Assembly: GCA_004524445.1 (NCBI GenBank)
Contig: SDNP01000002.1
Location: forward strand, 1 to 64,000
Direction: 5' to 3'
Source of the DNA: Candidatus Thorarchaeota archaeon
Lineage (GTDB): Archaea; Asgardarchaeota; Thorarchaeia; Thorarchaeales; Thorarchaeaceae
DNA length: 64,000 bases
Numbering within the stretch: the stretch's first letter is position 1; the number at the start of each line of letters is the position of its first letter. Positions 1 to 64,000 of the stretch are shown in pieces. The position numbers were made by a program, and so were the translations under genes. The notes beneath the pieces are model-generated. The model saw only the letters and a list, made by a program, of their open reading frames with translations. It did no database searches and was not told where the DNA came from.

Positions 1-1
1 C

Positions 2-193
2 TTCTGGGATACTTCTGCAACAGTCCTCAATGAATGTGACCAGGTGAGAGTATTCCAGAGAACCTTCCTCTTTGAAACCGTTTCTATCTCAGTTAAATGC
101 TAGGAATGTGGGAACATCTTCGCTATAGAAGATGTGAAACACGATAGGGCTTACGAGTGTAGTTTTTGTGGAGCAAGAGGTGTTGTTGAATAA
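2..193 (+). pseudogene. C-terminal fragment of a zinc-ribbon protein with an in-frame TAG
   Basis: Reading frame 2 is open from the window edge to a TAA at 191-193, apart from one TAG at 101-103. The last 30 or so codons form a zinc ribbon: Cys, TAG, Glu, Cys-Gly, then about 16 residues, then a CSFCG knuckle. The TAG sits inside the first CxxC knuckle, where related ribbons usually have a residue such as Pro (as in CPECG). Coding character continues on both sides: about 33 residues upstream with the look of a beta-rich domain. I do not recognise the family. The gene could be decayed, carry a sequencing error, or be read through. The true start lies outside the window. Confidence 0.5.
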
Positions 194-329
194 TCTCACT
201 CACTTTCAGTATACAAATTCGATCTCTGTAGGAGTCTCTTGGATTACTTATTCGAGTATGAAATCGACAAGCCATAACCAACACCCGGATTCACGAAAGT
301 AATAAGAGAACCCTGATAGAATTGCAACT

Positions 330-1022
330 ATGACCGCTGGCTACTCTCGACTATCAGGTATTGCTGGTATTGACGAGTCTGGTCGAGGTCCAGTAATCGG
401 GCCTCTGGTCATTTGTGGGATTCTATTTGAGAAGAACATGGACGGAGATTTACACAGCATTGGTGTCAGGGACTCCAAGATATTGACTCCCAAAAAACGA
501 AGAGACCTTGCTGCACAAGTTGTGAAGATTGCAGATAAGATAGAGTTTGAAGTGATTTCAGCAGAAGTTATTGACCGTCTAAGAACCAAAGGCATATCAC
601 TAAATGATATAGAGGTAGACGGTTTCGTCGCTGTACTAAAGCGACTGCGTCCTTCTGAAGTATACGTAGACGCGGCAGATGTTGATGCCAGAAGGTTTGG
701 CGATAATTTGGCTCAAAAATCAGGGCTTGGAAAAGAAGGATGTCTTTTGATTTCGGAACACAAAGCAGACTCTCGATATCAGATAGTGTCAGCTGCATCC
801 ATTCTAGCTAAGGAGGAGAGAGAGCGGCGACTCTCACTCATGCATGAAGAATTCGGAGATTTTGGATCAGGGTATCCGAATGACCCCAAAACGATTGCAT
901 ATATTCAGTCACTGCTGAAGGCTGATGAAGCCTTCCCCATTGTTGTCCGAAGGACTTGGAAGTCAATAGAACGCATTCGAGAGGGGCTACTTGGGACTCA
1001 GACGGCCTTAGACGAGTATTAG
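330..1022 (+). CDS. rnhB: Ribonuclease HII
   Basis: RNase HII cleaves RNA in RNA/DNA hybrids. It removes Okazaki primers and starts excision of ribonucleotides misincorporated in DNA. The 230-residue length suits archaeal RNase HII. The signature IDESGRGPVIGP lies at residues 14-25 and supplies the first acidic metal ligands (Asp15, Glu16). A further Asp occurs in YVDAADVD near residue 114, and the SEHKADSRYQIVSAASILAK block near residue 150 matches the family's conserved HKAD-SAASILAK region. The ATG at 330 puts the signature at the usual distance from the N terminus. The gene converges on the regulator downstream, and the two stop codons overlap by a few bases. Confidence 0.95.
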   Translation: MTAGYSRLSGIAGIDESGRGPVIGPLVICGILFEKNMDGDLHSIGVRDSKILTPKKRRDLAAQVVKIADKIEFEVISAEVIDRLRTKGISLNDIEVDGFVAVLKRLRPSEVYVDAADVDARRFGDNLAQKSGLGKEGCLLISEHKADSRYQIVSAASILAKEERERRLSLMHEEFGDFGSGYPNDPKTIAYIQSLLKADEAFPIVVRRTWKSIERIREGLLGTQTALDEY

Positions 1023-1981
1023 TTGCACGAGCGTTCTTTGATTATGTTCTTCAAATCACGTGTTTTTTCAATGCTATCTAATTCAAGTCGTCGAATGACC
1101 GGCAAATCAGAAACATTCTCATCGACCTTGCCTTCTTCTACGATGATGACAGCGTTGGATTCTGTGACACTTGAAACGCTCTTCAAGATCTTCATTCTCT
1201 TCTGAAGACCCCAACTCTCCAATGACCCAACACCTGACATCAATGGAGGGCCTTCTTCCTTTGCCGCCAAGTTGAATGGAGCTCTATCAGTCCAAAGTAC
1301 ATTCATTCCAAGACGTTCGAAAAATTGGTTCACTCGTTTCTCTAGATTTGGGATATCATCAGGAGTGCGAATTTGGGTCAGCGACTTGGTTTGCTGATTT
1401 CCGCTCAAAATATCAATCGGAATTATTAGATCTGTTTCTAGGACCTTTTCGAGTTGTTCGGCAACATCAGCACTAAGGTCCATTTCATCCTTTTCATAAG
1501 CAAGAATAGCTCTTGTAGAAACCTCAATATGACTTGCGAGTTCCTCTTTGGTCATATTGTGAGTTTCACGGCATTCTCTCAACTTTGCGCCATCAATAGC
1601 TACAAAACGTCCGCCTCTCTGAATGAATTCTCGTGGAAGCTTCTGTTCTGCAATTATCTCATTTAGACTGGTGGGGGTTATTGTGGTAACGCCATAGCGT
1701 TTGTATACTACGCCAGAATCTAGCTCCCCTCTGCGGGTTTTTTGACCAACAACGATAGGTGTTGCATTGAAGAAATGAGCAACAGTCTGTAGGGCAAAGG
1801 CATCGATTCTATTCAACCCGTCAATATTATTGAGAATCTTCACGAGAACTAGCTCATTACCTCTTCTGGCAACAAGATCAAAGCAGCTGGGGCGTACATC
1901 GCACTGAGATGAGAGGCTAAATCCAGCATCCTCTAGGTTGTCAATCACATCCTGAATCAGCTCTATTCTACCGTGTGCCAA
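1019..1981 (-). CDS. Archaeal XRE-family HTH transcriptional regulator
   Basis: The 320-residue protein fits the archaeal putative HTH-type regulator family (HAMAP MF_00584 type). The N-terminal half (about 1-125) resembles a nuclease-fold or ligand domain, with the strand-rich segment ELVLVKILNNIDGLN. An XRE/Cro-type helix-turn-helix follows at about 130-185, recognisable by MTKEELASHIEVSTRAILAY. The C-terminal domain (about 205-320) is of unknown function. It lies about 100 bp downstream of the broken UPF0216 gene on the same strand, and its stop overlaps the rnhB stop. The target genes cannot be read from the sequence. Confidence 0.85.
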   Translation of the reverse strand: MAHGRIELIQDVIDNLEDAGFSLSSQCDVRPSCFDLVARRGNELVLVKILNNIDGLNRIDAFALQTVAHFFNATPIVVGQKTRRGELDSGVVYKRYGVTTITPTSLNEIIAEQKLPREFIQRGGRFVAIDGAKLRECRETHNMTKEELASHIEVSTRAILAYEKDEMDLSADVAEQLEKVLETDLIIPIDILSGNQQTKSLTQIRTPDDIPNLEKRVNQFFERLGMNVLWTDRAPFNLAAKEEGPPLMSGVGSLESWGLQKRMKILKSVSSVTESNAVIIVEEGKVDENVSDLPVIRRLELDSIEKTRDLKNIIKERSCN

Positions 1982-2082
1982 TTTCTATTCCTGTATCCAT
2001 TTCATAATGAAGCCTTTTCAGATTATCTAATTGTGAACCATTTGGTGCCATATTCTCGCTTTCAATAACATCGAAAAAGAAT

Positions 2083-2526
2083 CTAACCAAGGAAACCGCT
2101 TGGTGGGATGGTGAAGCCCAAGGTAGTGGGCAGTTTCTTTCTTATTATCTGCACTTGCGGGCCGACGTATCTATGTACGGGTGTCCATTCGCCCATTTTA
2201 TCCCATTCTAGGTCAACATATCCTACCAATCTGGTGAGACGGAACAGCTCTTGCTTTGACCCAGACACGGAGAATATTCCAGGTCCAAAATCGGTCCGTC
2301 TTAAAATCACGATGAGGATGAAGAAAGTATCGTGGTATTCTTTGGGAACTTCTGAGATTAGCCATTCAATTTCCTTTGCCTTGAAGGATTATTCCGTCCC
2401 GCCTCTCGTTTTGAAGACGTGGTTCTCACTTTGAGATGCACTTGCCAGAGAGCCTCTCTTTGCCGGGAGATGGTCATTTGCCGAATCCATTTCCTTCTCA
2501 ATCATTCGTTCTAGAAAACGGTTCAA
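2083..2526 (-). pseudogene. UPF0216 (DUF61) protein gene interrupted by TAA
   Basis: One continuous frame of 148 codons runs from a TTG at 2526, which overlaps the fibrillarin TGA, to a TAG at 2083-2085. It is broken only by a TAA at 2389-2391 (codon 46). Conceptual translation gives an N-terminal part with HLPAKRGSLAS and FKTRGGTE. After the TAA come FKAKEIEWLISEVPKEYHD, VILRRTDFGPGIFSVSG and VQIIRKKLPTT. This order resembles archaeal UPF0216. No plausible start sits between the TAA and the conserved second half, except a GTG at 2310 inside the conserved region. Position and overlap indicate it was the third gene of the nop5-flpA operon. Alternatives are a sequencing error or readthrough. 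Function of the family is unknown. Confidence 0.6.
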
Positions 2527-3221
2527 ATCGGGATCTCCGCCACTCTGGTCACCAAGAAACGATGGTCCTTTTCAAGAGGAGCTAAATCAATATTCTCTAT
2601 TACTTCTAAACCGAGTTCAGTCATAAGCGAGATTTCCTTTTGATAGATTTCGTCCAGTGGGGCTGTAGAATCGATACTTCTTGCCTTAATTGCAATAAGC
2701 CCCCATGACCCAAAGGAACCGAATTTCCTGAGGTTATCAACCAATATACTAGCCTGTTGAGTCTGTGCAACATCTTGATACACAACATCAATGGGACCCC
2801 CCACCATTGGTGAGTACTCGGCCGGATGTCTTGCGTCTGCAACTATAGGCACAATATTGGGTCTGAAGGAGGCAACTTGGACCAGTTTACGTGCCACACG
2901 AGGTGAAAACTCGACAGCATATACTATACCTTCCTGGCCGACAATATCCGAAACATGGCTAACTGTGGTTCCTGATGCCGCGCCAAGATAGAGAACACGA
3001 GAACCGGGCAAAATGGGCATTTCTCGAAGCCCCTTTGTTATTGCAGCTGCTAGTTTTGAACGTCGTCCGGACCAGAGTCTATATTGGGCGTCATCCTCTT
3101 TCAGAATTTTCTCGCCATAGATTGGCTTATGTTCAACTAGACTGCGCGTACAAAGCGTAGTCCGTCCCTTACTCTTGGCAACGTAAACGCCCGGATACTT
3201 ATGTTGCTCAATATCAGTCAT
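2523..3221 (-). CDS. flpA: Fibrillarin-like rRNA/tRNA 2'-O-methyltransferase
   Basis: Catalytic subunit of the archaeal box C/D sRNP, transferring methyl from SAM to ribose 2'-OH at sites chosen by guide RNAs. The 232-residue length is standard. The N-terminal beta-hairpin domain is followed by the SAM-binding loop VLYLGAASGTTVSHVSDIVG near residue 80. Then come GIVYAVEFSPR near residue 100 and DVVYQDVAQTQQ near residue 145, all typical of fibrillarin. It sits 15 bp downstream of nop5, its structural partner, in the conserved archaeal order. The final TGA overlaps the TTG of the broken UPF0216 frame. Confidence 0.97.
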   Translation of the reverse strand: MTDIEQHKYPGVYVAKSKGRTTLCTRSLVEHKPIYGEKILKEDDAQYRLWSGRRSKLAAAITKGLREMPILPGSRVLYLGAASGTTVSHVSDIVGQEGIVYAVEFSPRVARKLVQVASFRPNIVPIVADARHPAEYSPMVGGPIDVVYQDVAQTQQASILVDNLRKFGSFGSWGLIAIKARSIDSTAPLDEIYQKEISLMTELGLEVIENIDLAPLEKDHRFLVTRVAEIPI

Positions 3222-3236
3222 CTATTAGTTCCTCCC

Positions 3237-4448
3237 TCATCCTTTGGATTTTTGTGAGCCTCTCCGAGTGTTTTCCTTTTTCTTATCGCCTTCGTCAGGT
3301 TCAGGGTACTGCTTCCTAATCTCTTCAACTCGGGAGTTCAAATCCTGCAGTAATTTGTCGCCAATATAGCGGTCAGAGTATGCATCCACACGTGCAGCAA
3401 TAGTGAGCTTGCCTGCCAACGCACGAGAAAGATTCCCTCTTTGCCAATATGGAGCAGAATGAATCAATGGTATCTGAAAGATAACCCCATGTTTTGGAGG
3501 AGTGGCTTTGGTCTTCATACTCCGGAAAAGGGCTTTCTCAGCCCCATAGATTTGGATAGTACTGGATGGTTTTCGTGCCAGTTCTTTCAATGATCCAGCT
3601 AAGCTGATGAGTCTGGCACTGACCATGTGTCCTGCCAAAGCAGTCATGTTGGGAGCCACGGAGTCCATAAGACTGCCAATGTACTCTTCTAGTTCTCTAC
3701 GCCGGGAATACATATTCAATACTAGCTCTGCTAGTGATGTGAGTGCCTCCACATCACGCTCGGAGAAAGGAGCACCAATGTCCATCACTGAAGAGTCTAG
3801 AATGCGATCTGCTAATTCGTCACCGACCCCTGCTTCTTCAAGCAGAGCTGAATCGATTGCCGTCTTATTTCCACTCAGAGTTATGATACGAGCAAGCGTT
3901 TCATGCTCTTCGACAAGGTCTGAGAGCGACGGGAAATGAAGGGTATACCATTCTCGAAGTCGCATTGCAATCATATTAATTGATTTGTCGATTTCCTCTA
4001 CTGCATCAACGGCATTCTTGACCAAAAGGTCTTCCTGCTGAATTGCCTTGCTAATCGTTCTTCGAGCCACCTCAAGAGAGACCTTCTGCCGGAATTGGTC
4101 AATCTCATCCTTTGAGTCTACGATTTCTTCTCTCATGAGGTGAGTGGCCTCGGTACTTCTAAACATCCTCAAAACATCAGAATCCTCCTCAATGCTAAAC
4201 GAGGTGATGCTGTTTGATTTCAAAATCGCTGCAAGATTGGGATTGGAAACAATCAACGAATCGGGTGCAATAGCCTTCATGAATTGGTTGACAGGGGTAG
4301 GAATCTCTTCGAGATTGCCCTCATTCAAATTGAACAATACAGCAGATGAGAGCGAAAGGTCAGGATAGAATGACTTCTTTTTGGTGATTTCTCCCAATTC
4401 ATTCAGCAAGAAAATTCCAAAGGGAGTCAACGTAAGGTATTGCGTCAT
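3237..4448 (-). CDS. nop5: Nop5 (Nop56/58-like) C/D sRNP scaffold protein
   Basis: Nop5 bridges L7Ae-bound box C/D guide RNA and fibrillarin. The 403-residue protein has the N-terminal fibrillarin-binding domain, a central long helical coiled-coil (about residues 115-270) and the C-terminal NOP domain. The NOP signature appears as IYGAEKALFRSMKTKATPPKHG near residue 300 and RALAGKLTIAARVDAYSD near residue 345. The tail is lysine-rich, as is usual. It opens the operon with flpA. A divergent promoter region of roughly 100 bp separates it from pyrD. Confidence 0.96.
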   Translation of the reverse strand: MTQYLTLTPFGIFLLNELGEITKKKSFYPDLSLSSAVLFNLNEGNLEEIPTPVNQFMKAIAPDSLIVSNPNLAAILKSNSITSFSIEEDSDVLRMFRSTEATHLMREEIVDSKDEIDQFRQKVSLEVARRTISKAIQQEDLLVKNAVDAVEEIDKSINMIAMRLREWYTLHFPSLSDLVEEHETLARIITLSGNKTAIDSALLEEAGVGDELADRILDSSVMDIGAPFSERDVEALTSLAELVLNMYSRRRELEEYIGSLMDSVAPNMTALAGHMVSARLISLAGSLKELARKPSSTIQIYGAEKALFRSMKTKATPPKHGVIFQIPLIHSAPYWQRGNLSRALAGKLTIAARVDAYSDRYIGDKLLQDLNSRVEEIRKQYPEPDEGDKKKENTRRGSQKSKG

Positions 4449-4549
4449 GAGGGTTCACTCTACTGATACAATCCACAGATAGCATCGGATAAGTGTGTTG
4501 TCCAGTGTCCTTATTACCAGTAGTTGTTGGTACTGAGCCGGGAATAAAA

Positions 4550-5422
4550 TTGGAGATAGCAGGTTACTGGCTTGCGTCAGGGATTCTTGGTGTTTCAGCA
4601 GCATCGATTTCACGAGTATATCATAGCGGCGCAGACGTTGTAGTAACAAAGTCTATTGGACGTCATCCCAGAAGAGGACATCCAGGACCGATTTTGGCCG
4701 AATCGCATAATGGTCTGCTTAATGCTGTCGGATTAACCAATCCGGGCATCGAGGAATTCAGCAGAGAACTGAGTTCAATAAATTTGAGTGAGATACCAGT
4801 GGTAATCAGTATATTCGATGAAAAGGTCGAAGGCATGGCCGAATTGGCGATCCAAGCCTGTGATCTCAATCCTCGAGCTCTAGAACTCAATCTCTCTTGC
4901 CCCCATGCCGAGATTTCACAGATTGCACATAGTCCGGAACTCACCCATGAGTTTGTGAAGGGAGTAACGGATGTTGTTGATTGCCCTGTATTTGTGAAAA
5001 TCACACCGAATGCGTCAAATATCATCGGAGTTGGGTTAGCTGCCCAGAGAGCGGGAGCAGATGCAGTTGTTGCTGTGAACACTCTAAGAGCCATGAAAAT
5101 CGACATACTTCAAAGAAGACCGGTATTGGGCAATGCAGTTGGAGGTCTTTCTGGAGCGCCGCTATTTCCTGTGGCTGTGAGGTGCATTTATGACTTGCAT
5201 TCGGCGCTTGATATTCCAATCATTGGAGTTGGAGGGGTTTCCACATGGAAGGATGCAGTGGAGATGCATTTAGCTGGGGCAAGTGCTATTCAGATTGGAA
5301 CATCTGTGATGGAAGGGCTTGAAGTCTTTCGTGAAATCAAAACTGGAGTAGCAGAGTATCTGGCGAGGGAGGAATTTCAAAGCACTTCCGAGATTGTAGG
5401 GCTTGCCGGAGGTAAGAGATAA
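4550..5422 (+). CDS. pyrD: Dihydroorotate dehydrogenase, catalytic subunit (class 1B-like)
   Basis: Oxidises dihydroorotate to orotate in pyrimidine synthesis. The TIM-barrel FMN protein shows ALELNLSCPHAE (the family's N-x-S-C-P block), VFVKITPNASN, VAVNTLRAM, GGLSGAPLFPVAVRCIY and the FMN-phosphate loop IIGVGGVSTWKDAVEM. An upstream ATG at 4493 would add about 19 Cys/Pro-rich residues not seen in the family. The TTG at 4550, giving (M)EIAGYWLASGILG, matches normal DHOD N termini better, so I chose it; this is the least certain point. The TAA overlaps the ATG of pyrK (TAATG), implying translational coupling and a PyrD-PyrK (1B) enzyme using NAD. Confidence 0.93.
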   Translation: MEIAGYWLASGILGVSAASISRVYHSGADVVVTKSIGRHPRRGHPGPILAESHNGLLNAVGLTNPGIEEFSRELSSINLSEIPVVISIFDEKVEGMAELAIQACDLNPRALELNLSCPHAEISQIAHSPELTHEFVKGVTDVVDCPVFVKITPNASNIIGVGLAAQRAGADAVVAVNTLRAMKIDILQRRPVLGNAVGGLSGAPLFPVAVRCIYDLHSALDIPIIGVGGVSTWKDAVEMHLAGASAIQIGTSVMEGLEVFREIKTGVAEYLAREEFQSTSEIVGLAGGKR

Positions 5423-6243
5423 TGAATACAAGAGAACTTCTCGGTAATCCCGTTTCTGTTAAGATAGTGGACATTGTGCAGGAGAATAGCCGTGACTGGA
5501 CGCTGTATTTCAAGAACAATCAGCCCAGTCTAGAGGTGACGCCGGGACAGTTTCTGATGGTGTGGGTCCCAAGCGTGGATGAAATACCAATGGGCATATG
5601 CCACTTCAATAAGGAAACCATGGGATTTACCGTTAGACGGGTTGGTGAGGCAACCAAAGTATTGAGCACTCTTGATGTCGACGATTGGATAGGTATTAGA
5701 GGACCATTTGGCACTGGCTATGATTTACATGGAGATTCAGTTCTAGTGGTGGGGGGCGGAATAGGCATGGCACCATTGCGATTGCTCACGAACCAGTTAC
5801 TACGAGGGCGGAGAGAGGTGGATCTTATTATTGGGGGCAGAGAAGCCTCCGAACTTCTCCTTTATGAGTTTGGGAGTGCTTCAAAGAGAAACTTGGAAAT
5901 CCATATTTGTACTGACGATGGCTCGCGAGGAATCAAAGGACTGGCTACTGAAGTGGCAACCCGTCTGATTACTGAACAACAATTCGACTCGATATACTCC
6001 TGTGGGCCAGAAATGATGATGCATGAGATGTTCCAGCTCAGCCGGAAAAAGGGGATTAAGTTTCAGGCATCACTTGAGAGGTATATGAAGTGTGGGTGTG
6101 GCATTTGTGGCACCTGTTCAATGGACCCAAATGGTGCACTAGTATGTCAAGATGGGCCTGTCTTCTCAGGAGAAGAACTTGAAAAGATAGAAGAATTTGG
6201 AAAATACCATCGTGATGAGATGGGTATCAAAAGAAAATTCTGA
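5422..6243 (+). CDS. pyrK: Dihydroorotate dehydrogenase electron-transfer subunit
   Basis: Transfers electrons from PyrD's FMN through FAD and a [2Fe-2S] cluster to NAD. The 273-residue protein has a ferredoxin-reductase fold. The FAD-binding barrel occupies about residues 1-100, with GFTVRRVGEATKVLS. The NAD-binding domain carries VLVVGGGIGMAPLRLL near residue 110 and the C-terminal CGP-type motif YSCGPEMMMHEM. The cluster ligands lie in YMKCGCGICGTC near residue 225, with a fourth Cys in ALVCQDGPVF. It overlaps the pyrD stop by one base. Confidence 0.94.
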   Translation: MNTRELLGNPVSVKIVDIVQENSRDWTLYFKNNQPSLEVTPGQFLMVWVPSVDEIPMGICHFNKETMGFTVRRVGEATKVLSTLDVDDWIGIRGPFGTGYDLHGDSVLVVGGGIGMAPLRLLTNQLLRGRREVDLIIGGREASELLLYEFGSASKRNLEIHICTDDGSRGIKGLATEVATRLITEQQFDSIYSCGPEMMMHEMFQLSRKKGIKFQASLERYMKCGCGICGTCSMDPNGALVCQDGPVFSGEELEKIEEFGKYHRDEMGIKRKF

Positions 6244-6288
6244 ATGGCAGGTAGGCAGTGAAAGCTCACCTGCAATTAATTATAGATA

Positions 6289-6450
6289 CTACTTGCGGAC
6301 GCCAACGGTTTGACCCTTGACGAATCGTTTGATGTAGTTTTTCTTGTTGCGAACACGGGGAATTGGTGTGTGTCGCTCGCGACCCTTAACCTTAGGAGTC
6401 TGCTCTCGGACCTTACCAGCCTTTGTTAGTGATCCATGTGATCCAGGCAT
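6289..6450 (-). CDS. rps30e: 30S ribosomal protein S30e
   Basis: This short basic protein of 53 residues is easily missed by length cut-offs. Translation on the minus strand gives [20 protein letters not shown] at the N terminus and [15 protein letters not shown] in the middle, the characteristic S30e sequence. S30e is a small-subunit protein of some archaea and of eukaryotes, where it is made as a fusion to a ubiquitin-like domain; no such fusion exists here. It lies 45 bp beyond pyrK, in convergent orientation, and its upstream side faces the hairpin-bearing gap before elp3. Confidence 0.93.
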
Positions 6451-6558
6451 CTGTTATTTCCTCAAAACCCATTCCGCAGGCTGATAATATAAGGCTATTC
6501 CAATGGACTGCTCGGTTTACGCCCTAGATTCTTATGACCTTAATAGACAACGGCAAGA

Positions 6559-6660
6559 TGTGCTCTTGGTACCAACCACAGCTGCTGCCAACATCTGCCC
6601 CTTAAATTGAGCACACCCAGCTACCCTCTTTTTCGCTTGGTTGCGGCTGTGGAAATTGGT
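6559..6660. other. Long imperfect inverted repeat, candidate structured RNA
   Basis: The 297-bp gap between divergent S30e and elp3 has no convincing reading frame but strong secondary-structure potential. The arm at 6571-6591 pairs with 6637-6660: ACCAA with TTGGT, CCACAGC with GCTGTGG, and a 9-bp stretch with one mismatch. That is about 21 bp in all, with an AAA bulge on the 3' side and a loop of about 45 nt. A competing 7-bp repeat is TGTGCTC (6559-6565) with GAGCACA (6609-6615), which would form an alternative fold. I cannot assign it to tRNA, SRP RNA or RNase P RNA. The remainder of the gap holds the two promoters. Confidence 0.4.
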
Positions 6661-6747
6661 ATTACATAATTCGTTTTTATTATCTGCTAGATTGGCGATT
6701 ACCACACCGGATATCATAAATCTAAAACTCGTTTGAAGGAGTTAGAT

Positions 6748-8346
6748 ATGGCAGACCCACCGGATACCTATTCACTGCATAGGGAGATTATCCAGTCTTT
6801 GCTTGAAAAAACACAAGACTTGGACAAACAGGTAGTGAATAGAGTGAAAAACGATGTTTGCGGGAAATACAATCTAGGTGACATACCGTCTAACGCAGAT
6901 ATTCTTCAAGATACGGTGGGTGAAGAAAGAGAAACTCTACTGGAGGTCTTGCAGAAAAGGCCGGTTAGAACAGTGTCAGGAGTAGCAGTTGTTGCTACAA
7001 TGACAAAGCCCCATCCCTGTCCTCATGGTAAGTGTGCCTATTGTCCAGGAGGACCTGATGTAGGAGTACCTCAAAGCTACACAGGACATGAACCCGCAAC
7101 AATGAGAGGAATCCAGAATGATTTTGACCCCTACAGGCAAGTGATAGGAAGACTTGCTCAGCTGGAAGCCACCGGTCATAGCACAAACAAGGTAGAGCTC
7201 ATTGTCATGGGAGGGGATTGGTGTTCAAAATCCAATGAGTATCGTGAAGAGTTCGTGAAGGGCTGCCTTGACGGTATGAACGGCAAGAGAAGCAAGAACC
7301 TAGAAGAAGCTAAGGAACGAAATGAAACCTCCGCAAGGAGAAATGTCGGTATTACGTTCGAAACGCGTCCAGACATGGTCACACCAGAGAATATTGATGA
7401 TATGCTCCAATTTGGCGCTACGAGGGTGGAAATTGGAGTTCAAACACTCTCCAATGAAATTCTTGAGTATGTTGACCGGGGACATTCTACAAGGGAAACT
7501 GCTCTTGCGACACAGTTGCTTAGAGATAGTGGTCTGAAAGTCTGCTATCACCTAATGCCTGGTCTCCCTGGCTCAACCCTCAAAGGCGACCTCGAGGTGT
7601 TTGATAAAATCTTCCAAGATGAGCAATATCGACCAGACATGCTCAAGGTCTACCCAACAATCGTAGTGAAGAACACGAAACTCTATGATTGGTGGAAGAA
7701 TGGAGAATATGAGCCATACTCAACGGAGGAGATGGTAGCGCTTATTTCAAAGGTCGTATCTAAGATGCCAAAGTATGTCAGGATTCAGAGAATGCAGAGA
7801 GACATACCACTGCATCAGGTGGAAGCTGGTCTAGACAAGGGGAATCTTCGTGAACTGGTCCACAAACGCATGAAGGAGGAAGATCTCAGGAATCCTACCA
7901 TTAGATATCGGGAGATTGGACATTTCCAAATGCGCAATGATACTGATATTCATCCAGACTCAATAAAGCTCGTGAGACGGGATTATAGGGCATCTCATGG
8001 GCAAGAAGTCTTCTTATCGTATGAGGCGACTGAGTTGGATGTTATTTTCGGCTTCTTGAGATTGAGACTACCAAGCACCAATGCTCACAGACCGGAACTC
8101 TCTGATGACACTGCAATCATAAGAGAACTCAGAGTCTATGGTCCGGTAGTTGACATTGGTGATAGAAATTCGGATGCTTGGCAACACCTAGGTTTCGGAG
8201 AAGAGATGGTAGAGCAATCGGAGAAAATTTCAAGGGATGAGTTTGGAGTCGGACGGCTTGCTGTGAACTCCGGAATCGGGGTTAAACCCTACTACCGAAA
8301 TTTGGGCTTCCAAGATGACGGCCCCTACTTGGTGAAGTCGCTCTGA
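6748..8346 (+). CDS. elp3: Elp3-type tRNA uridine-34 carboxymethyl synthase
   Basis: Archaeal Elp3 carries out the radical-SAM and acetyl-CoA-dependent modification of wobble U34 in tRNA. The protein is 532 residues from the ATG at 6748, preferred over the TTG at 6733 because AAGGAG lies at proper spacing before it. The radical-SAM cluster motif is KPHPCPHGKCAYCPGGP near residue 95, followed by GITFETRPDM, GATRVEIGVQT and YHLMPGLPGST of the SAM barrel. The C-terminal GNAT domain shows RELRVYGPVVDIG and WQHLGFGEEMVEQSEKIS near residue 475, ending in KPYYRNLGFQDDGPYLVK. The domain order is that of intact archaeal Elp3. Confidence 0.96.
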   Translation: MADPPDTYSLHREIIQSLLEKTQDLDKQVVNRVKNDVCGKYNLGDIPSNADILQDTVGEERETLLEVLQKRPVRTVSGVAVVATMTKPHPCPHGKCAYCPGGPDVGVPQSYTGHEPATMRGIQNDFDPYRQVIGRLAQLEATGHSTNKVELIVMGGDWCSKSNEYREEFVKGCLDGMNGKRSKNLEEAKERNETSARRNVGITFETRPDMVTPENIDDMLQFGATRVEIGVQTLSNEILEYVDRGHSTRETALATQLLRDSGLKVCYHLMPGLPGSTLKGDLEVFDKIFQDEQYRPDMLKVYPTIVVKNTKLYDWWKNGEYEPYSTEEMVALISKVVSKMPKYVRIQRMQRDIPLHQVEAGLDKGNLRELVHKRMKEEDLRNPTIRYREIGHFQMRNDTDIHPDSIKLVRRDYRASHGQEVFLSYEATELDVIFGFLRLRLPSTNAHRPELSDDTAIIRELRVYGPVVDIGDRNSDAWQHLGFGEEMVEQSEKISRDEFGVGRLAVNSGIGVKPYYRNLGFQDDGPYLVKSL

Positions 8347-8380
8347 TCTGAAACAATGTAAGAAGGCGAAAGAAGAATGG

Positions 8381-8465
8381 CGCCGAGGATGAGATTTGAA
8401 CTCATGAGTCCAGCGGACACTGGTTTTCAAGACCAGCGCCTTAATCCAGGCTTGGCTACCTCGGC
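8381..8465 (-). tRNA. tRNA-Ser (UGA)
   Basis: The minus strand folds as a class II tRNA. The acceptor GCCGAGG pairs with CCTCGGC, with discriminator G and a genomically encoded CCA at 8380-8378. The anticodon arm is CTGGT CTTGAAA ACCAG, giving anticodon TGA. The long variable arm (TGTCCGCTGGACTC) and T arm ATGAG TTCAAAT CTCAT are as expected for serine. There is no intron, in contrast to tRNA-Ser(CGA) at 30447. Confidence 0.96.
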
Positions 8466-8510
8466 TTCAAGTTTAAGTCTTAGGACTGCTGAATTGATGC
8501 CGTGAGAATG

Positions 8511-8520
8511 CCTTTTAAGC
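8511..8520 (+). promoter_or_regulatory. TATA-like element before archease
   Basis: CCTTTTAAGC lies about 40 bp before the archease start, a normal archaeal TATA-to-start distance. It reads TATA-like on both strands and could also serve tRNA-Ser(UGA), whose mature 5' end is about 46 bp away on the minus strand. Confidence 0.35.
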
Positions 8521-8557
8521 TTCATGTAGTGGTTAACGGCAGAAGAGGTCATATTCA

Positions 8558-8986
8558 TTGGAGCCAGGTTTCAAATATCGTGAACATACAGCCGACATAA
8601 CTGTGGAGTGTTGGGCACCAACTATGGAAGAGGCGTTTGAACAGGCGGCCATGGGTACGTTTGAAGTTATGTTGGATACCTCAACTGTCGAACCCAAAGA
8701 AAAGATTGAGATTGAAGCTGGAGGAGCTGAACTGCCAGATTTGCTCGTTGATTGGATTACCCAACTGCTCGGTGAGGTAGATATCAACTATCAATTCTAC
8801 TGCAAATTCGAAGTGCTTGAGATCTCCAGAAATAATGATTATACCCTCACTGCCAATGCCTGGGGTGAAGAGATAGATTTGGACAAACATGATACCAGAA
8901 CAGAAGTCAAAGCTATGACGTATGCTGATTTATCAATAGATGGAGAAGACGAGGGCATCACAATAACATTCACTTTGGATCTCTGA
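8558..8986 (+). CDS. Archease (RtcB ligase activator)
   Basis: Archease promotes guanylylation and multiple turnover of the RNA ligase RtcB, which joins tRNA exons after intron removal. The 142-residue protein begins MEPGFKYREHTADITVECW, the family's HTAD motif with the metal-binding Asp. It ends AMTYADLSIDGEDEGITITF, matching the archease C-terminal block near a second metal-binding Asp. Start is TTG at 8558, 8-9 bp after GAGGT. The presence of split tRNA genes in this window makes an active tRNA-ligation pathway expected. A SPOUT methyltransferase follows 8 bp downstream. Confidence 0.93.
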   Translation: MEPGFKYREHTADITVECWAPTMEEAFEQAAMGTFEVMLDTSTVEPKEKIEIEAGGAELPDLLVDWITQLLGEVDINYQFYCKFEVLEISRNNDYTLTANAWGEEIDLDKHDTRTEVKAMTYADLSIDGEDEGITITFTLDL

Positions 8987-8994
8987 GGAAGGGC

Positions 8995-9858
8995 TTGAAA
9001 TTGCTTGAAGTTGCTCTCCCGGATACATCGCTCACGGACTGTTCTGACCTACGGCAGAAGACAGCAAAGATGGGAACTATTGGAAGAGCCTTGGCCGTCT
9101 TTAAAGTTGAGAGAGTTATTGTCTACAGAACAGATGCCCTTACTCCTCGAGATAGAAGAGACCGAGATTTGCTTCTTCGCCTTCTCCACTATCTTGATAC
9201 ACCCCAGTATTTGAGAAGGCGAGTTTTCCCCCATACTCCCTCTCTGAAATATGCGGGAATACTTCCTCCACTACGAACGATGAGTCACCCCATAAACCCA
9301 AATCCATCGCAAGTAGAAGAGGGAGAGATGCGTTGGGGCGTTCGAAGAGAGGATAACAAGGTGGATATTGGCCTTACCAAGGGCATTGATTATCCTCATC
9401 CCCTTGACAGTAAGGAAATGGTATTATTTGAAATAGTAAAAACAAAACCCGAAATTCGGATTGAAGAGGTAAAAAGAACAGACACTGAAATTTACTTTGG
9501 TTTTGAAATAGGGGATGTGGATAGCCTTTCGGATTATCTTATTCAGAGAGGCAATGCGACAAGGATAGTTTTCTCTCGAGAAGGGATCCCCTTTGCCAGG
9601 ATTAGGTCAGGCCTGGCTTCAACCATTGAAGGAACAACCGACGTGATATCTATCTTCGGAGGTCCTACACATGGTGTGAGAGAATTGGGTCAGAACCAAT
9701 TGGATAGCATTAAAGATAATATCGACTTCTGGGTAAATACGATTCCTGACCAAGGTACAGAAACAGTTCGGTTGGAAGAAGCAATGATTGCAAGTCTGGC
9801 CCTTCTTAATGACACAGTTGGCCAATTCATCACGAAATCAGGCTATCACCAAAAATAG
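8995..9858 (+). CDS. Putative SPOUT RNA methyltransferase (COG2106/DUF171)
   Basis: The 287-residue protein fits the archaeal MTH1-like/SPOUT1 family of presumed RNA methyltransferases with a trefoil-knot SAM site. Visible marks are MGTIGRALAVFKVERVIVY near residue 25, PHTPSLKYAGILPPLRTMSH near residue 78, and SIFGGPTHGVRELGQNQ near residue 220, the knot segment. Within the first domain an OB-like insert (about 100-180) is usual in the family. Start is TTG at 8995 and the gene forms a short operon with archease. The RNA target is unknown from sequence. Confidence 0.88.
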   Translation: MKLLEVALPDTSLTDCSDLRQKTAKMGTIGRALAVFKVERVIVYRTDALTPRDRRDRDLLLRLLHYLDTPQYLRRRVFPHTPSLKYAGILPPLRTMSHPINPNPSQVEEGEMRWGVRREDNKVDIGLTKGIDYPHPLDSKEMVLFEIVKTKPEIRIEEVKRTDTEIYFGFEIGDVDSLSDYLIQRGNATRIVFSREGIPFARIRSGLASTIEGTTDVISIFGGPTHGVRELGQNQLDSIKDNIDFWVNTIPDQGTETVRLEEAMIASLALLNDTVGQFITKSGYHQK

Positions 9859-9910
9859 CAGACCCAACATAATGATGAAGACACACTCCCCCCTTGGAAG
9901 CAAATATTTT

Positions 9911-11110
9911 CTAGAACTCGGGTGGATCCATTCTAGCCCAAGTTGGAATTTCTTCCATTGCAGGGTCATAGCCGTCCAACACATGCCTTGCAAGTATGAG
10001 TCGTTGAATCTCGCTTGTTCCTTCATAAATTTGGTATAATTTTGCATCACGGAACAGCTTCTCCAAGGGGTATTGATCAATATACCCATATCCTCCATGG
10101 ATTTGCACTGCCTCGCTTGCGCACCACATTGCAGCATCGGTGGCATAAGCCTTTGCCACACTAGCCGGTACCGTGGAATCTCCCGAAGTGTCTGCTGCCC
10201 ATGCAGCTTTTAGATACAATAGACGGGACGCTTCAATCTTCATGTACATTTCAGCTAGTTTGAACTGTATGCCTTCGAATTCTCGTAGCTTCTTTGTGAA
10301 TGCCTCTCGTTTCTTTGCGTAATCACGAGCATATTCCATTGTAGCACGTGCCAGTCCCGTGGCAAAAGCAGCAATCGCAGGACGAGTCTGTGCGAACGTT
10401 TGCATTGCAATTAGAAAGCCCATGCCTTCACTTCCCAAGAGGTTCTCCTCAGGGACTTTGGCATCACGAAACATGATTGCGGATGTTGCAGATGCTCTGT
10501 GGCCCATTTTTTGTACTGGCTTGCCCGTCCTGACTCCAGGTGTATCCGCATCTACGATGAACGCGCACAAAGCCTGGTGCCGCTTTGAAGGATCAAGGCT
10601 AGCAAATACAGTATAGTAATCGGCTTGAGGTGCATTAGTGATCCAAAATTTTGACCCGTTCAAGATGTAATGATTCCCTTTCTTTTCTGCGCGCGTTTGA
10701 ATCCCAGCCACATCACTTCCCATGCCTGGTTCAGAACAGGCAAAAGCAGCCAATTTAACCTCCTCCGTTAGCGGTTTCAGGTATTTTTCTTTTTGTTTAT
10801 CTGTTCCAGCTATTATGATAGGTTCTGGCCCCAATGAATTTGCATAGATACTAGTAGTCATACCTGCACATCCAGCAGCCATCTCTTCAACAACAATACA
10901 AGCTTCTGTAATGCCCAGCCCTGGACCGCCATACTCCTCGGGGATTCCAAGATTCATGAGCCCCTCAGACCATGCATTCTTTACGATGGGCCATGGAAAC
11001 TCACCAGTCTTGTCATAATAATGGGCGTAGGGAAGCATCTTTTCTTGCGCAAATTTTCGGGCTTTATTCCTGAGTTCTATCTGTTCTTCAGTCAGTGAAA
11101 AGTCAATCAT
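9911..11110 (-). CDS. Acyl-CoA dehydrogenase
   Basis: FAD-dependent acyl-CoA dehydrogenase of 399 residues. The FAD/substrate motif AFACSEPGMGSDVAGIQT lies near residue 135, with GSKFWITNAPQADYYTVFA after it. The C-terminal signature QIHGGYGYIDQYPLEKLFRDA and the catalytic-base segment YQIYEGTSEIQRLILARH are intact. Electrons would normally go to ETF, but no ETF gene is present here. The gene is instead the last member of the hdr operon, 130 bp after the winged-helix ferredoxin. This suggests coupling of acyl-CoA oxidation to the Hdr complex, which is inference. Substrate chain length cannot be read. Confidence 0.95.
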   Translation of the reverse strand: MIDFSLTEEQIELRNKARKFAQEKMLPYAHYYDKTGEFPWPIVKNAWSEGLMNLGIPEEYGGPGLGITEACIVVEEMAAGCAGMTTSIYANSLGPEPIIIAGTDKQKEKYLKPLTEEVKLAAFACSEPGMGSDVAGIQTRAEKKGNHYILNGSKFWITNAPQADYYTVFASLDPSKRHQALCAFIVDADTPGVRTGKPVQKMGHRASATSAIMFRDAKVPEENLLGSEGMGFLIAMQTFAQTRPAIAAFATGLARATMEYARDYAKKREAFTKKLREFEGIQFKLAEMYMKIEASRLLYLKAAWAADTSGDSTVPASVAKAYATDAAMWCASEAVQIHGGYGYIDQYPLEKLFRDAKLYQIYEGTSEIQRLILARHVLDGYDPAMEEIPTWARMDPPEF

Positions 11111-11112
11111 AT

Positions 11113-11283
11113 TTATACACCTGGAGGGATTAAGCTAATGGGAAAGAATAGCTCTTGCTCTATAAGTTCCTTTTGACCAAGTATTATTTCCTCAAAGATG
11201 TCTAATGAGACTTCTGCGGAAGATTGGTATAATTTGTGCTTTAGCTCTTGGCAGTCATTTGACCAACGACTTCGGGCAAGTTC
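11113..11283 (-). CDS. Possible small protein between ferredoxin and acyl-CoA dehydrogenase
   Basis: A 56-residue frame begins with an ATG at 11283, overlaps the end of the preceding gene by about 43 bp, and ends three bases before the acyl-CoA dehydrogenase ATG. The sequence is acidic and amphipathic, for example SLDIFEEIILGQKELIEQEL, and ends FFPISLIPPGV. The tight stop-start junction favours translation, but there is no ribosome-binding site I can defend and no recognised family. It might be an untranslated stretch. Confidence 0.3.
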   Translation of the reverse strand, partial: ELARSRWSNDCQELKHKLYQSSAEVSLDIFEEIILGQKELIEQELFFPISLIPPGV

Positions 11284-13505
11284 CATTTCAGTTCGAGTTC
11301 TAGTGCCCCATCTTTGGGACCAGGACATCTTCTGACACAGGTCCTACATGCAACACAAAGCCAGAGGTCTACCTCAACAGTACCAAATCCTGGTGCTTCT
11401 TTTTTCAGTTCTATATCAGAACTTGGTTTTTGAGTGGCTAGTGAGCGTACTGAATCATAGAAGACAGCCTTGTTGACCGGTAATTCATCAAGAGCCTCCT
11501 TTGGGAAGTCAAAGAATTCAGATATTTTGAGATGGGGTTTTAGTTCGATTGCATCTTCTGGACAAGAAATCTCGCAGGATTTGCAGCCAAGACACTTGGA
11601 GTGATTCCATTCAACTGTGCCAAAGCCCAGTAGAGGGGCATAGCCCATATTGTCACGATAATCCGCCATGACTGAGGGTACGTCAATATCGACAAGATCT
11701 TCAATAGTCACCTTTGGTCGGGTGCTAGGAATTTTTGCTCGTGTACGATAGGACAATAACAACGCCGACTTAATTTTGTCTTCTATATCATGAAGAAGCT
11801 GAGATTGTGGCTTCTCACCATCGATTTTCACGCCTTCTAATTTATCCCGTGCCTTAGAGAAAGTTTCAAGGGAGTTTACCAATCGGCCAATGCTTTGAGG
11901 GTCAAGATCACTCAGAATTGTTTTCAATTCTGTGCTAGCTGAGGCAAGTTGATTCGCCAACGAGCTTACTAATTGGATTGTTTGTTCTGCGGCATTAAGT
12001 GTTCTGGGAACATCGAAAAGGACGTAGCCATTACGTTCTCCAGTGATGATGAGGAGTTCATCTCGCTTCATACGAAGAAGATGCTGGAGTATTCGATTTT
12101 GGGGCATCTTTGTTTGTTTAGCAAGATCCTCAGTAGTCATAGCTCCCAATTCTCGTATTAGGATGAGAATGGTCCCCCTCTCAAGTTCACTGTCCAGATA
12201 GTTGGACATCATTTTTTCATAGAGTTCGGGGTCCAGTTTTTCACCATAGACATTGAGTCCTGAAACGAGGTTTGGTCCCTTTTCCAAGGTAATCTTTAGG
12301 CGGAATCTAGCAAAGGCTTCAAGTCCCGCAGAAACCAAGAGACGCAAATCTTCAGACGTGTCATCTGTCTGTGCGGCCAGTGAAGCCTCAATTATCTTTC
12401 CAGAGATTGTTTCCAGCTCTTTTATTGAATCTGACAAGAGGGAGGCATCATAATCACCTAGACGATTCAATCGTGCTAGTGTTTCTTCAAGTGATTCCAA
12501 TGAGTCTTCGAGTATGGTTACTCTTTCATCGGACAGGGATTTTAGCGTACTTCTCAATTGCTGTATGCTTCGTTTGAGGATTAGTGTGGTTTCAGGTCGT
12601 TTGTCAATGACCCGAGAAAACACTGGAAAATTATCATCAAGACCTACCATCTCCACTTCTCCTCGACTGATCATGCTAACAATTGCATTCTGAATGTCTT
12701 CAGGAGAAGTTTCAATCAACCGTGATAGTTCAACAACGGTCTTAGATCCAATGTTATTCAGAATGTACATAATCAGAGCTCTTCTGAATTCCATCAGTGT
12801 GTTGCTGCAAACAAGGTCAGCAAAGCGTTCATCCTCAATCCTTCCGTCCTGTTTGGCACGCTTTATCTGAGCTGCGGTTCTCATGAATGAGCCGTATCTT
12901 GTTTTGGGACCAAGTTTTTGAAGTGCTTCCAATGTGGCAATCGGATTAGATTCAACATTATTTCTTATCTCATGAAATTGCTCGACTATTGCTTCAAGTT
13001 CCTTAGTTGCCTCTTCTGCCTCAATCTTGGTCTGTCTCTCCAAGGTGTCTACGTCATTTGAAAGCTGTTCTGCCAATTGAGAGATTCTTACTAGTTCGGA
13101 CTCGATGTCCATATCAATTGTTTCTGTATCATCAGATTTTCGCGGCTCTAGGGCTTCTTTTCTTGCCTTGAGAAGAGTCAATAACTCAGGAACGCCATCA
13201 ATCTTCATTTCTTCAATACTTTGTTCTAAATCGTTGATAGCATCGGAAATGACACCTTTTTCCTTGACTTTCTCAAGGAGCTCTTTTCGCTGAGCTAGGC
13301 TTTCGAAGGTTTTGAAATACGAATTCGGAAAATCAAGAATGGTACCCACTAACGGGTCCAAATTCTGCTTGAGGGTTTCCATCTCCTGTTTTATTCTGCT
13401 AAGAGGAATTGCTTCTTCTTCTCTCAAGCCACCCAAAGAGAGAATCATATCCATCATGCGGCGGCGTTTAGGGGCCATTTCCTTCGTCGGTGAAGGTTTG
13501 CTCAT
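11241..13505 (-). CDS. Winged-helix / coiled-coil protein with C-terminal 2x[4Fe-4S] ferredoxin
   Basis: The 754-residue protein starts at ATG 13505, which overlaps the preceding TGA (ATGA). Its architecture is unusual. There are long helices at about 30-200, then a winged-helix-like region near 245-310 (SKTVVELSRLIETSPEDIQN, then EVEMVGLDDNFPVFS). More coiled coil follows at about 320-440, and a second winged helix near 470-525 (AMTTEDLAKQTKMPQNRILQ, then ERNGYVLFDV). The C terminus is a ferredoxin module with CLGCKSCEISCP near 640 and CVACRTCVRRCP near 720, each able to hold one [4Fe-4S] cluster. It lies inside the hdr operon. Possible roles are scaffold, electron carrier or redox-sensing regulator; sequence alone does not decide. 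Confidence 0.85.
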   Translation of the reverse strand: MSKPSPTKEMAPKRRRMMDMILSLGGLREEEAIPLSRIKQEMETLKQNLDPLVGTILDFPNSYFKTFESLAQRKELLEKVKEKGVISDAINDLEQSIEEMKIDGVPELLTLLKARKEALEPRKSDDTETIDMDIESELVRISQLAEQLSNDVDTLERQTKIEAEEATKELEAIVEQFHEIRNNVESNPIATLEALQKLGPKTRYGSFMRTAAQIKRAKQDGRIEDERFADLVCSNTLMEFRRALIMYILNNIGSKTVVELSRLIETSPEDIQNAIVSMISRGEVEMVGLDDNFPVFSRVIDKRPETTLILKRSIQQLRSTLKSLSDERVTILEDSLESLEETLARLNRLGDYDASLLSDSIKELETISGKIIEASLAAQTDDTSEDLRLLVSAGLEAFARFRLKITLEKGPNLVSGLNVYGEKLDPELYEKMMSNYLDSELERGTILILIRELGAMTTEDLAKQTKMPQNRILQHLLRMKRDELLIITGERNGYVLFDVPRTLNAAEQTIQLVSSLANQLASASTELKTILSDLDPQSIGRLVNSLETFSKARDKLEGVKIDGEKPQSQLLHDIEDKIKSALLLSYRTRAKIPSTRPKVTIEDLVDIDVPSVMADYRDNMGYAPLLGFGTVEWNHSKCLGCKSCEISCPEDAIELKPHLKISEFFDFPKEALDELPVNKAVFYDSVRSLATQKPSSDIELKKEAPGFGTVEVDLWLCVACRTCVRRCPGPKDGALELELKWNLPEVVGQMTAKS

Positions 13506-15664
13506 GGTGCCACCTCCATCCATTTGCCAGCTGTTCCCTTATGCACCGGTGTGGGACCTAATTCATTAGCGCGTTTCGTCATTTCTTGGACAGCCTTTGT
13601 GAATCTGTCTGGTTCAGCACTAAACATCCTGAACATTTCTACTCGTTTACCGTTCCACCCAATTGCATCCAGAATATCACGTGCGACATCAACTTGTACT
13701 TGAGCAATTTCATTGCCAGTTCCACCCATATGACAACGGTCAGTTTCACATGCTGCAATCATGACTGTACTTGCACCGCTCTCGAAAGCTTTCAAGATGT
13801 CAATAATGCTTACTCGCCCAGCACATGGGACTGCAATCAACCGGGTGTTGGGGGAATACTTCATTTTTTGAGTCCCAACAATATCAATGGTTGAAACAGC
13901 ACACTCCTCGCAATAGAAACACAATGTGATAGGATCATCTGAGTTGGCATTCTGAAGTGTAGAACTGATTTGTACCCATAGTTGTTCATTTGTCAGGAAA
14001 TTTAGCTGTGTTGCTGCCGAGGGACAAAGACTCTGACAAACCCCACAGGCATGGCAATTTAATATATCAATTGATGCCTTGAACAGAATTTTGTCGTCTT
14101 CAGCCTCCTCCTCTGCATCAGTCTGCTCAATCATTAGGGGCACTCCCCTAGGACAGTGCTGAGCACATAGACTGCAACCCACACAATCATCAACAACAAG
14201 TACGGCACCACGAGCCACTTTCTCAATAGTGCCTTGCTGTAGTTCCTGATGGATTGCTAATGCCCCAGCCTGAGCGTCTGTAATTGCCTCATTCACAAAT
14301 TGAGGCCTAGTTACAGCACCTACAGCAACTACTCCACGACGACGAGTTTCATTTCGTCTTAATTTGCCATATAGCTCCTTGATGTGCCCTTCCTCTTCTA
14401 ATTCATATCCAAGAAACTCGGAGAGTTGCGATATATTATCCGGTGGTAAAATTGCTGTGGATAATACGACCAAATCTGGATTGGTATGAAAATATTGGTT
14501 AAGTAAAGAGTCATAGAACTTGACGTGGGTTCCTGCATCATCCATCCAAATCTGACTGATTCTTCCACGGATGTAGTCTACACCCATATCCCTTGACTCC
14601 TTGTATATCATTTCGTTTTCAAAAGGAACCCGAATGTCCATGTAGACAATTTTTATTGTGGTATCAGGAACTCTCTTCAGAATTTCTATTGCATTATCTA
14701 TTGCAAAGGTACAACAAAGTTTACTACAATCGCGTTTGTAATCCTCAGACCTGCTTCCAACACATTGAACCATTACAACTTCATTCACAGGTTTGCCATC
14801 AGAGGGGCGAGTTAGGTTGTCTTCATTTAGCATTTGTGACAATTCATATTGTGTTAAGACGTCAGGATTCTTGGAGTACATGTACTCGTCCATCATAGAT
14901 GGCTTGAATTCCTTGAATCCCATTGCCAAGATAATAGCAGAAGTGTCCAAATCGGTTTCTTCACCATCGGAAACGAGATGTACATGAAAGTCGCCCATTT
15001 CTCCTTTTACATACTTTACTCGCGTGTTAAGTCTGATTTCGATGTTAGGGTCTTCCTCGACTGCTTCCATTCTCCCGCTTAGTATCTCTTCACCACTTTT
15101 TCCAGTTGGTGCTACTACAGGCAAGTTCAGTACATGCCCGCCAAGTTTTTCTTGAGCCTCAACTAGAACTACTTTGTAACCAAGATTTGATAGGTTTAAT
15201 GCTGATTCTATGCCAGCAATCCCTCCACCAATGACTGTTACATGTTGTTGAACTTCCTTGTTTTCGGCCTCGAAACTAGTGGAGAGAGAAGATAAAGCAA
15301 GAGCGCCTCGAATCATATCAAGCGTCTTAGTGGTCGCCTGTTCAGGGTCTTCATGGACCCAAGCTGAATGTTCACGTAGATTGACATATTGAATTCTTGA
15401 CGGATCGAGCCCGTGGTTCTGCAAATATTGATCGATTCGTGGTTGGATTTTCTGTTTTGTACAAGCAGCAATAATCAAGCGGCCGTCTTCCTTTTTGACA
15501 AGTTCTGCAATTTGTGCAAGCCCGTCTTCTTGGCAGAGTTGGTCATGAACCATAGTAGCCGACGCGAGTTCCATTTCATCTGTTTTAGCTGAAAGGATAT
15601 CATAATCAAGGGAAAGTTGTTTTCCACAGGTACAGAGGATAACAGGTGTTTTGTTATTGGACAT
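13502..15664 (-). CDS. hdrA: HdrA-like flavoprotein fused to MvhD-like [2Fe-2S] domain
   Basis: HdrA carries the bifurcating FAD in heterodisulfide reductase complexes, and MvhD links it to an electron donor. In this 720-residue protein the N-terminal HdrA domain begins with ILCTCGKQLSLDYD. The FAD motif TVIGGGIAGIESALNLSNLG lies near residue 143. The conserved VMVQCVGSR and CSKLCC block is near 305-325. Two C-terminal [4Fe-4S] motifs follow: CVGCSLCAQHCP and CHACGVCQSLCP. The last 140 residues match MvhD: TLCFYCEECAVS, AVPCAGRVSI and CETDRCHMGGTGN. I do not see the extra ferredoxin domain that some HdrA proteins insert near the FAD site. The gene follows the second HdrA by 4 bp. Confidence 0.93.
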   Translation of the reverse strand: MSNNKTPVILCTCGKQLSLDYDILSAKTDEMELASATMVHDQLCQEDGLAQIAELVKKEDGRLIIAACTKQKIQPRIDQYLQNHGLDPSRIQYVNLREHSAWVHEDPEQATTKTLDMIRGALALSSLSTSFEAENKEVQQHVTVIGGGIAGIESALNLSNLGYKVVLVEAQEKLGGHVLNLPVVAPTGKSGEEILSGRMEAVEEDPNIEIRLNTRVKYVKGEMGDFHVHLVSDGEETDLDTSAIILAMGFKEFKPSMMDEYMYSKNPDVLTQYELSQMLNEDNLTRPSDGKPVNEVVMVQCVGSRSEDYKRDCSKLCCTFAIDNAIEILKRVPDTTIKIVYMDIRVPFENEMIYKESRDMGVDYIRGRISQIWMDDAGTHVKFYDSLLNQYFHTNPDLVVLSTAILPPDNISQLSEFLGYELEEEGHIKELYGKLRRNETRRRGVVAVGAVTRPQFVNEAITDAQAGALAIHQELQQGTIEKVARGAVLVVDDCVGCSLCAQHCPRGVPLMIEQTDAEEEAEDDKILFKASIDILNCHACGVCQSLCPSAATQLNFLTNEQLWVQISSTLQNANSDDPITLCFYCEECAVSTIDIVGTQKMKYSPNTRLIAVPCAGRVSIIDILKAFESGASTVMIAACETDRCHMGGTGNEIAQVQVDVARDILDAIGWNGKRVEMFRMFSAEPDRFTKAVQEMTKRANELGPTPVHKGTAGKWMEVAP

Positions 15665-15668
15665 CGTT

Positions 15669-16919
15669 TCATTTCCTCCCCTGAAGAATTAGTGATGCAA
15701 CCGCACGTGCCTGAGTTACACTCTCCGGAATCTCAGCGGGGCCTAGAGCTGTTCCACATGCATAGATGCTTTCCCCTACTCTAACCTTGTTTTCAGGCGT
15801 GGACTCATGTGGAGCAAGAAAACCACTGGAAAGACCAAGCTCTAATGATTTGAGAATGTTATGAGGGTCCTCAGACGGCTCTAATGCCGATGAGAGTACG
15901 AAAAGATCAACAGTGAATTTGAGATATTTGTCGAGAAGGGAGTCGTAGACAATTACGTTCAATGTATCTTCATCTAGTGGTTCGACTTGAGTTATACGGC
16001 CCCGAATGAATTCCACTCCTGCCTCTCGAGCGTCGCTATAATAGCGCTCATGTCGGTCATATGTACGGATGTCTATATACACAACAGATACCCGATTCGC
16101 ATCTCTCTCTGTCTTAGCAATGATGGCATGCTTCAAGGCATAAACACAACAAATCTTGGAACAGTATGGATAGTAATTCTCATCACGACTGCCAACACAC
16201 TGCACCATCATTACATTCTTGGCGGGAGCCTTATCTGATGGTCTGAGCAATTGCCCCTTATCCTCTCCCAAAGGGTCCATCACTTGCGCCAATTCAAGCT
16301 GTGTGATAATATTTGGATGAGTTCCATAGCCGTATTCATCTACATTTACAGGTTTCATCTCATGATATCCAGATGCAAAGACAATATCTGAAACCTGAAT
16401 TTCCTCGCGTGTTTCCTCTGAGGCCAAATTAATCGCACCAGTTGGACACTCTTCTTCGGCTTCCTTTGCACCATCGTCCAATTTTGATGGGTCGAATACT
16501 ACAGCTTGCGGTTGGCACTGAGGAGAAGTGAGATAGAATGCCTTTGATTTTTCCATGCAAAGACCGCACATGATGCATTTTTTGTTATCGACATATTTTG
16601 GTTCAGAGGATATTTTTACCAAGAATTCGCCGGATTTGCGAGTTATTTCTTTCACTGTTGATGATATTTTCAAATCAATATTGGGTTGATCGAGCAAGGC
16701 ACTGCGATAGAAGCATTTTCTGATTCCCGTCCGCCAGCGATTACTCTCAAAGCAGTAGAAGCAATCATCTGTAGGGAAGGCTTTGTACAAGTCCAAGGCA
16801 TTACCGCCCACAGATGATTCTTTTTCCACCAACACCACATTTACTCCTGAATCAGCTAACTCTACTGCGGCAGTCATCCCTGCAACACCAGCTCCGATGA
16901 TAAGAACAGGGTCGGACAT
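15669..16919 (-). CDS. HdrA-like iron-sulfur flavoprotein (short paralogue)
   Basis: A second, shorter HdrA of 416 residues. It starts directly with the FAD-binding loop LIIGAGVAGMTAAVELADSG. A cysteine cluster DDCFYCF is followed 13 residues later by RKCFYR, near residue 52-70. A ferredoxin-like CIMCGLCMEKSKAF and a distant EECPTGAI lie near 115-160. The conserved MMVQCVGSRDENYYPYC and KICCVYALKHA blocks are near 240-260. It lacks both the N-terminal HdrA domain and the C-terminal two-cluster ferredoxin. Together with the 720-residue protein it may form a heteromeric two-FAD unit. This split arrangement is common in archaeal and bacterial Hdr-type clusters. Confidence 0.9.
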   Translation of the reverse strand: MSDPVLIIGAGVAGMTAAVELADSGVNVVLVEKESSVGGNALDLYKAFPTDDCFYCFESNRWRTGIRKCFYRSALLDQPNIDLKISSTVKEITRKSGEFLVKISSEPKYVDNKKCIMCGLCMEKSKAFYLTSPQCQPQAVVFDPSKLDDGAKEAEEECPTGAINLASEETREEIQVSDIVFASGYHEMKPVNVDEYGYGTHPNIITQLELAQVMDPLGEDKGQLLRPSDKAPAKNVMMVQCVGSRDENYYPYCSKICCVYALKHAIIAKTERDANRVSVVYIDIRTYDRHERYYSDAREAGVEFIRGRITQVEPLDEDTLNVIVYDSLLDKYLKFTVDLFVLSSALEPSEDPHNILKSLELGLSSGFLAPHESTPENKVRVGESIYACGTALGPAEIPESVTQARAVASLILQGRK

Positions 16920-16932
16920 TAACTAACGCACC

Positions 16933-17808
16933 TCATCCACTCAAATGTTTGAGAATTGGTTCAGCAGGCACCCGATTTAGTTCCAAACCTAGCACTTCCG
17001 CATCCAAGCCCATTGCAAGCCCGAGTATCTGGGGATAATGTAGTATTGGCAAATTGTATTCTTCTCCGTAGGATTCCTTCAGTCCAAGCTGCTGCAAATC
17101 TAGTTGATTTCCACAAGCAGGACATACGACGGTAGCAAAGGAAGCGCCTGCTTCGGTCATCGACTTGAGCTTATCACGAGCCAGTCTAATTGCTAGAGGC
17201 TCATCAACAGGCAAAACAGTAGCGCCACAACACTGTTTCCATATTGGGTATTCAACTACTGTGGCACCTGTCACCGATACAAGCTCGTCTAAGATTTCAC
17301 GATTGAATTCAGTGACATCTGGAGGACGTAGAAGATGGCATCCATAATGAATGGCAATACCTACACCATCCAATGGTCTTGTGATTTTCTTTTTGATTTC
17401 TTCAATTCCAATATCAGTAAAGAGAGCTTCGACAAAGTGACGAGGACGGATACTTCCAGTGAACTCAAGACCCTCCTCTTTCAGTTTGGAGTTGACTTTC
17501 TTCCTATAATCTTCGTCATGTTTCAGAAGATGGTAGACATCTTTTAGCGACCCAAAGCATCCGTTACAGGGGGTAACGATATCATGGCCATCTTTTTCTG
17601 CAATGGCAAGCGTTCGCGCATTTACTGTCGCCCAACCAAGGTAGTCAATGGCACGCAGGTTAGGACTTCCGCAACAAGCTACATCTTCCATGTAATTTAG
17701 TTCCATACCTAGTTCGTTTGCCACACGAAGCATTGATGCCTCATAATTCGGATAATTTGCTGGCACGCTACAACCCATATACAGGCTATACATTGGCATT
17801 CTAATCAT
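16933..17808 (-). CDS. hdrB: HdrB-like subunit with two CCG domains
   Basis: HdrB binds non-cubane [4Fe-4S] clusters through cysteine-rich CCG domains and is the disulfide/thiol or other acceptor site of Hdr complexes. The protein has two copies. The first runs from YSLYMGCSVPANYPNYE to DVACCGSPN and TPCNGCFG. The second runs from HYGCHLLRPPDV to QCCGATVLP and CPACGNQLDLQQ. Both retain the paired cysteines. Start at ATG 17808 overlaps the hdrC stop by 8 bp; ATG 17799 is an alternative. The real acceptor cannot be deduced; no methanogenesis genes are seen. Confidence 0.94.
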   Translation of the reverse strand: MIRMPMYSLYMGCSVPANYPNYEASMLRVANELGMELNYMEDVACCGSPNLRAIDYLGWATVNARTLAIAEKDGHDIVTPCNGCFGSLKDVYHLLKHDEDYRKKVNSKLKEEGLEFTGSIRPRHFVEALFTDIGIEEIKKKITRPLDGVGIAIHYGCHLLRPPDVTEFNREILDELVSVTGATVVEYPIWKQCCGATVLPVDEPLAIRLARDKLKSMTEAGASFATVVCPACGNQLDLQQLGLKESYGEEYNLPILHYPQILGLAMGLDAEVLGLELNRVPAEPILKHLSG

Positions 17809-18343
17809 CGCCTCCAACGATTTTACCAGTGCGAGTTTCTTTCAGAATTGATTTTATCTCATCAGTCGAGAGGCCTGGAAGTTCCGGCTCCAAATCAAGA
17901 TCTTCTCGTTCCCAATCCGCTGTTATGACGTAAAGCTGCCCATTGGTCATCAACTCATCCGCAAGGGTAACTATATTCTCTGGTATCATTCTTTGTTCAG
18001 AGGCAAGATTCTTGCAATCAAAAAATATGTCAGTTACGCGAACATTCTGTGGACATCTCTCTTGACATTGAAAACAGGTAAGGCAGAGCCAGATTTCTTT
18101 GGATGAAAGAACCTCTTCCTTCATGCCCAGAATAATCATTCGAATAAGCTGATGCGGTTTGTATTCCCATACGCTTGCTATTGGGCAGGCGGCAGTGCAG
18201 GTGGAACATGCAAAACAAGCAGATAGCTCTTTTCCATGGGGCATGCTCTTTATTTCATCTCGAAATGAAGATTCGAGGTCCGATATCTCTATAGGCTCTA
18301 TAATAATAGCAGATTTGTCAGCTTTTTCTTCCGTTCCGGACAT
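17801..18343 (-). CDS. hdrC: HdrC-like ferredoxin subunit
   Basis: HdrC passes electrons from HdrA to HdrB through two [4Fe-4S] clusters. In this 180-residue protein the cluster motifs are ELSACFACSTCTAACPIAS near residue 42 and CLTCFQCQERCPQNVRV near residue 87, with the helical linker normally found between them. The N-terminal 35 residues are charged and probably flexible. It is the first gene of the redox operon. A promoter with a small palindrome lies just upstream. Confidence 0.94.
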   Translation of the reverse strand: MSGTEEKADKSAIIIEPIEISDLESSFRDEIKSMPHGKELSACFACSTCTAACPIASVWEYKPHQLIRMIILGMKEEVLSSKEIWLCLTCFQCQERCPQNVRVTDIFFDCKNLASEQRMIPENIVTLADELMTNGQLYVITADWEREDLDLEPELPGLSTDEIKSILKETRTGKIVGGDD

Positions 18344-18366
18344 TGAAGGACCACCATTCTAGACCT

Positions 18367-18412
18367 GTCTATTGGGTAGACGATTCAGCGAAATTGTACA
18401 CAGTATTAAAAG
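18367..18412 (-). promoter_or_regulatory. hdr operon promoter with palindromic operator
   Basis: On the minus strand a TATA-like CTTTTAATAC (18412-18403) lies about 60 bp before hdrC. A perfect inverted repeat GTCTA-5 nt-TAGAC (18381-18367) falls where transcription would start, 22-36 bp beyond the TATA element. A palindrome at that place is well suited to repressor binding, although a chance 5-bp repeat is possible. Confidence 0.4.
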
Positions 18413-18449
18413 TTTGTAGGAACGGTAGATATTATCATAGGAAACGAGG

Positions 18450-18692
18450 CTAATCCCGAGATTGAATTACCTCGTGAGGAGGACCGCGTTCATAAATTAG
18501 TTTCATTATTCCAAGAATGAACAGAATGGTTGACACTTCGTAAGCTACCAAATATGATATGGGCTGCATATTGAGAGGATAGAAGAAGACACCGACGAAT
18601 GCTAAAGCGATGCATATGATGGTAGTGATAATCAATAACCAATAACGGTCAGCAGGCATAGATTCAGCTGTGGAGGGGGTGCCTTTAGACAT
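18450..18692 (-). CDS. Small two-helix membrane protein
   Basis: An 80-residue protein with two predicted membrane spans, YWLLIITTIICIALAFVGVF near residue 17 and PISYLVAYEVSTILFILGIM near 43. They are joined by a short loop, and the tail is charged. I chose ATG 18692 (MSKGTPS), which overlaps the preceding stop; ATG 18704 is also possible. It is the last gene of the pcn-priS-gins51 run. I do not recognise a family. A membrane protein closing a replication operon is unexpected and may simply be a passenger. Confidence 0.7.
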   Translation of the reverse strand: MSKGTPSTAESMPADRYWLLIITTIICIALAFVGVFFYPLNMQPISYLVAYEVSTILFILGIMKLIYERGPPHEVIQSRD

Positions 18693-18984
18693 TTCTCTTT
18701 TCATCCTCAAATCCTTTCAGGACCATCCTTAATTGTTTCTCTAGGTTACGAAGGCCTTCAATCACTTCCTCACGCACTGACTGACTTAATCTAAGCAAAT
18801 ATGATTTGATTTCTTTTGGATTACCACCAATGCCCTCAAGTGTCGTACTCTGTCCGCTCAGCAGTTTCATAGAGGTTGTAGTTGCAACCATGAGCTTCTC
18901 AAACTGGGCTTCGGAGTGTGCTATTTGCTTTTCAAGTGATACAAGCGTTGAACGAATTTCGCTGCTAAGGGATTCATCGTCCAT
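18685..18984 (-). CDS. Small coiled-coil protein in the replication operon
   Basis: A 99-residue acidic, strongly helical protein without a recognised family. Heptad-like helices cover EIRSTLVSLEKQIAHSEAQF and VREEVIEGLRNLEKQLRMVL, split by a GIGGNP turn near residue 53. Its ATG follows the gins51 stop with no gap, so it is almost certainly co-translated with Gins51. A helical partner of GINS or primase is a reasonable guess but is not shown by the sequence. Confidence 0.7.
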   Translation of the reverse strand: MDDESLSSEIRSTLVSLEKQIAHSEAQFEKLMVATTTSMKLLSGQSTTLEGIGGNPKEIKSYLLRLSQSVREEVIEGLRNLEKQLRMVLKGFEDEKRNV

Positions 18985-19617
18985 TTATTCACCCTCTTTT
19001 CTCTCTTCAGGAACAATACGGCTGACTGTGCCATTTCGAAGCCAGACTTTGGCGTTGTGAATAGGAATCATTGCTACGTCCTCCTTGTCAAAAGGGCCAT
19101 AAATTTGCTCGTCCATTCCCACAAAGGCCTCTTCAATCGGCTGGAGAAAACGAACCATCACATAATCTAGCTGACGGGTATCATCGTCATCTGTAGCTTC
19201 TTCAGTTGCAGATGTATCAGAATTTGATAGTTTTACTGTTGCAGAGGGGCTGCCAGTAATCGTATTCTCTACGAATTCATCGTGTCCTGAAAACGCTCGA
19301 AATACTCGATTATAGAACTCTTCCTCCGAGATTGTCATATCTCCTGATGGCTCTTCCTGCATTACTGCAGCTTGCAAAATTTTGTTCCTACGAAGGATGA
19401 GCAGGTCTCTCAACATAAATTCCAAATTGATGGCTTCTTGTTCATATATCTCCGCCTGAATATCTTCATTTGCATGAGTTTCAGCAAATCTTAGTCGTAT
19501 ATTTGAAAGACATTCAATCATTTTTGAGAGCTGCAAATCCTCAAGATCACCTAGAGCCTCATCTTGTTTCTCTGATTCCCAGAATTTGCTGATGTCGTCG
19601 TATTGGTACTCACTCAA
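18985..19617 (-). CDS. gins51: GINS complex subunit Gins51 (Gins15)
   Basis: GINS joins MCM and Cdc45/RecJ in the replicative helicase. The 210-residue protein has the A-B domain order of the Gins51 type. Residues about 1-105 are helical (LQLSKMIECLSNIRLRFAET, INLEFMLRDLLILRRNKILQ). A low-complexity Ser/Thr/Asp linker lies at 125-150. The B domain is at about 155-205, with VRFLQPIEEAFVGMDEQIYG and YGPFDKEDVAMIP. Start is a TTG at 19617 overlapping the priS stop, indicating coupling with primase, a conserved archaeal pairing. Confidence 0.9.
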   Translation of the reverse strand: MSEYQYDDISKFWESEKQDEALGDLEDLQLSKMIECLSNIRLRFAETHANEDIQAEIYEQEAINLEFMLRDLLILRRNKILQAAVMQEEPSGDMTISEEEFYNRVFRAFSGHDEFVENTITGSPSATVKLSNSDTSATEEATDDDDTRQLDYVMVRFLQPIEEAFVGMDEQIYGPFDKEDVAMIPIHNAKVWLRNGTVSRIVPEERKEGE

Positions 19618-20998
19618 TTACCGCCATCCCCTTGCAAAGCAGGAAGATACCAACCGGAGTGGGTATTTCCACAGTTTCATTGTTAAATGGACCGTATGTT
19701 TGATCAGCAATCCGAATCTTAGGTACTTGGATCGGCCTTTTGGGAAAACTGATGCGCAATTTCTCATCAGAAAACACCAGAGGATCTGTGAATGGGTCAA
19801 ATTCGTCTAGTTCAGTCCTGGATATCTCTTTTACAGCAAAACCAGTTTTTCCATTCAAACTTCCTATTAGTCGGATAACTCTATGAATATCATGCGTGAC
19901 AGGAAGATCAATTTCAGCTCCATAATTCTGGAGAGCGTTTTCTGCGATTGTTTGCCAAGACTTTGGACCCACTCCTTTAACTTTATGGCTGAGTATCGGA
20001 GGATCATGAGATAGACCCATAATTGCTGCGTCCTTATTTTCAGATAGTGGCTCTACCCATCGGTCGTTACCATTGTAAGCATCAATACGCTTGATGAAAA
20101 GGATCATTGCATCAGCAATTTTTCTTGATAATGATGGTATTTGCCAGTTTCCCAAGTCGCCCGAGGGGACAACTCTTAGTTTTCCATCAGCCTTGATGGT
20201 GCTATTCATACCCATTCCTGTGATGAAATGGGCAATTTCTACACGGGCGCTGGAGTCTACTTCGAGAATCCTAGGCGTGTTTACCCGGATGTGATATCCC
20301 CGATGTCCACTGTAGTTCAGCTGAATCTCGTCTTCATCAAATCCGAAACTATCCAAGAGGAATTCTTCATAGAGTTGGATTGTAGTCTTTTTTGCGTCTT
20401 CCAGACATTTATCACATAACCACTTCAATGTTCGAAACGATGTATGTTTGCATTCAGGGCATTCCTCCGGTGCTGGTCCTTTTCCAATCGTTTGGCATTG
20501 AGGGTTCTCACATAACCAAGAATCGTGTTCATAAGCGCAAGGTGATTCTAGATGGTCGGCATCAATATCGAATACTAATTCGGCACCCTTCCAACCCTTT
20601 TCCATCATATTTCGAGCTACTGGAACCTCGTAAAATGCTGCTGAGTGATAGATGCTATGAGGAACTGTCTTTACCAGCTCATTAAGGAGGTGGTCCTTCG
20701 AACGGAATCCGATATGACGGGACCAATTGTTTATTTGGATACCTTTTGCGCCGCAGTTGGGACAACTCGAGATTCTTGCGTACGATGTTCCTGATTTCCC
20801 GCATCCCACCTTTCTTTCGGATCCATTGACCTTTTCGATCCTCTCAATACATCTCCAAGTAAATTGCCATAATTCCATCCCGAATTCTCTATTTTGCACC
20901 TTTGTTGGGATGTCCACAGTGTCGTGATGTGTACGGTAGTAGTCTTGGAACATCAGCTGGAGAAATTTCCGAGTTCTTGCTTTATCGTTCTCTGACAT
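19610..20998 (-). CDS. priS: DNA primase small (catalytic) subunit
   Basis: PriS synthesises primers for both strands. The 462-residue protein is long for archaeal PriS (about 350-400). The catalytic Asp pair is in GAELVFDIDADH near residue 140, and the SGHRGYHIRV substrate loop lies near 230. A cysteine-rich insert (CENPQCQTIGKG, ECPECKH, CDKCLEDA) follows the catalytic pair near 160-205 and could bind zinc. The last 45 residues carry ADQTYGPFNNETVEIP, resembling the GINS B domain just downstream. Start is ATG 20998; the upstream TTG would add five residues. PriL is not in the window. Confidence 0.95.
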   Translation of the reverse strand: MSENDKARTRKFLQLMFQDYYRTHHDTVDIPTKVQNREFGMELWQFTWRCIERIEKVNGSERKVGCGKSGTSYARISSCPNCGAKGIQINNWSRHIGFRSKDHLLNELVKTVPHSIYHSAAFYEVPVARNMMEKGWKGAELVFDIDADHLESPCAYEHDSWLCENPQCQTIGKGPAPEECPECKHTSFRTLKWLCDKCLEDAKKTTIQLYEEFLLDSFGFDEDEIQLNYSGHRGYHIRVNTPRILEVDSSARVEIAHFITGMGMNSTIKADGKLRVVPSGDLGNWQIPSLSRKIADAMILFIKRIDAYNGNDRWVEPLSENKDAAIMGLSHDPPILSHKVKGVGPKSWQTIAENALQNYGAEIDLPVTHDIHRVIRLIGSLNGKTGFAVKEISRTELDEFDPFTDPLVFSDEKLRISFPKRPIQVPKIRIADQTYGPFNNETVEIPTPVGIFLLCKGMAVIE

Positions 20999-21023
20999 CA
21001 CCGGCCATCTCAAAACGCTGGAT

Positions 21024-21779
21024 TCATCGACGCTCTACTCGAGGTGCCAGAACGAAGCTAATACTGCCTCCCTCTGCGATTGCAAAATCGATTTGTATAG
21101 GCTTATCATTACTGAACTGGAGAGTAACGCTATCGCTACCCATGGCCTTGGTGATTTCTGCGAGATAATTCAAAGCGTACATCGCTGTTGCATTATTCTC
21201 AACTTGAAGTTCAAAGAGAGGTGACTCTTCATCGCCTTTTTTCAGTGACACCTCTGCTTCTCCGGTGTCGCCCTCGCCTGCAAACGTAATGCTTTTCGAG
21301 TCCGAAATAATCTTGACGTGATTCGATATTACTCCAATGTCCTTTACCGCTTGCTTGAAAGAATCAGCAAACATTTCAGCTTTGACATCAAAGGATAGCT
21401 TTGGCGGCTTGCTTCTGCTATCGGGGGGAGTAAGAAGCTGTAAGCTAAATCTGCGTTCTGCTTGACCAAGCATTCGTATTTCAAAACGATTGTCTTTCTC
21501 ATCCAAATCGAATTCAAGTCGGTCATCACCCGCCATTCTCTTGCTGACTTTCGAAAGCTCATCTATCCCCAAACATACATCATGTTCCTTTTCACAGGAG
21601 TACTCTTGAAATACTCCAGCGGGTAAATGAAGATCGATCATTGCCGCCTTTGAAGAGTCCAGTTGACGTAAAGAAATTCCGGACTTAGAGACGACAAAGT
21701 GGGCTTCAGTTAGCAGTGTTGCTAATGCGTCCACTATTTGCTTCCATGTCTTTGTACTGTCTAAGGTCGCATGAAACAT
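21024..21779 (-). CDS. pcn: PCNA sliding clamp
   Basis: Trimeric DNA clamp that tethers polymerase, ligase and nucleases. The 251-residue length is typical. Clamp features include FVVSKSGISLRQLDSSKAAM near residue 33, VCLGIDELSKVSKRM near 68, MLGQAERRFSLQLL near 105 and the C-terminal INQ-like PIQIDFAIAEGGSISFVLAP. It lies 25 bp before priS and 22 bp after the OB-fold gene on the same strand. Confidence 0.97.
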   Translation of the reverse strand: MFHATLDSTKTWKQIVDALATLLTEAHFVVSKSGISLRQLDSSKAAMIDLHLPAGVFQEYSCEKEHDVCLGIDELSKVSKRMAGDDRLEFDLDEKDNRFEIRMLGQAERRFSLQLLTPPDSRSKPPKLSFDVKAEMFADSFKQAVKDIGVISNHVKIISDSKSITFAGEGDTGEAEVSLKKGDEESPLFELQVENNATAMYALNYLAEITKAMGSDSVTLQFSNDKPIQIDFAIAEGGSISFVLAPRVERR

Positions 21780-21801
21780 TTTGGCTCCTCCAACTCAAGT
21801 A

Positions 21802-22170
21802 TTATCCTCGAGATGCTGGCTTAACTCTTTCTCCAAGGGCTAGAACTTCCTTGAAAAGGTTGATGTCTAGGGAAGTGACTCCGAATGCTGAAAAGGCAAT
21901 CAATCTGATGTCCTCATCAGGGTTCTCTTGGTTTTGTTTAATATCCCCGGTGAGGATATACCTTTCTGCTACTTTCAATTCTTCATCAATTGTCACTGTT
22001 ATCGTCCCTTGTTTACCCATTTCATCGCAGATATCTTGCACTAGAGCAGCTCCAGGACGAGATTCTACTACAATGCAAATGATTCTCACAGGATTGGGGG
22101 TATGCTTGGATAGCTCTCTGACCTTGTAATACTTTGCAGGCCTTCTACGGGAGAACTGTTTTTGGGTCAA
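21802..22170 (-). CDS. Single OB-fold protein, possible RPA/Ten1-like
   Basis: A 122-residue protein with a basic N terminus and one OB-like barrel: VRIICIVVESRPGAALVQDI, TITVTIDEELKVAERYILTG and DIRLIAFSAFGVTSLDINLF. It has no zinc motif. Position directly before pcn and priS makes a single-stranded nucleic-acid role likely, and its size is that of RPA14/Ten1-type subunits. Family assignment is by fold and context only; the similarity is not strong enough to name it. Confidence 0.65.
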   Translation of the reverse strand: MTQKQFSRRRPAKYYKVRELSKHTPNPVRIICIVVESRPGAALVQDICDEMGKQGTITVTIDEELKVAERYILTGDIKQNQENPDEDIRLIAFSAFGVTSLDINLFKEVLALGERVKPASRG

Positions 22171-22281
22171 GCTGCTTTCCCCGCTTCATATTGCATATGT
22201 GGGTCATGAGTAATAATCCCAACGCATTAATTGAACCAGTTGGAAATGAGTTAAATTTGTTTGCCACAGTATATAGTTCTG

Positions 22282-22611
22282 CTATCCGCCGTAATTTCTC
22301 CAAGTATGTTTACATTTCGTACATCTATAGAACTCGGTTGCACCCTCATCCCCACGCCTAGTTTGAACTGTCCAATAGTATGCCTCGTTGTTTCCACATT
22401 CAGGACACGATGCTGCAGTTTTGGGCATTGGAATTTCTTCATCTTCAACTATCACAATTTTGTCCTTTGGAGATTTTTCCACGTTCTGCGAAACCGTGAG
22501 TTTGCCTTCTATCGCCTTTGTATGCCCACAACTCCTGCATTTTAGGGCACGTTTGTTATCTTCATCAGTGAATGGTACCATCATGGCACCACATTTATCG
22601 CAGAATTCCAT
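22282..22611 (-). CDS. tfs: Transcription elongation factor TFS
   Basis: TFS stimulates transcript cleavage by stalled RNA polymerase. The 109-residue protein has two zinc ribbons. The N-terminal ribbon is RPB9-like, with FCDKCGAMMVP and LKCRSCGHT. The C-terminal one is TFIIS-like, with CPECGNNEAYYWTVQTRRGD and YRCTKCKHTWR. The acidic hairpin is RRGDEGATEF; most TFS have RxADEPxT, so the catalytic Asp-Glu pair is kept but the neighbours differ (Gly for Ala, Gly for Pro). It lies in the rpoL-pcn operon. Confidence 0.94.
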   Translation of the reverse strand: MEFCDKCGAMMVPFTDEDNKRALKCRSCGHTKAIEGKLTVSQNVEKSPKDKIVIVEDEEIPMPKTAASCPECGNNEAYYWTVQTRRGDEGATEFYRCTKCKHTWRNYGG

Positions 22612-22693
22612 CTATCGTACAACTCCGTTTCTCGGCAAATGAAAATGCATGTCATTAAAGCATTGCTGAATAGCATTAGTTCCTCGCTACAGC

Positions 22694-23119
22694 TTAGCTT
22701 GTTCGTGGATGCGGCAGTTTCTTCATATGAGTTTCTAGTAATGACTGAAAAGCAGCTGCAGCTACTTCACCCTCTCTCTTTCTGCTAGTAGTTGAGTCTA
22801 TTTCAAGAAGGGGAATAAGATGCTGAATGAGTGACTCTATTGTGACCTTCTCCTTCATCCATAACCAGGCCATGATAGCCTCATAGGCATCACCCGCACA
22901 ACCCACATCACAACGTCCCGTCATGTAGTCATACACTTTCGTAGATCGAATGGCTCTAGCTAATACGCTGTCTCTCACTTTCACGCCCATGGCTTCGTGT
23001 AAAACTATAGACTTGGCAATGGAGTAACAGAGGTTTACCAGATTGTCTCCGATTTGTGCCAGACCTTTGTCGTTTAGGAGAGATTCGAGGTCTTCATGTT
23101 CAATAAGTGGTGTCCACAT
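22694..23119 (-). CDS. Archaeal RNase III-like domain protein
   Basis: The 141-residue helical protein resembles the archaeal Ribonuc_3_3 family. GLAQIGDNLVNLCYSIAKSI near residue 19 has the family's opening helix, where classical RNase III has LGDAVL. CAGDAYEAIMAWLWMKEKV near residue 74 corresponds to the second metal-ligand helix (GDAxEA). No double-stranded RNA-binding domain is present. Substrate is unknown. It stands between rpoL and tfs in the same operon. Confidence 0.75.
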   Translation of the reverse strand: MWTPLIEHEDLESLLNDKGLAQIGDNLVNLCYSIAKSIVLHEAMGVKVRDSVLARAIRSTKVYDYMTGRCDVGCAGDAYEAIMAWLWMKEKVTIESLIQHLIPLLEIDSTTSRKREGEVAAAAFQSLLETHMKKLPHPRTS

Positions 23120-23154
23120 TTAGTTCACCACGTGCAACCTTGCTGATTTATTTC

Positions 23155-23442
23155 CTATTCTGGGGAGTCAGAGGCTACTTCTGAAAACATCTTTCTGAAT
23201 TCTTCACTCCGAGCTAACATCTTTTCTAATGCCTCCCTCAGAACGACATTTGTATGTCGTCGATTAGTTCGGAGAGTAAAGACAGGATGGGCCAACAAAG
23301 GGTGGTCTAGGCTGTACCCAGCAAACTCAACAGAGGACTCTTCCAAGAGCGTCTTCCTCAGTAAATTCGGGAATGAGTGCCCTTCTCCTACGAGCTCGAA
23401 TTGAAGTTCTGAACGATCAAAGTCGATTAATTTTAGTTCCAT
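23155..23442 (-). CDS. rpoL: DNA-directed RNA polymerase subunit L
   Basis: RpoL pairs with RpoD to start assembly of archaeal RNA polymerase and corresponds to eukaryotic Rpb11. The 95-residue protein shows the signature FELVGEGHSFPNLLRKTLLE and the following VEFAGYSLDHPLLAHPVFTL. Length is normal. It starts 5 bp after csl4, a frequent archaeal neighbour. Confidence 0.96.
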   Translation of the reverse strand: MELKLIDFDRSELQFELVGEGHSFPNLLRKTLLEESSVEFAGYSLDHPLLAHPVFTLRTNRRHTNVVLREALEKMLARSEEFRKMFSEVASDSPE

Positions 23443-23447
23443 AGTTA

Positions 23448-24110
23448 TTATCTCCTACTTCTTCGACTGCCACGGCGGTCGTCCCGACGGCTGGATGATT
23501 TCCTCCGAGGTGCAAGATCCGGACGGGTTTCTAATCCGAAGTTCTCACCGTAATCGTCTGCGACCTCACGAGTTTCTCTGTTTTCGCATCTAAGACAAAT
23601 CATGTTGTTATGTGTTGTCAATGCTAATGCATTTCCACATTTAACGCACTTACCCAGAATTACACCAAATTCATTCCCCACCAAAGTGAGTTCAACAGGA
23701 ATTTCGTGGTTGCTTAATGCCTTCCCGCGAATAATATCTCCTTGTTCTAGGGCATTATGCATGCTCTTCAGATATCTTCGAGTCACATTGCTAATGTGAA
23801 TCTCGCCAACCATACCTGGAAGCATATCCTTATCATTACGTTTCACAAGTTCTACTTCTGCGCGTTGGTCATAGACTAAAGTAACCTCGCCAACGAGTGA
23901 GTCACCCTCCTCTGGGAGTGCAATTTTCTTTCTGCCTTGTTGGTCTAGAACACTTACCGTTCGTTCTTTGATGTCCATTGAGACCGTACCGGCTGTGCTT
24001 GCATATACCACGCCTTCATTCTCGTAAGTTCCATAACCAGGCGTCATTTCTTCAATAACACATAGAGAGTCTCCTGGTACGACTGTATCTCCACTCTTTA
24101 CATCAGCCAT
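23448..24110 (-). CDS. csl4: Exosome RNA-binding protein Csl4
   Basis: Csl4 forms part of the RNA-binding cap of the archaeal exosome. The protein has 220 residues. The N-terminal domain shows VVPGDSLCVIEEMTPGYGTY, and the central S1 domain has MVGEIHISNVTRRYLKSMHN and GDIIRGKALS. A zinc ribbon near residue 152 has CVKCGNALAL and CLRCENRETR. The tail is Arg/Ser-rich, which is longer than in many Csl4 and may bind RNA. It overlaps the methyltransferase gene by 8 bp. Confidence 0.95.
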   Translation of the reverse strand: MADVKSGDTVVPGDSLCVIEEMTPGYGTYENEGVVYASTAGTVSMDIKERTVSVLDQQGRKKIALPEEGDSLVGEVTLVYDQRAEVELVKRNDKDMLPGMVGEIHISNVTRRYLKSMHNALEQGDIIRGKALSNHEIPVELTLVGNEFGVILGKCVKCGNALALTTHNNMICLRCENRETREVADDYGENFGLETRPDLAPRRKSSSRRDDRRGSRRSRR

Positions 24111-24744
24111 TTTTTATTTCACGCTCATGAACGCATATCCTGTACAAGTCAACATTGACAATGTGTTTTCTTTTCCTATGAAAGTCGTATATCTTTGATA
24201 TTGGAAAGTCAAAGGTCTCCAGTTGCGTGACCTTCCCTCCAAATCTTTGAATATAGTCTTTCAGGAACCGTCTATTCTTTTCACCAGCCAGGTGTATGCT
24301 GTATACTACTCGAGAAATGGACATGGCTTTTTTCAGGAATACCAAATCTGCACCTCGTCTTTGTACTCCGAAAGGAGGATTGCTCACAACAGTATCAACT
24401 GCGTTAGTAAGATGCAGAGAGGCAACATTGCCTAGTATTAGGTCTACTATGTCCTCTGTCCCGAGTAAGGAAGAATTCTCTCGAGCGACCTTTAAGGCTT
24501 TGCTTTGGATATCGATTCCAATAACAGCACGAGCACCTAAGAGTGCAGCACCATTGGCAAATATTCCATCCCCGCAGCCCAAATCACAAACGAGCCGGCT
24601 GCGGATATCGTCATGGTCCATCTGAGCAGAAAATAGAATTGTTGCAGCGATTGGGGCAGGTGTGGGATAACTCTCAATTTCCGCACGATGACCCGAGAAC
24701 CGTTTTGTGCCTTGTAGAGCAATTTCTAAGTCCCTTAACTTCAA
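24103..24744 (-). CDS. METTL5-like N6-adenine RNA methyltransferase
   Basis: A 213-residue Rossmann methyltransferase of COG2263. The N terminus has the family's ESYPTPAPIAATILF, the SAM motif is VCDLGCGDGIFANGAALLGA near residue 57, and the catalytic NPPF motif is VVSNPPFGVQRRGADLVFLK near 117. Eukaryotic METTL5 methylates an adenine of 18S rRNA; the equivalent target here is inferred. It heads the operon that runs through csl4, rpoL, tfs, pcn, priS and gins51, and is divergent from the cdc6 origin region. Confidence 0.9.
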   Translation of the reverse strand: MKLRDLEIALQGTKRFSGHRAEIESYPTPAPIAATILFSAQMDHDDIRSRLVCDLGCGDGIFANGAALLGARAVIGIDIQSKALKVARENSSLLGTEDIVDLILGNVASLHLTNAVDTVVSNPPFGVQRRGADLVFLKKAMSISRVVYSIHLAGEKNRRFLKDYIQRFGGKVTQLETFDFPISKIYDFHRKRKHIVNVDLYRICVHEREIKNG

Positions 24745-24945
24745 GATAGTATTCGTCCTTTCTATTTCGTGACAAAATCTAGGGTCACAGACTTAGATAT
24801 GAAATGTAGTATTGATGATAGAAGAAAATGTAATACGTAGATTTATCTGGTTCAAAAGTTCCAGTGGAAATAATGGTGGCTCGAGTGGAAGCACGTGTAT
24901 TTCCAGTGGAGCACAAACCTGCTCCAAAAGGAGATGGAGAGATCC
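24745..24945. other. Candidate replication origin with ORB-like repeats
   Basis: The 200-bp gap before cdc6 contains two copies of the core TTCCAGTGGA: GTTCCAGTGGAAA at 24858-24870, followed by TAATGGTGG, and ATTTCCAGTGGAGCA at 24899-24913. A weaker CTCGAGTGGAAGC lies between (24880-24892). These match the archaeal origin recognition box core TTCCAGTGGAAAC. All three point the same way. The preceding 110 bp are AT-rich (24745-24850) and could be the unwinding element. Repeats next to an orc1/cdc6 gene are the usual archaeal origin layout. The second copy is only 33 bp before the cdc6 ATG, so Cdc6 binding could also repress its own gene. Confidence 0.7.
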
Positions 24946-26199
24946 ATGAGTAAACAACCTAAGCTTGACAAGCTATTTGATAAATTCATCCAAGGACAGG
25001 CAATTTTCAAAGATAGAAATGCTTTGAGACCTACCTATGTTCCAGATGAATTACCATTTAGAGAAGAGCAAATGGGACGAATAGGGTCCATTCTAGGCCC
25101 CTCCCTTCGAGGCGCGCCTCCCTCTAACATCTTATGTTATGGCAAAACCGGTACCGGAAAGACAGTTGTTGCTCGTTACGTGCTGAATATGTTAATTGAG
25201 AAAGCCAAGCAGAGCTCCATAAGAGCACCATTCAGCGCATTTGTAAACTGCAGAATTGTTGGAACTAACTATAGGGTTCTAAGAAAATTATGTACTGAAA
25301 TCGGTGCTAAAATGCCTGATGGTTCAGAAGTGCCGTTCACAGGATTGCCAACTGATGAAATTCGGTCAATGCTGAAGAAGGAGCTCGATTCTGAGCCGAA
25401 TATCATGGTTGTTGTTTTGGATGAAGTGGATAGCTTGGTAAAACGGGATGTGAACCAAGGCAATGACATCTTGTATGGACTCACTAGGATGAATGGCGAG
25501 CTTGAAAGGAGCAGAATCTCTATTATTGGAATCAGCAATGACCTGAAATTCAAAGAGATGTTAGACCCTCGTGTATTATCAACACTTGGAGAAGAAGAAG
25601 TGATATTTTCCCCCTATAATGCAGTGGAACTGAAGGGAATTCTAAAGCAGAGAGTCGCGATCTCGTTTAATCCAGGAGTCATTGAAGATGATGGCGTTAT
25701 CAACTTGGTGGGGGCGCTGGCAGCTCAAGAGCATGGTGATGCAAGACGAGCCTTAGATTTGCTCCGAACTGCAGGAGAGCTGGCTGAGAGAAATGGAGAG
25801 GAAAAAGTCACCCAAGAATATGTTCGTGCAGCCCAGAAATTCATAGAACGTGACACAATCATAGAAACCGTCAAGACACTCCCCATGCAATCCAAGGCAG
25901 TGCTTTTTGCGGTATATGCCCTTGCAGACAGCGGCAAGAAAAAAATATTCACGGGTGAGTGTTATAACACATACGTTGAGATTGCCAAACGCATGTCATT
26001 GGATACTCTCACTCAGCGCAGAATCAGTGACCTAATCAGCGAGCTTGATATGCTCGGCCTCATCAATACTACTGTGGTTTCGAAGGGGCGATATGGCAGA
26101 ACGAAGAAAATACGACTCGCGGTAAGTAAGAAGCAAATTGGATCGATTTTGGATGAAGACACTCGATTATCAAAAGTTGCGAGAGATTTGCTTTCCTAG
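24946..26199 (+). CDS. cdc6: Orc1/Cdc6 origin-binding ATPase
   Basis: Binds origin repeats and helps load MCM. The 417-residue protein starts at ATG 24946, with GGAGA at proper spacing; the earlier ATG at 24934 abuts its own AGGAG. AAA+ motifs are Walker A GKTGTGKTVVARYVL near residue 65, Walker B VVVLDEVDSLVKR near 150, and sensor-2 region EHGDARRALDLLRTAGELA near 265. The C-terminal winged helix (about 310-417) includes LTQRRISDLISELDMLGLI. It is the only Cdc6 in the window. Confidence 0.96.
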   Translation: MSKQPKLDKLFDKFIQGQAIFKDRNALRPTYVPDELPFREEQMGRIGSILGPSLRGAPPSNILCYGKTGTGKTVVARYVLNMLIEKAKQSSIRAPFSAFVNCRIVGTNYRVLRKLCTEIGAKMPDGSEVPFTGLPTDEIRSMLKKELDSEPNIMVVVLDEVDSLVKRDVNQGNDILYGLTRMNGELERSRISIIGISNDLKFKEMLDPRVLSTLGEEEVIFSPYNAVELKGILKQRVAISFNPGVIEDDGVINLVGALAAQEHGDARRALDLLRTAGELAERNGEEKVTQEYVRAAQKFIERDTIIETVKTLPMQSKAVLFAVYALADSGKKKIFTGECYNTYVEIAKRMSLDTLTQRRISDLISELDMLGLINTTVVSKGRYGRTKKIRLAVSKKQIGSILDEDTRLSKVARDLLS

Positions 26200-26233
26200 A
26201 CCAAATGATGCGAACATTGAATGGATTTCTGTG

Positions 26234-27856
26234 CTACACATCCAGTTTTGTCATATCATAGAAAAATTCGATTTGGGGTGCTCCATTCCGGAGATTGATT
26301 AAAGTCACAATTCCGGGAGTTGGTATAATGCCTTGTTTTCTCATAAAGTCTGTTTGGGCTTGGAATGTCCCTGAGTTTATGATTTGAATGCCCCGATAGT
26401 TGTCAACGGCATTATGATGAGCATGCCCAAAGTGAACGATATCAGGCGGTGTATCAATAACCATCCAATCTCTATGCAATGGGGCAAGTTCGGTTTTTCC
26501 GCCATACAGAGGTACTAGATGCCTTTTCTGAAGAAGTTCTTTCATCCCCACAGCGGGATTTTTGTAAGATGCACCAGGGGTGTTGACAACGAGATCATCA
26601 AGCGAATCCCCATGTGTCAATAATACTTCAACTCCTTCTACTCGTACCACTGCTGGGTCTCCAAGAAGCATGACTTGATTTTTCAATTCGTACAGAGGTT
26701 TGGCAAAAACCTCTGATATAGGGGGTTTGGGCAATGCTTGCCGAGAGGCATCGTGGTTCCCCGGGATTATTATCACCTGTATTCTGTCAGGAATCTTTCT
26801 AATTTTTTGTGCAATCATCTTGTATTGATCATACAAGTCTGGAATTAGCAGATTATCTTGTTGAGTTGGATAGACTCCTATACCATCCACAATATCCCCA
26901 GAAATAAAGAGATATTCAATGGAATTTATTGTGTTTTTGTCTTCTGAGTTCACATCTTTCCCTGATAGCCAATCTATAAATCGGTCGAATTCGTCCTCCA
27001 GAAACTCTGTGCTGCCATAGTGGATATCGGAGATGAAAGCGGCATAGACATCTCGATCAGCTCTTCCAGCAGGACGTGTCGTAGGAACGTCAGGATAGAG
27101 TATATCATCAGCAATCAATCTGCCATCTTGGTCAATATAACCTGAAATGCAGACTACCTCATCAAGCAATAATGAGTTGCCTTTCTCTACTAATCGTGAA
27201 CCGGTCAGCCCTTCTCGATTGGAAGGAATAACACAAATTATCGAATCCTCTTCATCTTCAAGTTCAACTATTATATTTCGGGAACGAGATGTCCTTTTGT
27301 TTCGTATCATTCCGATTACTTTTTGTTTTGGAGGTCGAGCTCTTCTTCCGCCCTCCTTCGCCAATGCTTTCCAATGCTGAGCATCGTGTTTGCGTTCTTT
27401 TGCGGCGCCCGGAGTCAATGCACCCCTCGTATCGATCCGGCTTGTGTATATCCCTTTGATTCTTTCAAAACGATCTGTAAAAAGAGCCAAGAAATCTTCG
27501 AAACATCCAGAAGAACCAACCTCACCGAAAGTGGGATTTTTTATAACGGCAATTTTATTGTCGTTTTTCTTGAGATTGGGGGACGGAGTGTCTGGGGGCT
27601 CTTCCATAATGAGTGGTTCTTTGTTAGCTTTTGGCTTGCTTCTTTTCTGTGGAAGAATTCGTTTTCTTTCTAGAGTGGTCAAATCCGATTTGGATAGGAC
27701 GGTAGATACACGGGTTTGTTTTATTCTGGATAATATCATGTCAACTAATTGCATGGGGGCCTCATTTCCCATGATATACTCTAGGGCATCCGGTGAAATC
27801 TGACAGCCTGAAGAGATGAGCTTCTTCAAGATAGATTTCCGATTTATCGAAGTCAA
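26234..27856 (-). CDS. polB: DNA polymerase D small subunit (DP1)
   Basis: DP1 carries the 3'-5' proofreading exonuclease of archaeal polymerase D. The 540-residue protein has an N-terminal helical region, an OB fold (about 175-265) and a calcineurin-like phosphoesterase domain. All metal motifs are intact: SDIHYGS, ISGDIVDG, IPGNHDASRQ, LTHGDSLDD and FGHAHHNA. A proline/lysine-rich linker lies at 65-110. The large subunit DP2 is not in the window. It is transcribed away from the divergent PhoU-type gene. Confidence 0.95.
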   Translation of the reverse strand: MTSINRKSILKKLISSGCQISPDALEYIMGNEAPMQLVDMILSRIKQTRVSTVLSKSDLTTLERKRILPQKRSKPKANKEPLIMEEPPDTPSPNLKKNDNKIAVIKNPTFGEVGSSGCFEDFLALFTDRFERIKGIYTSRIDTRGALTPGAAKERKHDAQHWKALAKEGGRRARPPKQKVIGMIRNKRTSRSRNIIVELEDEEDSIICVIPSNREGLTGSRLVEKGNSLLLDEVVCISGYIDQDGRLIADDILYPDVPTTRPAGRADRDVYAAFISDIHYGSTEFLEDEFDRFIDWLSGKDVNSEDKNTINSIEYLFISGDIVDGIGVYPTQQDNLLIPDLYDQYKMIAQKIRKIPDRIQVIIIPGNHDASRQALPKPPISEVFAKPLYELKNQVMLLGDPAVVRVEGVEVLLTHGDSLDDLVVNTPGASYKNPAVGMKELLQKRHLVPLYGGKTELAPLHRDWMVIDTPPDIVHFGHAHHNAVDNYRGIQIINSGTFQAQTDFMRKQGIIPTPGIVTLINLRNGAPQIEFFYDMTKLDV

Positions 27857-28017
27857 TTAGGCACCAGGTCTTTATGGTCTTGGTTGCTGTAATAAACATC
27901 TGCCTGTGAGAAGAACTTGCGATGGTGGGTCGAATAACATCTAAGATAAGCAAGCGTATTAAGTGAGTGACCAACTGCACACCCCGCCAGAACGAGTTCA
28001 GGAGATGCATTCAGAAA

Positions 28018-28998
28018 ATGAACATTCGCAAATTGCAACGGACAGGGGGACGTAGTGGTAGTTCGTTCCTGGTCATTTTGCCAAAAGACTGGATTAAGAG
28101 ACAGCAATTAGAAAAAGGAGACCCGGTGGTCGTATCAGAACGAGAAGACGGCTGCTTGATAGTGGATCCCAGACTTCCAAAGGCGGGCGAAACCAGGACA
28201 ACATCAATTGATATGGAGAGCAATCTTAGGTGGGCAATCACAAGCAAGTATCTTTTAGGATTTGATGAAATCAGATTAAGGTCCAAAAAACCAATTACAA
28301 ACGAGCAGCGTGATGAATTAAAAAGCATCATCAAGAGATTTGTTGCACTGGAAGTCACCGAGGAAAGAGAAGACGCAAACGAAATTGTCATCCAATGTCT
28401 AGTGGACCCTACGACTTTGCCGGTTCATAAGACCATGAAGAGAATGAATTTGATAGCTTCAAGAATGCTAGATGATGGACTGGATGCATTCCTCAAGGGT
28501 GATAGCGACAAGGGGCAAGATGTTGCGAGCCGAGATGAGGAAGTAAACCGGTTATTTTTCTTAATTGTTCGTGAATTGCGAAGCACAATCCAGTATCCCA
28601 GAATTTCCGAAGCGATGGGCATTTCCCCAGTTGAAGCGCTGGATTTTCGATTGGCTGTTCAATATATCGAACGTGTTGCTGATCTGGCCGTAGATATTGC
28701 AATACGAGCAAATGACCCAATGGATGAGCACACAACAAAGATGGTAGAGCCAATAGCAAATCGCATAAGAGAGATGCTAAAGAAGGCTGTCACGAATCTT
28801 TTCACTTTCAATGCTGAACGAGTAGCATGGGTCATTGATGAAGAGAAACAACTGATTAAACAAATTGCTGAGCTACAGGAAAATGTTTTATCTTCACCGC
28901 AAGGGCAGACCCATTCCCAGCTCTATGTCATTGACAGTCTTCTTAGAATTGGCGAGGCAGCTAGGGACATAGCAGATCTTGCACTGCCAAAAAGCTAG
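28018..28998 (+). CDS. AbrB-PhoU regulatory protein
   Basis: A 326-residue protein with an N-terminal AbrB/SpoVT DNA-binding swapped hairpin (LQRTGGRSGSSFLVILPKDW) and two PhoU-like helical repeats from about residue 120 to the end. These include MKRMNLIASRMLDDGLDAFL and LRIGEAARDIADLAL. Archaeal proteins of this design are annotated as phosphate-uptake regulators; no pst genes are nearby. Start at ATG 28018 gives the usual AbrB N terminus; the longer frame from 27967 adds a Cys-rich leader without support. Confidence 0.88.
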   Translation: MNIRKLQRTGGRSGSSFLVILPKDWIKRQQLEKGDPVVVSEREDGCLIVDPRLPKAGETRTTSIDMESNLRWAITSKYLLGFDEIRLRSKKPITNEQRDELKSIIKRFVALEVTEEREDANEIVIQCLVDPTTLPVHKTMKRMNLIASRMLDDGLDAFLKGDSDKGQDVASRDEEVNRLFFLIVRELRSTIQYPRISEAMGISPVEALDFRLAVQYIERVADLAVDIAIRANDPMDEHTTKMVEPIANRIREMLKKAVTNLFTFNAERVAWVIDEEKQLIKQIAELQENVLSSPQGQTHSQLYVIDSLLRIGEAARDIADLALPKS

Positions 28999-29009
28999 AG
29001 GAAATCAAA

Positions 29010-30386
29010 ATGGAGAAATTATTTGGCACTAGCGGCATCAGAGGATCCATAACCGAAAAAGTGACGCCTAAGCTCGCCTTGGATCTGGGGAGATCTCTGG
29101 GTACCTTCTTGCAAGGGCGGGGTAAAGTCGGTTTAGGTATTGATGAGCGAACATCCAATCAAATGTTAAAGAGGGCTTTTGTTTCAGGTGTTCTTTCTAC
29201 TGGTGTGAGTGTTATTGATGTTGGTGTCGCACCTATGCCGACGGTTGCATCATTTAGCACTTGGGACGGTATAAGGGCATCAATTATCATAACTGCAAGC
29301 CATAACCCTCCAACTGATAATGGATTCAAGTTCTTCGTAGAAGGCCGTGAATTCATCAGAAGCGAAGAAGTTGAGATGGAGAAGACTGTCGCTTCAGGTG
29401 ATTTCGTTGTTGCCGAGTGGAAATACATTGGGTCCATTCAGAGTTCTGATATCAAGAATCAATATTTGAATAGGATAAAGGAATTCATACGAAAAAGAGG
29501 CAGTGATGGAAGTGGAGCAAAAATACTAGTTGATGCTGCAAATGGTGCCGCATGCTCTTATACTCCAAAATTGCTTGATGAACTGGGTTTCTCAGTGACT
29601 ACTATCAATGCTCATGCTGATGGGTACTTTCCAGGCAGACCAGCAGAACCTTCACCGAGAAATCTCACTGATATCATGCAAATGATGATGGATTCTGATT
29701 TCGCAGTAGGAATTGCACATGATGGAGATGGGGACCGAATAGCAATCATTGACGAAAATGGGCAATTCATAGACCAAAACCGGATAATTGCGATTTTAGC
29801 AAGAGAGGAAGTGGAGCGAAAGGGCGGGGGACTAGTAGTTGTGTCCATTGATACATCCAGTGTGATTGATGAGCTTGTACATAACGCAGGAGGGGAGATT
29901 GTTAGAACTGCACTGGGGTCACTGCAGGAGCTGCTCCATTCAAAGAAGGAGGAAGTTGTGTTTGCCTCAGAACCGTGGAAACCAATATTTTCTGATTTGG
30001 GATTGTGGATGGATGGTATAGCTGGTGCAGCCAGAATCTGTCAATTGGTTGATGGTCTTGGGAATGGTAGTTGTATGGAATTGATGAAGAATATACCAGA
30101 ATATCCAATACTTCGTGAAAACATTCACTGTCCCAATCAAATCAAGGATGAATTCATTCCACATGTGAAGAAACTAATTTCACCCAATCTGAACGGTCTG
30201 GATAAGGTCATTGAGGTTGACGGAATACGCTTCGAGTTTAGTAATGGATCTTATCTATTGATACGGGTTTCAGGTACTGAACCAAAAGCTAGACTCTATG
30301 TAGGAGGTCGGTCTGAACAGACTGTAGAGAAATTAGCAGATGTTGGCAGAATGACCATGAAACAGGCAGTTAATGATCTTAGTTGA
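29010..30386 (+). CDS. glmM: Phosphoglucosamine/phosphomannomutase
   Basis: Alpha-D-phosphohexomutase of 458 residues. The four family motifs are present: phosphoserine loop IITASHNPPTDNGFKFF near residue 90, metal loop IAHDGDGDRIAIID near 235, sugar-binding segment VVFASEPWKPIFSDLGLWMDG near 317, and phosphate-binding loop IRVSGTEPKARLYVGG near 420. In the sugar loop archaeal GlmM/ManB usually has EPSGH or GE(x)SGH; here it is SEPWKP, so substrate preference is uncertain. It starts 11 bp after the PhoU-type gene. Confidence 0.9.
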   Translation: MEKLFGTSGIRGSITEKVTPKLALDLGRSLGTFLQGRGKVGLGIDERTSNQMLKRAFVSGVLSTGVSVIDVGVAPMPTVASFSTWDGIRASIIITASHNPPTDNGFKFFVEGREFIRSEEVEMEKTVASGDFVVAEWKYIGSIQSSDIKNQYLNRIKEFIRKRGSDGSGAKILVDAANGAACSYTPKLLDELGFSVTTINAHADGYFPGRPAEPSPRNLTDIMQMMMDSDFAVGIAHDGDGDRIAIIDENGQFIDQNRIIAILAREEVERKGGGLVVVSIDTSSVIDELVHNAGGEIVRTALGSLQELLHSKKEEVVFASEPWKPIFSDLGLWMDGIAGAARICQLVDGLGNGSCMELMKNIPEYPILRENIHCPNQIKDEFIPHVKKLISPNLNGLDKVIEVDGIRFEFSNGSYLLIRVSGTEPKARLYVGGRSEQTVEKLADVGRMTMKQAVNDLS

Positions 30387-30446
30387 GAGACCTGATTTGG
30401 GTGTAATTCAGTTAGAATTATATCGGAATTTTCTACGATTAATGTT

Positions 30447-30574
30447 GCCGGGGTATCCAAGCGGCTACGGAGGCGGTCTCGAACCGATAAAAGACTTGCG
30501 AGATAACCGCTGTCTTCGGACGCATGGGTTCGAAAGTGCCCAGTGAATGAGTGCCGAATATCCCATCCCCGGCG
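30447..30574 (+). tRNA. tRNA-Ser (CGA) with two introns
   Basis: Acceptor GCCGGGG (30447-30453) pairs with CCCCGGC (30567-30573), discriminator G, encoded CCA at 30575-30577. The anticodon arm is GCGGT (30473-30477), CTCGAA, intron, A, ACCGC; anticodon CGA is 30480-30482. Intron 1 is 30484-30504 (21 nt) at position 37/38: CTCG pairs with CGAG, flanked by 3-nt bulges AAC and ATA. Intron 2 is 30535-30560 (26 nt) in the T loop at 59/60: TTCG pairs with CGAA, with bulges AAA and TAT. Both are strict bulge-helix-bulge sites. Removal gives a normal long-armed tRNA-Ser with T arm ATGGG TTCGAAT CCCAT. Confidence 0.93.
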
Positions 30575-30595
30575 CCATTGTATTATTCTTGCGGT

Positions 30596-30937
30596 TCAGA
30601 AGGATATTATGGAGAATCCAAGTTTTACGAACTTGTAAAGGTCGCTATGGCCCTTCAACTCGCCTCTCAATTCGACCCCAAGTTTTTCCGCTGCTTCACT
30701 GGCAGAAACTTTAGCTGAACACGCTTTGCATGCATGGTCAATTAGACCCGCTTCGAGAGCATCAAAGAATATTGGAAGTTTGATTGAACCATCTTCTAAT
30801 CCAATCAACAGTTTGGGGGAAGAACACTCTAGCACAGTTACTACTTCGTGTCCTTCTGTAGAGAACTTTGTGGCATTCAATAGGAGATGCATTAGTTGCA
30901 TGGGGTTATCTTCGGTTGCGAGAAATAGATACTTCAT
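30596..30937 (-). CDS. DsrE-family protein
   Basis: A 113-residue protein with a DsrE/DsrF-like alpha/beta fold: MKYLFLATEDNPMQLMHLLL at the start, then VVTVLECSSPKLL, and a loop with GLIDHACKACSAKV near residue 75, where DsrE-like proteins often have a functional Cys. Such proteins take part in sulfur relay, but many archaeal members are uncharacterised. Start is ATG 30937. It stands alone between two tRNA genes. Confidence 0.8.
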   Translation of the reverse strand: MKYLFLATEDNPMQLMHLLLNATKFSTEGHEVVTVLECSSPKLLIGLEDGSIKLPIFFDALEAGLIDHACKACSAKVSASEAAEKLGVELRGELKGHSDLYKFVKLGFSIISF

Positions 30938-30999
30938 GGGATCAGACCTACACATTGCTGAGTACAGGGAGATTCCTTAGCTTGAGTGTGGTAAATTGG

Positions 31000-31084
31000 T
31001 GCGGAGGGCGAGATTTGAACTCGCGTACTCCTACGAGACAGGATCCTAAGTCCTGCGCCTTTGGCCAAGCTTGGCAACCTCCGC
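31000..31084 (-). tRNA. tRNA-Leu (UAG)
   Basis: Minus-strand class II tRNA. Acceptor GCGGAGG pairs with CCTCCGC, discriminator A, encoded CCA at 30999-30997. Anticodon arm CAGGA CTTAGGA TCCTG gives anticodon TAG. The variable arm TGTCTCGTAGGAGTAC is long, and the T arm is GCGAG TTCAAAT CTCGC. No intron. Confidence 0.96.
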
Positions 31085-31153
31085 ATGCTTTGGCTTTTGA
31101 GGAGAGCGTTGGAGATATAATCATTTTGCCATCGAAAAACTTCACAATATGAA

Positions 31154-31173
31154 GTTAGAACACATGTTCTAAC
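31154..31173. promoter_or_regulatory. Perfect palindrome in the tRNA-Leu / S3Ae divergent gap
   Basis: GTTAGAACACATGTTCTAAC is an 8-bp perfect inverted repeat around ACAT, followed by a run TTTTCC. It lies about 70-90 bp upstream of tRNA-Leu on the minus strand and 150 bp upstream of rps3ae. No plus-strand transcript is expected to end here, so an operator is more likely than a terminator. Confidence 0.4.
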
Positions 31174-31330
31174 TTTTCCTTTGATTGCACCAGTTTAGTT
31201 TGGTAGCACACGTCACAATGTTTTTATTTGGCACTCTTGATTGCCGCTTGGCGTCCTCAACAAGTCAAAGAGGCGGCCGATTGATTCTCAATGTGTTTGG
31301 GAATTCTGTTAATACGAGTGTGATATGATA

Positions 31331-31963
31331 ATGTCTTCACGAAGCCGAAAGGCAGCCGCTAGAACACGGGATAAATGGCGAGAGAAGGTCTGGTACCAAG
31401 TTCTGACACCGGATTATTTTGATAACAAAGAAATTGGGACCACCCCAGCCAGTTCTCCAGAGTTGTTGCTTGGACGTACAGTGAAGCCTACATTGTACGA
31501 TTTAACAGGGAATTTTGACCAAATTCATGTTAAACTAAAATTCAAGATCTATGATGTCAAGGGGCAACAGGCAAATACCACATTCTATGGACATGAATGG
31601 AGCTCTGATTATCTGCGAGGTCTTGTGAGAAGGGGTACTACTCGTATTGATTGGATTGGACCGATTCTGACTAAGGACGACTATTTGATGCGGATTTCGG
31701 TCATTGTATTTACCATGACTCGGGCAAAAAGCAGTCAGAAGCACTCTGTAAGAAAAGCGATAGAAAGAATTATTCGGGCTCATGCCAAAAAGCATTCTTT
31801 TGATGAACTTGTCAAGAAGGTAGTCCTAGGTGAGTTGGCATCCGAGGTGCAGGATGCAGTTAGGAAAATTATTCCACTCCGAGAATGCGAGATTCGTAAG
31901 AGCAAGGTTCTCAAGGGACCAGAAGAAGTGAAGGCTCGGAGAGCTAGGCTGCGCCGTAGTTAA
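31331..31963 (+). CDS. rps3ae: 30S ribosomal protein S3Ae
   Basis: Small-subunit protein of archaea and eukaryotes. The start region MSSRSRKAAARTRDKWREKV is followed by WYQVLTPDYFDNKEIGTTPA, LRGLVRRGTTRIDWIG and the C-terminal EVQDAVRKIIPLRECEIRKS, all family-typical. I prefer ATG 31331 (210 residues); ATG 31325 adds two residues and is equally possible. The gene is monocistronic and convergent with the zinc-finger gene. Confidence 0.95.
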   Translation: MSSRSRKAAARTRDKWREKVWYQVLTPDYFDNKEIGTTPASSPELLLGRTVKPTLYDLTGNFDQIHVKLKFKIYDVKGQQANTTFYGHEWSSDYLRGLVRRGTTRIDWIGPILTKDDYLMRISVIVFTMTRAKSSQKHSVRKAIERIIRAHAKKHSFDELVKKVVLGELASEVQDAVRKIIPLRECEIRKSKVLKGPEEVKARRARLRRS

Positions 31964-31974
31964 GGACAGATTAC

Positions 31975-32337
31975 CTAGAGTTGCTGCAAACGGTGAAGAG
32001 CCTGCAGCAACAATACCATCAGATTGGCAATTTTAGTAAGAGATTCTACATCATTTTCTTGTTCGAAGGTAGAACCCACCGTTTGCAGTTTGATTAGTAG
32101 TTTCTCTCTTAGTTCAGGAATTAGTTCTTTCACGGACTGGGTCTGCATTTGTTCTTCCGATTCCACCACTATAACAGGACGATCACAATGAGCACAATAC
32201 ATCTCATCATCAATTTTGAAAAGGGGTGAGCCACACTGGGGGCATGCCTCTGCTAGCATAGTGGCACCTTTTCTCAATAGCTCAGCCATTCTCTTTACTG
32301 ATTCATCGTTCTTGTCTGGCATATTTGATTCAAGCAT
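31975..32337 (-). CDS. UPF0148 zinc-finger protein (autoantigen p27-like)
   Basis: A 120-residue protein with an N-terminal helix, MAELLRKGATMLAEACPQCG, leading into a zinc ribbon with CPQCGSPLFKI and MYCAHCDRPVIV. The C-terminal helix (KELIPELREKLLIKLQTVGS and NLMVLLLQALHRLQQL) is probably a coiled coil. This is the pattern of archaeal COG1645. Function is unknown. Start may be ATG 32337 or 32322; no ribosome-binding site decides. Confidence 0.85.
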   Translation of the reverse strand: MLESNMPDKNDESVKRMAELLRKGATMLAEACPQCGSPLFKIDDEMYCAHCDRPVIVVESEEQMQTQSVKELIPELREKLLIKLQTVGSTFEQENDVESLTKIANLMVLLLQALHRLQQL

Positions 32338-32569
32338 GTCATCTATTCAGTGGATATAAGCCAATCTACGCAAAGGAAGATTCCGGATCTTTCAAACAGG
32401 TTGAGCTCGCTCAATCTGTCAGAAGCAGTTTATCCAGAAGTTTCTGATTGGAAACAAATACTCACAGTATCTTGGACACGCCAAAATGTCTATATGGACA
32501 TTGCTTGCCACCTTTCTTTTGTAACTCGCACTCCATTTGTGCGTCAAGATAATTTGAGGTGAGTCCACA

Positions 32570-32833
32570 GTGGACCCCGAAATACAGAGGAGCATAGACC
32601 AGAGCAAACACCTGCTCAAACAGATATCAGAGGATTCTTCAGTTCCGCGAAATATTCGCCGAGCTGCTAATGAGGCAATAGCAGTTCTCGATGACGAGAA
32701 CGACTCTCCAGCGGCGAGAGCTCAGAACGCAATATCTATTCTCGACGAGCCAAGTCAAGATCCGAACTGTCCAAATCATGCACGTACAAAGATTTGGCAT
32801 GTGTCGAGTCTCTTAGAACCCATCCGTGATTAG
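32570..32833 (+). CDS. UPF0147 family protein
   Basis: An 87-residue helical protein with the UPF0147 core ISEDSSVPRNIRRAANEAIA followed by NDSPAARAQNAISILDE. Length and all-helical character are typical. The start is GTG 32570. Function is unknown; the family is widespread in archaea and often sits near ribosomal or RNA-processing genes, as here before FAU-1. Confidence 0.87.
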   Translation: MDPEIQRSIDQSKHLLKQISEDSSVPRNIRRAANEAIAVLDDENDSPAARAQNAISILDEPSQDPNCPNHARTKIWHVSSLLEPIRD

Positions 32834-32914
32834 CTCTTCACGATTTCACATTTGGAGCACAGTGTTACCATCACTTAGTGGTGACGCGTGCATATTACAT
32901 GGGCCGGTTTGCAA

Positions 32915-34360
32915 ATGAGCAAGGTGAGAATTCGAGGTATATATTCAGAATCATTATCACAGATACTGCTACAGAATCACTATGATATTGTGCAGCCTAC
33001 ACCCTCAGTTGCAAGAAGATTTGGACTCCCAGTACGTACAGATATTCCAGATATTGATATTTGGGATCGCAGCGATTTACAGGGAATCGTTGCAATTGCT
33101 TACGAAGAAACGCTTATGAAACTCACTGAGGTGCTTCGTAGAAGGCTGGGATGGGTTATTACGCGTACGCCGCGAGTGGCAAAGAGCTCAATTTACACGG
33201 GCTGTGTCTCGGGTCGCGATAATCGGACAGGGCATACAAGGATTGATTTGGGGAACATACCAGCCCTTCTTCCGGACAAAGGTCTAAGGCGCGGAGAAAA
33301 AGTTATGGTCCAAGTGAGAGCTCATGACTACGGAAGAAAGGCGCCAGTTTTATCATCTAGTATCACAATTCCGGGAAGAACTGCAGTGCTCTTACCGGAA
33401 CCGGTCGTACGATTGAGCACAAAGATAAAGGACCAAGAAACTCGTAGAAACCTCATTCAGCTCGGTAACGACCTTCGTAAACATACTGGAAAATGGGGCA
33501 TATTGTGGCGTACGGCAGCTGCACGTCTTACAGAAGAAGAGCTTGGAGAAGATGTTGAAGATCTTCTAGATGTTGCACACCGTATCTACAGAGAGTATGA
33601 TGATTCTGATGAGGTGGGACTCTTATTTGAGGGGACGAGCAACGCAGACATCGAGTTTTCAGCTGAGGCAAAAGAAGCGCTGGACAAGACACATGCCAAA
33701 CTAAGACCTACAATAACTCACCACCATTTTTACAAGAGTGCAGGATACGGTGCATTAGTTGATTTAGCCGAAATGATTGTCGAAGACCGACCTGAAGAGA
33801 GGGACTACATGACCTCAAAATTGGAGTTGGTGGTAAGTAAAGACTTGCCTCGGGTTAATGACGCCGTTAATATTGAACATGTAAAACTCGATGGCAGAAA
33901 TATCATTTTGTCAAAAGGCCGGGTTCTTGAGATAAATGCAAATTGCATTTCTATTAGAAGGCAGTTCCGGCATACTAGCAGGAAATTAAAAATGACCCGC
34001 GACTATCCTGATAACGAGGTTCCACGGGACCAGGGAGACTATGCAATCACAAAAGTCGTTCCAGGATCTATGACATTGATTACCGATTATTATTCAAAGA
34101 AAGGGACTCTAAAGGGACGGTATGTAAACATCAACACCGGCATTGAGCTCTATCCCGGTTCGGGGACATCTCCTGGAAGAATCAGGTATATTGATTTGGA
34201 GATTGATGTTATCGACCCAATGCATGGAGATGCTAGAGTTATCGACCAACATTTACTGAAACGAGCGATTCAAAGAGGTTTTATCACAGAAGAGATGGCT
34301 GAAATCGCCAGAAAAAAGGCCAAAATTGAATATCAAAAAATAATCGCCAAAAAAACATAG
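32915..34360 (+). CDS. fau-1: Probable ribonuclease FAU-1 (RNase E/G-like)
   Basis: Binds AU-rich RNA and is linked to rRNA processing. The 481-residue protein has an S1-like, RNase E/G-type N terminus (IRGIYSESLSQILLQNHYDI, then GRDNRTGHTRIDLGNIPALL). It has a middle domain around THHHFYKSAGYGALVDLAEM near residue 270, and a C-terminal DUF402 domain with DYYSKKGTLKGRYVNINTG and RYIDLEIDVIDP. ATG 32915 (MSKVRIRGIY) is preferred over 32888 because the family begins at the S1-like strand. Confidence 0.92.
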   Translation: MSKVRIRGIYSESLSQILLQNHYDIVQPTPSVARRFGLPVRTDIPDIDIWDRSDLQGIVAIAYEETLMKLTEVLRRRLGWVITRTPRVAKSSIYTGCVSGRDNRTGHTRIDLGNIPALLPDKGLRRGEKVMVQVRAHDYGRKAPVLSSSITIPGRTAVLLPEPVVRLSTKIKDQETRRNLIQLGNDLRKHTGKWGILWRTAAARLTEEELGEDVEDLLDVAHRIYREYDDSDEVGLLFEGTSNADIEFSAEAKEALDKTHAKLRPTITHHHFYKSAGYGALVDLAEMIVEDRPEERDYMTSKLELVVSKDLPRVNDAVNIEHVKLDGRNIILSKGRVLEINANCISIRRQFRHTSRKLKMTRDYPDNEVPRDQGDYAITKVVPGSMTLITDYYSKKGTLKGRYVNINTGIELYPGSGTSPGRIRYIDLEIDVIDPMHGDARVIDQHLLKRAIQRGFITEEMAEIARKKAKIEYQKIIAKKT

Positions 34361-34472
34361 AGGGTATACCAACAGCTACAGCAAACTTGGACAAATATGA
34401 GATAACATGTTGAACAATGAGCGGACTTCAGTGTGGTGCCTAAATAGTCTGCTTCTGAACTCTCGTCCAAGG

Positions 34473-34592
34473 TCATTCCATGACCTCAAGGAGTTCAACC
34501 CAGTGCCGTTTCTTCATAACCGTTTCTGGGAGGCCAACGCTCCTGTGTCCAAGATTGTCCAACTTACAATAAACGGTGCTCCCATCTGCCAT
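34473..34592 (-). CDS. Possible 39-residue protein after pcc1
   Basis: In the 244-bp gap between FAU-1 and pcc1 the minus strand has a short frame, starting MADGSTVYCKLDNLGHRSVG and ending HWVELLEVME, 12 bp after the pcc1 stop. Composition looks protein-like, but there is no ribosome-binding site, no recognised family, and its end overlaps an inverted repeat (GGTCAT-TCC-ATGACC at 34471-34485). Otherwise I see nothing in this gap. Confidence 0.25.
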   Translation of the reverse strand: MADGSTVYCKLDNLGHRSVGLPETVMKKRHWVELLEVME

Positions 34593-34604
34593 GAGGGGGA
34601 TAAT

Positions 34605-34850
34605 TTAGGTTTCCAATTCGTTGAGTGTTCTCATGGATAGGTCTATGGCACTCATAATGTCTTCAACGGTTGCCCATAGGGACCGAACTCCTTTTTCGCA
34701 TTCAACATTTATTTCTATTCTGTTTTCTCTAACTTCAGAATCTATTCCTATACCAGACGGCAGGGGTGAATTATCCGGCGATATGATACGATGGATAGTT
34801 TTAGCATGATCAGCTACGAAAACAATCTTCATGCGGGCTATTGACTTCAT
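34605..34850 (-). CDS. pcc1: KEOPS subunit Pcc1
   Basis: Dimerising subunit of KEOPS, the complex that makes t6A37 in tRNA with Kae1 and Bud32. The 81-residue protein has the Pcc1 pattern: strand RMKIVFVADHAKTIHRIISP, the PDN motif at SPDNSP, a second strand NRIEINVECEK, and helix RSLWATVEDIMSAIDLSMRT. Kae1 and Bud32 lie 2 kb upstream on the same strand. Cgi121 is not seen. Confidence 0.88.
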   Translation of the reverse strand: MKSIARMKIVFVADHAKTIHRIISPDNSPLPSGIGIDSEVRENRIEINVECEKGVRSLWATVEDIMSAIDLSMRTLNELET

Positions 34851-34857
34851 TTGTTAT

Positions 34858-36135
34858 CTATCCTGTTTCATAAAAAATCTGTTGGATTTCCCTGATGTTT
34901 TTCTCTGGTTCTGTTGACATCATAAAGGAAGTAGATGATGTTGCAATTGGGGAGAACTCTGCTTCAAAAAAGGGTTTCATTACCTCAGAGAGACTCTTCT
35001 TATGATTTGACCACGAAATACTGACGAAGTCATTCCCCGTGAGAATTAGAGATTTCGCATTGCCAAATGATGTTTCTAAAAGAATTCTACTAACGTCAGG
35101 AAGAGCCAGGGGGGACCCTATTTTGATTGGTGCAACTAATGTGTCTTCGACCCTCTCCACAGTCGTATCGGAGCTGTTCAAGTATACGATTGTTTCTTGA
35201 TGGGCGTCTAATACTTCAGTAGTGTGATTCTTGTAGACATCCTGTAATCTCTTCAGAATTCTTCCGCGGTCGCCCAATAAGACGCCTATAGCTAGTCCGA
35301 ATAACTTCCTGCTCCATACGGTTTTTAGTAGTGACTTCATCTCGGAGAGGTAACGAAGGGGACTTTGAGATTCCTCCAATAGAAACTCTAAATCGGTACC
35401 TAGAATTTGAGAGAGGGTATTAGGAGATAAACGGGTTACTAAACTCGCAGAAAGCTGCTTTCTTTCTTCAGTGGTCAATTCGTCGATGGTTCCACTTCTC
35501 TTAGCCAGCGGAATATTGGATTCTTCAAGCAACCTCTCGCATGCACTCTCCATTCCACTAAGGCCATCTAAGTAGGGATGAATACATCTACTAAGAGCAT
35601 CTACAATTGTGAGGTGATTGGTACCAGGGATTTTGAATCCCTTTTTCTTTTGAATGATGTTTTGCTCTGTTCCAGATGCTAGCAGGGAATCTACAACTGT
35701 AGATGATTCGTTTTCAACATGGGCGCCAAGAATAGAGAGGCCGAGGTCTGCTTCTGCGACCTCCATTTGCTCTAAAGCAAAACCATACACTTGAAGACCT
35801 AACGGAATGCCATCTGTTCCATGGGATGAGAAGGTGAGAGTGTTTTTGAAGTCATTTTTCCCTATGATATCAACCCCAATCAAGACATTCGTATAATTCC
35901 TGTTCTTTTCTATAATTTTGAGAAGCTGCGACCTTTGAATGATTGGATTGATGAATTTTACATGAAAGAGTTGCTTGGTTTGAAATGCAGCTCTACATAG
36001 AATTGAAGCAGAAATTATACTATGCGGCTCAAAGGATGCGAGGATTAGAATTGGCTTATCGGCTCTGAGCGGCGTCTTGACATAGTCTTTTCTGATGCTG
36101 TCAAGTAGACCATTATCTGGTGCTCGTTCGCTCAT
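34858..36135 (-). CDS. RecJ/Cdc45-like DHH-family protein, catalytic motifs lost
   Basis: The 425-residue protein lies between rps15 and pcc1, a common place for archaeal RecJ/GAN. Its fold cues match: N-terminal strand ILILASFEPHSIISASILCR, NVLIGVDIIGKNDFK, and GLQVYGFALEQMEVAEAD. The metal ligands are missing: the usual D-x-D-G is FEPHS, and the DHH motif is replaced by SSHGT. Nuclease activity is therefore unlikely. A structural Cdc45-like role with GINS and MCM, whose genes are in this window, is the favoured inference. The C-terminal half (about 260-425) is more divergent and may correspond to DHHA1. Confidence 0.65.
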   Translation of the reverse strand: MSERAPDNGLLDSIRKDYVKTPLRADKPILILASFEPHSIISASILCRAAFQTKQLFHVKFINPIIQRSQLLKIIEKNRNYTNVLIGVDIIGKNDFKNTLTFSSHGTDGIPLGLQVYGFALEQMEVAEADLGLSILGAHVENESSTVVDSLLASGTEQNIIQKKKGFKIPGTNHLTIVDALSRCIHPYLDGLSGMESACERLLEESNIPLAKRSGTIDELTTEERKQLSASLVTRLSPNTLSQILGTDLEFLLEESQSPLRYLSEMKSLLKTVWSRKLFGLAIGVLLGDRGRILKRLQDVYKNHTTEVLDAHQETIVYLNSSDTTVERVEDTLVAPIKIGSPLALPDVSRILLETSFGNAKSLILTGNDFVSISWSNHKKSLSEVMKPFFEAEFSPIATSSTSFMMSTEPEKNIREIQQIFYETG

Positions 36136-36167
36136 TTTTGAAAATGAGGAACAGTAGAATGATAAAA

Positions 36168-36623
36168 CTACCGCAAGAGAACAGCAGCCTGCTCAGGACT
36201 GTATTTCCAGTCTGCAGGTAGTACTCTCACCCTTCGATAGTATTTAGAGAGCCTGTGGACTTTGCTTTCAATAAGTTGCAGCCCACGCTTTGCGACAAAA
36301 TCTTTCCTGTTTTCTTCAAGATGCCTACGAATTCGTTGAGCTTTTGCAATCAGATTTCTAAGATCTTCTGGGACTTGTCGCTGTAAATCGTTCTCTTCAA
36401 CAATCTTGGTTATTCTCTTCCCCGTGATGACTTTGACCAGAGGAACTCCATACTGATCTCTGAGAATTGTTCCTATCATTGAGGGCGTATTTCCAGCTTT
36501 TGCAAGCTCGACAACTTTGTCCTCTACCCACTTTGCATCTTTGTCAAACCATTCGGGTACTTCGGGGGTGGAGGGTCTGTTGCTTGCTGCTTGCCCTTTT
36601 CTTCTGGTATGCATTCTCGCCAT
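36168..36623 (-). CDS. rps15: 30S ribosomal protein S15
   Basis: Archaeal S15 (S13e type) of 151 residues with the N-terminal extension ending in PEWFDKDAKWVEDKVVELAK, the GTILRDQYGVPLVKVITGKR block, and the C-terminal LIESKVHRLSKYYRR with PADWKYSPEQAAVLLR. The gene precedes the RecJ-like gene by 33 bp and probably shares its transcript. Confidence 0.97.
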   Translation of the reverse strand: MARMHTRRKGQAASNRPSTPEVPEWFDKDAKWVEDKVVELAKAGNTPSMIGTILRDQYGVPLVKVITGKRITKIVEENDLQRQVPEDLRNLIAKAQRIRRHLEENRKDFVAKRGLQLIESKVHRLSKYYRRVRVLPADWKYSPEQAAVLLR

Positions 36624-36737
36624 CAGTATTACCTCTTAATAGCAGCATTTTCCGCTGCCTGTCGAGTCGCTCTCACGGCCAGAAACTCGCGATATAAAGA
36701 TTGCCTTGTGTCCGGCGTTAGTGCAGTATTTTGGAGA

Positions 36738-37367
36738 CTAATGGTATCTTCCACGTGTTCGAATTTCTTCCATTCTAGACAGATTTGGTTCGGCAAAATC
36801 ACCCAATACTTCAGTGTAGCCTTCTATTGTTGATTGTAGCATCTCGTCTTGATGAGTCCAGTGGGTTGTTTCAAATGCTCTGCGAATGAGATGTAGGTCT
36901 ACGCCTTTCATTTCGGTGTCAGCATTAAATTCCGACAGTCCAAAATCAATCATCCAAAGGCGAGATTTCTTGTCAATTATCACGTTACTGGTGGTGGGAT
37001 CACCATGAACCAGATTTCCATCATGAAGCTTGCCAATTAGTGATCCGAATTGATTACACAAACGTCTTAGAAGGGAGGGAGAAACTTGGCCAACTGCTTC
37101 CTTTAGTTGCTTGCCCGCAATGTGGTCCAAGATTAGTGTGTAATTCTGCATATCGACTGAGTGCACGGCAGGTGTTGGAATTCCAAGACTCCGGGCGATG
37201 TTAAGGCTCTTACATTCTCTTGCCGTTCTACTGGCTCGCAAGTATGTATCCAATTCGCTCAATAGGTATGGTTTCCTTGGTCTCCTTTTTGCTACGTATG
37301 TGTGTCCCCAAATAGTAATTCTTGTAATCTCGGATTCTGCCCCCAATGCAATGATATCGTTCGTCAT
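36738..37367 (-). CDS. bud32: KEOPS kinase Bud32
   Basis: Small atypical Ser/Thr kinase/ATPase of KEOPS. From ATG 37367 (210 residues) it shows ALGAESEITRITIWGHTYVA, the lysine of VAKRRPRKPYLLSELD, the catalytic loop LVHGDPTTSNVIID near residue 140 and the DFG motif MIDFGLSEF. The usual Bud32 basic tail is reduced to RTRGRYH. The start overlaps the kae1 stop region, so the pair is co-translated. Confidence 0.95.
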   Translation of the reverse strand: MTNDIIALGAESEITRITIWGHTYVAKRRPRKPYLLSELDTYLRASRTARECKSLNIARSLGIPTPAVHSVDMQNYTLILDHIAGKQLKEAVGQVSPSLLRRLCNQFGSLIGKLHDGNLVHGDPTTSNVIIDKKSRLWMIDFGLSEFNADTEMKGVDLHLIRRAFETTHWTHQDEMLQSTIEGYTEVLGDFAEPNLSRMEEIRTRGRYH

Positions 37368-37369
37368 AA

Positions 37370-38359
37370 CTAGGTCCTCCAATTGATTTCTTGTTCATCT
37401 GTCCGCCATTTCGGAATTACAACAGATTCCTCAATCGCTGTCTGATTGCCGTGCTCATATTGAAGAATTCCAGTCCAAGCAATCATCGCCCCCTGATCCC
37501 CAGCTAGTGAGGGAGATACTCTATGATATCTACTACTGTGTCTTTTTGCTAAACCGGCCAGCATCTGTGATAAACGTTCATTTCGTGCAACGCCCCCTGT
37601 CAGAAGTAGTTCCTTCTTTCCGGTATGTGCAATAGCCCGCTCTGCTACTTCAGCAATCATCCCAAATCCAGTTTCTTGAATACTATAACACAAGTCGGGT
37701 AGTGGCGTTCCTTCATCATGCAGCCGTTGTGCTGCAGTTAGCATTCCGGAGTAACTGAAATCCATCCCTTTTACTGAGTAGGGTAATGTATGATATTCAC
37801 TGCCTTGTCTTGCCTCAATTTCAATCCGAGGGCCTGCGGGAAATGGCATGCCCACATATCGCCCGAACGTATCAAGCATGTTCCCGATAGCAATATCCAA
37901 TGTTTCTCCGAATGTCCGGTACCGCTTCCCAGCATAAGCGATAATTTGTGAATTGCCACCGGATACGTATACTGTGACTGGGTCAATGAAATTGGATTCC
38001 ATTCGACCAATCTCAATATGAGCAATACAGTGATTGACGCCTACCAATGGCACGGATAAGGTCAGTGCCAATGCCCGAGCAATTGTAGCTGTTGTTCGTA
38101 GGCAAGGACCCAAACCCGGCCCTTGTGAAAAAGCAACCAGGTCAATGTCTTCTGGGCTAATTCCGGCCTGCGTGATGGCATTGCTGATGAGTTCCGGTCC
38201 CACTTGAGCATGGTGCTGACTTGCTTCCCTTGGGTGAATTCCCCCACTGTCTGGTTGCAACATGTCCCACAGGTTGGAGTGAACTGTGCCATCATTTGTT
38301 ACTAAAGCCGCACCAAAGGAGTGAGCTGTTCCTTCAATTCCAAGACAGGTAAGTGTCAT
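37370..38359 (-). CDS. kae1: KEOPS catalytic subunit Kae1
   Basis: Transfers the threonylcarbamoyl group to A37 of ANN-decoding tRNAs. The 329-residue ASKHA-fold protein begins CLGIEGTAHSFGAALV. The iron/zinc motif is GVNHCIAHIEIGRM near residue 105; Kae1 normally has HxxxH, and here H106-x3-H110 is intact. The signature YVSGGNSQIIAYAGKRYRTF and LLLTGGVARNERLSQML complete it. It heads the kae1-bud32 operon. Confidence 0.97.
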   Translation of the reverse strand: MTLTCLGIEGTAHSFGAALVTNDGTVHSNLWDMLQPDSGGIHPREASQHHAQVGPELISNAITQAGISPEDIDLVAFSQGPGLGPCLRTTATIARALALTLSVPLVGVNHCIAHIEIGRMESNFIDPVTVYVSGGNSQIIAYAGKRYRTFGETLDIAIGNMLDTFGRYVGMPFPAGPRIEIEARQGSEYHTLPYSVKGMDFSYSGMLTAAQRLHDEGTPLPDLCYSIQETGFGMIAEVAERAIAHTGKKELLLTGGVARNERLSQMLAGLAKRHSSRYHRVSPSLAGDQGAMIAWTGILQYEHGNQTAIEESVVIPKWRTDEQEINWRT

Positions 38360-38429
38360 ATTTTATACCATCCCTCATGTAGCATTATTGTTGGCTGTGA
38401 TTCTTTCACTGGGTCTTTGTAGCAAAGGC

Positions 38430-38438
38430 TTTATAATA
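38430..38438 (+). promoter_or_regulatory. TATA box of the Lsm gene
   Basis: TTTATAATA ends 33 bp before the ATG at 38472, a canonical archaeal TATA distance for a short leader. A GAGGAT purine run just before the ATG can act as ribosome-binding site. Confidence 0.5.
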
Positions 38439-38471
38439 CACTCAACGGGGCATTTCGAAGAGGATACATAA

Positions 38472-38717
38472 ATGTCGGATGAGAAAAACCCAATAAAGGC
38501 ATTGGAGCAGCATCTTGGCAATGTCGTATCAATCAAGCTGAAGGATGAGAGAATATTCAGGGGACGCCTAACAAGATGTGATGTGTACATGAATCTGACG
38601 ATGGCTGACGCAGAGGAGCTGGACTACGACGAAGAGGGTTCAACACAAGTGAAAGCTAAGTATGGTGAGATTCTACTTAGAGGCAATAATATCCTCTGGA
38701 TTCAGATATCAGAATGA
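38472..38717 (+). CDS. Sm-like archaeal protein (Lsm)
   Basis: RNA-binding ring protein of 81 residues. Sm1 motif: NVVSIKLKDERIFRGRLTRC with VYMNLTMADAEEL; Sm2 motif: YGEILLRGNNILWIQI. These match SmAP1. The gene is short, monocistronic and convergent with the DUF460 gene, leaving one base between stops. Confidence 0.95.
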   Translation: MSDEKNPIKALEQHLGNVVSIKLKDERIFRGRLTRCDVYMNLTMADAEELDYDEEGSTQVKAKYGEILLRGNNILWIQISE

Positions 38718-38718
38718 A

Positions 38719-40737
38719 TTATCTTTCGATGTCACGTCTGTATTTTTCCACCATTTCAACAAGCTGATCTTCACTTCTTTGTCTCGCCTTTTCTCTAGCT
38801 TCCATCATGAATTTCCTCATTTGCTTCTCGAATTTCTTCTGATTTATGAATGCAAATTCATCAATACGCTGAAGTTCGACTTCTGTTGCCTCTATCACGG
38901 GAATGGTTGCATCAACTAATTCATTCACTGCGAGATGTGATAATGGAGTGTCTGTTACTACGGCAGCCACTCCTCTATCGATTAACATTGAGGCAGTTTG
39001 AGGACCGCCTCCCGATGCGTCTTCGAATAGAATGATGTCGTTCGATTTTATGCCAACATTATTCTCATATTCTAGAATACATTCCTTAGTGAAGTGTGGA
39101 ATGGTTTTAATGGCGAGCATATCCCCTCGCATCTCAAGCCTTTTTACGCCAATCAAGCGGTCTAATCGTTCTTCTAGCGATTTGATGGTTCGTCTTAGTT
39201 TCCGGTTATCCCGTCTAATATGTTTTATAGCAGACTCTTTCCTCGCAAGTTCTCTATCCCTCTTAACACGCCAATAATTGTCTTGATTCACTATTTCCAA
39301 GCTGTGTTCCAATTCAGTTTGCCTGAATTTGTGATATTCGACCAGTCGATTCAAATCGTCGATTTTCTCCTCCAGAACATCCTTTTCATGTTCTAATGAT
39401 TCTATTATAGTTCTTAGCCGGTCCAGTTGTTCGCGTGTCACGGGTTCTTCTTTGGGCATTTCTGCTGGAGGGGGTTCGACAACTTTCGCTTCCTTGCGAG
39501 TAAGACTGGCTATTGCTTCACTCATAGGCATTCCTTTGATCACTAGAGCTTTCAGATGATTCCTATTGAGAGGAAGGCTTTCTTCACGTACTCGTTTGTC
39601 GATTTGATCTAGTTTGGGTTGTTGGTTACGCAATGCGTATACAGCGGCTGTCAATGCATCCCTTTCGTGAGCATTTCGAATCTTATAGTCGTCTGAGTAT
39701 TCACGTGCAATTTCGTTCTTTTCTGCAACGGGAATCTCCTTGCTGGGAGTGAATACCTCAGCCTTGATTGAACTGGCAAGCTTATCAACAAAATGAGGGG
39801 TATTCGGAACGTCTGACGCCACCAAAACTGGCATTCCTTGCCGATAGACTCTCCTGATTATTTCTGCCCGCGTAAGGCCCTTCTTGCTAACGAGTTTGTG
39901 AATCTTTCCAGTGAGTGTCAAGAGACAAATGGCTGCAGTGGTACCAGGGTCAACCCCTAAGACAAAGTATTTGGGAGTGAAATCTTTCGGGACGGGTTGA
40001 GGTTCTAGAGGGATGAACTCGGTTCTCTTACGGACCGGACTTATTTGTACATTAAAGTCGCCCCCACGCTTGGAGCTGACAAGCTTACGGATGACTGGTA
40101 TGGGTGAATAGGCGATAATTCTAGCACTAGAGTATCCAAAATCTGATTCGCGTATATCACGTTCGTATTCGATTTCTTCTTCTTTTAGTCTGCTCTGAAT
40201 TTCTCGTGTCATTTGCTGGATACGAGAATGCATTCTTCTGCGATATCTATTGGTACTCTGCCCCCCTCTACCAACTTTTCTACCACGGGTGATTTTGATT
40301 TCTGTTTCTCCGCTAAAACATTCTAATCTATGTCCTACACCCAATGAAGTCAATTCAGCGGCAATTCTTGCAGATTCTAGTGGACTAGGTTTTCCCCGTA
40401 CATCTATGTGGTGATTTTTCGCCAAACGTTTTAGGGAAACCTGGTGAGGAGGAGCTCCAGTTACTTGAACAATTCTGGTTTCTGACGGGAGGCGCTTAAC
40501 GAATTGATAAAGCGACTTGCTGTCAGGTACGATTTCAAAGATGTTATCTGTGCTGACCCAGGTGGGCTCTATTTCCCGAATCAAACGTATTAGGGAAGAA
40601 CGGCTTATCTGAGGGTATTCATTCAAAACAGCTCCATCTCGAAATACAACACATGCAAATTGAGCCATAGACTTGGACCTTGGGCTTCGGGAGGGGAGGA
40701 TATCGAAACCAACGATAAGGTCGCCGTTTTTATCCAT
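38719..40737 (-). CDS. DUF460 family protein, RNase H-like with coiled coil
   Basis: A 672-residue protein of archaeal COG2433. The first 260 residues include GAPPHQVSLKRLAKNHHIDV and a basic segment rich in Arg. The central RNase H-like fold (about 265-390) begins KYFVLGVDPGTTAAICLLTL and has IRNAHERDALTAAVYALRNQ, giving plausible acidic catalytic positions (DPG, Asp of ERDAL). A long coiled coil at about 440-540 follows, then a C-terminal domain with ILFEDASGGGPQTASMLID. Probably a nucleic-acid enzyme or Holliday-type binder; function unproven. Confidence 0.87.
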   Translation of the reverse strand: MDKNGDLIVGFDILPSRSPRSKSMAQFACVVFRDGAVLNEYPQISRSSLIRLIREIEPTWVSTDNIFEIVPDSKSLYQFVKRLPSETRIVQVTGAPPHQVSLKRLAKNHHIDVRGKPSPLESARIAAELTSLGVGHRLECFSGETEIKITRGRKVGRGGQSTNRYRRRMHSRIQQMTREIQSRLKEEEIEYERDIRESDFGYSSARIIAYSPIPVIRKLVSSKRGGDFNVQISPVRKRTEFIPLEPQPVPKDFTPKYFVLGVDPGTTAAICLLTLTGKIHKLVSKKGLTRAEIIRRVYRQGMPVLVASDVPNTPHFVDKLASSIKAEVFTPSKEIPVAEKNEIAREYSDDYKIRNAHERDALTAAVYALRNQQPKLDQIDKRVREESLPLNRNHLKALVIKGMPMSEAIASLTRKEAKVVEPPPAEMPKEEPVTREQLDRLRTIIESLEHEKDVLEEKIDDLNRLVEYHKFRQTELEHSLEIVNQDNYWRVKRDRELARKESAIKHIRRDNRKLRRTIKSLEERLDRLIGVKRLEMRGDMLAIKTIPHFTKECILEYENNVGIKSNDIILFEDASGGGPQTASMLIDRGVAAVVTDTPLSHLAVNELVDATIPVIEATEVELQRIDEFAFINQKKFEKQMRKFMMEAREKARQRSEDQLVEMVEKYRRDIER

Positions 40738-40927
40738 TTGTTTGCCACTCGTTACCGAGTTTTTTGGTAAGGCTATAAGGATTCACATGTAGAATTAGAG
40801 AAATTTATGCATTCGAACAACACAGAACGTACAGTTTTGTCAAAGATTTCTTTATTTGTAGAGAGATTGGGCCATTGTAAGATAAAGAGTGTTGACTCAG
40901 AGCAACCACATAGTGGAACGACCATAT
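40738..40927. other. 190-bp gap with hairpin beside the DUF460 start
   Basis: ACTCG (40747-40751) and CGAGT (40756-40760) form a hairpin with loop TTAC, followed on the plus strand by TTTTTT. It looks like an intrinsic terminator in plus orientation, but no plus gene precedes it. On the minus strand it sits about 10 nt before the DUF460 start codon and could mask it. No frame or RNA gene is apparent in the rest of the gap. Confidence 0.3.
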
Positions 40928-41518
40928 TTAGCTGGACACTAGATAAGCATGCCATCTCTTGATTCTGCGCAATATGTTTTCACGTTCATCAGGATTGATT
41001 GGTTTTGTGCCTCTAGCTCGTAGAAATTTCAAAACTATGTCCATATCTTGAGATACTTTATTATTCGGTTTTTGAGGGGTGATCAACTCATCCTTGGCAG
41101 ATTGTACATATTCTGCCACCACTTCTGCTGGGCTATTTGCATTTTCCACCTCAAAAGCTATTGGATCCAGTACTCTCGATACACGAGCTTCATTCAGATT
41201 GGTTTCTCCGACTGCCTTCTCGGATTCTGATTCCACCGACTCAGAAAATGATGATTCGGTTTTTGCATGGTCGGAAGACGGTTGTTTTGATTCACTAGCG
41301 GCTGGCTTAGTGACGGGGTCGTATGGTTGAGCAGTCCCTTTTTTGGCTTTCACTTCGGAAAAAATAGCCGAATTTTCTTCGTCGGATAGAGGAATGCCTC
41401 CCAAATGGGATCGAAGCTCGTTCATGATATCATAAAGCTCAACTAGATTCGACTGCATGGCATCTATCAGCCTGTTTACCTTCTTCCGCGTTTCATCTGA
41501 CAGCGAAAACATCTCCAC
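40928..41518 (-). CDS. Uncharacterised protein with disordered middle
   Basis: 196 residues, no family recognised. An N-terminal amphipathic helix (RKKVNRLIDAMQSNLVELYD) is followed by an acidic, Ser/Glu-rich, probably disordered section (about 55-135). A basic helical C terminus comes last, with MDIVLKFLRARGTKPINPDE and ENILRRIKRWHAYLVSS. It follows herA on the same strand after 65 bp, so it might belong to the pyrG-nurA-herA operon. ATG 41512 is an alternative start. Confidence 0.7.
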   Translation of the reverse strand: MEMFSLSDETRKKVNRLIDAMQSNLVELYDIMNELRSHLGGIPLSDEENSAIFSEVKAKKGTAQPYDPVTKPAASESKQPSSDHAKTESSFSESVESESEKAVGETNLNEARVSRVLDPIAFEVENANSPAEVVAEYVQSAKDELITPQKPNNKVSQDMDIVLKFLRARGTKPINPDERENILRRIKRWHAYLVSS

Positions 41519-41583
41519 GATTTATTGGTATGCAGATAAGGAAGATTTGCATATCAGAATTATGTAGTGGTACATGATTATTA

Positions 41584-43095
41584 TCATGATTTATCTGCCC
41601 TTCTAATGGCATCGGACAATGTGGTTTCTGTTCCACTAGGATTGAATTTCCTTTTTCGGATATTAACAAAAGTTGGCACTGTTACTGAGTTGCCAATGAA
41701 TAACGCCTCTCCGACATCCAGAGTTGTTATCGCATCCAAGGAGGCTCTATCAATGCCTTCACTTGAACGACCAATATGTTCAAGGTCATAGGGATTTGTA
41801 CATTTCAAAACTGCTTGATTGCTGCATTGACTCAAGACTGTTGTTGATAGCTTGACCGGTCTTTGTGAAATTAGACATAGAAGCGCAAAAAATTTTCTGC
41901 CTTCTCGCGCGATAGTTTCTATCTTGCTCTTTGGCAAGGCAAGTTCGTGTCGACTCTCAGGACAAAATTGGTGTGCCTCTTCCAGGACAAGGAGAAAAGG
42001 TGGGATCATGGATTGGCGACGTTTGTAAATTAAGTCACCAACGAGATAGGAAACTATAATTTGTTTCTTCTTAAGGCTGATGAAATCGCTGAGATCGACA
42101 ACCGTTATTTTGCCAGGTCTGACAATATTTGGAAGATATGGAACTCCTTCCTTCCCGAATAAATGAGTGTCTTCAAGATTGATTAACCAACCAATCAATG
42201 CTTCTTTGGTGTTCTTATTGATGGTTTGGTCGTTTCGAATCACATCTATTATCCCTCGGAGATTATAGCTATTTGATTCGTTGCTCATTATTGAGATTAT
42301 TCTCCGCAACTCGCGCCTTTGCACACTACTCATTTTTGCCACAAATGAAGCAATGGTATCAGCTGAAAGGGAGGACGCGGGGATTTGAATATGGGTTCCC
42401 CGAATGTGTTCAATCTCAAAAGCATCTTCTTCCAATCCCAAATCCTTTGCTGTGACGTGTTTAAGGTAGGAATATTCCCCATGAACATCTATGACGATGG
42501 TTGCCAAGCGACCTTCATCCCTCTTCCGAGAAAGTATTTCTTCGAGTAACACAGATACGAAATAGGATTTTCCCGCTCCGCTCATGGCCAATACTGCTAG
42601 ATGTTTAGATAGGAGAGAATCAACAGATGGACTAAAATTGATTGCATGGTGAACCAGTGTACCTAAATTTAACCCCTCATCTCCCTCAAGACCTAGAAAT
42701 CTGTGTAGAATGTCGTCATCTATGGTTCTGACAACTGCACCGGGTGAAACACTTGTAGTTGCACGCGCTGATTTTTCGTTAACCCAGAAACCAAGAACTT
42801 GCGCTTCTGCCACTGCATACTGCCAGCGGTCAGTAGGAAACACACTTCTGAGTGGTTCGCCTCTTAGTTGATATTCTCGAACAGCTTCAGCCTGCTGGAA
42901 GTATCGATTGGTCTGAATTATTTCACTTACACGGGCAATGACAATTCCTGATTGAAAAGGAACGGAAACGAATTGACCCCGACGTACAAGTGTATTTCCT
43001 GATTCTCCTTCAATTACAAAGGAAAAGCCCCTGACGTTAGGAGATTCATTTCTGCAAACGACTGTTCCTAATCTCTTTGGATTCTCATGATTCAT
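41584..43095 (-). CDS. herA: HerA bipolar DNA helicase/translocase
   Basis: HerA with NurA resects DNA ends for recombination. The 503-residue protein has an N-terminal HAS-barrel (about 1-110), Walker A in LAVLAMSGAGKSYFVSVLLE near residue 167, a DVHGEYSYL segment near 200, Walker B in FLLVLEEAHQFCPES near 365, and an arginine-finger region ALLCLISQRPVKLS near 400. It starts 3 bp after nurA, the conserved archaeal pair. Confidence 0.95.
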   Translation of the reverse strand: MNHENPKRLGTVVCRNESPNVRGFSFVIEGESGNTLVRRGQFVSVPFQSGIVIARVSEIIQTNRYFQQAEAVREYQLRGEPLRSVFPTDRWQYAVAEAQVLGFWVNEKSARATTSVSPGAVVRTIDDDILHRFLGLEGDEGLNLGTLVHHAINFSPSVDSLLSKHLAVLAMSGAGKSYFVSVLLEEILSRKRDEGRLATIVIDVHGEYSYLKHVTAKDLGLEEDAFEIEHIRGTHIQIPASSLSADTIASFVAKMSSVQRRELRRIISIMSNESNSYNLRGIIDVIRNDQTINKNTKEALIGWLINLEDTHLFGKEGVPYLPNIVRPGKITVVDLSDFISLKKKQIIVSYLVGDLIYKRRQSMIPPFLLVLEEAHQFCPESRHELALPKSKIETIAREGRKFFALLCLISQRPVKLSTTVLSQCSNQAVLKCTNPYDLEHIGRSSEGIDRASLDAITTLDVGEALFIGNSVTVPTFVNIRKRKFNPSGTETTLSDAIRRADKS

Positions 43096-43098
43096 GAA

Positions 43099-44253
43099 TT
43101 AGCCTCCAAATGGGTTTCGAGATCTTCTCCGTTCAAGGGTTGCATAAGCTAAGCCACTCAATGCCATCAACCTATCAACAATCATTTCGGCTTCGTTTCT
43201 GCCAATGCGTGCCCGGGTATCGGCTTCAACAATTGGCGTGGGCATACCGTATTCCTGATGGAGTGAAGATAGGGGCAAAATTGCAGCCAGTGCCTTATCC
43301 ACAACAGCTGTAGCTTCATCCGAGCGGGTTAGTACTTCGAAACGGACGGGTAGATCATTTGATACAGTCTTGAGATATGTTACCATAATTGATGACGTCC
43401 ACTTGGATAGCGATTTTTCCACCATGAAATTATTGGACTCGGCAGAATGACGAAATATACAGGACCGCTCCCCAGCTTTTAGAAATGAACCTAAAAGGTC
43501 ACAGTCTCTTAATATATTCAAGAGCCAACGATAATCAATATCTTTCATTTTTTCAAAGCTCTGTGGTTTGCGAAGAATATGAGGCAATACCTGTCCCAGC
43601 ATTGTAGCAAACTTTCTTGAACGGCTATCCTTTACAACACCAACTAGTGTTGTCTTGCCCTTTGATACTTTATTATAGATTTGTTTGTATAGGGCCAGAA
43701 CCTCCTGAAATTTTTCATTCGCAAGAGTTTCTTTAGAGGGCCTATCATGAGGATGAAAGAGAAGACTCCCATCTAGCAAGACGATGTCAGTATGATATTC
43801 ATCTATTATGCCAATAGTGGTCGTTAATTCGGATAATAACCGCTCCAGAGAAGCGATCTGGTCTACTTCGTTTGAAGAAAGTGTTGCAATTATTGGCTTA
43901 ATAACTGGATTTGGAAATGGTGAAGGGTAAAATTCGACCGCGGGACTATCTTCAGCTTGAAAAGAAAACACAACACCGACAGCCCGTTTCATTATCAAAT
44001 CAAGCGATTGGTATCGTTTTTTGACAAGCCCACCATCAACAGCAGCAATTCTCAGACCGGAAAGATTTGTCGGGGAAACAGTAGAAACTAGGCTTGATTC
44101 AAGAAAGTCAGATGCCAGCGCAGGAAACTTGCCCAGATTAATTGCTGGTAGAAGATGTCTTATCGCGTGAGCAAATCCGCTCTTCGTGTTTTCAATATGT
44201 GAAATCTGCTGTACCAGAGTCCTGAGAGCTTCATCAATATCTGATTCCACCAT
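43099..44253 (-). CDS. nurA: NurA nuclease
   Basis: Partner nuclease of HerA. The 384-residue protein has the NurA core: motif I LRIAAVDGGLVKKRYQ near residue 68, motif with DIVLLDGSLLFHPHDR near 155, and C-terminal TPIVEADTRARIGRNEAE. These give the acidic metal ligands of the RNase H-like NurA fold. Usual members are about 340-450 residues. Mre11 and Rad50, often linked to this pair, are not in the window. The gene starts 2 bp after pyrG, a less common neighbour. Confidence 0.9.
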   Translation of the reverse strand: MVESDIDEALRTLVQQISHIENTKSGFAHAIRHLLPAINLGKFPALASDFLESSLVSTVSPTNLSGLRIAAVDGGLVKKRYQSLDLIMKRAVGVVFSFQAEDSPAVEFYPSPFPNPVIKPIIATLSSNEVDQIASLERLLSELTTTIGIIDEYHTDIVLLDGSLLFHPHDRPSKETLANEKFQEVLALYKQIYNKVSKGKTTLVGVVKDSRSRKFATMLGQVLPHILRKPQSFEKMKDIDYRWLLNILRDCDLLGSFLKAGERSCIFRHSAESNNFMVEKSLSKWTSSIMVTYLKTVSNDLPVRFEVLTRSDEATAVVDKALAAILPLSSLHQEYGMPTPIVEADTRARIGRNEAEMIVDRLMALSGLAYATLERRRSRNPFGG

Positions 44254-44255
44254 GG

Positions 44256-45923
44256 TTATCTCTTCTTGTATTCTTGTGCAGCCCTTATTAACCCAAGATA
44301 AAGAGGATGAGGATTTCCGGGTTGTGATCGAAATTCAGGATGATACTGAACTCCAATCCAAAATGGATGGTTTTCAAGTTCTATTGCATTTATGATTTTA
44401 CCACTAGTATCATAAGCGGAGATACTCATACCTTCATTTTTCATTCGACTAATGTATCTATCAATCAAATGGTATCTATGTCTAAAACGCTCTCTTGTAT
44501 TCATTTTTCCGTAGATTGTGTGAAGTTTAGTCCCTTCCACAATTTCTACCTCATGCCCCCCCAATCGCATAGTACCACCTTTCTCTTCGGTGCTTTTCTG
44601 CTCATCCATCAAATCTACCACAGGATATAGGCTGTTTTTGTCTACCTCTGTGGTATGGGCCCCTTTCCATCCCATCACATACCTTGCAAATGCAATACTC
44701 CCAAGCTGCGCTCCATAGCAAATCCCTAAAAAGGGGATTTTAGACTGAATTGAAACTGCTGCAGCATTTATCATCCCTTCAACCCCTCGTTCTCCAAAGC
44801 CGGGAGTAAGCAATATTCCATCTACATCCGAGAGGTCATTTTTCAGGCACTCAACATCGCAACGCTCTTCTGTTTCAATCCATTTGATATTAACATCCAC
44901 ACTGCGCTTGGCCCCTGCGTGAGCAAATGCTTCGTTTATGCTCTTGTACGAATCGCTGAGCATTGTGTATTTTCCCGGCATGGCAATAGTGATTTCATCA
45001 TCAAGCTGTTCAAAGGAGCTTACCACTCTTTTCCAAGAGTTAGTATCCGGATTCCGTGGGTCTAGACCAAGATGGTTAGTGACTATTTTTCCCAGTTGTT
45101 GCTCCTCAAATGATAATGGAAGCTGGTATATTATCGGAATATCGGGATTTGAGATTACATGCTCTTCAGGAATATTGCAGAAAAGGGCAATTTTGCCTTC
45201 AGCTGAAGATGTTAGTTCCTTTTGAGCTCGACATACAATGATATCGGGTTGGAGACCCAAGCCCTGCATTGTACGAACGCTATGTTGAGTAGGTTTTGTC
45301 TTGAATTCTCCCACAGAGGGCAGATAAGGGACCAGAGTCACATGTACAAAAGCGACCTTGTCCTTTCCCACTTCTCTGGCTAGCTGGCGAATAGCCTCAA
45401 GAAAGGGCATAGCCTCTATGTCGCCAACAGTCCCGCCGATTTCAACTAGCAGGATGTCTGGCGTTGGTTCTTGGTGTGCAACTTCCCATACTCTCTCCTT
45501 GATTCGATTTGTGACATGAGGGATGATTTGGACTGTCTTTCCAAGAAAAGTGCCTTTGCGTTCACCAAGAATAACAGAGATGTAAATCTGTCCCGATGTG
45601 ATGTTTTGTGAGGGGTGAACTTCAATCCCTGTAAATCGTTCATAGGTTCCAAAGTCCAAGTCTATTTCAGAGATTGTAAACTCAAAATCAGGAACTGGTC
45701 TAAAGGTCCATGGTTTGTCAGTAACAAAGACTTCACCATGCTCAATTGGGTTCAGAGTCCCAGGGTCTATATTGAGATAGGGGTCAATTTTTACTATACG
45801 AACAGAATATCCGCGGAACTGAAACAATTTTGCAATAGAGGCAGTTGTGACTCCTTTCCCAATTCCAGAAAGAACCCCACCAGTAACGAAGACAAATCGT
45901 GTATCATTATCTATAGATTTCAA
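44256..45923 (-). CDS. pyrG: CTP synthase
   Basis: Converts UTP, ATP and glutamine to CTP. The 555-residue protein contains the synthetase domain ([20 protein letters not shown] near residue 12, [15 protein letters not shown] near 45, [19 protein letters not shown] near 148) and a class I glutaminase domain with [12 protein letters not shown], nucleophile loop [15 protein letters not shown] near 395 and catalytic His/Glu in [15 protein letters not shown]-like TATTTATC lies about 40 bp upstream on the minus strand (45961-45968). It leads the pyrG-nurA-herA run. Confidence 0.97.
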
Positions 45924-46025
45924 TTTTGGATAGCCTCTATGGTGCTACAATAACTTGTAGATAAATACTAATTTTGCACTTTTATCGCATCGTATAAAGT
46001 AATCGTTGGCGGGATGATTATGATG

Positions 46026-46607
46026 CTATGGAAAGGGTCTAACGAGAGCATTAGCCCTTAGTGCACCATGAAAGAGGATCTGAAATGCCTCCATTATTTT
46101 TTCCCCCCTAGTGGCTATGCTTTCTAAGACCGGGACTGAATCTGGTAGTTGAAGATATGAACGAAAGGTAGTTTCGTCGATGCTATCAGGCAAATCCTGC
46201 TTATTCAGACAGACAACTATCGGTATTGCTGAGTCTTCTTCATCCATCAAAGTGATGAGTTCGTTCCAGCTTGCTAAATTCTCATCTAACAGAATTCTTT
46301 GCGAGTCGGCTACAAATACAATTCCATCGGATCCTACTAAAACAACTTCTCGCGTAGAGCGATAGAAATCTTGTCCAGTTGCAGACCATATGTGAGCGTT
46401 AATTGTCCAACTACCCCCGAGAGAAAAGGGGATTGTCCCAAAGTCGCAGAACATCGTACGACCAACTGTGTTTTCTATTGATGTTAAGCGGTCAGCGAAA
46501 TTCAAACTTGAGAACAACCAACGTATTGATGTAGTCTTTCCACTCATGGCTGGACCGAAAAATACCAATTTTAATCCGACTGTTCGATTCCCATAATCTA
46601 CTATCAT
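46026..46607 (-). CDS. MglA-like small GTPase
   Basis: The 193-residue Ras-superfamily protein is closest in pattern to bacterial/archaeal MglA (COG2229). G1 is FFGPAMSGKTTSIRWLF near residue 14. G3 is WSATGQDFYRSTREVVL, where the usual DxxG aspartate is replaced, as in MglA (TxxGQ). DGIVFVADSQ and G4 NKQDLP are intact. In Myxococcus MglA controls polarity with the roadblock protein MglB, and a roadblock gene is two genes upstream here. No lipidation signal is seen, so membrane attachment would need a partner. ATG 46607 chosen; 46613 adds two residues. Confidence 0.88.
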   Translation of the reverse strand: MIVDYGNRTVGLKLVFFGPAMSGKTTSIRWLFSSLNFADRLTSIENTVGRTMFCDFGTIPFSLGGSWTINAHIWSATGQDFYRSTREVVLVGSDGIVFVADSQRILLDENLASWNELITLMDEEDSAIPIVVCLNKQDLPDSIDETTFRSYLQLPDSVPVLESIATRGEKIMEAFQILFHGALRANALVRPFP

Positions 46608-46619
46608 AAGCAATACCTC

Positions 46620-47540
46620 CTAGCTACCCCACATACTGTCAACCCATGCGCCCAGTCCAGAAAGAGAACCTCCTTTAATGCAGTCTGAGAAGTCCTCATG
46701 CCATTCAGAGCGGATGAATTGTATCAATTCATTCAGCCCTCCGTAATCCAAACCAATTGCCTCGTAGAGGTTTCGCTCTGTCAAGACAGTTGATGCTCCC
46801 AGTTCTCTAGCAAGTCGAATCCGTGATAGCAATGTCACTGCTCTGCGTGCCGCATAGACAAAGCCCTTTATTTCCTCTTCAAAGATATCTTGTGTGATTT
46901 TCTCGGCCTCATCATCTAACTGTAGAACCGCCTTCATCATTCCCTTTGGAAGCTCCAGGCCTCTCAGTGATTTCCCAAGTAGCCTCTTTATACGCTCCAA
47001 TGCCTGTTTCTTTCTTGTAAGGATTATATCAACGATTCTTCTCTCTACCTCAAGTTGGCTGTTAGATGGCTTGAGCAAAGAGAAATGGATTCTGGAAGGA
47101 GATTCAACTCGAAGTGTACCTACATTGCGAATAGATGCCCCGACTTTTTCTTCTATTTCACCTAGTTGGTATTCAGTCATCGCATGTGCATAGGAATCCT
47201 GTCTAATACAAGCGGCCATAATCCAACTAGCAAAATTCTGAATTCTTTCCAGTGCCAGAGAAATGGTAGAAGATAGACAACATACTATCGTTCTGGCGAC
47301 TTCATGGTCGTGTTTTTCCGCTTCTATTACTGATCTTATCTCATCAGAAGAGGTGAATTCTCGCCAAAATACTAGCTTGTGACGGTGCGGACTAAGCCGT
47401 GTCAAACTCTCTGTCAAATCGTCAAGTATCTCGCTATCTCTCCCTACAACCAATATTGGGATTCTATTGAGTACTGAGTTAAGCAAGGAGGGGAATTGGT
47501 CACCCAACAGCTCAATTAGTTTCAAAATGGAGTAGGTCAT
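46620..47540 (-). CDS. Uncharacterised protein between roadblock and GTPase genes
   Basis: 306 residues, no family recognised. The N-terminal 110 residues look alpha/beta, with the strand IPILVVGRDSEILDDLTESL. The rest is helical, with a basic segment LERIKRLLGKSLRGLELPKG and VYAARRAVTLLSRIRLAREL. There is no signal peptide or membrane span. The ATG overlaps the roadblock stop (ATGA), and the GTPase follows 12 bp later, so the three products are probably made together. It could be an effector, a regulator of the GTPase or a third complex subunit. Confidence 0.75.
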   Translation of the reverse strand: MTYSILKLIELLGDQFPSLLNSVLNRIPILVVGRDSEILDDLTESLTRLSPHRHKLVFWREFTSSDEIRSVIEAEKHDHEVARTIVCCLSSTISLALERIQNFASWIMAACIRQDSYAHAMTEYQLGEIEEKVGASIRNVGTLRVESPSRIHFSLLKPSNSQLEVERRIVDIILTRKKQALERIKRLLGKSLRGLELPKGMMKAVLQLDDEAEKITQDIFEEEIKGFVYAARRAVTLLSRIRLARELGASTVLTERNLYEAIGLDYGGLNELIQFIRSEWHEDFSDCIKGGSLSGLGAWVDSMWGS

Positions 47541-48484
47541 TTTTCTCGCCTCGCAACAACTAGATTGTTATCCGAGCCTCCCGAGAGAATTAAATCCCGG
47601 AGGTCATCTGGCAAACCAGGATCTGTTACAATGGCAGATTCCAAAATACGAGTCGTTTCTGAGATATAGTGTTTCAGCAAAAGCCGCATTAGTCCTAGCT
47701 TTTGGCTATCTCTTTTCACCCATAGGCTAAACACCCCATGGGGAACCGAATAGATAAAATGTCGAATACTATTAGTCTCACACAGAACATTTTGAAGCCG
47801 ATTATTCCTCAAAGTTGCAATGACTCGCTGAGAGGCATCATGCAATGCAAAGGACATTGCTGCCATACGATCGTTTGTGAATCCTTCAAGCGAGACTCTT
47901 ACTCCACCGCTTAGAGAGAGAAATACAGATTCAATAGCAGGGATGCTATCGTGGACTTGCCTCAAAACGGCTCTAAGAGACAATGCCTGTGACCTGTCAA
48001 GCTGGATTGCTGATCGTGAACTGGCATATTGTGTTTGTTTGCCTTCCGCAACTGAAAATCCACTGAGTACTTCATTTGTTTCCTCCTGATTGAAGGACCG
48101 GAGGGGGGGAAGACGCCCATCGAGATGTTGATGAAGGAGATACGCAATTCGAGACATGCTATCCCGCATCTCAATAAATAGAGCAGCCAGATTTACTCGA
48201 GGTGCCGTTGTAATCGCCAAAAAGAAATCCGGAGCATCAGGCAGGGATGCCAAAAACACCTTGGACGTGTTGGACTCCATCAGTAGGTACTGAAAATTTC
48301 CATGAATAAGCTTAGCAACACCAAATATTGCCGCTGTTGATGAGGCAACTGCAAAGACTTCATCCTTGCTAAACCACACGCCGGCACTTGCCACTGGGAG
48401 TCCGTCTTTTTGAATCAAGACGACATTCTCTACGCCAGATATCATCTTAATGATCTGCAAGGTGTCATTGAGATCGTTAGTCAA
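47537..48484 (-). CDS. Roadblock/LC7 domain protein, possibly tandem
   Basis: 315 residues. The N-terminal roadblock/LC7 domain (about 1-118) shows IIKMISGVENVVLIQKDGLP, VAKLIHGNFQYLLMESNTSK and VNLAALFIEMRDSMSRIAYL. A Gln/Ser-rich linker follows. A second domain (about 165-300) has the same secondary structure order, including VHDSIPAIESVFLSLSGGVR and FSLWVKRDSQKLGLMRLLLK, and I read it as a diverged roadblock copy. Roadblock proteins bind and regulate small GTPases; the MglA-like GTPase in the same operon is the likely partner. Confidence 0.78.
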   Translation of the reverse strand: MTNDLNDTLQIIKMISGVENVVLIQKDGLPVASAGVWFSKDEVFAVASSTAAIFGVAKLIHGNFQYLLMESNTSKVFLASLPDAPDFFLAITTAPRVNLAALFIEMRDSMSRIAYLLHQHLDGRLPPLRSFNQEETNEVLSGFSVAEGKQTQYASSRSAIQLDRSQALSLRAVLRQVHDSIPAIESVFLSLSGGVRVSLEGFTNDRMAAMSFALHDASQRVIATLRNNRLQNVLCETNSIRHFIYSVPHGVFSLWVKRDSQKLGLMRLLLKHYISETTRILESAIVTDPGLPDDLRDLILSGGSDNNLVVARREK

Positions 48485-48574
48485 TATTATTCCCCGGATC
48501 AGAGCAATCCAGAGATGAGTTTGGCTCTGGAGTATATAATCTCCACACAGGTTAGCACCCAGGTTTTTTTGTGA

Positions 48575-49870
48575 TTACATATGAATTAATGCAGCATCTG
48601 GTACCTCTTGAAATACCTCTCTAGCTGCTCTACCCACATCAAATCGATGGCGATCGAAGGTATAGACACGAATAACATCTAGATATACTTTCATCATCTG
48701 TGCAATGTTTGAAAACTCCGATAGTCGGCGGGGAATTCTCTCTTTTTCAATTGTTTCGAATATCCGTATCTCCATAGGATCTAGTTGATGAGGATTATAC
48801 GGTACTGATGGGAGCGTAGGCACATCAACGATGACTTCATCTGAAGGAACGCCAGCAAGAGCTGCAATCTCGTCTTGAATGCTTTCTCGGACTCGTTTCT
48901 TAGTTAGTACTTTCGATACAAATTGGTCTCCAGTATGCAGGACCTTTTCAAAAGCTGACTTATATAGAATGCGAGAATCTAATGCTTTCATTAGTTTTGA
49001 TGCTTCTTCAGCATCAGAGGATAAGTTTGGGTCAATTTTCCGTACACGGGATACCACAGACATGTCATCCAAAGATAGAAACTCGTCGGGCGTGGAAAAG
49101 GCGGTGAATCCTAATGCCTTGTCAGCAGCGTTAATTAATTGTATCAGCATGACTTCAACACTGCGTACGGTTTTGTGATAATAGACATTCAAGAACATCT
49201 CATATCGAGCAACAAGGAAGGACTCTAGTGCCCCTCTCGCAGCAAGGTCTATCTCAATATCATAGTCCTCTGATATCTCCATGCTGTTGATGAGCCTGTG
49301 GATGTCGATTAGACCGTAATTCACGCCACAATAGAAGGAATCACGGATTAGGTAATCCAATTTGTCCGAGTCGATTTGGCCTGCAGCAATGCTACTTACA
49401 ACCTTATCCTTCTTGCTTTCCCGTCTTCCACGAACCAAAGATGCAATTCTTTTGCTGGATATGCCATAATCCTCAATTATGTCACTTACTTCACTTTTCT
49501 TGATGAGCCATTCAGTGACGTCTTCGTGGTTGCATTTTCTACTTTCAATCAGTGATTCTTCAAATACGTGACTAAATGGGCCATGTCCTAAATCATGAAG
49601 AAGGCCAGCCAACCTCACTTCCTGAAGAGCCGTTTCGCCTAGGCCCATTTGTCCCAACAAGCGTCTGCCTATTAGTCCGGCCAAATACATAGCACCAATA
49701 CAATGTCCAAACCGAGTGTGTTCAGCTGTAGGATACACATAGTGTGCTCCAGAAAGTTGTTTTATTCTCCTAAGTCTTTGATATGGTTCAGAGTCAATAA
49801 TTTTGGTTTCTAGTTCTGTAAGACCAATGAATCCATGTACAGGGTCATTTATTTCTAAAACGAATTCCAT
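48575..49870 (-). CDS. HD-domain phosphohydrolase (SAMHD1/YdhJ-like)
   Basis: 431 residues from ATG 49870 (MEFVLEINDPVHGFIGLTEL). The family pattern is complete: YQRLRRIKQLSGAHYVYPTA, first metal His in HTRFGHCIGAMYLAG, HD motif LAGLLHDLGHGPFSHVFEE near residue 98, and IDSDKLDYLIRDSFYCGVNY near 170. Such proteins hydrolyse dNTPs or other nucleotides; the substrate is not readable. It lies 20 bp after the XRE regulator. Confidence 0.92.
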   Translation of the reverse strand: MEFVLEINDPVHGFIGLTELETKIIDSEPYQRLRRIKQLSGAHYVYPTAEHTRFGHCIGAMYLAGLIGRRLLGQMGLGETALQEVRLAGLLHDLGHGPFSHVFEESLIESRKCNHEDVTEWLIKKSEVSDIIEDYGISSKRIASLVRGRRESKKDKVVSSIAAGQIDSDKLDYLIRDSFYCGVNYGLIDIHRLINSMEISEDYDIEIDLAARGALESFLVARYEMFLNVYYHKTVRSVEVMLIQLINAADKALGFTAFSTPDEFLSLDDMSVVSRVRKIDPNLSSDAEEASKLMKALDSRILYKSAFEKVLHTGDQFVSKVLTKKRVRESIQDEIAALAGVPSDEVIVDVPTLPSVPYNPHQLDPMEIRIFETIEKERIPRRLSEFSNIAQMMKVYLDVIRVYTFDRHRFDVGRAAREVFQEVPDAALIHM

Positions 49871-49889
49871 CTTAATCTCTCCAGTATTT

Positions 49890-50633
49890 TCAAAGCTGTG
49901 GGTCAAATCCGCGCAGTTTCTTGACAAGATCATCTGCCGATTTTATTTCGGACACGCATAGAGGCACATGTATGCTATCTGCGATTTTGACAGCGAGCAG
50001 ATCTAGTTCTTCCACACCTTGGAGTATTACCGCTGCTGGTTTCACGGCCATAGATGTGCCAATTTGGCTGGCTTTAATTGCAACCATGGGTGAACGTCCT
50101 GTAGTGACATGCGTCAATATTGCAATTCTTTGTGTCGTACCACCATATAATTTCAAGAGCTGTTGCGGAGTTAATGATACGATGGCTTTGACACTGTCAA
50201 GAGCAGTATAGCCATATACATCACGATCAAGAAGGCTCTTATGAGTTAAGACCTTACACTCCAATTCCTCTACGAGAAGACGAGCTGGAACAGGAATTCC
50301 AAACTCACGACTATCCAGTATTGCGTCGGATGATATCTCAGGAGCCACCAATTTTTCGAGGGCCATGGCAATTCTGCCTCCACTGGCAGCGTCCATCTCA
50401 ATAAGACCTTCCACAAACCGTTTGATGGTGTCAACTCTAGGTGACTTTCTTCTCCCACTCTCATAGTCACTGATAACTGATGGGGATACGTCCAAATGCT
50501 TAGCTAGGTCCTTTTGTGATATTTGAAACTGTTCCCTCCACCTTTTCATGACTGAACCAGGAGTATGTTCAGCTAAGCATATTTCTCCGGCCATGGTTTC
50601 GGCCAATCGGTTTAGAGCTTCACTCTGTTCCAT
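49890..50633 (-). CDS. XRE-family HTH regulator with C-terminal sensor domain
   Basis: 247 residues from ATG 50633. The N-terminal cro/XRE helix-turn-helix (about 28-88) reads WREQFQISQKDLAKHLDVSP followed by VISDYESGRRKSPRV. The C-terminal part (about 120-247) is an alpha/beta domain with FGIPVPARLLVEELECKVLT and ILTHVTTGRSPMVAIKASQI, resembling the archaeal COG1709 regulators that may bind a small ligand. It is divergent from the GPN-loop GTPase and probably autoregulated, which is inference. Confidence 0.88.
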   Translation of the reverse strand: MEQSEALNRLAETMAGEICLAEHTPGSVMKRWREQFQISQKDLAKHLDVSPSVISDYESGRRKSPRVDTIKRFVEGLIEMDAASGGRIAMALEKLVAPEISSDAILDSREFGIPVPARLLVEELECKVLTHKSLLDRDVYGYTALDSVKAIVSLTPQQLLKLYGGTTQRIAILTHVTTGRSPMVAIKASQIGTSMAVKPAAVILQGVEELDLLAVKIADSIHVPLCVSEIKSADDLVKKLRGFDPQL

Positions 50634-50798
50634 ACACAGCTCTTTTGTCTGGACTTTGATAAGACTTTTCGCATGGATTTTACTGTAATTCGTCACCTGA
50701 CGAAATGTTGCCTCGGACTAATTTGTTTGATCTTAATGATTTGGATACCTACCGAAGAACTGAAAGAGCTGGATGAATTCCAACAGTTGGTTCCAAAA

Positions 50799-51569
50799 AT
50801 GTTTTTCATTTATCTTGTAGGGACGGCAGGCTCGGGAAAGTCAGTACTAGCAGGAGCCTTAGAGAATTGGCTCGTTAGTATGGAATTGAGCACCACTGTT
50901 GTTAATCTTGACCCAGGAGTTGAAAACCCACCCTATACATCTGACGTGGATATCAGAGAATATGTGGACTATGGTGAAATTATGCAACAGTTTGGACTGG
51001 GTCCTAACGGAGCATTAGTTGCTTCATTGGATATGGGGGTTTCGTATACTAGTGATTTACGTGAAGAAATTATTGGCTTAGAAAGAGATTATGTAATTGT
51101 TGATTGCCCGGGGCAAATGGAGCTTTTTGCTTATCGTAACTCAGGACCACTAATAGTCTCAAGTCTATGTATGCATGATCCCAGTGTTTCGTTATATTTG
51201 CTCGATTCCAATATAGCACGAGTTCCAACGGGCTATCTTTCATCAGTGCTTCTGGGCTTTTCCATTCGCATTAGATTTGGGCTACCACAACTTAATGTCA
51301 TCAGTAAGTCTGACATCTTAAGCGAAGAGAAACTTGAGGAGATACTAACATGGACAGAAGAGCCGTTTGTTCTGGAAGAAGCAATAAATGCAACAGCAGA
51401 TGGTTTGATTCGAGAATACTCATTGTCCATATTACAGCTTCTTGAGCACATGGGTAGTCAGATTTCCCCCATCCCAGTTTCAGGACAAAACATGGCTGGA
51501 CTGGATATTCTTTATGGCGAACTCCAACGCATATTCTTGGGCGGGGATAATCTTTACGAGATGGGATAA
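50799..51569 (+). CDS. GPN-loop GTPase
   Basis: 256 residues from ATG 50799. G1 is YLVGTAGSGKSVLAGALENW. The defining GPN motif lies in QFGLGPNGALVASLDM, and G3-like VDCPGQMELFAYR follows. Eukaryotic GPN proteins help assemble RNA polymerase II; archaeal homologues are presumed to have a chaperone-like role. The longer frame from 50673 adds 42 residues unlike the family and crosses the divergent promoter region. Confidence 0.93.
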   Translation: MFFIYLVGTAGSGKSVLAGALENWLVSMELSTTVVNLDPGVENPPYTSDVDIREYVDYGEIMQQFGLGPNGALVASLDMGVSYTSDLREEIIGLERDYVIVDCPGQMELFAYRNSGPLIVSSLCMHDPSVSLYLLDSNIARVPTGYLSSVLLGFSIRIRFGLPQLNVISKSDILSEEKLEEILTWTEEPFVLEEAINATADGLIREYSLSILQLLEHMGSQISPIPVSGQNMAGLDILYGELQRIFLGGDNLYEMG

Positions 51570-51572
51570 AAA

Positions 51573-52595
51573 TTGCCGAAGTATTTTGCAATTCTATTTG
51601 GAAACGACTTGAATTTAGCCAATACTGAACTCCAAGCTATATTGGATTACATAGATGAGGGTGTCAGTAAGATTCCCGTCAAACGCTTTGTAACCTTTGA
51701 TTCTAATCATAATCCAATTCAATTTATCAGAAATCGTGCAGCTCTGGTTAGAGAAACAGGGTATATAGTTCAGGAGGCTCCTAGTGGAGAGGCATTGATT
51801 GCTTCAATTTCAAAGGATAGCCTCAAAGAGTATGTTTCTAGAGAACAAACATTTAGTGTTCGTGTTCGAAATATTGGAGATAAGCAAGAGTCCAGAAGTC
51901 CGCGGATTGAAAAAAGGATAGGCAAAGTAATTGAACAGCAAGCAGGCGCTTCAGTATCATTAGAGAATCCTGATGTTAGGTTTCTTGTAGTTATTGACGA
52001 TCACCGTCAGGTTCTTGTTACTTCTGAGCAATCCATTGCAAGAGAATCAATAGAAGAACGAAGGCCTCGAAACAGGGCCTTTTTCCATCCGAGCATAATG
52101 AACACTTCTCTTGCCAGAGCAATGTGTAACATTGCAAAAATAGATAGAGAATCCTTGGTCGTGGACCCATTTTGTGGAGCGGGAGGGATTCTTTCTGAAG
52201 CAGTGGGTCTCGCCAGTTCTGTAGTGGGAATCGACAGAAACTGGACACTCTTGGCAGGAGCTCGTGAGAATTTGAAGAAGCTTAAGAGAGAAAACTATAG
52301 CTTGGTACAGGCTGATGCACGACGACTATCTATGAGCTCTTGCGATAGTGTAGTTACGGACCCACCCTATGGAAGAACTAGTTCAACAAGGGGAGTAGAA
52401 GCGATAAGACTAGTGAGGGCATTTCTAGAATTTGTGTTGGAGGAGAAGATCGTTGAGAAGTCTCTTTGTATTTGCGCAAGCTTACAGATGGGCGTTTCTG
52501 AACTGGTTATGAATATGGGACTTGAAATCAGATATCATGTTAAAAGTCGTGTTCACAAGAGTCTCACCAGAGAGGTAATTTGTATCGAGTTTTAG
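51573..52595 (+). CDS. tRNA (guanine10-N2)-methyltransferase (Trm-G10/Trm11)
   Basis: 340 residues with an N-terminal THUMP-like RNA-binding part (about 1-160) and a Rossmann methyltransferase. FHPSIMNTSLARAMCNIA is the family's linker, VVDPFCGAGGILSEAVGLAS is SAM motif I near residue 197, and the catalytic VVTDPPYGRTSSTRG near 261 has the D-P-P-Y motif. Start is a TTG at 51573, four bases after the GPN stop, so the two genes form an operon. It modifies G10 in tRNA, a target present in the tRNA genes here. Confidence 0.93.
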   Translation: MPKYFAILFGNDLNLANTELQAILDYIDEGVSKIPVKRFVTFDSNHNPIQFIRNRAALVRETGYIVQEAPSGEALIASISKDSLKEYVSREQTFSVRVRNIGDKQESRSPRIEKRIGKVIEQQAGASVSLENPDVRFLVVIDDHRQVLVTSEQSIARESIEERRPRNRAFFHPSIMNTSLARAMCNIAKIDRESLVVDPFCGAGGILSEAVGLASSVVGIDRNWTLLAGARENLKKLKRENYSLVQADARRLSMSSCDSVVTDPPYGRTSSTRGVEAIRLVRAFLEFVLEEKIVEKSLCICASLQMGVSELVMNMGLEIRYHVKSRVHKSLTREVICIEF

Positions 52596-53017
52596 CTATC
52601 TACTATTTCGCCTTTCACAGTATGCGGGACAAACCAGTCAAGAAAACTCTCAAATTCATGATTGGTTGCGAGTCTTATGATAACCTCGATTCCACCCAAT
52701 GGCGGTGCATATTCAGTATCATCTACAACCTTGAGCTTCCCCGAGGAAGCAGCTTGCTTGTCTAATACAAGCATTGTCATTGTTCCGGTCCAATTGTTTC
52801 GCAAAAGCTTCTTCACCGCATCAATTATTCTGTAATCATGAATTGCTTGTCGAAGAGACACCAAGGATTCTCTATTAGTGGTAATTAGGGAGATAATTAT
52901 TCTATTTCCTTCCCCAACCTCTTCGAAGTTTTTGGTCATCCAAAAATAGGACAACGCATCTAGTACCTTGTTTTTATCTTCTGTAGGATTGACGGGTGTT
53001 CTGATCGTTATTTCCAT
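52592..53017 (-). CDS. UPF0201 family protein
   Basis: 141 residues. The archaeal UPF0201 (DUF54) core is visible as ITIRTPVNPTEDKNKVLDAL at the start, SLVSLRQAIHDYRIIDAVKK near residue 55 and NNWTGTMTMLVLDKQAASSG near 74. Fold resembles ribosomal L5-like RNA-binding proteins, so RNA binding is likely. It begins 1 bp after UPF0200, a conserved archaeal pairing, and its stop overlaps the tRNA methyltransferase stop. Confidence 0.9.
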   Translation of the reverse strand: MEITIRTPVNPTEDKNKVLDALSYFWMTKNFEEVGEGNRIIISLITTNRESLVSLRQAIHDYRIIDAVKKLLRNNWTGTMTMLVLDKQAASSGKLKVVDDTEYAPPLGGIEVIIRLATNHEFESFLDWFVPHTVKGEIVDS

Positions 53018-53018
53018 C

Positions 53019-53558
53019 TCATAGCACAGACTCCATGACCTTCAGTGTGATTCTTCTAAGTTCCTCAATGGAACTCTCATTCACAATCATATGATCACTC
53101 AACGCAATTACTCCTCCTATACCAACTGATATTTCTCTCAAATCGCGTTCTCGGAAGACCTCCCATTTCTCAGGAGCGTCCTTTCTATTCCGGGATTGTA
53201 GCCGGGTAAATCGTGTTATGGGCGACGAATGGACAGCGACAGTTATGACATCATTTGAAAATTCCCGAAAGCGATTCATCTCAGGGATGCTTCTGCAACC
53301 CTCGATTATTACGGTATCAGAGTCGATTTTTTCCAACTGATTTATGCACCTCTCTGCAACAGCAGCAGGTCCATCCACTGCTCTCAATTCCAACATGACT
53401 TTCTTGGTGTTTTTTGGAGTGGCCTTCATTCCCCTTTTCTTTACCTCAAGCCTGATTACGTCCCCCATGATGACTATCGGCAATCCACTCTGCTTGAACT
53501 GCTTAGCCACTTCCGATTTGCCTGCACCAGGCATGCCTGTGATTATGATTATCTTCAT
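53019..53558 (-). CDS. UPF0200 P-loop kinase-like protein
   Basis: 179 residues from ATG 53558. P-loop ITGMPGAGKSEVAKQFKQSG at the N terminus, VIMGDVIRLEVKKRGMKATP, IEGCRSIPEMNRFREF near residue 87, and the lid-like RLQSRNRKDAPEKWEVFRER. It resembles dephospho-CoA or adenylate kinases; the true substrate is unknown. The longer frame (53669) adds 37 residues without family support. Confidence 0.9.
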   Translation of the reverse strand: MKIIIITGMPGAGKSEVAKQFKQSGLPIVIMGDVIRLEVKKRGMKATPKNTKKVMLELRAVDGPAAVAERCINQLEKIDSDTVIIEGCRSIPEMNRFREFSNDVITVAVHSSPITRFTRLQSRNRKDAPEKWEVFRERDLREISVGIGGVIALSDHMIVNESSIEELRRITLKVMESVL

Positions 53559-53787
53559 GTCCTTTCCACCGTTTCTTCTAGTATTCGGGCAAGAGTTATT
53601 GAATAGTAAATGAGGATTTGTATGGGTAGGGAGCGTTTTATTGTTTACAGTTTCTGATTTACCATTCACTACCTAGCTAATGGGATACGATATCCTTCAA
53701 AAATGGCTCGATGACATTGTTATGTTTCGAGAAGACACCACCAATCTAATGAGGGGGGGTATTCGATCTGGTATCTAGGTCAACACC

Positions 53788-54351
53788 ATGTCTGACAAAA
53801 TCAGGGCATTTCTAAGTATTGATATCAATGAAGATGACCTTCTCAATGAGATCGTCGAAATCCAGCATCTGATAGACACAAATGCAGCGAAGATAAAGCT
53901 TGTAGAGAGAGAGAATATACATTTCACTTGGAGATTCTTTGGGGATATAAAGAAGAGAAGAATTGAGCAAATTAAGGAAAAGCTCTCAGAGATTGATTTT
54001 GGTTCCTTTGACATTACTATTGGTGGGGTTGGGACGTTTCCGAATATCAGAAGACCTCGTGTCATATGGATTGGAGTGTTGGATAATATCGATAAGATGA
54101 GAGAATTGAAAAATCGGACAGATGATTTACTCGCATCTATTGGGTTTCCAAAAGAGAGAAGGAAGTTCATTCCTCATGCAACCATAGCAAGAGTCAGGTC
54201 AATTCATGACAAAGCACATCTTCAAGAGAATATTCAGTCAATCGCGAATCACAAAGTGGGAAAAATGACTGTTTCCAAAATCAGTATGACCAAAAGTACA
54301 TTGACGTCCTCTGGCCCAATATACGAAACGCTTTGGCAAATAGAAGCATGA
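53788..54351 (+). CDS. thpR: RNA 2',3'-cyclic phosphodiesterase (2H family)
   Basis: 187 residues, ThpR/LigT type. The two catalytic H-x-T/S motifs are IHFTWRFFGDIKKR near residue 48 and IPHATIARVRSIHDK near 131. It opens 2',3'-cyclic phosphates in RNA and was first seen as a 2'-5' ligase of tRNA halves in vitro. The neighbouring intron-containing tRNA-Pro makes a link to tRNA splicing attractive but unproven. Confidence 0.93.
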   Translation: MSDKIRAFLSIDINEDDLLNEIVEIQHLIDTNAAKIKLVERENIHFTWRFFGDIKKRRIEQIKEKLSEIDFGSFDITIGGVGTFPNIRRPRVIWIGVLDNIDKMRELKNRTDDLLASIGFPKERRKFIPHATIARVRSIHDKAHLQENIQSIANHKVGKMTVSKISMTKSTLTSSGPIYETLWQIEA

Positions 54352-54365
54352 ATTGGATTATTTGG

Positions 54366-54472
54366 TGGGCCGGGGGCGACTTGAACGCCCGATCTCTTGC
54401 AGTCTGTGACTTGAGGCATATTCACCAAAAGCCGCCCCAAGCAAGAATCATACCAAGCTAGACTACCGACCC
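54366..54472 (-). tRNA. tRNA-Pro (GGG) with anticodon-loop intron
   Basis: Acceptor GGGTCGG pairs with CCGGCCC (one U-G), discriminator A, encoded CCA at 54365-54363. The anticodon stem CTTGC/GCAAG is split by an insert in the loop after GGGG; anticodon GGG is complementary to 54436-54438. T arm GGGCG TTCAAGT CGCCC is normal. The intron is about 33 nt (approximately 54402-54434) at position 37/38. Its 5' side fits a bulge-helix-bulge: TTGG pairs with TCAA, then GGC with GCC. The 3' bulge is about 10 nt instead of 3, so the exact 3' cut is uncertain. Confidence 0.85.
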
Positions 54473-54592
54473 TAATCTGTTCCAAATTGCATATATCTCG
54501 TATTTCTAGTCGTTTGCTATGTCAAAGATAAAGATTACCACCTAGCAAGTATCCAAGAAGGGGGCTTGTAAATGGAAAGGTCTTGATGGTGA

Positions 54593-54600
54593 GAAATATA
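54593..54600 (+). promoter_or_regulatory. TATA-like element before the deacetylase gene
   Basis: AAATATAT lies about 36 bp before the deacetylase ATG, a normal archaeal TATA distance. AGGAG at 54608-54612 is too far from the start to be a standard ribosome-binding site. Confidence 0.35.
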
Positions 54601-54635
54601 TCAGCTAGGAGTTTATGACTTGATGGTGCAATCTC

Positions 54636-55676
54636 ATGAAAACAGACTTGGTCTTTCACGAACTCTTCACGAAACATGTTCTCTCTCCAGGGCATCCTGA
54701 GTCTCCGAAGCGGGTAAATACAGCACTTGATGCCCTCAAGAAGTCAGATTTGTTGGATTCTGGGAGAGTCAATATGCTACAACCCCGACCAGCACATTCT
54801 GATGAAGTGAGAACAATTCATTCTAAGAGCTATCTTGAAGAAGTGAAAGAGAGGTCCGATTCCGGTGGAGGATATTTCACACTAGACACATCTGTGAATG
54901 AATATACATTCGATGCAGCTATGCATGCTGCGGGAGGTGGCATTCAGACAGTAAATCGGATTCTTGATGGAGAAGCCAAAAATTCATTCATATTATGCAG
55001 ACCACCGGGCCATCATGCAGAGTATGACAGAGCTCTGGGCTTTTGTTTCATTAATAATATCGCCGTTGCTGCAAGACATCTTGTTTCTCGGAGGGGCATG
55101 CGTCGAGTTCTCATAATAGATTATGATGCTCATCATGGAAATGGGACACAAAATGCCTTTTATTCGGAAAGGGAGGTGTTCTATGTTGGCATACATCAGG
55201 ATGGAAGAACCCTCTTCCCCGGGACGGGTTTTGTTCACGAGAGAGGAGAAGGAAAAGGTGAGGGATACAACGTTAATCTACCCATGTACCCCGGATGTGG
55301 TGATATTTCCTATGACCTTCTCCTTCGGAAAATAATCAAGCCATTGGTGGATGAATTCTCTCCAGAATTTATCCTGATTTCTGCAGGTTTTGATTGCCAT
55401 TTTAGAGACCGTTTGACCTCCTTATCGCTAACCACTTCAGGTATTGCAAAGATGAATAATTCATTGAATCAGATAGCGAAGGATCACTGTGAAGGCAGGA
55501 TTGCTTTCTTCTTAGAAGGAGGCTATGATCTTGACGTCATGCGGCAGGCGTCTGTAAATCTTATTGAAGTGCTTACTGGATTGCCTAGGACAGAATATGG
55601 AGATGTCATGGAAGAGAACACTGTATCTGTAGAGAAAACCAGACAGCTCATAGAAACTGTAGAAAAATATCGGTAA
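54636..55676 (+). CDS. Histone-deacetylase-family protein (AcuC/HDAC-like)
   Basis: 346 residues of the arginase-like HDAC fold. Catalytic and zinc residues are intact: RPPGHHAEYDRALGFCFINN near residue 124 (active-site His pair), IIDYDAHHGNGTQNAFY near 165 (zinc Asp and His), and ILISAGFDCHFRD near 248 (zinc Asp). The start LVFHELFTKHVLSPGHPESP has the family's HPE motif. It may deacetylate proteins such as chromatin proteins or small acetylated compounds such as polyamines; the sequence does not choose. Confidence 0.94.
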   Translation: MKTDLVFHELFTKHVLSPGHPESPKRVNTALDALKKSDLLDSGRVNMLQPRPAHSDEVRTIHSKSYLEEVKERSDSGGGYFTLDTSVNEYTFDAAMHAAGGGIQTVNRILDGEAKNSFILCRPPGHHAEYDRALGFCFINNIAVAARHLVSRRGMRRVLIIDYDAHHGNGTQNAFYSEREVFYVGIHQDGRTLFPGTGFVHERGEGKGEGYNVNLPMYPGCGDISYDLLLRKIIKPLVDEFSPEFILISAGFDCHFRDRLTSLSLTTSGIAKMNNSLNQIAKDHCEGRIAFFLEGGYDLDVMRQASVNLIEVLTGLPRTEYGDVMEENTVSVEKTRQLIETVEKYR

Positions 55677-55695
55677 GTCGCTACCCAAGACATTC

Positions 55696-57936
55696 TTATT
55701 CGAAGTCTTCTAAGAGTGTCTGCATTGACTCATCCAAAAGGGGTTCATTTTCTAATGTTATTTCAGCCTTGCTTTCATCCACATCAAATCCAAGCTGTTT
55801 CTTAATTGACATAGCAATACCTGTTCCTATGGCTGGAACCCGTCCTATCTTCTGTATGTCAGCTTTATACAAATCTGATAAATTGTGTAGACCATTATTG
55901 AACAGCATTCTGGCACGGACTCTGCCTATGCCCCTTAACCCAACGAGTTCCAGCAATTCTTCTTTTACGCCATGTCTTATTCTTGAGTGGAGCTTGTGTA
56001 TGAGTGGAATATGTTTAGTAATTGCAGTCACTCGACATATTTCAGATGTGGAATATAATAGCCATTCAGCTGAACGTACATATCTATGAACATCACCCAT
56101 ACCCACGTTGTAGTTCTCGGTCATTTCTCTCTCGCTTTTTTCATTAATCCAGTCTTGAAGCAATCTTGCAGTTTTGAGTTCTGCAAGATAATTTGTGTAT
56201 GACTCTGGGTCCTCCCAACTATCAGGAAGAGGGACGCTTAAGTCGGGAAGATAGTCCGCGACCATAATCTCGTAATCTTCAAACTCTGATCTTGCTATAT
56301 AGGATGTAGGTTGGTCAGGAGTGTGACAAATAAGATGCAACAAGCCAATCTCAGTGATTTCTTCGCTTTTACCTAGAGTGTTTCGCAGCAGAATGGCTGA
56401 ATAAGGGTCAATATAAAGCCGGGACGTTCTCTCGCCTAATGGTGTGGCAACGAGAGTTCCGCCGTTATCACTCTTAGTCAGTCCACCGTCTTCGAGGAAG
56501 GTTATGACGGAAGTTATATGATGGTCAATTTCCCACTTCTCGAATTGATGGGAATAAAATGTCCCTTCTATCAGATTGTCTATTTTCTCGCGAGTTCTAG
56601 TAATTCCACCTGCAATCGTAGATAGGAGATGAAATCGCAGTGCCTTGGGGGAGGCTAATTTTGATGTTATCGCCTCAGTTTCTGATAGTACGTAGTTTTC
56701 CATCAAGAATTCTCTTTCTAGCTCACTTCGAGCAATAAGTATTGCCTCCCCATAGTCATCATATGCGGGCCGCCCGGCACGACCAGCCATCTGTTTGTAC
56801 TCGAGTATGGGTATTGGATAGCTTCCCCTTCCACGTTCAAACCTCCGATAATCGCGGATAACTACGCGTCTGGCTGGAAGATTTACACCAGCCGCTAATG
56901 TGGGAGTTGCTATGATGGCTTTTAGGGTATTATTCCTAAAGCAAGACTCAATAATGCTACGCTCTCGGTTTTTAAGACCAGCATGGTGAAATGCAGACCC
57001 TTTTCTTAAGACATCAGAGAGTGTCTTGGTTGATTCGGGGACAGTGGCACTTGATACCAAGCTTTTGGATACACGATGTAATTCATCCAAATCTTGGGGT
57101 GTCAAATACGGTCGGACTGATGATGCAATTCGCTTACTGAGAGAAACTGTAGACCTACGCGATGATACGAATACAAGTACCTGTCCATCCTCTTCGAGGA
57201 TGTCACAGACGATATCCGCAATGTGTTCTTTTCTTTTCATGCGTATATTGCGTGAGGTGTTATCCTCGAATGTGATTTCTCCATCAAGAAAAACCCCCTC
57301 AGTCAAGGGAATCGGACGCCAAGAACTTTTCACTAATTTGGCGTCAAGCCAACTAGCAATCTCGTCTGCGTTAGAAATCGTTGCACTAAGTGCAAGTACT
57401 TGTATACCACTCAATAGGCGTTCCAACTTGGCTATCACCATCTCGAGTGTAGGTCCGCGGGAAGAATCATTGACTAAATGAATCTCATCTGCAACGACTA
57501 TCCCAATTTTGTGAAGCCAATCTACATTATGTCGAATGATTGAATCTGCCTTTTCAGTAGTCATGATGACAATATCTGCTTCCTTTAATCTAGTGCCAGA
57601 TGAATCGTAATCTCCGACTGATACTGCAACAGTTATGCCAATCTTCTCATATTTCTTGAAATCGGCGTATTTTTCATGGGCCAAGGCACGAAGGGGAACT
57701 AGATATAGAGCCTTACCCCGGCCCTCCAAAATTGCCTTTAGCATTGCAATCTCAGCCACTAGTGTCTTACCTGAGCTAGTTGGGAATGCGAGAACGAGAT
57801 TTTCTCCTTGGAGTAATTTTGTATTGAATGCCATTTCTTGAGGCGGAAAAAGTTTGACTATTCCTATGCCTTTGAGTAAATCAATGACTCGTTGATTGAT
57901 TGGTAGCTCATCTATATTCGTTTCTTTCAACCCCAT
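55696..57936 (-). CDS. hel308: Hel308 (Ski2-type) DNA helicase
   Basis: Acts on stalled forks with 3'-5' unwinding. 746 residues. Q-like FPPQEMAFNTKLLQ, Walker A AFPTSSGKTLVAEIA near residue 53, DEIH box VVADEIHLVNDSSRGPTLE near 150, motif III LALSATISNADEIASWLDA near 184, motif VI QMAGRAGRPAYDDYGEAI near 390. The C-terminal ratchet and helix-hairpin-helix (GLRGIGRVRARMLFNNGLH near 665) are intact. It lies 16 bp after mcm on the same strand. Confidence 0.95.
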   Translation of the reverse strand: MGLKETNIDELPINQRVIDLLKGIGIVKLFPPQEMAFNTKLLQGENLVLAFPTSSGKTLVAEIAMLKAILEGRGKALYLVPLRALAHEKYADFKKYEKIGITVAVSVGDYDSSGTRLKEADIVIMTTEKADSIIRHNVDWLHKIGIVVADEIHLVNDSSRGPTLEMVIAKLERLLSGIQVLALSATISNADEIASWLDAKLVKSSWRPIPLTEGVFLDGEITFEDNTSRNIRMKRKEHIADIVCDILEEDGQVLVFVSSRRSTVSLSKRIASSVRPYLTPQDLDELHRVSKSLVSSATVPESTKTLSDVLRKGSAFHHAGLKNRERSIIESCFRNNTLKAIIATPTLAAGVNLPARRVVIRDYRRFERGRGSYPIPILEYKQMAGRAGRPAYDDYGEAILIARSELEREFLMENYVLSETEAITSKLASPKALRFHLLSTIAGGITRTREKIDNLIEGTFYSHQFEKWEIDHHITSVITFLEDGGLTKSDNGGTLVATPLGERTSRLYIDPYSAILLRNTLGKSEEITEIGLLHLICHTPDQPTSYIARSEFEDYEIMVADYLPDLSVPLPDSWEDPESYTNYLAELKTARLLQDWINEKSEREMTENYNVGMGDVHRYVRSAEWLLYSTSEICRVTAITKHIPLIHKLHSRIRHGVKEELLELVGLRGIGRVRARMLFNNGLHNLSDLYKADIQKIGRVPAIGTGIAMSIKKQLGFDVDESKAEITLENEPLLDESMQTLLEDFE

Positions 57937-57952
57937 GGAAGAGCGGACGATT

Positions 57953-60028
57953 TTAGCTCTGGGCCCGTTTCAACTTACCATGTTTGGGACTAAACAAAAT
58001 TCCTTCTGCGACAAGTTTTCTGATTACTTCTTCTGCCCTTTCCTTTGAGAGACCCAGAGGCTCCACCCGTCGAATCAATTCCTCTTCGCTGACAGTAGAG
58101 ATGCCCTCCGACTCCATATCTCTCATTACCTTCAATATGGTATCGGACGAGCTCCTTTGTGCTGCACTCATCTTGGAAACCATTCGGTCTATGTCGATTT
58201 TTCCTGTTATACGGTCAAGTGCAACCATTTTCAGAGACTCTTCCATGAGTCTCACGGAGGCTTGGGCATCCTCTTTGCTCACTTTGGATTTCAGTGCCAT
58301 TCGAGCTCTTGCCTCTGAAAGACGAACAAGTGCCTCTAACTGTCGAGCTGTGATAGGAACGGGAGCTGCGCCCCCTTCGGCCGTCTTTCTAAGGTCCACA
58401 TAGAAATTCTCTATAACTTCGGCAGCTTCTACTGTGAGTTGCGGCAACACATATCTGTGAGCATATCCAATGTATTTCTTCAAGAAACCGGGTGGGATGG
58501 GAGGGGTCTTGCTGTCCGTTTCGCTCCGTCTCATTCTATGCATCCCTAATATGAATTGAGCAAGTTCACGGTCCTTTGTTGCCTCAACTGTATCAACAAG
58601 AATCCACATTAAGTCGAATCGAGAGAGAATTGTAAAAGGTAACTTTATGTTGTCCTGAACTGAGGCGGATGGCTCATATCGACCAAGAGTCGGATTTGCA
58701 GCTGCGAGAATGGATGTTCTTGCATTTAGTGTTGCTACAATGCCTGCCTTTGCAATGCTCACTGTATGTTGCTCCATTGCTTCATGGATAGCTGTTCGAT
58801 CGTTTGGGTCCATCTTGTCAAATTCATCAATACATGCGATTCCTTGGTCAGCAAGAACCAATGCTCCCGCCTCCAATGTCATAGCACCACTATCTGTATC
58901 ATGAACAACAGCAGCAGTCAATCCGGCAGCTGTTGTTCCCTTTCCAGATGTGTAAAGACTTCTAGATGCCAATTTCGAAACAAACTTCAATATCTGGCTT
59001 TTTCCCGTTCCGGGGTCTCCAATCATTAGAATATTAGACCTGCCTCTCAAGCGTGTTCCGTCTGGAAGGGTTTTTCCTACTCCCCCAAAGAGAAGCAAAG
59101 CAATGGATTCCTTTATGTCTTCATGCCCCTTGATTGAGGGCGCAATAGATGCGACAATTCGTTCATGTACGTACGGATCTTCGGCAAGTTCCTGAATCTG
59201 CTTTTCGTCTTCTTCAGATAGCTCCAATTGTTCATACTCTTTTTCCGCTATTTCAACACCGTTTGCTTGAATGAAGACATTAAAGGTTGCCAATCGACCT
59301 CTTCTTCTTGAAAAGTCAGGTGCCGTCATCAGAATGCCAGTTATTTTCACAAGGTCACCAGGTCGAGAGATATCAACAATATCTCCTTCTAGAATGACAT
59401 CAACTGACCGCGGCATTTGACCTGGGGGAAGTTCTTCGGGTGACTCTTGTATTCGTACTTTTTGCCAGTCACGGAATTGTGACTTTTCTGGAACGAGTCT
59501 TACAGGTGTCTTTTTCCCACACACGGGACATTGATCAGGTTCTATATATCTTCCATCTTCTTGGGATAGCGAAATTTCTTCACCACATCTTCTGCAGCGA
59601 AAGGTTGCATGAACGAGTAGAGGCTTAACCTCACTGGCTCGCATCATGATGCCACTGATGTGTATCAGTTTTCCTATATGCCTAGACCGAATAGACCGAA
59701 GTGAAACGTGCTCTGGATAGTTAACAATTCTGACTTTTATTAAGCCCTCTTCAATTCCGGCCATATAATCGGGGTCTTCGGTCCTGAGAAGGGAACGTAA
59801 TGCATCATCGGCCAGTTGCAGAAAACTAATTGGATCCTCTTTGGAGAGAGCTAGGAACACATTGTCAAAGCTTGTCAAGTCCTGAAAATCAACATTAATC
59901 GAGGTTTCCTCATTGATAGACATCTGTTGTGTTCTAGTCCAATATGTTGCGTTTCCTTGTTCATCTTTATAGGATTTGAGAAATTCCTCAAATCTTTCCT
60001 GTGGCCCTACTTCGTATTCTGACATCAA
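57953..60028 (-). CDS. mcm: MCM replicative helicase
   Basis: 691 residues, single archaeal MCM. N-terminal domain with zinc ribbon (FRCRRCGEEISLSQEDGR, then QCPVCGKKT) near 145-170 and an OB fold. AAA+ core: Walker A MIGDPGTGKSQILKFVSKLA near residue 340, Walker B GIACIDEFDKMDPND near 400, arginine finger LSRFDLMWILVDTVEATKD near 470. The C-terminal winged helix (about 610-690) is present. It sits between gins23 and hel308. Confidence 0.97.
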   Translation of the reverse strand: MMSEYEVGPQERFEEFLKSYKDEQGNATYWTRTQQMSINEETSINVDFQDLTSFDNVFLALSKEDPISFLQLADDALRSLLRTEDPDYMAGIEEGLIKVRIVNYPEHVSLRSIRSRHIGKLIHISGIMMRASEVKPLLVHATFRCRRCGEEISLSQEDGRYIEPDQCPVCGKKTPVRLVPEKSQFRDWQKVRIQESPEELPPGQMPRSVDVILEGDIVDISRPGDLVKITGILMTAPDFSRRRGRLATFNVFIQANGVEIAEKEYEQLELSEEDEKQIQELAEDPYVHERIVASIAPSIKGHEDIKESIALLLFGGVGKTLPDGTRLRGRSNILMIGDPGTGKSQILKFVSKLASRSLYTSGKGTTAAGLTAAVVHDTDSGAMTLEAGALVLADQGIACIDEFDKMDPNDRTAIHEAMEQHTVSIAKAGIVATLNARTSILAAANPTLGRYEPSASVQDNIKLPFTILSRFDLMWILVDTVEATKDRELAQFILGMHRMRRSETDSKTPPIPPGFLKKYIGYAHRYVLPQLTVEAAEVIENFYVDLRKTAEGGAAPVPITARQLEALVRLSEARARMALKSKVSKEDAQASVRLMEESLKMVALDRITGKIDIDRMVSKMSAAQRSSSDTILKVMRDMESEGISTVSEEELIRRVEPLGLSKERAEEVIRKLVAEGILFSPKHGKLKRAQS

Positions 60029-60107
60029 TGCCTGCCTCAGATATTGAATGTGATTCTAAATCGGTTGAGTATCTGCCCCGAGTTCTACTTAATGATTTCT
60101 TGGAGTT

Positions 60108-60116
60108 GTATTTAAG
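60108..60116 (-). promoter_or_regulatory. TATA-like element before mcm
   Basis: On the minus strand CTTAAATAC lies about 80 bp upstream of the mcm start, suggesting an own promoter for mcm besides readthrough from gins23, with a leader of roughly 50 nt. No other matching element is closer. Confidence 0.35.
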
Positions 60117-60172
60117 CTACTGTATTCATACTTTCATTTTTTTGGCGAAAACAACAACATGCAATTGCTTTT

Positions 60173-60225
60173 GCACATGAAAAAAAGCGGTTCCTCCTGA
60201 ATTGTGTGAGAACCATTTCATGTGC
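60173..60225. other. Two-part hairpin between gins23 and mcm
   Basis: In the 264-bp gins23-mcm gap, GCACATGAAA (60173-60182) pairs perfectly with TTTCATGTGC (60216-60225). Inside it GGTTC (60189-60193) pairs with GAACC (60210-60214). The internal loop is asymmetric (AAAAGC against A) and the apical loop 16 nt. It lies after the gins23 stop and before the mcm TATA-like element. It could be a processing or termination structure of the gins23 transcript or a small RNA. No coding frame is evident in this gap. Confidence 0.45.
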
Positions 60226-60292
60226 GGCCTTTAGTCCTTTTTTTGTAGACCGAAGAATTTCATCAAATAGGACATGGAACGTTTGAAAACGG

Positions 60293-60853
60293 TCATTGTG
60301 TTATTTCTGCTCGCCAAGAAGATAGCAAAGCAATCATCTCTTCACATAGCCATCTCTCTTCCAAAGTCATTCCTTTCCTCTTGTCTTGATAAGCTCCTGA
60401 TTTCGCAACCCGGAGTATTTTTGAAAGTCGAGTTTCCACAATCAAAGGAATTATACGTTGCATCTTTTTAATTTCGTCACGGATTCTTGGGTCAATGGAG
60501 GTTCTATCTTCTTGTAGATTGAGAAGACTTCTTCTTAGAGCAGAATAGAGAAGAGGGTGAAATTCTTGAATGCGATGGGGATGATCCTCTTCTACTCGAT
60601 AGATATTTTGAAGGTGTCGTAGAGAATCGTAGTCATCTTCTTGTGAAATGTCAGCAATTTTTCTATGAACCAAATTTTCAATAACCCAATTCGGAAGATG
60701 AACCTTGGAACCAGCCTTAAACGGTCCAAATTTTTTGCCACCAACGATGATTTCGGACATATCTTCTTTGATAAGACAATCGCGGTAGGCGTTTAGAAAA
60801 GCCATGTCTGAGCGTCGTACAATATCGGAGGTGTGTTCTCTAATCTCTATCAT
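60293..60853 (-). CDS. gins23: GINS complex subunit Gins23
   Basis: 186 residues with the B-A domain order of the Gins23 type. The small B domain at about 34-70 reads IIVGGKKFGPFKAGSKVHLP followed by WVIENLVHRKIADI, and the helical A domain occupies 75-186 (LLYSALRRSLLNLQEDR, ERWLCEEMIALLSSWRAE). Position directly upstream of mcm supports the call. With gins51 at 19 kb it would form the usual 2:2 archaeal GINS. Confidence 0.85.
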   Translation of the reverse strand: MIEIREHTSDIVRRSDMAFLNAYRDCLIKEDMSEIIVGGKKFGPFKAGSKVHLPNWVIENLVHRKIADISQEDDYDSLRHLQNIYRVEEDHPHRIQEFHPLLYSALRRSLLNLQEDRTSIDPRIRDEIKKMQRIIPLIVETRLSKILRVAKSGAYQDKRKGMTLEERWLCEEMIALLSSWRAEITQ

Positions 60854-61036
60854 GACCCTTCACCAGGTATTTGATAGTCAAGCAGTGTACTTCATAAACT
60901 TCTTGTTAGATTAGTAGGTATGGGTAAGTGAAATTCATATTGGATGCTTCTTTTCACATATTCGAAGAAGCTTTTAAGGCCACCATATACGTGAGAATGA
61001 GCCAAGATGAAATATCCAATTGGATGGGATTCGTGA

Positions 61037-61981
61037 ATGGAAATAGACTTATGGACAGAAAAGCACCGACCCGCTACATTAGGCGATATTGTTGGACAGG
61101 ATTCCGTTGTAAATCGACTACAGAAATTTGTGGAGAGAGAAGCTGTACCACATTGTCTCTTTGCAGGTCCACCTGGGACAGCTAAGACTACGGCAGCTAT
61201 GGCTCTAGCAAGAGATTTGTTTGCAAGCTCATTCAATCGAAATTTCATGGAGCTTAATGCTAGTGACGAAAGGGGGATTAATGTGGTCAGAAACCAGATT
61301 AAGAATTTCGCTCGATCCCTGCCAGCAGGAAATGCACCATTCAAGATTCTTGTATTGGATGAAGCAGACCACCTCACCAGTGATGCTCAGCATGCATTAA
61401 GGCGGACCATGGAATCATATGCTACCTCCTGTCGAATGATTTTGATTTGTAATTACGCAAGTAGAATTATTCCTCCCATCCAATCTAGATGTGCAGTATT
61501 CAAATTTTCACGACTCTCAGATGACGATATCGCCGATAGGTTACATCATATCGCGGAGAAGGAGAATGTATCTATTGATGGGGAAGGAGAAAACGCGATT
61601 TTGTACCTATCAAACGGAGATATGAGAGCCGCCATTAACATATTGCAGGCTGCTTCTTCAACAGGAGAAATCGTAACTGCGGATATTGTATTTGCGATTT
61701 CAGGAAGAGCGAATCCAAAAAGTATCGGTCAGATGTTAGGCTCTGCTGTACGGGGGGACTATAATGCTGCAATTATGAGCCTCAGACAACTAATCTATCA
61801 CGAGGGAATCTCGCCATTGGACTTAATCAAACAGATACATAGGGAGATTCTCAGACTCGAGTTGGAAAATAATCTCAAAATGAAGATTCTAGAGCATACC
61901 GCAGATGTCGAATTCCGCATCGCAGAGGGAGCTAATGGTGAGATACAAATCTCTGCACTACTGTCTACATTTGGTGGATAA
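61037..61981 (+). CDS. rfcS: Replication factor C small subunit
   Basis: Clamp-loader ATPase subunit of 314 residues. WTEKHRPATLGDIVGQ at residues 6-21, Walker A FAGPPGTAKTTAAMALARDL near 44, Walker B ILVLDEADHLTSDAQHALRR near 104, and the SRC arginine-finger motif IIPPIQSRCAVFKFSRL near 150. The C-terminal collar domain is slightly shorter than in many archaea but complete. It precedes rfcL by 6 bp. Confidence 0.96.
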   Translation: MEIDLWTEKHRPATLGDIVGQDSVVNRLQKFVEREAVPHCLFAGPPGTAKTTAAMALARDLFASSFNRNFMELNASDERGINVVRNQIKNFARSLPAGNAPFKILVLDEADHLTSDAQHALRRTMESYATSCRMILICNYASRIIPPIQSRCAVFKFSRLSDDDIADRLHHIAEKENVSIDGEGENAILYLSNGDMRAAINILQAASSTGEIVTADIVFAISGRANPKSIGQMLGSAVRGDYNAAIMSLRQLIYHEGISPLDLIKQIHREILRLELENNLKMKILEHTADVEFRIAEGANGEIQISALLSTFGG

Positions 61982-61987
61982 TGAATA

Positions 61988-63187
61988 ATGAAGGAAAGCG
62001 ATTTACCTTGGCCGGAATTGCATAGGCCGATCAGCAGAAGCCAGCTCGTAGGCAATATAGGCTCAATTAATCGGCTGAAACAATGGCTAGTTAAATGGAG
62101 AAACTCTATCCCTCGCAATAAGGCTGCACTATTAGTTGGTCCTCCAGGAACCGGCAAAACAGCAACTGTTGGAGCCATCTCACGTGACATGAATGCAGAA
62201 TTAGTGGAATTCAATGCTAGTGATAAGAGGAACAAGGGGGCTATTGAAACCCTCGTGTGGAGAGCTGCCACTCAGCAGACATTAGACGGAAGGAGGCGCA
62301 TTATTCTTCTTGATGAGGTAGATGGGTTATCCGGAACTGGTGATAGAGGCGGAGTTCGGGCAATTATGAAAATACTAGACAAAGCCGTCCACCCAATTGT
62401 AATGACCGCTAATGACCCAGATAATCGTCGTTTGAAGAATTTGAAGAAGAAGTCATTGGTACTGACATTTCAGCCAATAAGCGATGATGAGATGTTGACT
62501 GTATTGAAGCGTGTACTCAATCAACATTCTTCTTCTACCTCTAAGGACCTACTAGATTTGATTGTTGCAAAATCTGCGGGAGACCTTCGTGCGGCGATAT
62601 CTGATTTGGAAACGACTTATGATGACATTGAAACAAAATCAGCTCTAGGAAATCGTACAACGAGAAGAAATGTGGAAGAAACTTTACAGAGATTATTCAT
62701 GGCTACGGACCTACAGGCGGCAAAGAGTGTAGTATCTCAGAGTGACGTTTCTTATGATGACTTGCTCCTTTGGATTGAGGAAAATATACATCTCCACTTG
62801 AGAACCGCTAATGAGCTAGAGGAGGGTTTTGAAGCGTTGTCGCTTGCTGACCTATATCTGGGGAGAATTATGCGAGATCAGAATTGGAAGTTGCTGGCGT
62901 ATGTCTACGATTTTCTTTCAGCAGGTGTATCGAACAGCAGGAAACAAACCCCTTTTTCATTAGTGGATTACACTAGACCAGAATGGCCGTTGCTTGTATG
63001 GAGAGGGAACAGGCGACAGTCTAAGAAGGCTGAGTTGGCATCAAAAGTAGCTGCTATTACAAATACCTCCGAAGAACGAGTACAAGAAACACACCTATGG
63101 GCCTTGGAAGGAATCCTGAAGAATAGTCCCGACTTGAAGAGTCAATACAGTGACTGGTTGAAAGTCAACAAAGGAATGTTTCGTTAA
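61988..63187 (+). CDS. rfcL: Replication factor C large subunit
   Basis: 399 residues. RPISRSQLVGNIGSINRLKQ at the start, Walker A LVGPPGTGKTATVGAISRDM near residue 50, ELVEFNASDKRNKGAIETLV, Walker B IILLDEVDGLSGTGDRGGVR near 107, sensor region MTANDPDNRRLKNLKKKSL. The C terminus ends at YSDWLKVNKGMFR without an evident PIP box (QxxLxxFF), which RFC-L often carries for PCNA binding. At 399 residues it is on the short side for archaeal RFC-L. Confidence 0.94.
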   Translation: MKESDLPWPELHRPISRSQLVGNIGSINRLKQWLVKWRNSIPRNKAALLVGPPGTGKTATVGAISRDMNAELVEFNASDKRNKGAIETLVWRAATQQTLDGRRRIILLDEVDGLSGTGDRGGVRAIMKILDKAVHPIVMTANDPDNRRLKNLKKKSLVLTFQPISDDEMLTVLKRVLNQHSSSTSKDLLDLIVAKSAGDLRAAISDLETTYDDIETKSALGNRTTRRNVEETLQRLFMATDLQAAKSVVSQSDVSYDDLLLWIEENIHLHLRTANELEEGFEALSLADLYLGRIMRDQNWKLLAYVYDFLSAGVSNSRKQTPFSLVDYTRPEWPLLVWRGNRRQSKKAELASKVAAITNTSEERVQETHLWALEGILKNSPDLKSQYSDWLKVNKGMFR

Positions 63188-63989
63188 AACAGTCGGCAAC
63201 TACTCCTTCAAGTGCTCTTCGATAACGGTGAAAATATGCGATGCGTTTCTTCAATCTTTTTCTAATAGTATTAAGTGCATTTTTGTTCTTTTTCATTCGA
63301 AGTGGAATGGCTGCATCTATGAGAAATAGGTTTTCTGGAGGGGCAGGTTCAATGCCACTCGGTAAAACATCCGCTCCATCCAGTAGTTGTCTACATACAT
63401 TTGGGTGAATTTCCCCTTTTCCAATACTGACAAGAAGATTAACACTCTTTCGCACAAGTTTCCATAGGAAATTAATACCATAAAAATCTGCAAATGTAAT
63501 CCTTTCATTTGCTATACATACATTCAGAAGAACGGTGTTGGTAGATTTGTCGCCATCTGGTTTTGACAGGAATTGAAAGTCGTGCAGACCCTCCAGCTTA
63601 CTAGCGGCGTTCATAATTCTTGAAAAATCAACATCGCTCTGGCTTGTATCAAAATAATATCTGTAGTGCCGGAATAGCACCCTATGCCTAGGATTAAAAT
63701 CCATAGGAACCTCAGTTTCTGCCCATAGGATGATATCTTCTGGCAAGTGCTCATTTATTTGATTGATTTGTATTTTGCCTTCTGTTTCAAAACACACTGT
63801 TTGACCTATGCTGTTAACTCCCTTATCTGTGCGTCCCGAAAAGGCTACCGATGTTGATGGGTACTCGTAACCACTCCATTTGGTTAGACCATTTATTAAC
63901 TCTCCTTGGATTGTAGGTAAATTCGGTTGGTACTGAGAACCATGATAGCCGGTTCCTAAATAGAAGAGCTTGCAAGCATATTTGGGCAT
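63165..63989 (-). CDS. truA: tRNA pseudouridine synthase TruA
   Basis: 274 residues. Opening strand KLFYLGTGYHGSQYQPNLPT, catalytic Asp in VAFSGRTDKGVNSIGQTV near residue 54, FNPRHRVLFRHYRYYFD near 108 and KLEGLHDFQFLSKPDGDKST near 138. NFLWKLVRKSVNLLVSIGKG near 186 is the family's RMVR-like helix. Makes pseudouridine 38-40 in tRNA anticodon stems. It is convergent with rfcL and their ends overlap by 23 bp. Confidence 0.94.
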   Translation of the reverse strand: MPKYACKLFYLGTGYHGSQYQPNLPTIQGELINGLTKWSGYEYPSTSVAFSGRTDKGVNSIGQTVCFETEGKIQINQINEHLPEDIILWAETEVPMDFNPRHRVLFRHYRYYFDTSQSDVDFSRIMNAASKLEGLHDFQFLSKPDGDKSTNTVLLNVCIANERITFADFYGINFLWKLVRKSVNLLVSIGKGEIHPNVCRQLLDGADVLPSGIEPAPPENLFLIDAAIPLRMKKNKNALNTIRKRLKKRIAYFHRYRRALEGVVADCFNETFLC

Positions 63990-64000
63990 AGAGTCACTTC

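Follow-up and report, generated by a model that had tools for sequence, protein, structure and literature searches.

The gene for tRNA-Ser(CGA) at positions 30447-30574 (+) of the window (the whole 64,000-nt stretch of DNA analysed here, from the genome of an Asgard archaeon) is almost certainly a functional gene interrupted by two archaeal bulge-helix-bulge (BHB) introns, one at position 37/38 and the other in the T loop at 59/60; its transcript would be made, cut, religated and put to use as a spliced tRNA. The case for this reading comes from the anatomy of the gene, from intron-free relatives and from the presence in the same genome (G000; 2.79 Mb, a metagenome-type draft of 64 contigs) of genes for a splicing endonuclease and an RtcB ligase, all of which bear out the original prediction, made from the letters of the DNA, that the inserts are BHB introns.

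Anatomy of the gene and its two introns

Read base by base, the gene has a long variable arm and is divided into three exons (Table 1). Both introns are bounded by strict 3-4-3 BHB motifs, the central helices of which consist entirely of Watson-Crick pairs: CTCG (30478-30481) is paired to CGAG (30499-30502) at intron 1, with bulges AA^C and AT^A, and TTCG (30529-30532) to CGAA (30555-30558) at intron 2, with bulges AA^A and TA^T. The inserts of 21 and 26 nt originally proposed were matched letter for letter, and re-reading of the 3-nt bulges and 4-bp helices led to the same bases. When both inserts were cut out in silico, an 81-nt tRNA remained with all its stems and tRNA-Ser features intact, and ARAGORN called this 81-mer (plus CCA) as tRNA-Ser(cga), as would be expected if excision left a clean tRNA-Ser. 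Removal of the T-loop insert alone gave a tRNA-Ser(cga) with a 21-nt intron, and the unspliced gene was neither called by ARAGORN nor matched in Rfam, a case that illustrates how such genes escape standard tRNA finders.

Table 1. Coordinates of the tRNA-Ser(CGA) gene parts and of other features mentioned in the text (positions in the window)
Feature	Position	Strand	Remarks
Candidate TATA box TTATAT	30418..30423	+	29 nt 5' of the tRNA-Ser(CGA) gene
Exon 1, tRNA positions 1-37	30447..30483	+	anticodon CGA at 30480-30482
Intron 1, 21 nt at 37/38, CCGATAAAAGACTTGCGAGAT	30484..30504	+	strict BHB
Exon 2, tRNA positions 38-59	30505..30534	+	includes the long variable arm
Intron 2, 26 nt, T loop 59/60, AGTGCCCAGTGAATGAGTGCCGAATA	30535..30560	+	strict BHB
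Exon 3, tRNA positions 60-73	30561..30574	+	
CCA end	30575..30577	+	genome-encoded
Adjacent tRNA-Leu(UAG) gene	30997..31084		
Arf/Ras-like GTPase gene and nearby Roadblock/LC7-domain gene	46026..48484	-	

By letters alone, the borders of intron 2 could lie at 58/59 or at 59/60, with an identical product, and it is the BHB geometry that favours 59/60; our annotator scores BHBs, so that any border that can slide by one base is biased towards a BHB. With intron placement left unrestricted across the gene, the annotator recovered the identical two introns. How readily might such structures arise by chance? When the introns were shuffled, a strict 4-bp helix appeared at the needed site in 0.42% of cases for intron 1 and 0.65% for intron 2, giving a joint chance of about 3 in 100,000 even before the exact restoration of the tRNA is counted. 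The isolated T arm adopts the exact BHB in its minimum-energy fold (-10.1 kcal/mol; 7/200 shuffles were equally stable), and the BHB stem is present in the centroid structure of the isolated anticodon arm. Folded as a whole, the 128-nt precursor has a minimum-energy structure other than the cloverleaf bearing the BHBs.

We envisage a transcript whose anticodon arm and T arm would each form a BHB, every bulge being cut after its second nucleotide by an (alpha-beta)2 endonuclease; RtcB would then ligate the exons, and the freed 21-nt and 26-nt introns would probably be degraded, or circularised first. As both RNase P and tRNase Z depend on the T arm, splicing in the T loop probably takes place before, or alongside, the processing of the ends.

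Intron states among relatives and alternative explanations

A comparison was made of 34 tRNA-Ser(CGA) genes from 31 genomes of the family to which the window's genome belongs (G000 included), with two different copies in each of G027, G038 and G039. Six intron states were found: no intron (5/34 genes), an intron at 37/38 only (11), at 37/38 and 59/60 (three, in G000, G009 and G022), at 37/38 and 53/54 (three), in the T loop only, at 58/59 or 59/60 (five, in G010, G011, G021, G031 and G035), and at 53/54 only (seven); since the genomes are metagenome-type drafts, contaminated by a few percent, single assignments are fallible, but the pattern is robust. The mature exons are conserved and the introns differ in presence, length and sequence, although all four central-helix pairs were kept in 16 of 17 introns at 37/38, and all ten introns at 53/54 were 32 nt long. 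Particularly useful are the empty sites. G022, with an 18-nt intron at 37/38 and a 30-nt T-loop intron, can be set against intron-free G020, the exons being one column apart, and G029, with an 18-nt intron, against intron-free G032, the 81-nt exons being identical. At the level of sequence, these relatives strongly support the reading of the inserts as introns and the borders predicted for them.

Might the gene nevertheless be a decaying pseudogene, the UCG codons being read by tRNA-Ser(UGA)? The gene for this sister tRNA is intact and, as originally claimed, intron-free, and the tRNA could read UCG by wobble. However, decay would not be expected to keep two strict BHBs, nor does it fit with intact stems and tRNA-Ser features after excision, an encoded CCA end, and orthologues with conserved exons throughout the 31 genomes. 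We consider a pseudogene very improbable. A second, intact tRNA-Ser(CGA) gene, which with this copy silent had been named as grounds for rejecting the original prediction, was not found in the draft genome (90% complete, 5% contamination), although a draft of this kind may still lack one.

It is harder still to believe that the insert at 37/38 is the sole intron and that the T-loop insert is retained as an enlarged T loop, even though several relatives possess the 37/38 intron alone: such a loop would disrupt the elbow formed by the D loop and T loop, the insert has a strict BHB of its own, the T loop is of the standard 7 nt in relatives that lack it, and T-loop inserts (at 58/59 or 59/60) occur in eight genomes of the family, most of them with an identical central helix. 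An assembly error or chance insertion strains belief to the same degree. A draft in 64 contigs might harbour such a fault, but the same architecture is present in the independently assembled G009 and G022, and the rarity of paired strict helices among the shuffles tells against chance. A functional gene with two BHB introns is thus the reading that we adopt in what follows.

Intron turnover within this one family seems, from the sequence comparisons, to have been rapid, which was less expected. On a tree of endonuclease alpha subunits (25 genomes), the minimum numbers of changes were six for T-loop introns, seven for 37/38 and six for 53/54, but we rely only on comparisons between close relatives, because the backbone of this tree is weak. 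Conceivably, the introns are actively mobile in the family, being gained and lost in the T arm of one tRNA gene between close species, with reverse splicing, or recombination involving a cDNA copy of the spliced tRNA, as possible routes; we put this forward tentatively, and with more doubt than confidence.

The surroundings of the gene were also compared. TTATAT or TTAAAT elements are located 29-46 nt 5' of tRNA-Ser(CGA) in most relatives, and GlmM adjoins it in nearly all of those with sufficient flank (a DsrE-like ORF and S3ae do so in many), its strand relative to GlmM being reversed, compared with the window, in G009, G010, G021 and G040 (L049, L069, L070, L076). The adjacent tRNA-Leu(UAG) gene in the window is intron-free; in G007 (L196) an intron of 32 nt lies next to its variable arm, and there it is tRNA-Ser(CGA) that is intron-free, so the two neighbours show a reciprocal intron pattern in the window and G007.

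Host genome, its tRNA introns and its splicing machinery

The two-domain gelsolin encoded in the genome has 2DGel3 (7c2h) as its best solved match, with an E value of 1e-104. The corresponding values for the Heimdall and Loki versions are about 1e-27 and 1e-21. It is well supported that the genome is Asgard; its placement as Thorarchaeia-like is inferred from the origin of 2DGel3, a Thorarchaeota protein. The window also contains a gene for a small Arf/Ras-like GTPase near one for a Roadblock/LC7-domain protein, a eukaryote-like combination typical of Asgard genomes.

Introns were present in 23 of the 35 tRNA genes located in G000, a count from which further multi-intron tRNAs may be absent. 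Among them are introns of the D arm (tRNA-Arg(CCT), Arg(GCG), Thr(TGT), Val(CAC), Glu(CTC)), introns at 53/54 (Ala(CGC), Gly(CCC), Leu(GAG)) and, besides that of tRNA-Ser(CGA), another T-loop intron at 59/60, in tRNA-Lys(UUU). With introns in so many tRNA genes, and in the T loop of tRNA-Lys(UUU) as well, those of tRNA-Ser(CGA) are one case of a genome-wide habit and no isolated oddity. When G000 was searched for further 59/60 introns with the pattern GTTCRA...YGARNNTC, there were 118 matches, and the reversed control had 83; none of the 30 loci fetched had a pairing T stem, so the pattern alone is not usable. One of the matches listed, G000:C33:132249, is the T-loop intron of tRNA-Lys(UUU). 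Apparent introns of 9-11 nt in class II tRNAs were rejected as misread long variable arms, and a 12-nt minimum was set for annotation; one such artefact remains in the row for G005 and was disregarded.

Among 26 modelled introns of G000 (L019-L032, L154-L157), lengths peak at 30 nt (eight introns) and 32 nt (eight), with none of 31 nt, and in G007 and G009 most are 29-34 nt. The clustering at 30 and 32 nt could possibly be due to common descent or to a structural ruler. A motif, GGGGTCA, is common to introns of tRNA-Leu(UAA) and of tRNAs with a CAU anticodon in different genomes (L023, L027, L199, L226), and is perhaps a guide or a protein site.

What enzyme might remove these introns? G000 has one gene for RtcB ligase and two for endonuclease subunits: alpha on contig C49, and beta at 108 kb on the contig that holds the window. 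The alpha subunit aligns end to end with that of Aeropyrum pernix (3p1z; E = 7.5e-50), keeping the catalytic Tyr/His/Lys triad and having K-P-K in the place of A. pernix K44-P45-R46; beta matches the endonuclease family and lacks the His at the matching place. Two endonuclease matches were found in most of 47 family genomes, and the loop lysine equivalent to K44 is present in 43/43 alphas of the family and in 24/24 of a phylum set (22 genomes belonging to 19 further families; with two sequences shared between the sets, there are 65 different genomes in all), which was less expected. According to published work (PMC6379350; PMC12397907), residues of this Crenarchaea-specific loop confer broad substrate specificity. 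The sequences therefore support an (alpha-beta)2 endonuclease with a Crenarchaea-specific loop and predicted broad specificity, in keeping with the relaxed enzyme that had been expected and with the suggestion that the endonuclease class be looked at. A strict BHB needs no relaxed enzyme; relaxed specificity is implied because the 53/54 introns of G000 keep the central helix and have no outer helix.

Relation to known archaeal introns and significance

The positions 53/54, 56/57 and 59/60 are among the non-canonical ones listed in a 2014 review (PMC4090602). The introns described here resemble those of Thermoproteales, other Crenarchaeota and Nanoarchaeota in position, in their 3-4-3 BHBs, in the occurrence of several per gene and in the (alpha-beta)2 endonuclease, but the host is Asgard (Thorarchaeia-like), and here the introns change between close relatives. 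The original prediction had linked 59/60 mainly to Thermoproteales and some other lineages; such introns are indeed known there, but the link was too narrow, as intron-saturated tRNA sets have been published for the Asgard groups Atabeyarchaeia and Freyarchaeia, in which 92-95% of tRNA genes have introns, often non-canonical (PMC11291895, published in 2024). G000 is like these in being Asgard, with many non-canonical introns and more than one in a gene, and unlike them in the smaller share of its located tRNA genes that carry introns. Likewise, alpha can be aligned over its length with that of the A. pernix (alpha-beta)2 enzyme, triad included (3p1z, 3ajv; PMC6379350; PMC12397907), but the host is an Asgard archaeon and no crenarchaeon. 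Introns at 59/60, tRNAs with several introns and Asgard tRNA sets saturated with introns have thus already been published, and the added interest lies in fast intron turnover inside one family and in a loop lysine found across the phylum.

In a search that covered few subscription journals, we found no report of the Crenarchaea-specific loop in Asgard archaea, and the two papers on the loop are silent on Asgard. Its invariant lysine in Asgard alphas suggests that the loop is more ancient, or more widespread, than its name implies, and its spread is relevant to how the eukaryotic tRNA splicing enzyme arose. For the host, the present gene adds a Thorarchaeia-like Asgard genome to those with strict T-loop BHB introns. 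For the family, 34 orthologues in six intron states, with exact empty sites, make intron gain and loss measurable, and, if the introns are indeed mobile, this would be a natural system for catching the gain and loss of tRNA introns in the act.
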